From Leeuwenhoekiella sp. (GTDB lineage Bacteria; Bacteroidota; Bacteroidia; Flavobacteriales; Flavobacteriaceae): 33,557 bases of DNA. The notes beneath the pieces were generated by a model. The model was given only the letters and a program-made list of their open reading frames with translations, had not been told where the DNA came from and did not search any database. Location: assembly GCA_002708845.1 (NCBI GenBank), contig PAPI01000028.1, positions 1 to 33,557 on the forward strand, in the 5' to 3' direction. A program made the translations under genes and the position numbers. Of the stretch, positions 1 through 33,557 are shown piece by piece (the first letter of the stretch is position 1; each line of letters starts with the position of its first letter).

Positions 1-20
1 AAGAGAATTTCAACCAATAA

Positions 21-51
21 AAAACCCCCACCGTTTGTACGATGAGGGTTA
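21..51 (-). terminator. Probable terminator of the RNase G gene
   Basis: Read on the minus strand, AACCCTCA and TGGGGGTT form an imperfect stem (one mismatch) around an AT/GC-mixed loop, followed by a T-rich run. It lies just after the stop codon of the minus-strand ribonuclease gene, where an intrinsic terminator is expected. Confidence 0.6.
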
Positions 52-57
52 TTTCAG

Positions 58-1596
58 TTATCTAATTTCTTTCCCGTCTTTATCTGTAAAACGGTACTCG
101 AGATACGTGTAAGCATCTCTGGGCATTATTTTAACCCATTTTTTGTGTTCTATAAACCATTTAGAACGTACTGAAGGGAAGCCTTTTGTCAGGAAGGCCG
201 CTATAAAGGGATGCGTGTGTAACGTGATCTTTTTATAGTCTTTTTTGAATAGTTTGATCAAATCTGCCTGTATGCGATTGACAACACTTATAGGAGCCTC
301 AATCTCACCATCACCATTAGGATCTTTTTCCCGGGTTTTGATGTTCATCTCAGGGCGCACGCGCTGGCGTGTGATCTGGATGAGACCAAATTTACTTGGG
401 GGTAGGATTTTATGTTTGGCGCGGTCGTCGCTCATCTCATCGCGAAGATGATTGAAGAGCTTCTTACGATTTTCGGCTTTACCCATATCGATAAAGTCTA
501 TCACAATGATACCACCCATATCCCGCAGACGCAATTGTCTGGCGATCTCGGTGGCGGCGATTAAATTGACCTCGAGGGCCGTTTCTTCCTGGCTTTTGGC
601 CTTGTTAGACCTGTTACCACTGTTTACATCAATGACGTGGAGTGCTTCGGTATGTTCAATAACCAAATACGCACCGCGGCTCATCGAAACAGTCTTGCCA
701 AATGAAGTCTTTATTTGACGCTCAATCCCATGTTTTTCATAGATGGGAACCGAATTTTGATAGAGTTTTACGATATTTTCTTTATTAGGTGCAATCTCTT
801 GCAGGTATTCTTTGATTTGATAATACAATGTCTCATCATCCACGCAAATATTGGTGTACGAGTCGTTAAAAAGGTCTCTTAACATAGAAGAGGCCCGGTT
901 CATCTCGCCCAGTACTTTACTGGGAAGGTGAGCATTGTGTAATTTTTTACACATGGCGGTCCAACGGTCCACCAGGTTTTGTAGATCTTTGTCTAGTTCT
1001 GCAACCAGTTTTCCTTCAGCTACAGTGCGTACGATTACCCCAAATCCTTTGGGACGTATGCTCTGCATAAGGCGTTTAAGCCTGGCTTTTTCTTCGCGCG
1101 ATTCGATTTTTTGTGAGATCGAAATTCGGTCTGAAAAAGGAACAAGAACCACATATCTTCCGGCAATAGAAAGCTCACTGCTTATTCTGGGGCCTTTGGT
1201 AGAAATAGGTTCTTTTACTACTTGCACAAGGATAGATTGATTGGATTTTAAAGCATCTGCTATTTTTCCGTTTTTATCGATATCCTTATCTGCAGGAAAT
1301 TTTTTTAAGGAATAATCCTTGAGTTTACCTGTGCTTACACGTTTTACAAATTTCAAGAGGGTGGGAAGTTGAGGCCCGAGATCGTGATAGTGTAAAAACC
1401 CATCTTTCTCATAACCTACGTTGACAAACGCAGCGTTAAGACCTGAAACCGTCTTGCGTATTTTGGCAATAAAAATATCACCTACGCTAAACTGGTTATC
1501 TTCTTCATCCTTATGTAATTCTATTAGTTTACCATCTTTTAAAAGGGCAAAATCAACTGAAGTGGAACTGGATCGAATTATTAATTCATTATTCAC
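58..1596 (-). CDS. rng: Ribonuclease E/G family endoribonuclease (RNase G type)
   Basis: This is a 512-residue RNase E/G family protein, expected to cut single-stranded RNA in rRNA and tRNA maturation and mRNA decay. An S1-like region spans about residues 36-130. The catalytic core carries VIDVNSG (Asp323) and IVIDFIDM (Asp367), matching the two metal-binding aspartates of E. coli RNase E. The family core motif ARQLRLRDMGG precedes the second one. The length fits RNase G rather than RNase E, with no long C-terminal scaffold. Unlike the E. coli enzymes it has no CPxC zinc-link: the equivalent stretch after QITRQRVRPE is DPNGDGEIEAP, without cysteine. It sits downstream of a small basic ORF and HU on the same strand, but a 190-base gap suggests its own promoter. 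Confidence 0.93.
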   Translation of the reverse strand: MNNELIIRSSSTSVDFALLKDGKLIELHKDEEDNQFSVGDIFIAKIRKTVSGLNAAFVNVGYEKDGFLHYHDLGPQLPTLLKFVKRVSTGKLKDYSLKKFPADKDIDKNGKIADALKSNQSILVQVVKEPISTKGPRISSELSIAGRYVVLVPFSDRISISQKIESREEKARLKRLMQSIRPKGFGVIVRTVAEGKLVAELDKDLQNLVDRWTAMCKKLHNAHLPSKVLGEMNRASSMLRDLFNDSYTNICVDDETLYYQIKEYLQEIAPNKENIVKLYQNSVPIYEKHGIERQIKTSFGKTVSMSRGAYLVIEHTEALHVIDVNSGNRSNKAKSQEETALEVNLIAATEIARQLRLRDMGGIIVIDFIDMGKAENRKKLFNHLRDEMSDDRAKHKILPPSKFGLIQITRQRVRPEMNIKTREKDPNGDGEIEAPISVVNRIQADLIKLFKKDYKKITLHTHPFIAAFLTKGFPSVRSKWFIEHKKWVKIMPRDAYTYLEYRFTDKDGKEIR

Positions 1597-1786
1597 GCTT
1601 CATTAAATTATATCCGCCCCGTAGGTACGGGACAAAAGATTAAACATTATTATTTTTCACAGGATTTTGTGTACCGGCAGGAGTTTACGGCTAAAGCATA
1701 GTTGCTCAGCTTAAAAGTAATCTCCAGATGTCAATGAACGCAATGGTATACCCTAAAGGTATATTAAAAGAAAAAGTAGTGCTAGA

Positions 1787-1879
1787 CTACTTTTTCTTCT
1801 TGTGACGGTTAGCGCGACGACGTTTTTTACGTTTGTGCGTAGCTACCTTGTGTCTTTTTCTTTTCTTACCACTTGGCAT
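1787..1879 (-). CDS. 30-residue Lys/Arg/His-rich mini-protein, possible small ribosomal protein
   Basis: This short ORF runs from an ATG at 1879 to a TAG at 1787. It encodes 30 residues beginning MPSGKKRKRHKVATHKRKKR and ending in four lysines. About two thirds of the residues are Lys, Arg or His, and there is no acidic or aromatic residue. It starts 24 bases after the stop codon of the HU gene on the same strand, so it is probably co-transcribed with HU. The composition is typical of tiny rRNA-binding proteins. It does not look like THX of the 30S subunit. It might correspond to a small Bacteroidetes-specific ribosomal protein, but I cannot confirm that from sequence alone. I do not assign a function. 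Confidence 0.7.
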   Translation of the reverse strand: MPSGKKRKRHKVATHKRKKRRRANRHKKKK

Positions 1880-1903
1880 AAGAGCTCAGTTTAAAATTAA
1901 TAG

Positions 1904-2200
1904 TTAGTTTTCGTCTACAGATACATTAGACTTAACACCTTCTACAAAAACCTTAGCAGGCTTAAATGCAGGAATGTTATGTGCAGGTATCTTAATTGTA
2001 GTATTCTTTGAGATGTTGCGACCAGTTTTCTCAGCACGGGTTTTAATGATAAAACTACCAAAACCTCTAAGATATACATTGTCACCACCTTCGAGTGAGT
2101 TCTTAACTTCATCCATAAAAGTCTCTACAGTAGCCTGTACATCATTTTTCTCAATTCCTAATTTCTCAGAAATTTTCGCAACAATATCTGCTTTTGTCAT
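1904..2200 (-). CDS. HU/IHF-family DNA-binding protein
   Basis: This 98-residue protein belongs to the HU/IHF family of nucleoid proteins, which bind and bend DNA as dimers. The N-terminal helices MTKADIVAKISEKLGI and the DNA-binding arm region FGSFIIKTRAEKTGRNISKNTTIKIPA are clear. The tail IPAFKPAKVFVEGV is the usual family end, followed by a short acidic extension. A good Bacteroidetes promoter lies about 35 bases upstream, which fits a strongly expressed gene. The 30-residue basic ORF follows directly and is probably on the same transcript. Confidence 0.95.
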   Translation of the reverse strand: MTKADIVAKISEKLGIEKNDVQATVETFMDEVKNSLEGGDNVYLRGFGSFIIKTRAEKTGRNISKNTTIKIPAHNIPAFKPAKVFVEGVKSNVSVDEN

Positions 2201-2235
2201 TACGTATTATTTTAGGGGGTTAAAATTTAAGGGTG

Positions 2236-2268
2236 CAAATATACACATTAAAAAATCAATATTTCAAA
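2236..2268 (-). promoter_or_regulatory. Promoter of the HU gene (Bacteroidetes type)
   Basis: On the minus strand TTTG (2265-2268) is followed 21 bases later by TATATTTG (2236-2243), an exact TAnnTTTG -7 element. The start codon of HU is 35 bases further on. Confidence 0.75.
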
Positions 2269-2325
2269 CGTAAAAGATTAAAATATAACTAGATAAACGG
2301 TTAATTTGAAGAAAAGGTATTTTTT

Positions 2326-3411
2326 GTGTTCAATTTTTCTAAAAAACTCATAGACTGGTATTTACAAAACAAACGCGAACTCCCATGGCGCAAGACACGA
2401 GACCCCTATCGCATCTGGTTGTCTGAAATTATCCTACAACAAACACGTGTGGAGCAGGGAATGCCCTACTATTTTAGGTTTGTGGAAGCCTATCCCGATA
2501 TCAGGGCGCTAGCAAATGCTGCTGAAGATGAAGTCCTAAAATTATGGCAGGGACTGGGGTATTATTCGCGTGCGCGAAATTTACATGCAACAGCCAAAAA
2601 AGTGGCTTTTGATCTGGATGCCAGGTTCCCAAATACCTATGCCGAAATTAAAAAGCTTAAAGGGGTTGGTGACTATACCGCAAGCGCTATTGCATCGATA
2701 TGTTTTGATGAGGCTGAAGCTGTAGTTGATGGTAATGTATACAGGGTGCTTTCCCGGGTTTTTGGGATTGATACGCCCATAGATAGTACTTCCGGAAAAA
2801 AAGAGTTTAAAGCCCTTGCGCAGCAATTGATAGATCCTAAAGATCCTGCGACCTTTAATCAGGCGTTGATGGAATTTGGTGCTACCCAATGCAAACCCAA
2901 AAATCCTTATTGTCTGCACTGCCCATTTCAACAGGATTGTCTGGCTTATGCCAGTGGTAAAATAAATGAATTACCCGTAAAGCAGGGAAAAACTAAGGTT
3001 AGAGACCGGTATTTTAATTACCTGATTGTGTTGGGGCCTTCGGGTGAAACGATTTTAAGGCAACGGGATAAAAAAGGAATCTGGGGCGGACTTTTTGAAT
3101 TTCCGCTTCTGGAAACCGAAAAGCCTTTAAAAGAGACACGCTTTCGCGAAAGCGTAAAAAAGCTAAAATTACCGGGAGCACAGTCTGATGTCGCGATTGA
3201 AGATTTAAATGAGCAAAGTCTCATCGCGTTAACTTCTGAAGCGATAATACATAAACTATCACACCAAAAGCTTCATGTTCACTTTTGGTTACTCAAACTA
3301 AAGGAAGTTTCAGGTTTGCAAACCATTCATTATACAGAGTTTGAAACCTATGCTGTACCTCGCGTGATAGACCGTTTTATGGAAGACTTTGATTTTAAGC
3401 AGTATTTGTAA
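2326..3411 (+). CDS. mutY: A/G-specific adenine glycosylase MutY
   Basis: MutY removes adenine mispaired with 8-oxoguanine. This 361-residue protein has all expected landmarks: the catalytic glutamate in SEIILQQT (Glu34), the helix-hairpin-helix LKGVGDYTASAI (residues 111-122), the conserved aspartate in VVDGNVYRV (Asp135), and a [4Fe-4S] loop with Cys189, Cys196, Cys199 and Cys205 in the C-x6-C-x2-C-x5-C spacing. The remaining C-terminal part, from about residue 225, is the Nudix-like 8-oxoG recognition domain. The start is a GTG at 2326, the only one giving the family N-terminus. A perfect 18-bp palindrome lies inside the gene at 3138-3155. The gene is followed by ssb, which has its own promoter. 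Confidence 0.96.
   Translation: MFNFSKKLIDWYLQNKRELPWRKTRDPYRIWLSEIILQQTRVEQGMPYYFRFVEAYPDIRALANAAEDEVLKLWQGLGYYSRARNLHATAKKVAFDLDARFPNTYAEIKKLKGVGDYTASAIASICFDEAEAVVDGNVYRVLSRVFGIDTPIDSTSGKKEFKALAQQLIDPKDPATFNQALMEFGATQCKPKNPYCLHCPFQQDCLAYASGKINELPVKQGKTKVRDRYFNYLIVLGPSGETILRQRDKKGIWGGLFEFPLLETEKPLKETRFRESVKKLKLPGAQSDVAIEDLNEQSLIALTSEAIIHKLSHQKLHVHFWLLKLKEVSGLQTIHYTEFETYAVPRVIDRFMEDFDFKQYL
3138..3155. repeat. Perfect 18-bp palindrome inside mutY
   Basis: ACGCTTTCGCGAAAGCGT is its own reverse complement. It is read in frame as RFRESV within the C-terminal domain of MutY, a poorly conserved part of the protein. I found no second full copy in this window; a 10-base piece (TTCGCGAAAG) recurs at 29353-29362 in tag. 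Confidence 0.7.
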
Positions 3412-3452
3412 CTTCCTGTCAATTCTACACCGTTCAAAAGGATAAAGTATAG

Positions 3453-3483
3453 TTGAGCGACTGCTTAATTTTAGTTACTTTTG
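3453..3483 (+). promoter_or_regulatory. Promoter of ssb-gldE-gldD (Bacteroidetes type)
   Basis: TTG (3453-3455) and TACTTTTG (3476-3483) are separated by 20 bases, matching the -33/-7 pattern. The ssb ATG follows 20 bases after the -7 element, so the leader is short. Confidence 0.65.
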
Positions 3484-3503
3484 ATCTTTAAAAATTACAG
3501 ATT

Positions 3504-3968
3504 ATGTCAGGTACGTTAAATAAAGTTATGCTTATAGGTCACACGGGAGATGATGTGAAGATGCACTATTTTGAAGGAGGCGGTGCAATAGGTCGTTTTC
3601 CTTTGGCAACTAACGAAACCTATACCAATCGTACCACCGGAGAGCGTGTGAGTAATACCGAGTGGCATAATATTGTAGTGCGTAATAAAGGCGCTGAGAT
3701 TTGTGAGAAGTATTTGAAAAAGGGCGACAAAGTTTATGTGGAAGGACGTATCAAAACCCGTAAATGGCAGGATGAGTCTGGTAATGAGCGGTACAGCACC
3801 GAAATACAGTGCACTGATTTTACATTTTTAACGCCTAAAGATGCTAGTGGAATGCCCCAACAAGGCAGCACTCAGCCACAAGCTGCTCAAACACGATCTG
3901 CGGCTCCTTCTGCACCGGCAGTTTCACCGGGTTATGAAGACGATGATGAAGATGATTTGCCATTCTAA
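3504..3968 (+). CDS. ssb: Single-stranded DNA-binding protein SSB
   Basis: SSB coats single-stranded DNA during replication, repair and recombination and recruits partner proteins through its C-terminal tip. This 154-residue protein has the OB-fold core at about residues 1-112, starting MSGTLNKVMLIGHTGDDVKM and including TEWHNIVVRNKGAEICEKYLKKGD. A flexible Gln/Ala/Pro-rich linker follows, then the acidic tip DDDEDDLPF, the standard docking site for SSB-interacting proteins. A promoter lies directly upstream. The gene is followed after 44 bases by gldE, a gene order conserved in gliding flavobacteria. The DUF3127 protein at 26635-27009 ends in a very similar tip. Confidence 0.96.
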   Translation: MSGTLNKVMLIGHTGDDVKMHYFEGGGAIGRFPLATNETYTNRTTGERVSNTEWHNIVVRNKGAEICEKYLKKGDKVYVEGRIKTRKWQDESGNERYSTEIQCTDFTFLTPKDASGMPQQGSTQPQAAQTRSAAPSAPAVSPGYEDDDEDDLPF

Positions 3969-4012
3969 TAGCCATTTGGAAGTTAGATTTCACGAGATAA
4001 AACAGTTAAGCA

Positions 4013-5341
4013 TTGGATCCTGACCCCCCAAGTTTATTCCTAATTCAAAATAGTTTTTCAGCTACAACTGTTGTTGAAATCGTTGCAGTGCTTATACTTT
4101 TGGTCTGCTCAGCATTGATAAGTGGTACCGAAGTAGCCTTCTTCTCGCTCACTGCTGCAGATCTGGAACTCGACCCTGAAAAACAGACCCGAAAAGATCA
4201 ACTTGTTGTTCGCCTGCTCGAAAAGCCGAAAAAACTTTTGGCTACCATACTTGTGGCCAACAACTTTATCAACATTGCAATCGTACTCATTTTTGCCAGT
4301 CTTGGAGAAACACTCTTTGCAGGTCTTGAGTCGGTACAAATTGGGTTTATAAACCTTCGGTTTTTTGTTGAAGTTGTAGCGATTACTTTTCTGATTTTGA
4401 TGTTTGGTGAAATTTTGCCAAAGGTATATGCCAGTCGTAATAAGGTAGCTTTTTCAGGTCAGATGGCTTATCCCATGGTGGTTTTAGACTTTATCATTTC
4501 GCCATTAAGTACGCCTATGCGTGCCGTAACCTTATTCTTACAGGATCGTTTTGGTAAACAAAAAGGAAACATCAGTATTGATCAGTTGGGGCAGGCGCTC
4601 GAACTTACCAGTGAAGAAGATACATCGCTCGAAGAGCAGAAAATTTTACGAGGTATTGTAAGTTTCGGGAATACTGATACCAAACAGGTGATGAAACCCC
4701 GAATGGATATTTTTGCCCTCAATATGGAATGGTCGTATGCCGAGATTATTCCTTTGGTGATTGAAAACGGATACTCGCGTATTCCTGTTTTTGATGAGAA
4801 TATAGACAACATCACCGGGATTTTATACGTCAAAGATCTTCTACCTCATATTGATGAAGAAGATTTTGACTGGGTTAGTCTGTTGCGTGAGCCTTATTTT
4901 GTGCCCGAAAATAAAAAGCTTGACGATTTACTTAATGAGTTTAAAGACAAGCGTAATCACCTGGCTATTGTAGTTGATGAATATGGCGGCACCAGCGGAC
5001 TCATCTCGCTTGAAGATATTATTGAAGAAATTGTGGGAGACATCAGCGATGAGTTTGATGATGAAGATATTGTCTTCTCTAAGCTTGATGACAACAACTA
5101 TATTTTTGAAGGAAAGACTTCGCTTAAAGATTTTTATAAAGTAATAAGGCTTGAAGATCCGCAGGCATTTGAAGACAACAAAGGGGAAGCCGAAACTTTA
5201 GCCGGTTTTATTTTGGAAATTTCAAAAGGTTTTCCGCGTAAAAATGAGATAATAAACTTTGAGCATTATGCGTTCACCATCGAGGTGATCGATCAAAAGC
5301 GCATTAAACAAATTAAACTTACCATCAGGGATCTTGACTAA
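4013..5341 (+). CDS. gldE: Gliding motility protein GldE (CNNM/CorC-like, CBS domains)
   Basis: GldE is an inner-membrane protein needed, with GldD, for flavobacterial gliding and the type IX secretion machinery. This 442-residue protein starts with hydrophobic segments of a CNNM/DUF21 domain (about residues 18-160, including SGTEVAFFSL). A CBS pair follows, with YSRIPVF near 254-260 and AIVVDEYGGTSGLISLEDIIEEIVGD near 318-343. It ends in a CorC/HlyC-type domain. The related CorC proteins handle Mg2+/Co2+, but transport by GldE is not shown here. The chosen start is a TTG at 4013, giving MDPDPPSLFL. Its end overlaps gldD by 8 bases, implying translational coupling. The neighbourhood ssb-gldE-gldD makes the name secure. 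Confidence 0.92.
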   Translation: MDPDPPSLFLIQNSFSATTVVEIVAVLILLVCSALISGTEVAFFSLTAADLELDPEKQTRKDQLVVRLLEKPKKLLATILVANNFINIAIVLIFASLGETLFAGLESVQIGFINLRFFVEVVAITFLILMFGEILPKVYASRNKVAFSGQMAYPMVVLDFIISPLSTPMRAVTLFLQDRFGKQKGNISIDQLGQALELTSEEDTSLEEQKILRGIVSFGNTDTKQVMKPRMDIFALNMEWSYAEIIPLVIENGYSRIPVFDENIDNITGILYVKDLLPHIDEEDFDWVSLLREPYFVPENKKLDDLLNEFKDKRNHLAIVVDEYGGTSGLISLEDIIEEIVGDISDEFDDEDIVFSKLDDNNYIFEGKTSLKDFYKVIRLEDPQAFEDNKGEAETLAGFILEISKGFPRKNEIINFEHYAFTIEVIDQKRIKQIKLTIRDLD

Positions 5342-5921
5342 GTCTGCCTCGTATATCATTAAATGCTTATCGGTTACAGGACTCCTGTTTATTCTGAGTA
5401 TGCAATCCTGTAAAGAGGAAGTACTGCCCAAACCTAACGGATTTTTAGCTTTGGATTATAAGGCACCTGAATATGTAAATTATTTAGGGGATGATTGTCC
5501 GTACAGTTTTATGAAGAACACTGAAGCACGAGTAAAATATAAAGAAGATTGTTCTGCCGTTTTAGAATATCCCGGCCTTGATGGAGCTTTATATCTTACT
5601 TACCGCAAAGTAGATGGGAATATAAGACAATTGCTTACTGATGCTCAAAAACTCACCTATGAGCATGTGGTTAAAGCAGATAACATCATTGAGGAAAAAT
5701 ATATTAATCCTGAACATAACGTGTATGGGATGTTTTATGATGTAACCGGTAATGCGGCTTCACAATCCCAATTCTACGTAACTGACAGTACCGCACATTT
5801 CATCACGGGCTCAATTTATTTTAACGTGACACCCAACTACGACAGCATTCTCCCAGCCGCCGCATACCTCAAGACAGACATCAGGCATTTGATGGAAAGT
5901 CTACGCTGGAAACAGGAATAA
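5334..5921 (+). CDS. gldD: Gliding motility lipoprotein GldD
   Basis: GldD is a lipoprotein required for gliding motility in Flavobacterium and for type IX secretion-linked functions. The 195-residue product starts with a lipoprotein signal peptide ending ILSMQSC, so Cys26 should be lipidated. The mature domain begins near KPNGFLALDYKAPEYVNY and has the family pattern up to the C-terminal helix LMESLRWKQE. The start is a TTG at 5334 that overlaps the gldE stop by 8 bases. The next gene begins after 73 bases with its own -7 element, so this is likely the end of the operon. Confidence 0.92.
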   Translation: MTKSASYIIKCLSVTGLLFILSMQSCKEEVLPKPNGFLALDYKAPEYVNYLGDDCPYSFMKNTEARVKYKEDCSAVLEYPGLDGALYLTYRKVDGNIRQLLTDAQKLTYEHVVKADNIIEEKYINPEHNVYGMFYDVTGNAASQSQFYVTDSTAHFITGSIYFNVTPNYDSILPAAAYLKTDIRHLMESLRWKQE

Positions 5922-5982
5922 CACCATCTCTTACCTCCTCTTAATTTGTGCTTAGAACTGATGCAGCGGGTTTAAAAAAAGC

Positions 5983-5990
5983 TAGTTTTG
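5983..5990 (+). promoter_or_regulatory. -7 promoter element very close to the EamA start codon
   Basis: TAGTTTTG matches TAnnTTTG exactly. The ATG begins only 5 bases later, so transcription would start at or within a base or two of the start codon. No clear -33 element is visible at the usual distance. Confidence 0.5.
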
Positions 5991-5994
5991 CGCA

Positions 5995-6891
5995 ATGCAA
6001 AACGATCAAAAAAAGTGGATATATCTCATTATTCTTTCAGTAGTTTGGGGAAGCTCTTATATACTGATCAAGAAATCACTTGAAGGTTTCAGTCCGTTTC
6101 AACTTGGCGCCATTCGTATCATTTTTTCTACGACTTTTCTTTTTGCTATTGGTTTTAACTCGTTAAAAACGATAACCCGGGCGCAATGGCCTTGGGTGGC
6201 TTTAAGTGCTTTATGCGGGACGTTCCTGCCGGTATTTCTGTTCTCTTTTGCAGAAACTCAAATTGACAGCAGCATCGTTTCGATACTGAACTCCCTGGTG
6301 CCGCTCTTTACCATTTTAATTGGTTATTTCGCTTTTCGACTGCGTTTTACAGGGCTTCAGTTTACCGGTGTTTTGCTGGGACTGGCGGGAGCCGCTCTGC
6401 TTATTTTTAATGGGGCATCTGTAAACCCCAACCAAAATTACTGGTTTGCGGGTCTGGTAGTCTTTGCGGCTTTGTGCTACGGAGCGAATGCAAATATTAT
6501 CAAAGCTAAACTGCAGGAAGTGTCTTCAACAGCTATTGCTGTAGGTAATTTTGCTGTGATGATTCTTCCGGCATTGGTTTTGGGTTTTTTTGCAGGCTTG
6601 CCGGAAAAGGATTTTTCAGATGATGTGATTTTTGAAGCTTTGCTCTACGTAGCCTTACTTTCGGTTGTGGGAACCGGGATTGCAAAAATCCTTTTTAATA
6701 GACTCATTCAAATCTCTTCACCGGTGTTTTCGACCAGTGTGACTTATTTGATACCCATAGTTGGTATTTTTTGGGGAGTTCTCGACGGCGAACGTTTTAC
6801 AGCAACTCACGGGGTGGGAGCTCTGGTGATTTTAGCTGGAGTCTATCTCGTAAACCGCAGCCGTAGTAAACAAAAAAAAACCGACAGTTAA
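5995..6891 (+). CDS. EamA/DMT-family inner-membrane transporter
   Basis: This 298-residue protein belongs to the drug/metabolite transporter superfamily, whose members export amino acids, metabolites or drugs. It begins with the typical KWIYLIILSVVWGSSYILIKKSLEG and has two EamA repeats, about residues 8-138 and 150-288, giving roughly ten transmembrane helices. A short charged tail RSRSKQKKTDS follows. The substrate cannot be told from sequence. The ATG at 5995 is supported by the match to the family N-terminus. An intrinsic terminator overlaps its stop codon. Confidence 0.9.
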   Translation: MQNDQKKWIYLIILSVVWGSSYILIKKSLEGFSPFQLGAIRIIFSTTFLFAIGFNSLKTITRAQWPWVALSALCGTFLPVFLFSFAETQIDSSIVSILNSLVPLFTILIGYFAFRLRFTGLQFTGVLLGLAGAALLIFNGASVNPNQNYWFAGLVVFAALCYGANANIIKAKLQEVSSTAIAVGNFAVMILPALVLGFFAGLPEKDFSDDVIFEALLYVALLSVVGTGIAKILFNRLIQISSPVFSTSVTYLIPIVGIFWGVLDGERFTATHGVGALVILAGVYLVNRSRSKQKKTDS

Positions 6892-6904
6892 GTCGGTCTT
6901 TTTG
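6871..6904. terminator. Bidirectional terminator between the EamA gene and the M16 operon
   Basis: ACCGAC (6880-6885) and GTCGGT (6892-6897) form a 6-bp stem over the EamA stop codon. CTTTTT follows on the plus strand, and a run of nine T follows on the minus strand, so it can end transcripts from both convergent genes. Confidence 0.8.
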
Positions 6905-6923
6905 TTGAGAATCAGGAGATTTT

Positions 6924-8993
6924 TTATTCAAAATCTGCGTCGCTCACGCCTTCATTCACGTTGATTTCAGAAAAGGTGAATTCAATATTCTGAGGTCCTA
7001 CAGACTGGGATAATTTATGCGGAAAAAGAACACCCTGCACCGGCTTGTAATCGCTATACATTACCGTTTGTACCATACTCTGTCCCTGCATCTCCCGAGT
7101 GGTTTCCTCTTTTAATTTCAAGCCACTTTCTGTGGCGTAAAATACTTTTTTAGAATCACTCAAATTGAGAACATACGCATTTTTACCATCTACCTTCTCT
7201 ATTTTGTTTAGGGTGATAGACGGGTCATTCATCATATCAAGTTCAGGAACAATAGCGGCTTCTTTTTTAAGAGCAGCAGTTTGTTCTTCATTAGGAGTCA
7301 TTGTTTGTCCCTGAGCAGAGATTGAAGCCTTGTCGCCATTAAGCACCTGCTTGGACATCACATTACCCATCACTGAGATTTCCTGTAAGAACTGGCCTTT
7401 ACTGGTTTTCTTAATGGTGAGTTTAAGAGGTGTGCCCTGCACGCTTCCTTCACCCATCATCACAATAGAATTGATTCCTTCAATAGCATCTTTACCGCCT
7501 ATTGCTTTGATGTAATTTTCAAATACGGTTTTTGCCGTTACACCTTCAGGCAGTACTACTTCAAAAGTTGGCTTTTCAACAGCGTTAGCCTCTTTGTCAT
7601 AATACTTTACAGGAATGGTTTTTCCTTTGAATTGTACTTTTTCAAGGTTTTCAATGACATCACTTCCTTTGCCGGCAACAATGATGCGTGAATTATCAGT
7701 AAGAAAATACTTTTTAGCGACACGCTGTACATCTTCAATGGTCACCGCATTGATCTTGCTTAGATAATTTTGGTAAAAATCCTCTGGAAGATTTTCGGTT
7801 TCCGTATTCAATGCAAATCGGGCTACAGTAGAAGGCTGCTCTAAGGAACGTACAAAACTACCTACATATTTAGCCTTAGCGTTTTTAAGGTCTTTTTCAG
7901 ATACGGGTTCCTGGCGTATTCTATCAATCTCTTCAAGAAAAGCAACAACCGAGCTGTCTGTAACCATATTACGCACACTGGCTGAAGCGCTAAATGAGGT
8001 TTTGCCAAATTTATCATTGCCGATACCGGAATAGGCGCCATAAGTATACCCTTTATCTTCTCTCAGATTAAGAAAAAGTCGGCCTTCACCACCGCCACCT
8101 AAAATTTGATTAGCAATCAATACCGGGAAGTAATCTGGATCACTCATTTTAAGTTCAGCAAGATTCTCTACTATTACCTGTGACTGCACCGCATTTGGCA
8201 TATCAACAAAATTAATTTCGGTGGTAGCAACGTTTTCAGGTGTTTTAAAATCATTAGTAAGTTCTGCGCCTGGTTTCCAGTCCTTGAAGTTTTTTGTGAT
8301 TTCCTTCTTGATGTTTTTGTAATCTACATCACCTACTACAACTAAATACGCGTTATTCGGAATAAAGGCTTTATCATAAAAAGCTTTAGCGTCTGCAAGA
8401 GTAACCTGTTCTACCATTTCAGGCGTTTCAAATTCACCTTTTGGATGGTCTTTTCCATAAAGCAGTGCGCGACTTACCGTTGAAGCTGCTGCCTCAACGC
8501 TTTTCTCATTTGTTTTTAAACCTTCAATAAGAAGTTCCTGCTCTTTTTTAAATTCTTCTTCGGTAAAATTTGGATTAATAGCTGCGTCGGCCAGTAATTC
8601 CAAAATACGATCAGCATATTGCGAAAGTCCACTGGCAGATGCATATTGCGAGCCAAAATTTATGCGGGCTCCCATATAATCTACTTCTTCGTTGAAGTCA
8701 TCTTTGCTTATGCTTGTCGAGCCTTTACCCAGAAGCGCCCCTGAAAGTGATGCGGCTCCCACTTTTTTGCCTTCGGCAATTGGAGGATTGTCTAGCGTAA
8801 GTGTGTAAGATACTCGTGGTAATTTGTGGTTTTCTACAACTATGACGCTAAGGCCGTTTTTAAGTTTGAACGTTTGTGGTTTACTCAAGTTTATTTCAGG
8901 AGCTGGTCCGGCTTTCGGCTGGGTGCTGCGATCTACCTGAGCTACAGCGCTAAGGCCGCATATGAGGAGTAAGCTTAATACTAATTTTTTCAT
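6924..8993 (-). CDS. Periplasmic M16 peptidase homologue, inactive partner, with extra C-terminal domain
   Basis: This 689-residue protein has a signal peptide (MKKLVLSLLLICGLSAVAQ) and an M16 (pitrilysin/MPP-like) fold over roughly residues 30-455. The zinc motif HxxEH is absent: the equivalent place reads AASLSGALLGKG. The GGGGEGRLFLNLREDKGYTYGAYS segment holds the Arg/Tyr pair that helps bind substrate in the catalytic partner of M16B heterodimers. It should therefore be the non-catalytic subunit of the enzyme encoded just upstream. After residue 460 comes about 220 residues starting FENYIKAIGGKDAIEGI. These look like an outer-membrane lipoprotein-sorting (LolA/LolB-like) beta domain, which is an inference. 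It is in an operon with the active subunit, 52 bases apart. Confidence 0.88.
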   Translation of the reverse strand: MKKLVLSLLLICGLSAVAQVDRSTQPKAGPAPEINLSKPQTFKLKNGLSVIVVENHKLPRVSYTLTLDNPPIAEGKKVGAASLSGALLGKGSTSISKDDFNEEVDYMGARINFGSQYASASGLSQYADRILELLADAAINPNFTEEEFKKEQELLIEGLKTNEKSVEAAASTVSRALLYGKDHPKGEFETPEMVEQVTLADAKAFYDKAFIPNNAYLVVVGDVDYKNIKKEITKNFKDWKPGAELTNDFKTPENVATTEINFVDMPNAVQSQVIVENLAELKMSDPDYFPVLIANQILGGGGEGRLFLNLREDKGYTYGAYSGIGNDKFGKTSFSASASVRNMVTDSSVVAFLEEIDRIRQEPVSEKDLKNAKAKYVGSFVRSLEQPSTVARFALNTETENLPEDFYQNYLSKINAVTIEDVQRVAKKYFLTDNSRIIVAGKGSDVIENLEKVQFKGKTIPVKYYDKEANAVEKPTFEVVLPEGVTAKTVFENYIKAIGGKDAIEGINSIVMMGEGSVQGTPLKLTIKKTSKGQFLQEISVMGNVMSKQVLNGDKASISAQGQTMTPNEEQTAALKKEAAIVPELDMMNDPSITLNKIEKVDGKNAYVLNLSDSKKVFYATESGLKLKEETTREMQGQSMVQTVMYSDYKPVQGVLFPHKLSQSVGPQNIEFTFSEINVNEGVSDADFE

Positions 8994-9045
8994 CTAAATA
9001 ATCTTTATATAATTACTGTTGGAGTTTCAAAATTTGTCCTTCAGT

Positions 9046-10365
9046 CTATTGTTGGTTTTCTTTAGGCAGGTATTCAACTTCTACACGTTGATTGGGCTTT
9101 AAATATTTATTAGCCACTTCTTTAATTTCTTCGCGTGTAATTGAACGGTAAATATCAATCTCAGTGTTGATGAGGTTGGTGTTGTCATAAAGCATATAAT
9201 TTGTGGCAAGTGTGCTGGCTATACCTTCTACGCTCGAGTTTGAGTTAACAAAGTTAGTTTCCGCTTTATTTTGAAGTTTCTCGTAATCGCTCTCAGAAAT
9301 AAGGGAATTGCGCAGTTTTGCTATTTCCTCTTCCATACCTTCTAATAGAGTATCCAGGCTGGTTTCACCTAAGGGCAGACCGTAAATAATGTACATCCCG
9401 TAATCTTCCTGCTCCAAATTAATTGCGCCTATCTGCAGCGCTTTCTTTTCTTCATCTACCATTTTCTTATAAAGCTTAGAACTTTTTCCATCGCTTAAAT
9501 AAGAAGAGATCATATTAAGTACATAAGCATCGCGGCTACCGTAGCCAGGAGTGCGGTAAGCAGTAAGTATCGCTGGTACCTGAATGTTAGAGTCGTAAAA
9601 CTGACTTCTTTTAGCTTCAGTTATAGGAGCTTCCTGAGGATAGCTGCGTTCAAGAGCAGGGCCACTTGGAATGGGACCAAAATAATCCTGAATCATCATT
9701 TTGGTATTTGCGATATCAATATCGCCGGCAACTACCAATGCGGCATTACTCGGTTTGTAATATTTGTCAAAATATGCCTGAAATTCTTCAAGAGATGCTG
9801 CATCCAAATCTTCCATATAGCCTACGTTGGGATCTTTGTAGGGATGGTTTTCAAAAAGCTGCTCGCTAATTGCAAATAAAAACTGACCGTATGGGGAATT
9901 ATCATAACGTAGGCGGCGCTCTTCTTTAACCACTTCATTCTGAGTATCTACACCTTCCTGTTTGATCACAGGGTGCAGCATACGCTCAGATTCCATCCAT
10001 AAGCCGAGTTCCAAATTATTTGATGGGAAAACCTCGTAATAATAGGTACGATCTTGCGATGTGTTTGCATTGTTAGTACCTCCGTTGGCGCTTACTATCT
10101 CAAACCATTTTCCTTTTTCGATATTCTCGGTGCCTTCAAATAACAGGTGCTCAAAAAAGTGCGCAAATCCTGTGCGGCCATCTTCACGATCTTTACCTCC
10201 TACGTGATACATAACCGCTGTGGTTACAACTGGTGCGGTGTTATCCTGATGTAGAATAACGTGAAGGCCGTTATCTAAATCGTATTCTTCAAATGCCACT
10301 TCCTGGGCGCAAAGCGAAAAACCAAGCGTTGCAATTGAAGCAATTGATAAAAGCGTCTTTTTCAT
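9046..10365 (-). CDS. Zinc-dependent M16 family peptidase, catalytic subunit
   Basis: This 439-residue secreted peptidase has a signal peptide (MKKTLLSIASIATLGFSLCA) and the inverted zinc motif HFFEH at residues 69-73. The downstream glutamate needed as third ligand lies in NEVVKEERRLR. The fold is two M16 half-domains. Bacterial M16B enzymes like this work as heterodimers with an inactive homologue and degrade peptides in the periplasm. The next gene on the strand encodes such a homologue, 52 bases downstream. The 210-base region upstream shows no obvious Bacteroidetes promoter. The family assignment is sure; the natural substrate is unknown. Confidence 0.93.
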   Translation of the reverse strand: MKKTLLSIASIATLGFSLCAQEVAFEEYDLDNGLHVILHQDNTAPVVTTAVMYHVGGKDREDGRTGFAHFFEHLLFEGTENIEKGKWFEIVSANGGTNNANTSQDRTYYYEVFPSNNLELGLWMESERMLHPVIKQEGVDTQNEVVKEERRLRYDNSPYGQFLFAISEQLFENHPYKDPNVGYMEDLDAASLEEFQAYFDKYYKPSNAALVVAGDIDIANTKMMIQDYFGPIPSGPALERSYPQEAPITEAKRSQFYDSNIQVPAILTAYRTPGYGSRDAYVLNMISSYLSDGKSSKLYKKMVDEEKKALQIGAINLEQEDYGMYIIYGLPLGETSLDTLLEGMEEEIAKLRNSLISESDYEKLQNKAETNFVNSNSSVEGIASTLATNYMLYDNTNLINTEIDIYRSITREEIKEVANKYLKPNQRVEVEYLPKENQQ

Positions 10366-10576
10366 AAATAAAGTTTTAGAATTTGAATATGTAATAAGTA
10401 GGGCTTATGTCTTTTGTGTTACAGGTGGGTTGAGGGGATTATTGATTATCAAAAGCAATAGCCATAGCATTATAGGCAATAAGCTGATGTTGACAAATTT
10501 TTTTAACAGGTTTTTAGCTGATTTTGCATAAGAAATACTGAAATTTAAGAGGAACAATAAAAATCTCAATTTATCA

Positions 10577-11044
10577 ATGTTAAAAGTTGCCCTACCCATC
10601 CGTTTTGGAGTTGCTATTACCGCCGGTCTTATAGCCTATTTTTTAGTGCTGGCATTATTTGGTCTTCACACCAACCCAATCTACAGTCTTTTTAATGGGG
10701 TCATTACCGGCTTTGGAATTTACGAAGCTATAAAATATTATAAGCTGAGCAAAGGAAAAGATTTTGAGTATGGAGATGGCTTTGCAGTAGGTATTGTAAC
10801 GGGTTTTGTTTCTACCATTTTGTTTACGGCGTTTTTTGCCCTGTATGCTGCAAATTTAAACCCTGACTTTTTAAGTATAATGATAGACAAGTGGGAAACC
10901 ACCTATAACACCAGTTTGGGTAGTGTAGTATTTGTAGTGGCGATAATGGGCTTCGCAACAAGTGCAGTGCTCACACTCAGCTTTATGCAATTATTTAAGC
11001 AGAGCTGGAATCCCAAAAAGAAGTCTTCAAAAAACATCTCCTGA
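10577..11044 (+). CDS. DUF4199 family membrane protein
   Basis: This 155-residue integral membrane protein matches the Bacteroidetes DUF4199 family by its architecture: about four hydrophobic helices, with the typical YEAIKYYKLSKGKDFEYGDGFAVGIVTGF between helices two and three. The soluble loop near LNPDFLSIMIDKWE is also characteristic. The C-terminus is basic and cytoplasmic (KQSWNPKKKSSKNIS). The function of the family is not known. The rplU promoter starts just after its stop, so the genes are probably transcribed separately. Confidence 0.85.
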   Translation: MLKVALPIRFGVAITAGLIAYFLVLALFGLHTNPIYSLFNGVITGFGIYEAIKYYKLSKGKDFEYGDGFAVGIVTGFVSTILFTAFFALYAANLNPDFLSIMIDKWETTYNTSLGSVVFVVAIMGFATSAVLTLSFMQLFKQSWNPKKKSSKNIS

Positions 11045-11059
11045 TTTTATATTTATAGG

Positions 11060-11090
11060 TTTGTATTATAAGTAAATAGCCGTATATTTG
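11060..11090 (+). promoter_or_regulatory. Promoter of rplU-rpmA (Bacteroidetes consensus)
   Basis: TTTG (11060-11063), a spacer of exactly 19 bases, and TATATTTG (11083-11090) match the Bacteroidetes -33/-7 consensus. The rplU ATG lies 54 bases downstream, leaving a leader of about 50 bases where L21 autoregulation could act. Confidence 0.85.
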
Positions 11091-11144
11091 CGCCCTCTTA
11101 AACCGGAAGGTTTAGATTTTAACTTATTTTATAAACACAAAGCT

Positions 11145-11804
11145 ATGTATGCAATTGTAGAGATAGCAGGGCAGCAATTTAAAGTTGCGAAAGATCAGAA
11201 GGTATTTGTAAACCGTCTGTCAGGAGAAGAAGGAGACGAGGTTTCCTTCGATAAAGTTCTTCTTACAGGAGATGGTGACAACATCACTTTAGGCGCCCCG
11301 GCTATAGAAGGAGCTCTTGTTGGAGCTAAGATTTCACGTCATTTAAAAGGAGACAAAGTAATTGTTTTCAAAAAGAAAAGACGTAAAGGCTATCAAAAGA
11401 AAAATGGTCACCGTCAATCTCTTACCGAGATTGTAATTGGTGATATTTCTCTTAAAGGTGGTAAAAAGGCTGCTCCAAAAGCAGAGAAAAAAGAAGAAGC
11501 TAAAGCTGAAGCCCCAAAGGCAGAAAAGAAAGCTAAAGCTTCATCAAAAGGAGATGATCTTAAGAAGATCGAGGGAGCAGGTCCTAAGGCCGCAGAAGCA
11601 CTTGTAGCAGCAGGTATTGATACCTTTGATAAAGTTGCAGCTTCAACTCCGGAAAAATTGAGCGAGGTTCTTACTGAAGCCAGCTCAAGATTAAGCCACA
11701 TCGTTACTGAAACTTGGCCAAAGCAAGCTGCTTTAGCTGCAGAAGGTAAGTGGGATGAGCTTAAAGAATTACAAGATAAATTAGACGGCGGGATCGAAAA
11801 ATAA
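11145..11804 (+). CDS. rplU: 50S ribosomal protein L21 with C-terminal helix-hairpin-helix extension
   Basis: Residues 1-108 are ordinary bL21, starting MYAIVEIAGQQFKVAKDQKV and including the rRNA-binding KKKRRKGYQKKNGHRQ. The protein then continues for more than 100 residues: an Ala/Lys/Glu-rich linker, then a small helical domain starting LKKIEGAGPKAAEALVAAGI, which has the helix-hairpin-helix signature. The usual L21 length is about 103, so the tail doubles the protein; this is common in Flavobacteriia. The ATG at 11145 is preferred over an upstream in-frame TTG at 11088, because that TTG lies inside the -7 promoter element. rpmA follows after 34 bases, the universal rplU-rpmA order. Confidence 0.95.
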   Translation: MYAIVEIAGQQFKVAKDQKVFVNRLSGEEGDEVSFDKVLLTGDGDNITLGAPAIEGALVGAKISRHLKGDKVIVFKKKRRKGYQKKNGHRQSLTEIVIGDISLKGGKKAAPKAEKKEEAKAEAPKAEKKAKASSKGDDLKKIEGAGPKAAEALVAAGIDTFDKVAASTPEKLSEVLTEASSRLSHIVTETWPKQAALAAEGKWDELKELQDKLDGGIEK

Positions 11805-11838
11805 TCCTGTTAAAGTATAACCTTAAAACTAGAATAAG

Positions 11839-12102
11839 ATGGCTCATAAAAAAGGAGTAGGTAGTTCTAAGAACGGTAGAGAATCAGAATCGAAACGTCT
11901 AGGTGTTAAGATATTTGGTGGTCAGGCTGCTGTTGCTGGTAACATCATCGTAAGACAACGTGGTAACACGCATCACCCAGGTGAGAATGTTTATGGTGGT
12001 AAAGATCACACTCTTCACGCTAAAGTTGATGGTGTGGTGAAGTTTACCAAGAAGAAAGACAACAAATCTTATGTTTCTGTAGTTCCTAACGCAGAAGCTT
12101 AA
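11839..12102 (+). CDS. rpmA: 50S ribosomal protein L27
   Basis: The 87-residue protein is a full-length bL27, which sits near the peptidyl-transferase centre of the ribosome. It begins [20 protein letters not shown], with the free N-terminus characteristic of non-Firmicutes, and contains the conserved [18 protein letters not shown]. It is co-transcribed with rplU, and a strong terminator follows 21 bases after its stop. Confidence 0.97.
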
Positions 12103-12123
12103 GAATATAAGTTTTACAATTTA

Positions 12124-12157
12124 ACACCTGCTTCTTAGAGAAGCAGGTGTTTTTTTA
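12124..12157 (+). terminator. Strong intrinsic terminator of rplU-rpmA
   Basis: ACACCTGCTTCT (12124-12135) and AGAAGCAGGTGT (12139-12150) form a perfect 12-bp stem with a 3-base loop, followed by a run of T. Confidence 0.93.
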
Positions 12158-12182
12158 TGGATCAACCTTACTTTTTAGGCAC

Positions 12183-12209
12183 AAAAAAACCCTGCTTCAG
12201 CAGGGTTTT
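12183..12209 (-). terminator. Terminator of the TM2-domain gene
   Basis: AAAACCCTGCT and AGCAGGGTTTT pair around a two-base loop. On the minus strand a run of seven T follows. It lies 22 bases after the stop of the minus-strand TM2 gene. Confidence 0.85.
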
Positions 12210-12230
12210 AATTAGAATGTTTTCTTCTAA

Positions 12231-12572
12231 TTAAAGACCGGGATAGTTTCCGGTGATGATGTCAATAAGGTCAACAATCGCCCAGATACCTAGACCTCCA
12301 AAAGTAAGGATGAATAAAATGTTCCATCCGATTGGACTTTTTAAGTACCAGCGGTGTGCTGCAAATGGCCATAAGAAAACCCATAATAGCAGGGCTGTCA
12401 TTTGGCTGTCAAGCGCATAAGCGGCTGGGCTTACAAGTTCATCTGCATTGTCATCAGCAGAAAGTTCAGTAGTTGTTTCTACTGCCACGCGGCGCTCCAC
12501 AGGAAATCCTGCGAATGCCGGAATGCTTACCATAAGTAGCAGTGCAAAAAGAAAAGTAATTCTTAAGTTCAT
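12231..12572 (-). CDS. TM2 domain-containing membrane protein
   Basis: This 113-residue protein has a signal peptide or first membrane helix (MNLRITFLFALLLMVSIPAFAG) and an acidic exported segment (about residues 25-52). A TM2 domain with two helices follows: ALLLWVFLWPFAAHRWYLKSPIGW, then NILFILTFGGLGIWAIVDLIDIITGNY. The pattern of a first helix ending in H-R-W/F-Y and a second rich in G-x-x-G-I-W is the TM2 signature. Its function in bacteria is unclear. It is flanked by its own terminator and divergently arranged with the next gene. Confidence 0.85.
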   Translation of the reverse strand: MNLRITFLFALLLMVSIPAFAGFPVERRVAVETTTELSADDNADELVSPAAYALDSQMTALLLWVFLWPFAAHRWYLKSPIGWNILFILTFGGLGIWAIVDLIDIITGNYPGL

Positions 12573-12616
12573 AGTTAATGTATTAAATTAGTTGCCTAAA
12601 AGTACGAGTAAAAAGT

Positions 12617-13495
12617 ATGACTCTTAAAAATAAATTCCCCTTTTTCTTAATTTTTCTTTTTTCATCAATTAGCCTTTTCGCTCAAAGCTATGATTATCTT
12701 GGGGTTATAAAACTAAATGATTCGTCCTTCATCAGTTATCGCCTAACTTTTGACAAAGTAAACGATTCCATCCGCGGTTATTCATTAACTGATTACACAG
12801 GTAAACACGAGACTAAATCGAATATTAAAGGCTATTACGACAAAAAGAATAACCGGCTTACATTTTCAGAATACGATATTGTGTACACCAAGTCTCCAGT
12901 TGTGCAAAAGGACTTTTGCTTTGTTCATTTTGAAGGAAAGGTGCGTAATTTAGATCGTACTGGCGCATTTAGTGGAGAATTCAAGGGGAAGTATGCTGAC
13001 GGAAGCAAGTGTCTTGATGGGGAAATTTTACTCAATGATCAGGGTAAAATTGCAGAACGTCTTGCAAAACTAGATCGTAAAATACAGCGCACCGGTCGCA
13101 TTGCAGACTCTGTAAAACAGAAAGTAAGCGTAGGTAGAGTGCTTGATACCATCAGCCGCAATATCATAGCCAAAAACGAAAACCTCAATATTTATACTCG
13201 GGATCAAAAGATTAAATTGGTTATTTACGACGCCGGAAAGGAAGACGGTGATCAGGTTAATTTATTTATTGATGGTAAACCGGTGTTAGAAAATTATACG
13301 GTTTTACACGCCAAAAAATATCTGGAAGTGCCTTTGAGTAAAGCTCAGACCGTTATCCGCGTTGAGGCGGTGAGCGAAGGCTCTTCAGCTCCAAATACGG
13401 TGCGTCTTGAAGTAGAAGATACAAGAAACTTCGTTCGGACCATTACAAACCTCAAGCAAGGAGAAAAGGCTCAGATGACCATTGTGAAAAAATAA
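12617..13495 (+). CDS. Secreted protein of unknown function
   Basis: I do not recognise a family. The 292-residue product has a signal peptide (MTLKNKFPFFLIFLFSSISLFA, then QSYDYLG). The N-terminal part, to about residue 135, is beta-rich and looks like a repeat of short strands ending in phrases such as GAFSGEFKGKYADGSKCLDGEI. A basic helical segment (about 140-185, RLAKLDRKIQRTGRIADSV) follows. The last 100 residues again look like a beta-sandwich, including KLVIYDAGKEDGDQVNLFIDGKPVLENYTV. It is probably periplasmic or outer-membrane attached. It stands alone between a divergent TM2 gene and a shared terminator. Confidence 0.8.
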   Translation: MTLKNKFPFFLIFLFSSISLFAQSYDYLGVIKLNDSSFISYRLTFDKVNDSIRGYSLTDYTGKHETKSNIKGYYDKKNNRLTFSEYDIVYTKSPVVQKDFCFVHFEGKVRNLDRTGAFSGEFKGKYADGSKCLDGEILLNDQGKIAERLAKLDRKIQRTGRIADSVKQKVSVGRVLDTISRNIIAKNENLNIYTRDQKIKLVIYDAGKEDGDQVNLFIDGKPVLENYTVLHAKKYLEVPLSKAQTVIRVEAVSEGSSAPNTVRLEVEDTRNFVRTITNLKQGEKAQMTIVKK

Positions 13496-13522
13496 ACCCC
13501 CGCATCACTGCGAGGGTTTTAT
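13493..13522. terminator. Bidirectional terminator between the secreted protein gene and ahcY
   Basis: AAACCCCCGCA and TGCGAGGGTTT pair with one mismatch around TCAC. T-rich runs lie on both sides, between two convergent genes. Confidence 0.8.
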
Positions 13523-13542
13523 CTAATATCTCAGATATTAAA

Positions 13543-14859
13543 TTAGTATCTGTAGTATTCTGGCTTAAATGGACCTTCTACTTCTACGCCTATGTATTCA
13601 GCCTGGTCTTCATTAAGTTTGGTCAACTCAACACCTATTTTCTCTAAGTGCAAAGCAGCAACTTTCTCATCTAAATGCTTAGGAAGCATATAGACCTCAT
13701 TTTTATAATTGTCGCTGTTCTTCCACAGCTCAATTTGAGCTAAAGTCTGATTTGTAAACGAGTTGCTCATAACAAAACTTGGGTGGCCGGTCGCGCAGCC
13801 TAAATTTACAAGGCGCCCTTCAGCAAGCAAAATGATGTCTTTACCATCAACGGTATATTTATCTACCTGAGGTTTGATCTCATCTTTGGTATCCCCAAAA
13901 TTTTCGTTTAACCAGGCAACCTGAATCTCATTATCAAAGTGGCCTATATTACATACAATGGTTTTATCTTTCATCGCCTTGAAGTGTTCGCCACGTACGA
14001 TGTCTTTATTTCCGGTAGTAGTAATCACGATATCTGCATTGGCAACAACTGTTTCCAATCGTTTTACTTCAAAACCGTCCATTGCAGCCTGCAGTGCACA
14101 AATAGGATCAATCTCGGTAACGGTAACTATAGAACCTGCACCTTTAAAAGAAGCTGCGGTACCTTTACCTACATCACCATAACCACATACTACTACGCGC
14201 TTGCCGGCAAGCATAACGTCTGTTGCGCGACGCACGGCATCAACAGCACTCTCACGACAACCAAATTTGTTATCAAATTTAGATTTGGTTACACTGTCGT
14301 TAACATTGATTGCAGGCATAGGAAGTGTGCCTTTTTTCATACGCTCGTACAGACGATGAACACCTGTAGTGGTTTCTTCAGAAAGACCTTTAATACCCGC
14401 ACCTAATTCCGGATATTGATCCAGAACCATATTGGTCAAATCACCACCGTCGTCAAGAATCATATTTAATGGCTTACGATCTTCCCCAAAAAATAGGGTT
14501 TGTTCAATACACCAGTTAAATTCTTCTTCGTTCATTCCTTTCCACGCATAAACCGGAACTCCTGCTGCTGCAATAGCTGCTGCTGCGTGATCCTGAGTAG
14601 AAAAGATATTACAAGAGCTCCAGGTAACGTCAGCCCCTAAAGCAACCAAAGTTTCAATCAAAACTGCGGTTTGTATGGTCATATGTAAACAACCAGCAAT
14701 GCGCGCTCCTTTAAGAGGTTGCTCTGCACCATATTCTTCACGTAAAGCCATAAGGCCCGGCATCTCTGCTTCGGCCAATTCTATTTCTTTTCTTCCCCAG
14801 GCGGCCAAAGAAATATCTCTGACTTTATAAGGAACGTACTGCACTGTTTTCGTTGACAT
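13543..14859 (-). CDS. ahcY: Adenosylhomocysteinase
   Basis: AhcY splits S-adenosylhomocysteine into adenosine and homocysteine, clearing the product of methylation reactions. The 438-residue protein is full length. Visible landmarks are [17 protein letters not shown] (residues 55-71), the SVTKSKFDN substrate-site segment (189-197), the NAD-binding GYGDVGKG (226-233), and the C-terminal [11 protein letters not shown] that completes the neighbouring active site in the tetramer. A -7 promoter element lies 30 bases upstream. Confidence 0.97.
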
Positions 14860-14879
14860 AGTCTTATATTTACAATTCT

Positions 14880-14896
14880 TATTTTTTGCAAAAATA
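14880..14896. promoter_or_regulatory. Overlapping divergent -7 elements for ahcY and the PPTase operon
   Basis: On the minus strand TATTTTTG (14889-14896) is an exact TAnnTTTG -7 element for ahcY. The plus strand TATTTTTTG (from 14880) is one base longer than the consensus and could serve the divergent phosphopantetheinyl transferase gene. Together they make the near-palindrome TATTTTTTGCAAAAATA. Confidence 0.55.
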
Positions 14897-14916
14897 CGTA
14901 ATATCCACTAGTTAAC

Positions 14917-15549
14917 GTGCCACTTTTCAAAACAATAACGCCAAATCCTACTACTACGGTTTACATCTGGAAGGTAGAAGAAAGCCTTGATGATTTGAAC
15001 CACAATGTGAATCTTACCCAGCATTGTAAGGTCCGTTTAAATAGTATGAAATCAGAACTCCACTGTCGGGGATTTTTGAGTATTAGACACCTGTTGCATG
15101 TTGCGGGATACACCGACCAGGATCTGTATTACACAGACAACGGGAAGCCACACTTAATCGATGGCAAACACATTTCAATCACCCACTCTTATAATTTTAC
15201 GGCAATCATTGTAAGTGAAAGTACTGAGGTAGGTATTGATATTGAAATGCAGCGCGATAAAATTCTGCGTATTGCCTCACGCTTTACGCCGCTCAAGGAG
15301 TATCATACGCTGGCTAATGAAGATGCATTGATACGAAAACTAACGATTGTTTGGGGTGCTAAAGAATCCCTATATAAAATTTACGGCGTCAAAGGACTTA
15401 GCTTTCTTCAGCACATCTATGTAGAAGATTTTGATTTTGAGGATTATAAAACCACGGCAAGTATTAATTACGAAGGCAATAAAAGTAATTATGCTATTGA
15501 TTTTTTGGAGTTTGAAGGCTTTACCTGTGTTTATGCCCTGGCGATATGA
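14917..15549 (+). CDS. 4'-phosphopantetheinyl transferase superfamily protein
   Basis: Enzymes of this family attach the phosphopantetheine arm of CoA to acyl or peptidyl carrier proteins. The 210-residue size fits the Sfp-type group, a pseudo-dimer. The metal-binding motif VGIDIE is at residues 105-110, and the second motif WGAKESLYK is at 146-154, including the conserved glutamate and lysine. HISITHSYNF (85-94) is the typical substrate-binding strand. The start is a GTG at 14917. Its stop overlaps the next gene by 4 bases (ATGA), so the two are translationally coupled. Whether the target is fatty-acid ACP or a secondary-metabolite carrier cannot be told. Confidence 0.9.
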   Translation: MPLFKTITPNPTTTVYIWKVEESLDDLNHNVNLTQHCKVRLNSMKSELHCRGFLSIRHLLHVAGYTDQDLYYTDNGKPHLIDGKHISITHSYNFTAIIVSESTEVGIDIEMQRDKILRIASRFTPLKEYHTLANEDALIRKLTIVWGAKESLYKIYGVKGLSFLQHIYVEDFDFEDYKTTASINYEGNKSNYAIDFLEFEGFTCVYALAI

Positions 15550-16277
15550 TCAGCAATTTTACGCATAGCGAAAGTGTCATCTACTCACAAATTGAACAGG
15601 CAGCAGCAATTGGGCAGCGCTGTTTTGCTATTCTTTTTGACCCTGAAGAAGTGACGGAAGAAGCTCTTATAAAACAGATAGAAGACTTACCGGATTATAC
15701 CACTCATCTTTTTGTTGGGGGAAGCACAGCTACCGAAGCACAAACTCAACTTACGGTGCGGGAGATTAAAAAGAAGACCGATTTGCCAGTAGTTCTTTTT
15801 CCGGGAGATCATAATCAGATAACCGCTGAAGCAGATGCCCTTCTCTTTTTAAGTTTGATTTCGGGTGAAAATCCCGAGTATCTCATTCGGCAACAAATTA
15901 AATCGGTGCAAAAGCTTAAAGATTCAACTTTAGAAATTATTCCTACTGGCTACATACTTATAGATGGCGGTGTTGAGACCGCAGTGCAACGCGTGAGTAA
16001 GACAGAACCGCTTGCACAGGATGATATTGAGCACATTGTAGCCGTGGCGCTGGCAGGCCAATATTCGGGTAAAAAACTGTTGTATCTGGAGGCTGGAAGT
16101 GGAGCTGTAAATCCGGTTTCTGTAGCTGTTATCAAAGCCGTGAAGCAGTATATTAGCATTCCACTTATTGTAGGTGGTGGTATCAGAACCCGCGAACAAT
16201 TGCAACGCGCATACGAGGCCGGGGCAGACCTTGTGGTTGTAGGCACCGCATTTGAAAATGGAAATTTCAGAACCTAA
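15546..16277 (+). CDS. Geranylgeranylglyceryl/heptaprenylglyceryl phosphate synthase
   Basis: This 243-residue TIM-barrel enzyme joins a long prenyl diphosphate to glycerol-1-phosphate, the reaction that starts archaeal ether lipids. Bacteroidetes carry their own group of this family. Diagnostic segments are FAILFDPEE (residues 28-36), FVGGSTATEAQ (56-66), PVVLFPGDHNQI, the prenyl-pocket segment LLFLSLISGENPEYLI, YLEAGSGA and the phosphate-binding VGGGIRTREQL, then GADLVVVGTAFE. It overlaps the upstream phosphopantetheinyl transferase by 4 bases and is 3 bases from the PnuC gene. The lipid product in bacteria of this group is not settled. Confidence 0.92.
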   Translation: MISNFTHSESVIYSQIEQAAAIGQRCFAILFDPEEVTEEALIKQIEDLPDYTTHLFVGGSTATEAQTQLTVREIKKKTDLPVVLFPGDHNQITAEADALLFLSLISGENPEYLIRQQIKSVQKLKDSTLEIIPTGYILIDGGVETAVQRVSKTEPLAQDDIEHIVAVALAGQYSGKKLLYLEAGSGAVNPVSVAVIKAVKQYISIPLIVGGGIRTREQLQRAYEAGADLVVVGTAFENGNFRT

Positions 16278-16280
16278 GCT

Positions 16281-16913
16281 ATGGCCGAAACACTCGATTT
16301 CCTTTTTGGGCAATACGCTGATTATGAGATGTCTTCCATTGTACTTGAGATTTTGGGCGTTATTTTCGGCTTACTCTCAGTCTGGTTTTCAAAGCAAAAT
16401 AATATTTGGGTGTATCCTACTGGGATGATTAGCACTTCATTTTATGTTTATTTATGTTTAAAATGGGGTTTTTTGGGCGATATGATGATCAATGCTTATT
16501 ATTTTTCGATGAGTGTTTACGGCTGTTACATCTGGACGCGCAAGGTAGATGCAGAGCACGTAACACCCATTACCAGAACTACGGTAAAAGAGCATCAGAT
16601 TTCAGCAATCCTATTTATCGCCACTATCGTTTTTGTCTTTATCGTGTATACGACTTTTGATAAGTGGAATGACTGGACGGCTTATGTAGATACGCTTACC
16701 ACAGCTATCTTCTTTGTAGGAATGTGGCTTATGGCACGCCGTAAGGTAGAAAATTGGATCTATTGGATTATTGGAGATGTGATTTCAGTACCGCTGTATT
16801 TTTACAAAGGTTTCACATTTACCAGTTTACAATATCTTATTTTTACTGTGCTTGCTATTTACGGCTATATCTCTTGGAAAAAATACCTGAACAACAAACC
16901 GGTAATTGCATAA
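16281..16913 (+). CDS. PnuC/PnuT-family vitamin transporter
   Basis: This 210-residue membrane protein belongs to the PnuC family, energy-independent carriers for nicotinamide riboside (PnuC), thiamine (PnuT) or riboflavin (PnuX). It has about seven hydrophobic helices. The conserved WVYPTGMISTSFYVYLCLKW and GDMMINAYYFSMSVYGCYIW (about residues 40-78) hold the aromatic and Asn residues that line the substrate site in this family. A second half repeats the pattern (NWIYWIIGDVISVPLYFYKG). The transported molecule is trapped by phosphorylation, and the next gene is a kinase. Because a TPP riboswitch lies 2.5 kb downstream, thiamine is a real alternative to nicotinamide riboside. I leave the symbol blank for this reason. 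Confidence 0.9.
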   Translation: MAETLDFLFGQYADYEMSSIVLEILGVIFGLLSVWFSKQNNIWVYPTGMISTSFYVYLCLKWGFLGDMMINAYYFSMSVYGCYIWTRKVDAEHVTPITRTTVKEHQISAILFIATIVFVFIVYTTFDKWNDWTAYVDTLTTAIFFVGMWLMARRKVENWIYWIIGDVISVPLYFYKGFTFTSLQYLIFTVLAIYGYISWKKYLNNKPVIA

Positions 16914-17434
16914 AAGTCGTACTCTTCGGTCCGGAGAGTACGGGCAAGACTACGCTTTCCCAAAAACTTTCAGAACATTACAACGGCACCTGGGTACCCG
17001 AATTTGCACGGGAGTACCTTCAGCAAAAATGGGATGAAGAGCAAAAAATCTGTGAACCCAAGGATATCTTTCCTATTGCGACAGGACAAATGAAATTGGA
17101 GAACACTGCTGTCAATTCCGAAGAAAAAATAGTATTTTGTGATACAGACCTCTTGGAAACAATGGTTTACAGTGAGGCCTATTTTGACGGTTGGTGCGAT
17201 GAGCGCGTACGGGAGGCAGCTTTGAATTCAAGATACGATCTGTATATTCTTACCTATATAGATGTACCCTGGCAAGCTGATGATCTTAGAGATCGACCGG
17301 GACAACGCGAAGAAATGTTCAGGCTTTTTGAACAGGCCCTAATTCAACACGACCGTCCTTATATGCTCGTTAAAGGTAATCTGGAGGAGCGCATAAAGCA
17401 AATTACAAATCAACTAAACACCAGACTCAATTGA
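16874..17434 (+). CDS. NadR-like ATPase/kinase (ribosylnicotinamide kinase domain type)
   Basis: The 186-residue product resembles the C-terminal kinase domain of NadR, which phosphorylates nicotinamide riboside. The Walker A GPESTGKT is at residues 19-26, VPEFAREYL at 41-49, and FCDTDLLET at 88-96, equivalent to the Walker B-like FIDTD of NadR. DDLRDRPGQRE near 137-147 may be the lid. The N-terminal nucleotidyltransferase domain of NadR is missing. No ATG is available. I place the start at a TTG at 16874, which overlaps the pnuC-like gene by 40 bases. An ATA at the pnuC stop codon is the only closer, weaker option. It overlaps the DUF4301 gene by 4 bases. The coupling with the transporter suggests metabolic trapping of the imported vitamin. 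Confidence 0.85.
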   Translation: MEKIPEQQTGNCIKVVLFGPESTGKTTLSQKLSEHYNGTWVPEFAREYLQQKWDEEQKICEPKDIFPIATGQMKLENTAVNSEEKIVFCDTDLLETMVYSEAYFDGWCDERVREAALNSRYDLYILTYIDVPWQADDLRDRPGQREEMFRLFEQALIQHDRPYMLVKGNLEERIKQITNQLNTRLN

Positions 17435-18975
17435 ACTTTACAGACCAGGAAATCAACGAAATTAAAAATCACGGATTAACCCTAGACCAGGTTAAATCGC
17501 AGATTGAATTATTTGTCAACGGGGTGCCTAATGTCAAACTTGTGGCGCCGGCCACCGTTTCTGATGGTATATTTAAATTGACAGACGATGCAGAGCTTCA
17601 GTACCTTGATGCTTATGAAAGAAAGAAGCAGGAACTTGACTTGCTAAAATTTACACCTGCTTCGGGCGCAGCCAGCCGTATGTTTAAAAAAATCTATCAG
17701 TTTCTGGAAGAATACAATCCCGAAAAAGAATCTATCGATGCCTTTTTAGAGCGCACAGGCGATAAACATATGCAGACATTTTTTGATGGTTACGAAAAGT
17801 TCCCGTTTTACCATCATATAATAGATAAGCTTGATAAATCGGTTTTGGAAGATGAAAACTCAAAGAAATACGCTTTTATCAAAACTATGATGGCTGCTGA
17901 CGGTGAAGATTACGGCAGTTTGCCCAAAGGCTTGATTCCTTTTCACTATTACGGCTGTTATAAAGCCACCGCCTTTGAAGAGCACCTGCACGAAGCTGCG
18001 GCTTACGCGGCCAAAAATGATCATGCCGCACTACATTTTACGGTTTCGCCAGAACATAAAGAAGCTTTTAAAAAAGAATACGATACCATTCATGCTTCGG
18101 TAAGCAATACCACAGGAGTAAATTTTGAAGTAAGCTATTCATTTCAGAAAGCGGAAACCGACACGGTAGCAGTCACGATGGATAATAAATTGTACCGCCA
18201 GGAAAACGGCGAGTTGTTATTTAGACCAGGTGGTCACGGTGCACTTATTGAAAATCTCAACGATGTGGATGCTGATTTGATCTTTATCAAAAATATTGAC
18301 AATGTTTTGGTACAGGATCAGATTCAGGCACTTGCACGCTCCAAGCGTATTTTGGCAGGATTACTTCTTGAGAAACAGGAGCAGGTTTTTAAATACGCCA
18401 AACTTCTTGATGAAGACAGCATCACAGATGCGCAGCTTGATGAGCTTGTAACATTTCTAAAAGAAGATTTTAGTACGCGTATTGATGAGGCCTATGCTGG
18501 TTTTTCGCAAAGCGAAAAGAAAACCTATTTGACTGAATTGCTTGATCGTCCTATTCGTGTTTGCGGAATGGTCAAAAATGAAGGCGAACCCGGTGGCGGT
18601 CCGTTTTGGGTTGAAGATGAAAGCGGAAAAGTGGCACTTCAGATCATCGAAAGTGCACAGGTAAACGATAAAGATGCAGATCAACAGGAGATTTTTAAGC
18701 AATCCACACACTTCAATCCGGTTGATATTGTTGCCGGAGTGCGTAATTACAAAGGTGAAAAGTACAATCTGCTCGATTATGTAAATCCGGATTTGGCCTT
18801 TATCGCTTATAAAACCGACGGCAGCAACGAGATAAAAGCCCTCGAACTTCCCGGTTTGTGGAATGGTGCCATGGCCCGATGGAACACCCTGTTTGTTGAG
18901 GTGCCTTTAGAAACCTTTAACCCGGTTAAAACCGTGAATGATTTATTAAAACCGGCTCATCAGGCGCAGTCTTAA
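17431..18975 (+). CDS. DUF4301 family protein, possibly nucleotidyltransferase-like
   Basis: This 514-residue cytoplasmic protein belongs to DUF4301, found mostly in Bacteroidetes, with no established function. I see motifs reminiscent of the UDP-sugar pyrophosphorylase fold. TPASGAASRMFK (residues 75-86) stands in the place of the glycine-rich nucleotide loop. RPGGHGALIENL (265-276) followed by DADLIFIKNIDNV (280-292) resembles the family signature GHGD...FVxNxDNL. LPKGLIPFHYYG (164-175) could be a substrate loop. This reading is inference. The start is a TTG at 17431 that overlaps the kinase stop by 4 bases. The next gene starts at its stop codon, so the set is one transcription unit. Confidence 0.85.
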   Translation: MNFTDQEINEIKNHGLTLDQVKSQIELFVNGVPNVKLVAPATVSDGIFKLTDDAELQYLDAYERKKQELDLLKFTPASGAASRMFKKIYQFLEEYNPEKESIDAFLERTGDKHMQTFFDGYEKFPFYHHIIDKLDKSVLEDENSKKYAFIKTMMAADGEDYGSLPKGLIPFHYYGCYKATAFEEHLHEAAAYAAKNDHAALHFTVSPEHKEAFKKEYDTIHASVSNTTGVNFEVSYSFQKAETDTVAVTMDNKLYRQENGELLFRPGGHGALIENLNDVDADLIFIKNIDNVLVQDQIQALARSKRILAGLLLEKQEQVFKYAKLLDEDSITDAQLDELVTFLKEDFSTRIDEAYAGFSQSEKKTYLTELLDRPIRVCGMVKNEGEPGGGPFWVEDESGKVALQIIESAQVNDKDADQQEIFKQSTHFNPVDIVAGVRNYKGEKYNLLDYVNPDLAFIAYKTDGSNEIKALELPGLWNGAMARWNTLFVEVPLETFNPVKTVNDLLKPAHQAQS

Positions 18976-19376
18976 TGAATAAAGAAATCCTGCAGTTTGA
19001 ATGTGAGTTTAAAGCGGTGCGTAGTAGTGGTCCCGGAGGGCAGCACGTAAATAAAACCTCGACCAAGGTTATGCTGCACTGGGACCTTGAAGCTTCAGCT
19101 GTTTTTACAGAAGATCAAAAAGAGCGTTTGCGGCATCGTTTGGCTTCAAAACTCACTACAGAGAACCAGTTGGTATTGTCTTATGATCAAAGCCGCAGTC
19201 AGCATAAAAACAAGGAAGAAGTTTTTAAAAATTTAGTTCAGCTGCTGGAAAAGGCTTTGGTAAAACCCAAAAAGCGAAAAAAGACCCGGCCTACTTTAGC
19301 TTCTAAGAAACGCCGGCTCGATTCTAAAAAGCGTAATGCGCAGAAAAAAGCAAATCGCAAGCCACCTGATTTTTGA
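18975..19376 (+). CDS. arfB: ArfB-type peptidyl-tRNA hydrolase (release factor-like)
   Basis: This 133-residue protein has the catalytic GGQ of class I release factors in SSGPGGQHVNKTSTKV (residues 17-32) but no codon-recognition domain. A very basic C-terminal tail follows (KKRKKTRPTLASKKRRLDSKKRN, pieces of about residues 97-125). In ArfB (YaeJ) this tail enters the empty mRNA channel of a stalled ribosome, and the GGQ then frees the peptide. Length and layout match ArfB. The ATG overlaps the stop of DUF4301 by one base. A terminator covers its stop codon, so it closes the operon that begins at 14917. Confidence 0.92.
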   Translation: MNKEILQFECEFKAVRSSGPGGQHVNKTSTKVMLHWDLEASAVFTEDQKERLRHRLASKLTTENQLVLSYDQSRSQHKNKEEVFKNLVQLLEKALVKPKKRKKTRPTLASKKRRLDSKKRNAQKKANRKPPDF

Positions 19377-19392
19377 GGTGGTTTCTTTTTTT
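19360..19392 (+). terminator. Terminator overlapping the arfB stop codon
   Basis: GCCACCT and AGGTGGT pair (one G-T wobble) around a T-rich loop that contains the stop codon, followed by TTTCTTTTTTT. It separates the upstream operon from the riboswitch-controlled gene. Confidence 0.85.
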
Positions 19393-19410
19393 AAGAAGAA
19401 TTTATTGCCT

Positions 19411-19418
19411 TACATTTG
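19411..19418 (+). promoter_or_regulatory. -7 promoter element of the TPP-regulated receptor gene
   Basis: TACATTTG matches TAnnTTTG. Transcription would start at about 19423, a few bases before the riboswitch. No clear TTTG is visible at -33; that place is the T-run of the preceding terminator. Confidence 0.65.
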
Positions 19419-19427
19419 CCGCCTAAT

Positions 19428-19515
19428 CTCAAAGGGGTGCTTAAACTTCCGGTAAAACGGAAAGCGAGCTGAGATCATACCCAATGAACCTGGGCGGATA
19501 ATGCCGCCAAGGGAA
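19428..19515 (+). ncRNA. TPP riboswitch (THI element)
   Basis: The aptamer blocks appear in order: GGGGTGC (19434-19440), a P3-like hairpin TTCCG/CGGAA (19447-19462), GCTGAGAT (19468-19475), ACCC (19479-19482), then TGAACCTGGGCGGATAATGC (19485-19504) and AAGGGA (19509-19514). These are the two thiamine-pyrophosphate-binding arms. The outer P1 stem looks weak. It lies between a -7 element and a TonB-dependent receptor gene, so it should lower receptor expression when TPP is plentiful. Confidence 0.95.
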
Positions 19516-19547
19516 TGCTTAAAAACGGTGACGACCGTATTTAAGCA
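19516..19547 (+). promoter_or_regulatory. Long hairpin directly after the TPP aptamer
   Basis: TGCTTAAA pairs with TTTAAGCA, and inside it ACGGT pairs with ACCGT, with one A-A mismatch and a GACG loop, for 13 base pairs in all. No T-run follows, so it is not a standard terminator. The left arm TGCTTAAA also occurs at 19438-19445 inside the aptamer, so the right arm could pair with either copy. Confidence 0.75.
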
Positions 19548-19594
19548 ACATTGCATTTATTAACTAATAGTAACACAGAATAATTGCCCCTTTT

Positions 19595-19618
19595 ATTCGT
19601 AAAAATCATTTTACGAAT
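19595..19618 (+). promoter_or_regulatory. Hairpin enclosing the receptor start codon
   Basis: ATTCGTAAAA (19595-19604) and TTTTACGAAT (19609-19618) are a perfect 10-bp stem with an ATCA loop. The last two paired bases are the A and T of the start codon ATG at 19617. It is probably part of the expression platform of the TPP riboswitch, acting on translation. Confidence 0.7.
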
Positions 19619-21839
19619 GAAAACTCTTTTATTCGCCTGTGCTGCCAGCCTAACAACTTTTGGCGCACTCGCACAACAAAAACCGGTCATAGACACGACC
19701 GAAGTCAACAAACTCGATGAGGTTCTGGTGCAATCCATACGGGTTGATGCCGACTCTCCAATTACCTACAGCAATCTTTCCAAGCAGGAAATCGAAGAGC
19801 GTAACCTGGGTCAGGATTTACCCATTTTACTCAATTACCTGCCTAGTGTGGTGACTACATCAGACGCCGGAGCAGGTGTTGGATATACGGGCTTTCGCGT
19901 CCGCGGAACCGGGAATCAGGGTATTAATGTGACCATTAACGGTATTCCCTATAATGACGCTGAAAGTCTGGGAAGCTTTTTTGTAAACCTGCAGGATTTT
20001 AGCAGTTCTATTCAAAGTGTGCAATTGCAGCGTGGGGTGGGAACTTCAACCAACGGAGCCGGGGCATTTGGTGCCAGCTTGAACATTTTGACCGATGCTT
20101 CAGACGATAAAGCCTATGCTGAAGTGAATGCTTCCGGAGGTTCGTTCAACACCCGCAGGGCTAATGTGAAATTTGGAACCGGTCTGATTAATGAGCATTT
20201 CAGTTTTTCCGGAAGGCTTTCGGCTATAAAATCAGACGGCTACGTAGATCGCGCCAGTTCTGATCTTAAATCCTATTTTTTACAGGGATCTTACCGCGAT
20301 GAAAACACCCTACTTAAAGCCATCGTTTTTGGCGGGCACGAGATTACGTATCAAAGCTGGAATGGCATTGATGCCGAAACCTTAGCAACAGACCGCACCT
20401 TTAATCCTATTGGGTTTGAGTATGATGATGAAGGCAATTTTGAGGGTTTTTACAACAATCAGGTAGATAATTACAAGCAGGATCACGTTCAATTACTGTG
20501 GAACCAAAAATACGGCGGCGGCTGGTCTACCAATCTGGCCCTGAACTATACTATGGGTCGCGGCTATTTCGAGGAATATGTAGATTCCTGGTATTATGCA
20601 AATGTCAATTTTTCGGATGACGCCACTTTTGAATACATTGGCTGGGAGCCGTATGAAGTAGATGGCGAGCTGCAAACCGATACCGATCTCATTCGCCGTC
20701 GTTGGCTCGACAACCGCTATTACGTAGCCAATTTGACTACCAATTATTCCGACGAGAACATCGATTTTGATGCTGGGGTTTTTGGAAGTATTTATAGTGG
20801 GGATCATTATGGTGAAATCACCTGGGCCCGTTATTTTTCACAGACCGAAGAAGCCGGGTACCGTTATTATTTTGGTACAGCAGATAAAGACGAGTTTACC
20901 ACGTTTGCCAAAGCTACCTGGAGAATTGACGAGACCTGGAGTATTTTTGGAGATATACAGGGACGTTTCATTGACTACAGTACCGACGGTTTAGGAGATG
21001 ATGTGACTGAGTTTGTGGTTGATGAAAACTATGCGTTTTTTAATCCTAAAGCCGGCGTGACCATCACCTTAGATGAATCAAACAAAATATATGCTTCCTA
21101 TGCCCGTGCAAACCGGGAGCCCAACCGTACTGATTTTGAAAACGGAAATCCCATACCTGAAAGCCTTAACGATTTTGAGCTGGGATATCGTTTTACTCAG
21201 GATCGGGCTCGTGTGTATGCAAATGTGTATTATATGGATTACCGCAACCAACTCGTGCTTACCGGTGCTATAGACGATGTAGGCGCACCTATACGTCAAA
21301 ACAGCGGGTCAAGTTACAGACTGGGTCTCGAGATTGAAGCCGGAGTCGAACTGATACCTGGTCTTCTGGCTACCACGCCCAATATCGCTTTGAGTACCAA
21401 TAAAAACCGGGATTTTTTCTTTGAGCGCGATGGTGAATTGCGGAATTTGGGCAATACCAATATCTCGTATTCGCCTAATGTGGTTGCCGCAAACCGCTTT
21501 GATGTTTTTCCTATGGAAGGTTTACGTCTCTCTTTATTATCTAAATATGTTGGAGAACAATACCTGGGGAATATCGATGCAGAAAGCTCAAAACTGGATG
21601 CCTATTTTGTAAACGACTTCAATGCGCAATATGAATTAGGCGAATTGGGTTTTGCAAAATCGGTTACATTAACCCTGTTAGTCAATAATTTCTTGTGTGA
21701 AGAATACGTATCAAACGGCTATTTTTTCACCTATGATGATGACTTTACCGATCCGGGAACGATTACAACCATTGAGGGGACGGGCTATTATCCGCAGGCG
21801 AAAATCAACTTTTTAATAGGAGCATCGGTACGATTTTAG
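19617..21839 (+). CDS. TonB-dependent outer-membrane receptor under TPP riboswitch control (probable thiamine uptake)
   Basis: This 740-residue outer-membrane receptor has a signal peptide (MKTLLFACAASLTTFGALAQ) and a TonB-box-like LDEVLVQS (residues 33-40). The plug domain includes GFRVRGTGNQGINVTINGIPYNDAES and the QLQRGVGTSTNGAGAFGASL strand. A beta-barrel follows and ends in the aromatic terminus IGASVRF. It lacks the carboxypeptidase-like N-terminal domain of SusC-type receptors, so it looks like a small-molecule receptor. The TPP riboswitch upstream makes thiamine or its phosphates the likely cargo; this corresponds to the OMR receptors described for Bacteroidetes thiamine regulons. I chose the ATG at 19617 over an in-frame TTG at 19584, because it gives a clean signal peptide. 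A strong terminator follows. Confidence 0.93.
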   Translation: MKTLLFACAASLTTFGALAQQKPVIDTTEVNKLDEVLVQSIRVDADSPITYSNLSKQEIEERNLGQDLPILLNYLPSVVTTSDAGAGVGYTGFRVRGTGNQGINVTINGIPYNDAESLGSFFVNLQDFSSSIQSVQLQRGVGTSTNGAGAFGASLNILTDASDDKAYAEVNASGGSFNTRRANVKFGTGLINEHFSFSGRLSAIKSDGYVDRASSDLKSYFLQGSYRDENTLLKAIVFGGHEITYQSWNGIDAETLATDRTFNPIGFEYDDEGNFEGFYNNQVDNYKQDHVQLLWNQKYGGGWSTNLALNYTMGRGYFEEYVDSWYYANVNFSDDATFEYIGWEPYEVDGELQTDTDLIRRRWLDNRYYVANLTTNYSDENIDFDAGVFGSIYSGDHYGEITWARYFSQTEEAGYRYYFGTADKDEFTTFAKATWRIDETWSIFGDIQGRFIDYSTDGLGDDVTEFVVDENYAFFNPKAGVTITLDESNKIYASYARANREPNRTDFENGNPIPESLNDFELGYRFTQDRARVYANVYYMDYRNQLVLTGAIDDVGAPIRQNSGSSYRLGLEIEAGVELIPGLLATTPNIALSTNKNRDFFFERDGELRNLGNTNISYSPNVVAANRFDVFPMEGLRLSLLSKYVGEQYLGNIDAESSKLDAYFVNDFNAQYELGELGFAKSVTLTLLVNNFLCEEYVSNGYFFTYDDDFTDPGTITTIEGTGYYPQAKINFLIGASVRF

Positions 21840-21861
21840 GGGATTGTACTGTTGCTTTACG

Positions 21862-21895
21862 GGCTGTTTGAAATCTATTTCAAGCAGCCTTTTTT
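21862..21895 (+). terminator. Strong terminator of the TonB-dependent receptor gene
   Basis: GGCTGTTTGAAA and TTTCAAGCAGCC form a 12-bp stem (one G-U pair) with a TCTA loop, followed by TTTTTT. The receptor is therefore a single-gene transcript. Confidence 0.92.
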
Positions 21896-21906
21896 ATGTC
21901 TAAAAC

Positions 21907-22350
21907 CTAATTTGAAACAATAATCAAATTGCCTTCCTGAGCCACCCGATACGGAAGTAAGGTATACGGCAGGCTTTGTGTTTTGTCCTGACCATTATAG
22001 AGGTTATAAGTGTTGTCTTCACAAGGGCAGGTCACTTCAACCCCACTTAAAGTCATCGCTGAGCAATCATTTGGTAAATGGTTAGGGTCTGAAGCTTCCC
22101 AGGCGAGTATTCCAGCCCCGGTATTGATCACAACAATACCCCGTATTCCTGCGTTTTCGACAGAAACGGCATTACCTGGAAATTGTAAAACACTGTATTC
22201 CGGCAGGTTGGTGTTTATGCTTATGCTAAAGGATATGGGTCTGAGATTGGGATTGTTAATGCGGCCATCGTCAGAACTACAAGACATCAAAATTAGGGTG
22301 CAAGCCAGAGCACAGATGATTTTTTTAAGGGAAACCGATGAAAACGACAT
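21907..22350 (-). CDS. Lipoprotein with a degenerate Rieske-like domain
   Basis: The 147-residue product has a lipoprotein signal (ICALACTLILMSCSSD), so the cysteine in LMSC should be lipidated. The mature part is beta-rich and has the layout of a small Rieske domain: GIVVINTGAGILAWEASDPNH in place of the first ligand loop, and VEVTCPCEDNTYNLYNG in place of the second. True Rieske centres use CxH and CxxH pairs. Here the second site reads CPCED, with Glu where His is expected, and the first is DPNHLPNDC, so a [2Fe-2S] cluster is doubtful. I prefer the ATG at 22350 to an in-frame TTG at 22356. The family match is inferred from pattern only. Confidence 0.72.
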   Translation of the reverse strand: MSFSSVSLKKIICALACTLILMSCSSDDGRINNPNLRPISFSISINTNLPEYSVLQFPGNAVSVENAGIRGIVVINTGAGILAWEASDPNHLPNDCSAMTLSGVEVTCPCEDNTYNLYNGQDKTQSLPYTLLPYRVAQEGNLIIVSN

Positions 22351-22392
22351 TGTCAATTTGCGATATTTTAGAACTAAGAATTAATAATTTCG

Positions 22393-22432
22393 TATATTAG
22401 CAATACAAATCCCGTTTATAATGGGATTTTTT
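22393..22432 (+). promoter_or_regulatory. Promoter-like element and terminator-like hairpin in the greA leader
   Basis: TATATTAG (22393-22400) differs by one base from TAnnTTTG. Just downstream AAATCCC (22407-22413) and GGGATTT (22423-22429) form a 7-bp stem followed by T residues, giving the shape of an intrinsic terminator. It lies about 90 bases ahead of the greA start codon, on the strand of greA. Confidence 0.55.
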
Positions 22433-22523
22433 GTGTTTATACCTCTGGGCTTTTCCATTTTGGAGTAAATACACCTGAAAAACGAAAATACACCACACAC
22501 ATTGTGCATAAAGAAACGAAGTT

Positions 22524-23000
22524 ATGAGTAAAGTATCATACTATACTGCGGAAGGATTAAAAAAATTGAAGGATGAGCTTAATCAGTTAAAAGATGTAGA
22601 GCGTCCTAAAGCATCTCAGGCAATAGCCGATGCTCGTGATAAAGGAGATTTGAGTGAAAATGCCGAATATGATGCGGCTAAGGAAGCACAGGGAATGCTG
22701 GAGATGCGTATTTCTAAAATGGAAGAGATTGTAGCCAATGCGCGTATAATCGATGAATCTCAATTAGATACCTCAAAGGTCTTAGTGCATTCTACAGTAA
22801 AAATCAAGAATCAGACTAATGGAGCTGTAATGACTTATAAGTTGGTTGCACAAAGTGAAGCCGACCTTAAAAGCGGAAAAATTTCAGTTGATTCTCCTAT
22901 AGGTAAAGGCCTGTTGGGCAAAAGAGAAGGCGAGGTAGCCGAAGTAAGTGTACCTAACGGTACCATGAAGTTCGATATTCTTGAAATTAGTAGAGACTAG
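22524..23000 (+). CDS. greA: Transcription elongation factor GreA
   Basis: GreA rescues backtracked RNA polymerase by stimulating cleavage of the transcript. The 158-residue protein has the N-terminal coiled coil (about residues 1-75), with the acidic tip in GDLSENAEYDAAKEAQG (residues 40-56). The C-terminal FKBP-like domain includes SPIGKGLLGKREGEVAEVSVPNG. Length and sequence are standard. A terminator-like hairpin in its leader suggests control by attenuation. The HIT gene follows after 56 bases. Confidence 0.96.
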   Translation: MSKVSYYTAEGLKKLKDELNQLKDVERPKASQAIADARDKGDLSENAEYDAAKEAQGMLEMRISKMEEIVANARIIDESQLDTSKVLVHSTVKIKNQTNGAVMTYKLVAQSEADLKSGKISVDSPIGKGLLGKREGEVAEVSVPNGTMKFDILEISRD

Positions 23001-23056
23001 CTGAAAATTAGGAAGTAGAAATTCAAAATACTTTTAACCGTTAAAATCCACCCACA

Positions 23057-23446
23057 ATGGATTCAATTTTTACCAAAATAATCAATCGGGAAATCCCGGG
23101 TCACATTGTAGCAGAAGACGATAAACATATCGCCATTCTAGATATTAATCCCAATGCTAAAGGACACACGCTGTGCATTCCTAAAAAGGAAGTGAATAAA
23201 ATCTTTGACCTGCCTGAAGAAGATTATATGGCACTTATGGCATTTAGCCGAAAAGTAGCTTTGGGATTAGAAAAAGTGGTTGATTGTCAACGCATTGGTG
23301 TTTCAGTCATTGGTCTTGAAGTGCCACACGTACACGTGCATTTGATTCCGCTCACAACTATGGAAGATGCGCGTTTTCTCAATAAAACGGCAATGTCTTC
23401 TGAAGAACTAGCGGCTTTGGCCCATGAGATTAATGAGGCTATCTAG
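23057..23446 (+). CDS. HIT family (histidine triad) hydrolase
   Basis: This 129-residue protein is of the HINT/HIT family, which hydrolyses nucleoside phosphoramidates and related nucleotides. It starts with the typical SIFTKIINREIPGHIVAEDD and carries the active-site triad as VPHVHVHLIPL. LDINPNAKGHTLCIPKKEV is the nucleotide-binding strand region. Its 3' end overlaps the convergent gene by 8 bases. Confidence 0.94.
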   Translation: MDSIFTKIINREIPGHIVAEDDKHIAILDINPNAKGHTLCIPKKEVNKIFDLPEEDYMALMAFSRKVALGLEKVVDCQRIGVSVIGLEVPHVHVHLIPLTTMEDARFLNKTAMSSEELAALAHEINEAI

Positions 23447-23792
23447 TCTTTAAGTAATAAATTCCGAAAGCTGCCGCAGCGCCGGCAAGTACAATACCAA
23501 CCAGAATAAAAATAGCAAGAGGCTTAAAGCGTTGATAGGTTTGCGGGTTACCGATGCGCTTCAGATTATAGAGGTAGATTCGGTCTATTTCATCCGTCCA
23601 TAAAGCGGGATAAATCTGTGAGTCACAATGACTGCAGTTGAGCTCTGCTTTAACCTCTTTAGTAGCACGAGTATAGAGTTTAGTGTTTTCAATTTTATTG
23701 TAAAAACTAAACTTCAATCCGTCTTGAGCATAGCATTTAGGACAGTTATTGCGTAGTTTTGATTCCCCAAATTTCACGTAGTTTTCGGCCAT
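23439..23792 (-). CDS. Small zinc-ribbon protein with C-terminal membrane helix
   Basis: I do not recognise a named family. The 117-residue product has two CxxC pairs, NNCPKCYA (residues 16-19 region) and LNCSHCDS (about 53-56), that could hold one zinc ion. A soluble segment with IYPALWTDEIDRIYLYNLKRIG follows. One membrane helix (about 91-112, LAIFILVGIVLAGAAAAFGIYY) ends in a short basic tail, so the zinc ribbon should face the cytoplasm. It converges with the HIT gene and is 33 bases upstream-facing from the nudK stop, but on the same strand. Confidence 0.78.
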   Translation of the reverse strand: MAENYVKFGESKLRNNCPKCYAQDGLKFSFYNKIENTKLYTRATKEVKAELNCSHCDSQIYPALWTDEIDRIYLYNLKRIGNPQTYQRFKPLAIFILVGIVLAGAAAAFGIYYLKTR

Positions 23793-23825
23793 AAATCAAG
23801 CTTAGGTTGGTACTGCGAAAATAAA

Positions 23826-24413
23826 TTATTTGAGCAGATCTTCCAGATTTATTTGGGCATATTGTAAAAGCATTATCGTTTTTGCATCTTTAATTTTGCC
23901 GGTTTTAACCAGCCTGAGCGCTTCTTGAAAATCGTACTCGAGCACTTCAATATTTTCGGTTTCGTCTTCAGAACCACCGCCTTCAGATACCTTTTGATCA
24001 TCGGTATAAGAAGCGATAAAAAAGTAGAGAATTTCGGTAACCGAACCGGGAGACATATATGACTCAAAAATCTTTTCGACGTTTTTTATTCGGTAACCAG
24101 TTTCTTCTTCAATCTCTTTGATAATTGCTGTCTTGGGGTCATTCTCATCGAGCAGACCGGCGCAGGCTTCTATCATCATCCCATCTGGATTTTTATTGAG
24201 ATAGGTAGGCATTCTAAATTGCCGGGTAAGAATCACGCTTTTTTTGTGAGTATTGTAAAGCAGCACCACCGCACCGTTACCGCGGTCATAGGCTTCCCGG
24301 GATTGGTGCTCCCAAACCTCGTTTCGGTTTAAATATTCAAAATCTACTTTTTTTAGGGTATACCAGTTATCTGAAAGTATACTTACGTTCATGTTTCGCA
24401 GTCGGTCATTCAT
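23826..24413 (-). CDS. nudK: NudK-type Nudix hydrolase (GDP-mannose/ADP-ribose class)
   Basis: The 195-residue protein closely follows E. coli NudK, which hydrolyses GDP-mannose. Shared stretches include ILSDNWYTL near the start, REAYDRGNGAVVLLYNT, LTRQFRMPTYL and YMSPGSVTEILYFFIA. The Nudix box is GLLDENDPKTAIIKEIEEET-GY, in the 22-residue form used by NudK. Its ATG overlaps the stop codon of the histidine kinase gene (TAATG), so the two are co-transcribed and translationally coupled. Confidence 0.9.
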   Translation of the reverse strand: MNDRLRNMNVSILSDNWYTLKKVDFEYLNRNEVWEHQSREAYDRGNGAVVLLYNTHKKSVILTRQFRMPTYLNKNPDGMMIEACAGLLDENDPKTAIIKEIEEETGYRIKNVEKIFESYMSPGSVTEILYFFIASYTDDQKVSEGGGSEDETENIEVLEYDFQEALRLVKTGKIKDAKTIMLLQYAQINLEDLLK

Positions 24414-25564
24414 TAATTTATCAATTTAAGGGCGATTTGAAAGGTGGTACCTTTGTTGATTTCACTGTGTAAAACCCGTACTTGGCCATCGTGGTATTCT
24501 TCAATGATGCGCTTGGTGAGCGACAGTCCCAATCCCCAACCTCGTGTTTTTGTCGTATAGCCCGGTTCAAAAATGGTTGAAAAGTTCATTTTTGGAATGC
24601 CCTTACCGGTGTCTTTGATGAGAATTTTGGCGTAGCGGGTGTCCCGTTTAATCATCAAAGTGAGCGTTCCTTTACCCTTCATCGCGTCGATGGCATTTTT
24701 TACCAAGTTTTCAATACTCCAGGCAAAAAGCTCTTCGTTAAGCATCACAAAAAGCTGACCTTGAGGAACATCAATCTGAAAATCGATGAGTTTTGAGCTT
24801 CTTTTAGAGAGGTATTCAAAAGCCTCTTCGGTTACGGTGATGATGTTTTTGGCTTCCAGCTTCGGAATACTGCCTATCTTTGAAAACCTTCCGGTTATAG
24901 TTTCGAGCCGGGCAATGTCTTTGTTGATTTCTTCAATATATTCCGGGTTTACATTTTCGGTCTTTAAAATTTCGGTCCATCCTACAAGCGAAGACAGGGG
25001 TGTCCCGATTTGATGCGCGGTTTCTTTAGCCATACCGGCCCAGAGCAGGTTTTGTTCAGAAGCTTTGGAGGTCGCATAAAAAAAGTAAATCACGGCGATA
25101 AACAGGATTATAATGATAACCAGCACTACCGGGAAATACTTAAGCTGGTTGATTACCGGCGAATGACTGTAATAGGCATACCACAACTCGCCACCTAGAA
25201 TGTCTATGCGTATAGGTTCATTTTCGGCGGCCATCTCCCGAAGCATTTCCTGAGAGCGCTGCTTATTGTCTAAAACACCTTCAGGAATATTTATGCTGTT
25301 TACAATACTGTCCTTGTAATCGGTGATGATGATTGGGATGTACTGGTTACGGCTGTTTATTTTTTGGCTTAAGGCATAATACTGGTTGATGTCTTCAGTA
25401 TTAAAAGCTTCCATAGACGAAGCCCATATTTCCATACGATCCCGTTCGGCCTGTTTCAGCTGATCAAAAAACAGCGAAACATTCCATAAAATAAGCGCTG
25501 TGATAACAAACGCGGCAAAAATGATAAACCAGCGGACAAAGCGCTGATCTGTGTTAAACTTCAT
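24413..25564 (-). CDS. Membrane-bound sensor histidine kinase
   Basis: This 383-residue kinase has one membrane helix near residues 13-33, an extracytoplasmic sensor of about 105 residues, and a second helix near 143-163. The phosphoacceptor is His184 in AKETAHQIGTPLSSLVGW, the H-box variant common in Bacteroidetes. The ATPase domain has ENLVKNAIDAM (N box, 285-295), DTGKGIP (318-324) and RGWGLGLSL (341-349). There is no HAMP domain between helix two and the H box, and no response regulator nearby, so its partner is encoded elsewhere. The upstream gap contains an imperfect hairpin but no clear promoter. Confidence 0.93.
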   Translation of the reverse strand: MKFNTDQRFVRWFIIFAAFVITALILWNVSLFFDQLKQAERDRMEIWASSMEAFNTEDINQYYALSQKINSRNQYIPIIITDYKDSIVNSINIPEGVLDNKQRSQEMLREMAAENEPIRIDILGGELWYAYYSHSPVINQLKYFPVVLVIIIILFIAVIYFFYATSKASEQNLLWAGMAKETAHQIGTPLSSLVGWTEILKTENVNPEYIEEINKDIARLETITGRFSKIGSIPKLEAKNIITVTEEAFEYLSKRSSKLIDFQIDVPQGQLFVMLNEELFAWSIENLVKNAIDAMKGKGTLTLMIKRDTRYAKILIKDTGKGIPKMNFSTIFEPGYTTKTRGWGLGLSLTKRIIEEYHDGQVRVLHSEINKGTTFQIALKLIN

Positions 25565-25594
25565 AAAGTGAGGTCTTAAAAAGGCGATATAATT

Positions 25595-25625
25595 TTAAGC
25601 GAGGCTAACTTTTAGCAAGGCTTAA
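25595..25625. repeat. Imperfect inverted repeat upstream of the histidine kinase gene
   Basis: TTAAGC and GCTTAA enclose GCTAA and TTAGC, with a symmetric GAG/AAG internal loop and a CTT loop. It lies 31 bases upstream of the kinase start codon and could be an operator or a leader hairpin. Confidence 0.45.
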
Positions 25626-25685
25626 GGATTATAGACATCGATTAAATATAAAGCATTTCATAAAGAATTATTGTCTGCAAAACGG

Positions 25686-25716
25686 TTTTAAGTGTACGGG
25701 TGTATGCCTACCTTTG
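25686..25716 (+). promoter_or_regulatory. Promoter directly ahead of the flavin reductase-like gene
   Basis: TACCTTTG (25709-25716) is an exact TAnnTTTG. TTTT at 25686-25689 stands 19 bases before it, in the -33 place. The ATG is only 5 bases after the -7 element, so the mRNA may start at the start codon. Confidence 0.6.
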
Positions 25717-25720
25717 CACG

Positions 25721-26602
25721 ATGCAATTTAAGACTCAAACACTTGATCCGGCTGCGAGCGATAATGCGACGGTTTATGGTATTCTTGCGGGGGCTGTGAG
25801 TCCGCGGCCTATCGCTTTTGCCAGCACACTTGATGCTCAGGGCAAACCCAATCTCGCACCTTATAGCTTTTTTAATGTGTTTAGCTCCAATCCGCCTATC
25901 GTGGTATTTTCTCCCGTACGCCGGGGTCGTGACAATACTACTAAGCATACCTTAGATAACATTCTGGAGACCAAAGAGGTGGTGATTAACATCGTAAATT
26001 ATGCAATGGTGCAGCAGATGTCGCTGGCCAGTACCGAGTATGATGCCGGGGTAGATGAGTTTATTAAAGCCGGTTTTACCAAGGTAGAATCTGAAGCGGT
26101 AAAACCTTTTCGGGTAAAAGAATCACCGGTTCAACTGGAGTGCAAAGTGAAAGAAGTAGTAGCTATGGGCGATGATGGTGGCGCCGGCAACCTGGTGATT
26201 TGTGAAGTGCTGCGGATGCATCTGCACGAGGAAATCCTTGACGAAGCAGGACGAATTGACGACCACAAAATCGATCTCGTAGCGCGTATGGGAGGCAACT
26301 GGTACACGCGTGCGATTGACGGGATGTTTGAAGTGCCAAAACCTTTGCGTAACTTAGGGGTAGGTGTAGATCAAATTCCGGAAGCCTTTAGAAACAGCAG
26401 CATTCTTACCGGAAATGATTTGGGACGTTTGGGCAATGTTGATGTATTACCGCAAGCGGAAGAAATACGTGCTTATTTAAGCGAAGACGAGCAATTACAG
26501 CATCTGGCGACTGATAAAGACAACCCGGATTTACATCTTAGAATAAAAGAATTGATCAGCAACAATAAAATACTCGAAGCCTGGAAACTGATTTTGGCTT
26601 AA
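25721..26602 (+). CDS. Flavin reductase-like, FMN-binding protein
   Basis: The 293-residue protein has a flavin reductase-like FMN-binding barrel over about residues 10-200. The typical start segment YGILAGAVSPRPIAFASTLD is followed by PNLAPYSFFNVFSSNPPIVVFSP and DNTTKHTLDNILETKEVVIN. Proteins of this family bind FMN and reduce flavins or related substrates with NAD(P)H. The remaining 90 residues are a helical extension. I chose the ATG at 25721; an in-frame GTG at 25700 lies upstream of the -7 element. The partner enzyme is not visible here. Confidence 0.9.
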   Translation: MQFKTQTLDPAASDNATVYGILAGAVSPRPIAFASTLDAQGKPNLAPYSFFNVFSSNPPIVVFSPVRRGRDNTTKHTLDNILETKEVVINIVNYAMVQQMSLASTEYDAGVDEFIKAGFTKVESEAVKPFRVKESPVQLECKVKEVVAMGDDGGAGNLVICEVLRMHLHEEILDEAGRIDDHKIDLVARMGGNWYTRAIDGMFEVPKPLRNLGVGVDQIPEAFRNSSILTGNDLGRLGNVDVLPQAEEIRAYLSEDEQLQHLATDKDNPDLHLRIKELISNNKILEAWKLILA

Positions 26603-26634
26603 AAATTTGAATATTAAAGAAGAACAGAAGAATA

Positions 26635-27009
26635 ATGGAAGTACAAGGAAAAGTAAAACTTATAGGAGACGTGCAAACCTTTGGTAGCGGCTTCAAAAAG
26701 CGGGAAATAGTTGTAATTACCGAAGAACAATATCCACAAACCATCATGGTAGAGTTTGTTCAGGATAAAACCGATTTGCTCAACAATTTTAAACCCGGGC
26801 AAAACGTAAAAATCAGTATCAATTTGCGCGGTCGCGAATGGGTAAGTCCGCAAGGGGAGACTAAATATTTCAACAGTCTCAATGGCTGGCGTATTGAAAA
26901 CGTAGACCAATCTGCACCATCAGGTAGCGTGCCACCGGTACCACCTGCAGATCAGTTTGAGCCGGCATCAGACTTTGATGATGACGATCACGACGATTTA
27001 CCGTTCTAA
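26635..27009 (+). CDS. DUF3127 OB-fold-like protein with SSB-type acidic tail
   Basis: The 124-residue protein matches the Bacteroidetes family DUF3127: a small beta-rich domain over residues 1-90, starting MEVQGKVKLIGDVQTFGSGF, with REIVVITEEQYPQTIMVEF and FKPGQNVKISINLRGREWV. These strands are compatible with an OB fold. A Pro/Ser linker (about 95-108) follows, and the protein ends DDDDHDDLPF. This is nearly the tail of the SSB encoded at 3504-3968 (DDDEDDLPF), suggesting that it binds nucleic acid and the same partners as SSB; that is inference. It follows the flavin reductase-like gene by 32 bases and is closed by a terminator. Confidence 0.88.
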   Translation: MEVQGKVKLIGDVQTFGSGFKKREIVVITEEQYPQTIMVEFVQDKTDLLNNFKPGQNVKISINLRGREWVSPQGETKYFNSLNGWRIENVDQSAPSGSVPPVPPADQFEPASDFDDDDHDDLPF

Positions 27010-27028
27010 AATCGCGTTAAAACAAACC

Positions 27029-27068
27029 GAAACCCCCGATACTTTTACTAAGTTTCGGGGGTTTCTAG
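27029..27068 (+). terminator. Terminator of the DUF3127 gene
   Basis: GAAACCCCCGA (27029-27039) and TCGGGGGTTTC (27055-27065) form an 11-bp perfect stem with a 15-base loop. The following T-run is weak, but the stem is very stable. Confidence 0.8.
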
Positions 27069-27096
27069 TTTACACCCTTTTAATTCTATCGTTATC

Positions 27097-27732
27097 ATTT
27101 ATATAACCACAGACCAACCCTTCCCCGATTACCATTATGCCGATGAAGATGGCCTGCTCGCGGTTGGCGCAGACTTGTCGTTAGATCGACTGAATGATGC
27201 CTATGCTAAAGGGATTTTTCCCTGGTATAATGACGGGCAACCCGTCTTATGGTGGTCACCAGACCCACGTATGGTACTGTTTCCTGAGGAAGTGCATGTT
27301 TCAAAATCTATGCGTAATGTCTTCAACAAAGGGAATTTTAAAGTCACCTACAACACCTGCTTTACCGATGTCATTTTAAACTGCAAACGCATAAAACGGG
27401 ACGGGCAACACGGCACCTGGATTACAAACCAGATGGTAGAGGCCTATATAGCATTACACGAAGAAGACATAGCAGAATCGGTTGAGGTCTGGGAAGACGG
27501 CACACTTGTGGGTGGGTTGTATGGAATTAACCTGAAAGAAAAGAAGGTGTTTTGTGGTGAGAGCATGTTTAGCTACGTGAGCAACGCCAGTAAAGTTGCT
27601 TTGATTACGCTGGCGCGGAAACTACAAAGACTCGATTACAAATTAATAGATTGCCAGGTGTATAACGAGCATCTGGATCGTATGGGTGCCCGGGAAATTC
27701 CGCGTAAAAAGTTTCTGGAATATCTTAGGTAA
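27097..27732 (+). CDS. aat: Leucyl/phenylalanyl-tRNA-protein transferase, start codon unusual
   Basis: Aat adds Leu or Phe from tRNA to proteins with N-terminal Arg or Lys, marking them for ClpAP (N-degron pathway). Family signatures are YADEDGLLAVGADLS, AYAKGIFPWYNDGQPVLWWSPDPRMVL (in parts), GTWITNQMVEAY, SVEVWEDGTLVGGLYGI and GESMFSYVSNASKVALI. No in-frame ATG, GTG or TTG exists ahead of the conserved N-terminus back to the terminator. The only ordinary start, a TTG at 27175, would remove about 26 conserved residues. I set the start at ATT 27097 (MYITTDQPFP); ATC 27094 is equally possible. It ends 15 bases from a convergent gene. Confidence 0.85.
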   Translation: MYITTDQPFPDYHYADEDGLLAVGADLSLDRLNDAYAKGIFPWYNDGQPVLWWSPDPRMVLFPEEVHVSKSMRNVFNKGNFKVTYNTCFTDVILNCKRIKRDGQHGTWITNQMVEAYIALHEEDIAESVEVWEDGTLVGGLYGINLKEKKVFCGESMFSYVSNASKVALITLARKLQRLDYKLIDCQVYNEHLDRMGAREIPRKKFLEYLR

Positions 27733-27747
27733 TGCGTGTTCTTATAT

Positions 27748-28422
27748 CTAAAGCTTAATCTTTGCCGCGGTATAAAAAAACACCCGGTTTTCCTGATCGA
27801 GCGTCAAATCTTCCTTTCGGTATTCAGCCGCGATCTGAAGCTTAAGCGTACCGCTGATCTGATTTCCTAAAGTTACGGTCAGCCGCTGATTGAGATCGGG
27901 CTTTTCGAGTGCAGAAATGCTGTACAGGGTCTCCAGTCCTACAGCCGTGTAAAATTCACCATCATCCAGTCGTAATCCCTGCAACGGAAAATCCAGATTG
28001 AGGCGATAGCGAGCCCGGTAAACCGTTTCATGATCATAAAAGCGTTGCTCCACCCGCAACCGATGTCCTAAGCGGTATTGATTGTAAGTACGAGCATAGT
28101 TATACTGCTGGGTAAGTCGCACCTCGTTGCTGCGTCCGGGCTCAAACCAGTCCCTGTTGCGATAGCGTAATCCTAAACTGACACTGCCATAAAACCCGCT
28201 CTCATAAGTCGTAAAATGAGAAAACTCCAGATGCTGTACTGAGTAGGGTTTGTCTTCTTCCGGAAAAGTATTGCGGTTGGTAATTTCAAAATTGTAACTC
28301 CAGCGTGAGGGCGGACTGTAATTTAGAGCAATCTCATGCTGACTTAGATAGCGCGTGTCCTGACCAAAAAAGCTGAAAGGAACTAATAAGATTAGAAGAA
28401 ATCTAAAAAAGTAGGAACTCAT
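27748..28422 (-). CDS. DUF2490 family outer-membrane beta-barrel-like protein
   Basis: This 224-residue exported protein has a signal peptide (YFFRFLLILLVPFSFFGQ) and a long series of amphipathic strands with alternating Tyr and Arg, for example YNYARTYNQYRLGHRLRVEQ and YRARYRLNLDFPL. It ends in a strand suited to barrel assembly (VFFYTAAKIKL). This matches DUF2490, a family of probable outer-membrane barrels of unknown function. I prefer the ATG at 28422 over the upstream in-frame TTG. It overlaps the preceding gene by 20 bases and is the last gene of the tag operon. Confidence 0.82.
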   Translation of the reverse strand: MSSYFFRFLLILLVPFSFFGQDTRYLSQHEIALNYSPPSRWSYNFEITNRNTFPEEDKPYSVQHLEFSHFTTYESGFYGSVSLGLRYRNRDWFEPGRSNEVRLTQQYNYARTYNQYRLGHRLRVEQRFYDHETVYRARYRLNLDFPLQGLRLDDGEFYTAVGLETLYSISALEKPDLNQRLTVTLGNQISGTLKLQIAAEYRKEDLTLDQENRVFFYTAAKIKL

Positions 28423-28957
28423 AGGACCGGCGTACAACTTTACGAGAGTTTAGATATTTTCCTGCAGCGTCAAAAGTCATCTCAAACCGCTCCAGCTTGT
28501 TTTCTGTGTTTTTTGTCGCTACAATGAGTTCCCAGGCATCGGGTACTCCTGGCGTGACTGCGTTAAATGTAGGTTTTGGTTCATAATGCGCCTGTATTTT
28601 TTCAATGCGATGACGCTCGAATTGGGTTTCGAGATAGTTTGTAACCCGGGCCAGGGCAGCGCCCATTTCTCTTTCGTCCTGTATAATTTCAATATCTTCT
28701 AGTTTTCCGTTCTGATCAAATTCTACACTGTATTTTGAGCCTCTAAGTTTAAACTTAGCCTCATAACTGCGGCTTTCTCCATCTTGCTCGCGATAGTACT
28801 TTATGCGTTTTTTGTTGCCGGTGAGGGTTTTTAAATAGCGCAAAGCTTCAGATGGCATTTGGTCGACCACTACACGTTGTTCCTGTTCCTGTTTTACTTC
28901 CTGGGCCAGCAAACCGGTGCCAGACAAACAGAGTAATATGCATAGGTATAATTTCAT
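28403..28957 (-). CDS. Secreted PepSY-like protein of unknown function
   Basis: This 184-residue exported protein has a signal peptide (MKLYLCILLCLSGTGLLAQ). The segment IKYYREQDGESRSYEAKFKL then GSKYSVEFDQNGKLEDIEII reads like the PepSY-type repeats of small periplasmic proteins, but I cannot be sure of the family. The C-terminal part has WELIVATKNTENKLERFEMTFDAAGKYLNSRKV, a second similar unit. It starts at an ATGA overlap with the tag stop codon and overlaps the DUF2490 gene by 20 bases, so all three are translationally coupled. Confidence 0.75.
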   Translation of the reverse strand: MKLYLCILLCLSGTGLLAQEVKQEQEQRVVVDQMPSEALRYLKTLTGNKKRIKYYREQDGESRSYEAKFKLRGSKYSVEFDQNGKLEDIEIIQDEREMGAALARVTNYLETQFERHRIEKIQAHYEPKPTFNAVTPGVPDAWELIVATKNTENKLERFEMTFDAAGKYLNSRKVVRRSYEFLLF

Positions 28958-29532
28958 TTGTTACTGTTTTTAATCTCTTTGTATCTAAAACAAGTTACCT
29001 CGTGATCATTTACCATCCCGGTAGCCTGCATATGCGCATACACTACAGTCGAACCTGTAAATTTGAATCCGCGTTTTTTGAGATCTTTTGATAAGGCATC
29101 ACTTATAGCAGTGGTCGCCGGGGCCTGTTTGTAGTTTTGTATACTGTTTTGAATTGGTTTATGATCTACGAATTTCCAGATGTATTTAGAAAAAGTACCA
29201 AACTCTTCCTGAATTTTCATAAAAGCCTGCGCGTTGGTCACCGTCGCGTATACCTTCAGTTTATTGCGAATGATTCCGGGATTGTTGAGGAGCTCTTCGA
29301 GCTTTTCTTCACCATATTTAGCAATCTTCTTATAGTCAAAGTCATCCAGCGCTTCGCGAAAGTTTTCGCGCTTGCGCAAAATGGTAATCCAGCTTAACCC
29401 AGCCTGAAAGGTTTCTAAAATCAAAAATTCAAAAATAGTGGCGTCGTCGTAAACGGGCACGCCCCATTCGGTATCGTGATAGGCCTCGTATAGCGCATCA
29501 CCTGCACACCAGCCACACCTGTGCTTATTCAT
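28954..29532 (-). CDS. tag: DNA-3-methyladenine glycosylase I
   Basis: Tag removes 3-methyladenine from alkylated DNA. The 192-residue protein matches E. coli Tag throughout. The zinc ligands fall at Cys6, His19, His177 and Cys181, each two residues later than in E. coli. The active-site glutamate is Glu40 in FLILETFQAGLSW. It has GIIRNKLKVYATVTNA in the helix-hairpin-helix region and GFKFTGSTVVYAHMQATGMVNDH near the end. It is the first gene of a coupled three-gene unit with two envelope proteins. Confidence 0.96.
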   Translation of the reverse strand: MNKHRCGWCAGDALYEAYHDTEWGVPVYDDATIFEFLILETFQAGLSWITILRKRENFREALDDFDYKKIAKYGEEKLEELLNNPGIIRNKLKVYATVTNAQAFMKIQEEFGTFSKYIWKFVDHKPIQNSIQNYKQAPATTAISDALSKDLKKRGFKFTGSTVVYAHMQATGMVNDHEVTCFRYKEIKNSNK

Positions 29533-29625
29533 AGTTCTGTATTTAGACCTTAAAGATATTCAATCTATTTGCTGAAAGCATGCGTGAGGCTGTAAGTTTG
29601 TTAAAAAATGGCCGACTTCTGATCT

Positions 29626-30264
29626 ATGCAAATAACTACTTTAGAACGCCAGGATTTGGTCACCCAATCTTTTAAAGTTGGAATGACCTACGCAGATTAC
29701 CGCGTGTTGGTGGGCTCGCATGCCCAATCGTTTACCAGTACCGGCCATACGCAAACCGAAGCTTTATCAAATTATACCCTGCTCAACGACCGTCGTATGA
29801 AGCGCTGGGATAAAACCTTTAAATTAACGGAAACCCAACAGGAGCTGATTCGCGGTTTTGACCGTCCGCTCAACTGGTTGTTGCTCACCGAAAGTTGGTG
29901 TGGCGATGCGCCGCCGGCAACGGCCGTAATGCAAAAAATAGATGAGTTGCAACCGGCCATTGACTTTAGGGTGGTATTACGCGACGAGCATCCACAGCTT
30001 ATGGATGCATTTCTCTCTAATGGTGCCCGGGCAATTCCAAAATTGATTATTCAGGATCCGGAAACCAAAGAAGTTCTGGCCTCGTGGGGTTCGCGTTCTG
30101 CGGCAGCAAAAAAGCTTGTTGAGGATTTTAAGACCCAACATGGTGAGATCACGGCTGAATTTAGAGAATCGCTGCAGCTTTGGTACAATAAAGATAAGGG
30201 AGCATCGATTGTAAGCGAATTGATCGAAATTCTTCGGGTACTTAACCTTGAAACTCGAATGTAA
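29626..30264 (+). CDS. Thioredoxin-fold protein with a single active-site cysteine
   Basis: The 212-residue cytoplasmic protein has a helical N-terminal part (about 1-80) and a thioredoxin-like domain from about residue 83. The active-site loop reads LLLTESWCGDAPP, so Cys92 stands alone where thioredoxin has CxxC. The cis-proline strand appears as ARAIPKLIIQD. This is the layout of the small Bacteroidetes/Firmicutes thioredoxin_9 group. Without the second cysteine it is unlikely to be a normal disulfide reductase. Its 3' end overlaps the convergent TonB-like gene by 23 bases. Confidence 0.88.
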   Translation: MQITTLERQDLVTQSFKVGMTYADYRVLVGSHAQSFTSTGHTQTEALSNYTLLNDRRMKRWDKTFKLTETQQELIRGFDRPLNWLLLTESWCGDAPPATAVMQKIDELQPAIDFRVVLRDEHPQLMDAFLSNGARAIPKLIIQDPETKEVLASWGSRSAAAKKLVEDFKTQHGEITAEFRESLQLWYNKDKGASIVSELIEILRVLNLETRM

Positions 30265-30979
30265 TCGAGCCCAGTTGGGTAGCGCGATCGCTTTTGTTAA
30301 AAATAGCATTTTCTGCATATTCTAAAGCCTGATCTACCAGACAGCCGTTTGAGGTGCTTGAAGCGCTTTTGTTGAAATACGCCCGGATTATTCCACCTGA
30401 GCCATTTACTTCGATGTTGATCACCACTTTACCTGTAGCATCACAGGTGTAAACGGGATTTGGGATTTGAATGGCATTGCGATCTTTAAGCTGATACGTA
30501 ACTGTGCTGCGACGATAGTTTGAAGTATTTACCTTAGAAATTTTTTCAGAGGATTTAGAATCTCCGGCAGATTGTTGTTCTTTCCGTTTTTGACGCAATA
30601 ATGCGATACGCTGCTGGTAATCGGGGAAGTTTTCATCGTCTCCCTCAGTGTCTTCAGAGGGTTCAAGCGTTTCCGAATCGGTTTTTAAAGCATTATCCTG
30701 CCGGTTTTGTTGACTAAAATACCTGTTGGCCTCACGGATTTCCCGGTTGCTGCTCTGCGCCTGATTGGTGATTTGCTGAGACTGCAACTGTTTTTCTTCC
30801 TCAATTTCTTCAGGAGTTAGTTCTTCTTCTGGCTCATCCTGAATGATGGGAATGGGTATAAATTCTTCTAATTGTGAAGTGTCGTAAGGTTTTATCGTAA
30901 GAAATAAAAAAACCACAAAAAGAAAAGCTGCACCGCTAAAGGTGATCAACATAGCTTTATCCTGAGAGGTCATTTTCAT
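30242..30979 (-). CDS. TonB-like energy transducer family protein
   Basis: This 245-residue protein has a single N-terminal membrane helix (about residues 10-29, LITFSGAAFLFVVFLFLTI). A long Glu/Gln-rich periplasmic spacer (about 38-160) follows, with EPEEELTPEEIEEEKQLQ. The C-terminal domain contains IPNPVYTCDATGKVVINIEV and ends GSITFEFQG. The layout is that of TonB, which passes proton-motive energy to outer-membrane receptors. The spacer is acidic rather than proline/lysine-rich, and no ExbB/ExbD genes are near, so a related envelope role is possible. It follows truB by 71 bases on the same strand. Confidence 0.78.
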   Translation of the reverse strand: MKMTSQDKAMLITFSGAAFLFVVFLFLTIKPYDTSQLEEFIPIPIIQDEPEEELTPEEIEEEKQLQSQQITNQAQSSNREIREANRYFSQQNRQDNALKTDSETLEPSEDTEGDDENFPDYQQRIALLRQKRKEQQSAGDSKSSEKISKVNTSNYRRSTVTYQLKDRNAIQIPNPVYTCDATGKVVINIEVNGSGGIIRAYFNKSASSTSNGCLVDQALEYAENAIFNKSDRATQLGSITFEFQG

Positions 30980-31050
30980 GGCTGTAAAAATACAAAAAGA
31001 GGCGTTGGTTTGCTGTTAAACAAAACGCAAGAGCCGTGCCCGAATTGCCT

Positions 31051-31755
31051 TTACGAAACAGACGCGTTCAAAGCTGCTTCAAATGCTTCCAGATCGGTCG
31101 CGTTTTTTACCTGAAAATCACCAATTTTTGTACGTCGCAAAGCGGAAAGATGCCCGCCGCTGTTTAAGGCTTTACCAAAATCGTGAGCCAGCGAGCGGAT
31201 GTAGGTGCCCTTACTACAGCTGATGCGAAAATCAACTTCCGGAAGCGCGATACGCGTGATTTCAAAAGCCGAAACCTGCACTTCCCGACTGGGGATATCT
31301 ACATTTTTTCCTTCCCGGGCGAACTCGTACAGGCGTTTCCCATCTTTTTTTAAGGCCGAAAAGATAGGAGGTTGCTGCATAATACTTCCGGTAAATTGGG
31401 CAGTCGCCTTGTGAATGGCTTCCTCGCTGAGGTGGTCTGTTGGGAAAGTGGCGTCAATTTCGGTTTCCAAATCGTAAGAAGGGGTGGTGGCGCCCACTAC
31501 AATGGTGCCTGTGTATTCTTTTTCCTGCCCCATAAATTCTTCAATACGCTTGGTGAACTTTCCGGTGCAGATGATCATAAGACCGGTCGCCAGTGGGTCT
31601 AAAGTTCCGGCATGACCAACCTTAATTTTCTTGATGTTATAGGTTTTGCGTATGAGCCAGCGTACTTTGTTTACCAGTTGAAAGGAAGTCCAGTTTAGCG
31701 GTTTGTCAAAAAGTAAAACCTGCCCCTCTTTAAAATCTGCTTCGGAAAATTGCAT
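31051..31755 (-). CDS. truB: tRNA pseudouridine(55) synthase TruB
   Basis: TruB makes pseudouridine 55 in the T-loop of tRNAs. This 234-residue form is shorter than E. coli TruB and lacks most of the C-terminal PUA domain, as is usual in Bacteroidetes. The catalytic Asp53 lies in VGHAGTLDPLATGLM. Other family segments are EKEYTGTIVVGATTPSYD, QQPPIFSALKKDGKRLYEFAR and CSKGTYIRSLAHDFG. It lies 30 bases after uppP in an operon. Confidence 0.95.
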   Translation of the reverse strand: MQFSEADFKEGQVLLFDKPLNWTSFQLVNKVRWLIRKTYNIKKIKVGHAGTLDPLATGLMIICTGKFTKRIEEFMGQEKEYTGTIVVGATTPSYDLETEIDATFPTDHLSEEAIHKATAQFTGSIMQQPPIFSALKKDGKRLYEFAREGKNVDIPSREVQVSAFEITRIALPEVDFRISCSKGTYIRSLAHDFGKALNSGGHLSALRRTKIGDFQVKNATDLEAFEAALNASVS

Positions 31756-31785
31756 AAATGATGTGTATGATCTTGTTCTTTGGGG

Positions 31786-32583
31786 TTACAAGTTGTAATA
31801 GCCAAAGCCCACCGCAATCACACCTACAATAAGGCAGTAGATTGCAAACCACGATAACTTGCTTTTTTTGACCAGTTTGATCATCCAGGTACAGGCTACA
31901 AGTCCGCTTATAAATGCCGCAATAAAACCAATGGAAAGTGTTGTGAAGTTCCCCGATTCAGTTGTGATGTCACCACTTAAAATGTCTTTAGCAATCTTGC
32001 CAAAAATTAGCGGTACGACCATCAGAAAGGAAAAACGAGCCGCTTTAGCTTTATCGTTTCCTAATAATACCGAAGTCGAAATCGTTGCTCCGCTTCGTGA
32101 GATTCCAGGAAGCATAGCGATAGCCTGGGCAATACCAATGGTAAAAGCATTTTGAAAACTTACAGGCTTCTGGGTGTCTTTAGCTTTATCGGCAAGCCAA
32201 AGTAATAATGCAGTAATAATAAGCATCATACCAACGAACAAAATATTTCCGCCAAAAAGGGATTCTAATTGCTCTTCGAAAAATAACCCGATGAGTACCG
32301 CAGGAATCATAGAAAGCACAATTTTTACCGAAAACTGGGTTTCTTCATTCCATTTAAACTGAAAAAGACCTTTTACGATCTCAAAAATGTCTTTTCTAAA
32401 GACTACGATGGTGCTGAGCGCCGTTGCAAAATGAAGTACTACAGTAAAAAGCAGGCTTTCTTCGGGAAGGGTGCTGTCACCCAGAATAGCTTTCCCCAGT
32501 TCCAGGTGACCACTTGAAGATACCGGTAAAAACTCAGTCAGCCCTTGTATAATACCCAGTATTATCGCGTCGATTATATCCAT
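31786..32583 (-). CDS. uppP: Undecaprenyl-diphosphatase UppP (BacA)
   Basis: UppP removes a phosphate from undecaprenyl diphosphate to recycle the carrier lipid for peptidoglycan and other wall polymers. The 265-residue integral membrane protein has both family motifs: QGLTEFLPVSSSGHLEL (residues 13-29) and LPGISRSGATISTSVLLG (about 158-175). About eight hydrophobic helices are visible. The DUF3098 gene ends directly at its start, so they are translationally linked. Placement after ftsX is common in Bacteroidetes. Confidence 0.96.
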   Translation of the reverse strand: MDIIDAIILGIIQGLTEFLPVSSSGHLELGKAILGDSTLPEESLLFTVVLHFATALSTIVVFRKDIFEIVKGLFQFKWNEETQFSVKIVLSMIPAVLIGLFFEEQLESLFGGNILFVGMMLIITALLLWLADKAKDTQKPVSFQNAFTIGIAQAIAMLPGISRSGATISTSVLLGNDKAKAARFSFLMVVPLIFGKIAKDILSGDITTESGNFTTLSIGFIAAFISGLVACTWMIKLVKKSKLSWFAIYCLIVGVIAVGFGYYNL

Positions 32584-32904
32584 TTATTTGGTGCGATTAT
32601 CTTTAGGAAAGGTTTCAGTATCCCCTTGAACTTTAGATGAAGTATGGCTATCAGGATTCAATAAAATAGCATACACTTCAATCCCAAACCCAATTAACAC
32701 CAAAGCCGGAGCCAGGCGTATACGCCTCCAGTTGTAGATCTCAGGGTTAAAGATATTGGGATCGTCACTACCACCGCCAGACATCAATATAAAACCAAGT
32801 GCAATTACACCGAGTCCTATCAACATTACCTGATAGTTTTTCTTTTTAAAGATAAAACTGCTCCGATGCAGTTCGTTTTGTTTTTTTCGTTTCTGTTCTC
32901 CCAT
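32584..32904 (-). CDS. DUF3098 family small membrane protein
   Basis: The 106-residue protein has a basic start (MGEQKRKKQNELHRSSFIFKK), then two membrane helices: YQVMLIGLGVIALGFILMSGG and APALVLIGFGIEVYAILL. A short loop with NPEIYNWRRIRLA joins them. This is the DUF3098 pattern. The family has no known function but regularly lies between ftsX and uppP, which hints at cell envelope or division work. It is 62 bases after ftsX and directly abuts uppP. Confidence 0.9.
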   Translation of the reverse strand: MGEQKRKKQNELHRSSFIFKKKNYQVMLIGLGVIALGFILMSGGGSDDPNIFNPEIYNWRRIRLAPALVLIGFGIEVYAILLNPDSHTSSKVQGDTETFPKDNRTK

Positions 32905-32966
32905 TTGTAAAGGGTTATAGGTTAAAAGAGTCTATTTTCTCTTGTCTTTAGTCTAAAATCTATCGT

Positions 32967-33557
32967 CTAGTAATACAGTTCGTCTGTTCTCAAATTCAGG
33001 AACCGTTGCGTAGCCAGGAACGTGCTAAACCAGGTAATCACAATACTTGCCGCAAACACGCCCACAAACAGAATAGCCAGGATCACAGGATCTGCCAGTA
33101 ATTCGAGCTCCGGAAACGTTTCGTTGAGGTAGTACAAAACCGCTGCCATTCCGGCCAGAGCGATCACCGCCCCAACCATACCGAGTTTCATACTCAGCCA
33201 GATAAACGGCCGGCGTATAAAGCCTTTGGTAGCGCCTACCATTTGCATGGTTTTAATGGTAAAACGTTTAGAATATACCGAAAGTCGAATGGCGCTGTTT
33301 ATAAGCAAGACTGCAATCAGGGTAAACACCCCGCTGATAATCACAATCCACAGACTTATTTTTTTGATGTTATCGTTAAGCAGGGAAATGAGTGGCTGGT
33401 CATAGTTCACTTCGTCTACAAAGTCCTTTGCAGTCAGTTCGTCTGCAATTTCCTTAACCCGGTTTGCGTCGACAAAATCAGCTTTCAGGTACACATCAAT
33501 GGAGTTTTGCAGCGGATTGTACCCCAGAAAATCCATAAAATTCTCACCGATCTCCTT
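32967..33557 (-). CDS. ftsX: Cell division protein FtsX (partial, N-terminus outside the window)
   Basis: The last 196 residues of FtsX are present; the gene runs off the right edge of the window. FtsX is the membrane part of the FtsEX complex, which activates peptidoglycan hydrolases at the division site. The visible part begins EIGENFMDFLGYNPLQNSID, the extracytoplasmic domain. Three membrane helices follow, around ISLWIVIISGVFTLIAVLLINSAI, LGMVGAVIALAGMAAVLYYL and VILAILFVGVFAASIVITWF. KTMQMVGATKGFIRRPFI is the cytoplasmic coupling segment. The methionine at 33536 is internal, not the start. Confidence 0.93.
   Translation of the reverse strand, partial: KEIGENFMDFLGYNPLQNSIDVYLKADFVDANRVKEIADELTAKDFVDEVNYDQPLISLLNDNIKKISLWIVIISGVFTLIAVLLINSAIRLSVYSKRFTIKTMQMVGATKGFIRRPFIWLSMKLGMVGAVIALAGMAAVLYYLNETFPELELLADPVILAILFVGVFAASIVITWFSTFLATQRFLNLRTDELYY

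Follow-up and report, generated by a model that had tools for sequence, protein, structure and literature searches.

We describe here a gene cluster of Leeuwenhoekiella sp. which, judging from sequence comparisons, probably serves the import and trapping of thiamine, with a NadR-like kinase devoid of an NMNAT domain in the place of TPK. The cluster lies on contig PAPI01000028.1, which was analyzed over positions 1 to 33,557 (the window). Its parts are:

16281..16913, + strand: inner-membrane carrier of the PnuC family, most likely a thiamine carrier like PnuT (PF04973; tree clade)
16874..17434, + strand: stand-alone P-loop kinase (KIN) resembling NadR-RNK, proposed as a thiamine kinase that forms TMP (PF13521; TPK exclusivity; TPP-receptor context)
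17431..18975, + strand: DUF4301 protein, a GT-A nucleotidyltransferase resembling the UDPGP superfamily, accessory and optional for the route (PF14134; fold model)
18975..19376, + strand: ArfB ribosome-rescue hydrolase, a conserved neighbour outside the route (NF006718)
19423..19531, + strand: TPP riboswitch, 5' of the receptor gene (RF00059; core columns)
19617..21839, + strand: TonB-dependent outer-membrane receptor, proposed thiamine receptor of the OMthi/omr1 type (PF00593, PF07715)

According to PMC5613172, the Bacteroides thiamine uptake set OMthi/pnuT/tnr3, frequently one operon, likewise comprises a TPP-switched TonB receptor, a PnuT-type carrier and a thiamine-phosphorylating enzyme, but the window locus has a NadR-RNK-like P-loop kinase instead of a TPK-type enzyme and a riboswitch only before the receptor. 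With the PnuC-NadR uptake of nicotinamide riboside (NR), as covered by PMC7221760, it shares a PnuC-fold carrier and an RNK-family kinase for metabolic trapping; it differs in the missing NMNAT domain, in the carrier clade and in the ties of the KIN system to TPP riboswitches and TPK absence. Like ThiK and TPK, the window KIN is proposed to phosphorylate imported thiamine, but it belongs to another family, the AAA_28 P-loop kinases.

All parts named in the initial annotation were found in place by Pfam or profile matches. The start of KIN was set by homology with its relatives at a TTG (16874), which makes KIN overlap PnuC by 40 bases; KIN and DUF4301 overlap by 4 bases, and DUF4301 and ArfB by 1. 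The claimed overlap of the carrier, kinase and DUF4301 genes (40 + 4 bases) was thus confirmed, and it suggests that the three are produced jointly, which the initial annotation had considered a necessity. The TPP-switched receptor described as lying next to them is indeed preceded by the riboswitch, but the ArfB gene (134.5 bits against an NF006718 cut-off of 100) intervenes between DUF4301 and the riboswitch; it is found in 54 of 80 related DUF4301 loci, these being the best 80 of at least 586, biased to Flavobacteriaceae and in some cases short. The receptor, whose ATG start (19617) was chosen by eye, matches both PF00593 and PF07715, and a profile seeded with it scores 807-818 bits on the receptors of three TPP-receptor-PnuC/TPK loci.

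The riboswitch scores 41.7 bits with RF00059, under the Rfam gathering score of 54.3, and a scan of the window at gathering level gave zero matches. Its E-value is 5.9e-7 in its 401 bases and 1.5e-6 over the whole genome. It retains all 23 columns that are invariant among 25 other TPP sequences of the sampled genomes, and keeps four of seven further columns conserved at 90-99%, deviating at three. The TPP model R1 gives it 65.8 bits, the element being itself part of the training set, together with the second element of the same genome and five others from the loci studied. Its folding energy taken alone is ordinary (z -1.29). Of 69 related loci with DUF4301 and PnuC, 66 carry a TPP element before a receptor. 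Within the window the single TPP match at E up to 1 precedes the receptor and none lies 5' of PnuC, so that riboswitch control of the carrier and kinase was rejected. The genome contains two TPP riboswitches, and a second PnuC, TPP-switched and without an adjoining kinase, could be the thiamine carrier instead of the window PnuC.

The absence of a switch before the window PnuC and the presence of a switched one elsewhere count in favour of NR salvage, in which PnuC would import NR, the kinase would convert it to NMN, a separate adenylyltransferase or an NMN deamidase plus NadD would lead to NAD, and the receptor would be an unrelated neighbour. We consider this unlikely, even though the kinase is homologous to the RNK domain of NadR and the window PnuC (PF04973, 185.9 bits against a cut-off of 27.3, hence of the PnuC fold family) passes the NCBIfam NR-transporter model TIGR01528 (101.6 against 42.45). 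The window KIN matches PF13521 (AAA_28) with 147.6 bits, an RNK-type P-loop kinase domain and its sole Pfam domain found; the TPK catalytic domain PF04263 is absent from its Pfam matches. With TIGR01526 (NadR) it scores 108 bits against 341.15, over the kinase part only, which bears out the earlier description of a NadR-like protein without the nucleotidyltransferase domain. Its nearest solved kinases are four NadR structures (E 1.6e-14 to 1.9e-9). Two domain positions speak against NR salvage: position 33 is G in 7 of 10 NadR domains vs A in 44 of 50 KINs, and position 125 is G in 9 of 10 vs P, D or E in 47 of 50. The Pfam check for NMNAT covered 12 open frames, the remaining KINs being called stand-alone by open-frame length only; an NMNAT-like CTP_transf_like match was seen in nine (that of L147, from G096, below cut-off), and none in L124, L137 and L136. 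Four genomes (G049, G146, G271 and G072) encode both NadR and KIN.

In a quick PnuC tree with SH-aLRT support only, a starred clade (99) of 42 of the 81 rows unites the window carrier with TPK-adjacent, TPP-switched and KIN-adjacent carriers. Both NR references lie outside: E. coli PnuC groups with three carriers adjoining NMNAT-bearing NadR, a pairing that argues against NR as the cargo of the window PnuC, and the N. mucosa one forms a long branch of its own, apart from E. coli PnuC. Among the kinase-adjacent carriers of TPK-less genomes 15 of 33 fall within the 42-row clade; those outside it include the three NadR-linked ones grouped with E. coli PnuC. The window PnuC is most likely a PnuT-like thiamine carrier.

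The distribution of KIN and TPK was compared in two samples, the first of 148 genomes (62 with PnuC) and the second of 130 genomes (G148-G277; 81 with PnuC). Among the PnuC genomes of sample 1, 30 had KIN only, 22 TPK only, 5 both and 5 neither (Fisher 1e-7); in sample 2 the numbers were 57, 20, 0 and 4 (Fisher 2.3e-15), both values ignoring kinship. KIN was counted from 130 bits up in sample 1 and at E up to 1e-20 in sample 2, not counting as KIN the true NadR of G013, G034, G131, G096 and G236, an exclusion that weakened the Fisher value of sample 1 from 4.8e-11 to 1e-7. This replacement of TPK by KIN over 143 PnuC genomes, nine of which have neither, again argues against NR salvage. In genus g2 the two occur together in 5 of 6 genomes, an apparent redundancy. 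On the PnuC tree, KIN changed 14 times and TPK 13 times, with seven coincidences on the same branch, every one opposite in direction; this mapping is one most-parsimonious solution on one quick, midpoint-rooted tree, drawn from 72 of the 81 rows once the two references and the rows linked to NadR had been removed. With starred branches only, three independent pairs remained (opposite 2.3 on average, same 0; sign test median p 0.5).

All 35 genomes with a stand-alone KIN encode ThiL, and the 37 genomes without ThiL over the cut-off had TPK in 35 cases and KIN in none; inside the PnuC genomes the contrast is weak (35/35 vs 19/22, p 0.053). The window genome (98% complete) encodes ThiL (312 bits) outside the locus, and ThiC, TPK (PF04263) and a ThiK-type kinase (TIGR02721 search) were not found in it; such absences, here as in the other genomes, may stem from a gap in the assembly or from divergence of the gene. 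In many genomes of the phylum, TPP riboswitches and a PnuC-type carrier occur in the absence of TPK. Since KIN occurs without TPK in 87 of 278 sampled genomes and ThiC was not found in 28 of the 30 KIN-only genomes of sample 1, a gap appears at the phosphorylation of imported thiamine, which a NadR-derived thiamine kinase, if true, would fill. It would also correct annotations toward NadR and NR salvage (TIGR01526 and TIGR01528 both match here) and make predictions of B1 dependence testable by one enzyme assay. According to PMC12442306, omr1 and pnuC dominate the B1 uptake gene transcripts in Baltic Sea Bacteroidetes. The trapping step is therefore relevant under natural conditions.

The genomic context was examined at 65 of 73 listed PnuC places with flanks of about 5 kb (left out were G143, G046, G077, G100, G054, G038, G025 and a weak one of G064), at 20 PnuC places of the second sample picked by hand, and at 20 kinase places over both samples, also picked by hand, mostly for a kinase distant from PnuC. 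Up to 6.5 kb downstream, a TPP riboswitch on the same strand was found at 22 of 50 stand-alone KIN places vs 0 of 9 NadR-type places (Fisher 0.02); the places being chosen by hand, 22/50 is not a random-sample rate. Fifteen of the 22 are without DUF4301 and one (L182) rests on a weak TPP match of 23.6 bits, while the eight without an adjacent PnuC place KIN by a TPP-switched receptor, at odds with NR salvage. At the other 28 places no TPP riboswitch lay within 6.5 kb in the stretch examined (two had one at about 7 kb). Mirror-image loci carry TPK, in the orders TPP-receptor-PnuC-TPK (L175, L176) and TPP-receptor-TPK-PnuC (L133). Tnr3 of the Bacteroides set is a TPK. In G099 the kinase follows a TPP-dependent E1 gene (L282), and in G049, G146, G007 and G037 it is solitary, with no thiamine gene seen nearby by eye. 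The f8 neighbours are presumably 5-oxoprolinase (pxp) genes, going by their Pfam domains. The NR alternative of the initial annotation is the weaker one, since true, NMNAT-bearing NadR is found among different neighbours; context, phylogenetic profile and carrier tree give good support to the thiamine alternative (carrier as PnuT, kinase for thiamine).

In the proposed route the TPP-switched receptor would bring thiamine across the outer membrane, and the PnuT-like carrier would let it pass the inner membrane by facilitated diffusion. KIN, standing in for the TPK of other genomes of the phylum, would phosphorylate it with ATP to thiamine monophosphate, thereby trapping it; ThiL would then form TPP, which would close the receptor riboswitch. 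KIN probably represents a kind of thiamine kinase that had not been assigned before. There is a small chance that the carrier imports a vitamer of thiamine (HMP or hydroxyethylthiazole) or that the kinase forms TPP in one step like TPK: the KIN-only genomes mostly lack ThiC, as given above, some loci have ThiC, ThiD-like and TMP-synthase-like genes 3' of the cluster, and TPK exclusivity is equally compatible with a pyrophosphokinase. However, L202 (PcrB-PnuC-KIN-DUF4301-TPP-ThiC-TMP synthase-like-ThiD-like) carries a ThiD-like gene of its own in the stretch of KIN, the constant presence of ThiL favours a monophosphate product, albeit weakly within PnuC genomes, and the substrate of TPK, which KIN replaces, is thiamine itself.

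The initial annotation had made DUF4301 (PF14134, 684.7 bits) part of a complete salvage route. It was found apart from PnuC and the kinase in 14 of 26 genomes, spread over six other families (scored within 1.5 kb for all 14, with flanks of about 6-9 kb for 13), and all 12 genomes with linked DUF4301 belong to one family; a location mostly away from carrier and kinase was what the initial annotation had named as its refutation. Three members of that family (L141, L142, L154) retain PnuC-KIN without it, as do most carrier-kinase pairs seen outside the family, and PnuC-DUF4301 without KIN occurs in 6 of 80 named loci (best 80 of at least 586). DUF4301 as a necessary step was therefore rejected, and the locus does not provide it with the first function that had been expected. 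That it is an obligate second step converting the kinase product to a dinucleotide (NAD or adenylated thiamine) is quite improbable, in spite of the gene overlaps, the nucleotidyltransferase fold and the single open frame shared by KIN and DUF4301 in 17 of 80 named loci (best 80 of at least 586), such as in Flavobacterium. It is highly doubtful that the pair or fusion is a two-step enzyme which phosphorylates and then nucleotidylates thiamine to an adenylated or uridylylated form; its gene would be the first to be tied to a nucleotide form of thiamine, in a route analogous to that from NR over NMN to NAD.

DUF4301 rather looks like an accessory nucleotide-transferring enzyme, unneeded for the thiamine route. 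The nucleotidyltransferase-like motifs noted earlier did stand, outside the core route: its structure model (mean pLDDT 94.0) has a GT-A pyrophosphorylase fold, best matched by UDP-Glc and UDP-GlcNAc pyrophosphorylases, and UDP-sugar pyrophosphorylases are the top 48 of 50 folds listed, which also speaks against the obligate step. By this model DUF4301 is a nucleotidyltransferase of the UDP-sugar-pyrophosphorylase fold, which most likely would transfer an NMP to a substrate that is phosphorylated and probably sugar-like; a defined fold would narrow the substrate search for a protein of unknown function. Unlike the UDPGP superfamily, the window protein stays under the PF01704 cut-off (16.4 bits against 22) and its gene overlaps that of a vitamin-salvage kinase; with an E limit of 10, PF01704 matches 10 of 20 DUF4301 members, the best at 2.1e-4. 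Profile A3 gave seven weak PDB sequence matches and the narrower profile A4 none. The stretch FxPVKTxxDLL aligns to the UGPases 7ppr, 8c0b and 2i5k in weak matches (E 0.14-1.1), and its lysine is presumably the catalytic one.

As the initial annotation had proposed, the carrier, kinase and DUF4301 genes overlap, by 40 bases (PnuC/kinase) and 4 bases (kinase/DUF4301), and a receptor headed by a TPP riboswitch lies close by; DUF4301 and ArfB overlap by 1 base. From left to right the order is phosphopantetheinyl transferase, PcrB/GGGP-synthase-like gene, PnuC, kinase, DUF4301, ArfB, TPP riboswitch and TonB receptor, with the following coordinates for the last six:

16281-16913, PnuC carrier
16874-17434, small AAA_28/NadR-like kinase (TTG start inferred by homology)
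17431-18975, DUF4301
18975-19376, ArfB
19423-19531, TPP riboswitch
19617-21839, TonB receptor

The first two genes (14917-16277) are immediately upstream of PnuC, and PcrB adjoins many related loci, beyond the family of the window too. Among the best 80 of at least 586 loci, the closest named relative of the DUF4301 protein belongs to Leeuwenhoekiella marinoflava (83% identity), which places the window in a Flavobacteriaceae-like genome; in a locus of this species (L196, 11099-14945) a sigma-54-type response regulator and a hybrid histidine kinase separate ArfB from the TPP riboswitch and receptor.

The riboswitch of the window scores 41.7 bits (E 5.9e-7), below the Rfam threshold of 54.3, matches all 23 columns that are invariant across 25 other elements and differs at 3 of 7 near-invariant columns. 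No second TPP match was found anywhere in the window at E values up to 1, so that the carrier, kinase and DUF4301 genes are not themselves seen to be riboswitched. Elsewhere in the same genome (L042, 8754-10547; C20:144753 onwards) a second TPP riboswitch stands ahead of a second PnuC-type carrier, which overlaps an acyl-CoA-dehydrogenase-like gene (Pfam matches below cut-off). This pairing was seen for 6 of the 7 carriers of this carrier's clade, and the gene may encode a flavoenzyme-like partner in the salvage of thiamine or a vitamer. Tandem TPP matches occur in four other loci (L139, 6555-6749; L174, 6184-6376; L138, 5570-5765; L143, 4573-4762), two of them ahead of a receptor and two ahead of a second PnuC; in three of the four, the second of the paired matches scores weakly, at 24-26 bits.

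A phylum sample of 148 genomes was searched for PnuC (found in 62), thiamine pyrophosphokinase (TPK, 72), the kinase (39 strong), ThiL (111 over cut-off) and ThiC (48). Among the PnuC genomes, kinase and TPK were almost mutually exclusive. A repeat on a class sample (149 genomes, including 130 new ones) covered 81 new PnuC genomes, of which 78 carried a single one of the two, 3 lacked both and none carried the pair. An NMNAT-like domain at the N-terminus marked some of these kinases as true NadR; five genomes with only NMNAT-bearing NadR were removed from the stand-alone kinase (KIN) class and the counts redone. KIN only, TPK only, both and neither were then found in 30, 22, 5 and 5 PnuC genomes of the first sample, in 57, 20, 0 and 4 of the new ones, and in 87, 42, 5 and 9 of the 143 pooled. 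All five genomes with both come from a single genus, g2; its sixth member lacks the kinase but has TPK. None of the 92 KIN genomes is without PnuC.

ThiC is absent from 28 of the 30 KIN-only genomes of the first sample, and ThiL is present in all 35 genomes with a stand-alone KIN; the 37 genomes without ThiL over cut-off include 35 with TPK and none with KIN. This pattern fits a KIN making the monophosphate needed by ThiL, the contrast being weak within PnuC genomes (35/35 with KIN vs 19/22, p 0.053). In the window genome ThiL was found, and genome searches did not find ThiC, TPK or ThiK (TIGR02721). Genes and overlaps, riboswitch, genome content, the mutual exclusion of KIN and TPK and, from a model, the fold of DUF4301 are shown directly; for the mechanism we infer that thiamine is the cargo, for which receptor and carrier would be specific, and that KIN would convert it after import to thiamine monophosphate (TMP), which ThiL would take further. 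A receptor-carrier-enzyme set of the same kind, OMthi, pnuT and tnr3, is described for Bacteroides, where deletion of carrier or receptor in a background without thiamine synthesis raises the thiamine need about tenfold (PMC5613172). In a gut-microbiome survey (PMC6593275), ThiK, ThiM and ThiN are listed as signature enzymes of B1 salvage. No paper among the literature matches listed, which cover few subscription journals, assigns thiamine, in the text available, to a kinase resembling NadR.

A quick tree was built from 81 PnuC proteins, with those of E. coli and N. mucosa as nicotinamide riboside references; in it a clade of 42 (support 99) intermixes the window carrier, the TPP-switched second carriers, 5 TPK-adjacent and 19 KIN-adjacent carriers. 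E. coli PnuC groups (98) with three carriers adjoining NMNAT-bearing NadR (L140, L146, L180), and N. mucosa PnuC is isolated on a long branch. Further kinase-linked and TPK-linked carriers fall outside the clade with weak support. Parsimony placed 14 KIN and 13 TPK changes on the tree; 7 fall on common branches, all in opposite directions (p 2.3e-5 for random placement). The well-supported branches hold 3 KIN/TPK pairs, none same-direction, too few to reach significance.

The places of 50 stand-alone KINs and 9 NadR-type kinases, partly hand-picked, were then compared. A same-strand TPP riboswitch, always with a receptor gene, lies within 6.5 kb downstream of 22 of these 50 KINs and, by the same criterion, of none of the 9 NadR-type kinases; 28 of the partly hand-picked KINs have none in range. 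DUF4301 is missing from the stretch in fifteen of the 22, and eight lack an adjacent PnuC (L279, L284-L289, L293); these eight weigh most, because in them kinase and receptor are linked independently of the carrier. The mirror order with TPK also occurs (TPP-receptor-PnuC-TPK in L175 and L176, TPP-receptor-TPK-PnuC in L133). At one locus (L282, 2621-5146, genome G099) the kinase begins a few bases behind a TPP-dependent dehydrogenase E1 gene (E1_dh, Transket_pyr, Transketolase_C). The kinase is solitary in genomes G049, G146, G007 and G037, which, like the 28 KINs lacking a riboswitch in range, speaks against the tie to thiamine. NadR and KIN coexist in G049, G146, G271 and G072 and thus do not simply replace each other. 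At positions 33 and 125 of the window kinase's aligned stretch, G occurs in 7 and 9 of 10 NadR domains; the 50 KINs have A at 33 in 44 and P, D or E at 125 in 47. Genome G072 has a kinase whose open frame also encodes, at the C-terminus, an aldose 1-epimerase domain (L136, 3666-5159).

DUF4301 occurs in 26 of the 148 genomes of the phylum sample. Its expected company with carrier and kinase held for 12, all of the window's family, where it adjoins PnuC (and in 11 the kinase too), and failed for 14 of six other families, where it lies apart from PnuC (13 rechecked with wider flanks). PnuC and kinase occur without DUF4301 in three genomes from the family to which the window belongs (L141, L142, L154). 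In family f14 its neighbours are cation-efflux genes; in f8 they are CT_A_B, CT_C_D and LamB_YcsF genes of the 5-oxoprolinase type, a company unlike that in the window, with DUF4301 immediately behind them in L030 (6924-10850) and L031 (4440-8378, by sequence clustering). That KIN and DUF4301 together make a nucleotide form of thiamine is very improbable: adenosine thiamine triphosphate is known from E. coli (PMC1976097), but DUF4301 also occurs without the kinase. Among the literature matches listed, one paper mentions DUF4301, as a single entry in a table of rumen proteins (PMC7035244). For thiamine import and trapping by receptor, carrier and KIN, DUF4301 would be an optional accessory.

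Among the best 80 of at least 586 named loci, PnuC adjoins DUF4301 in 69, kinase and DUF4301 share a single open frame in 17 (14 named Flavobacterium), 6, all Flavobacterium, have PnuC and DUF4301 without a visible kinase, 10 have DUF4301 alone, and 1 more (L233) starts at the gene. A TPP riboswitch directly precedes a same-strand receptor in 66 of the 69 PnuC-DUF4301 loci; in 49 of these the distance to the cluster is at most some 1.2 kb, in the other 17 roughly 4.6-6.1 kb. None of the 10 solo loci has a TPP match. Of the remaining three PnuC-DUF4301 loci, L205 and L234 contain no TPP riboswitch in the stretches examined, and L202 is informative: behind DUF4301 come a TPP riboswitch, ThiC, and TMP-synthase-like and ThiD-like genes. 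A TPP riboswitch and ThiC lie downstream of the receptor in L239.
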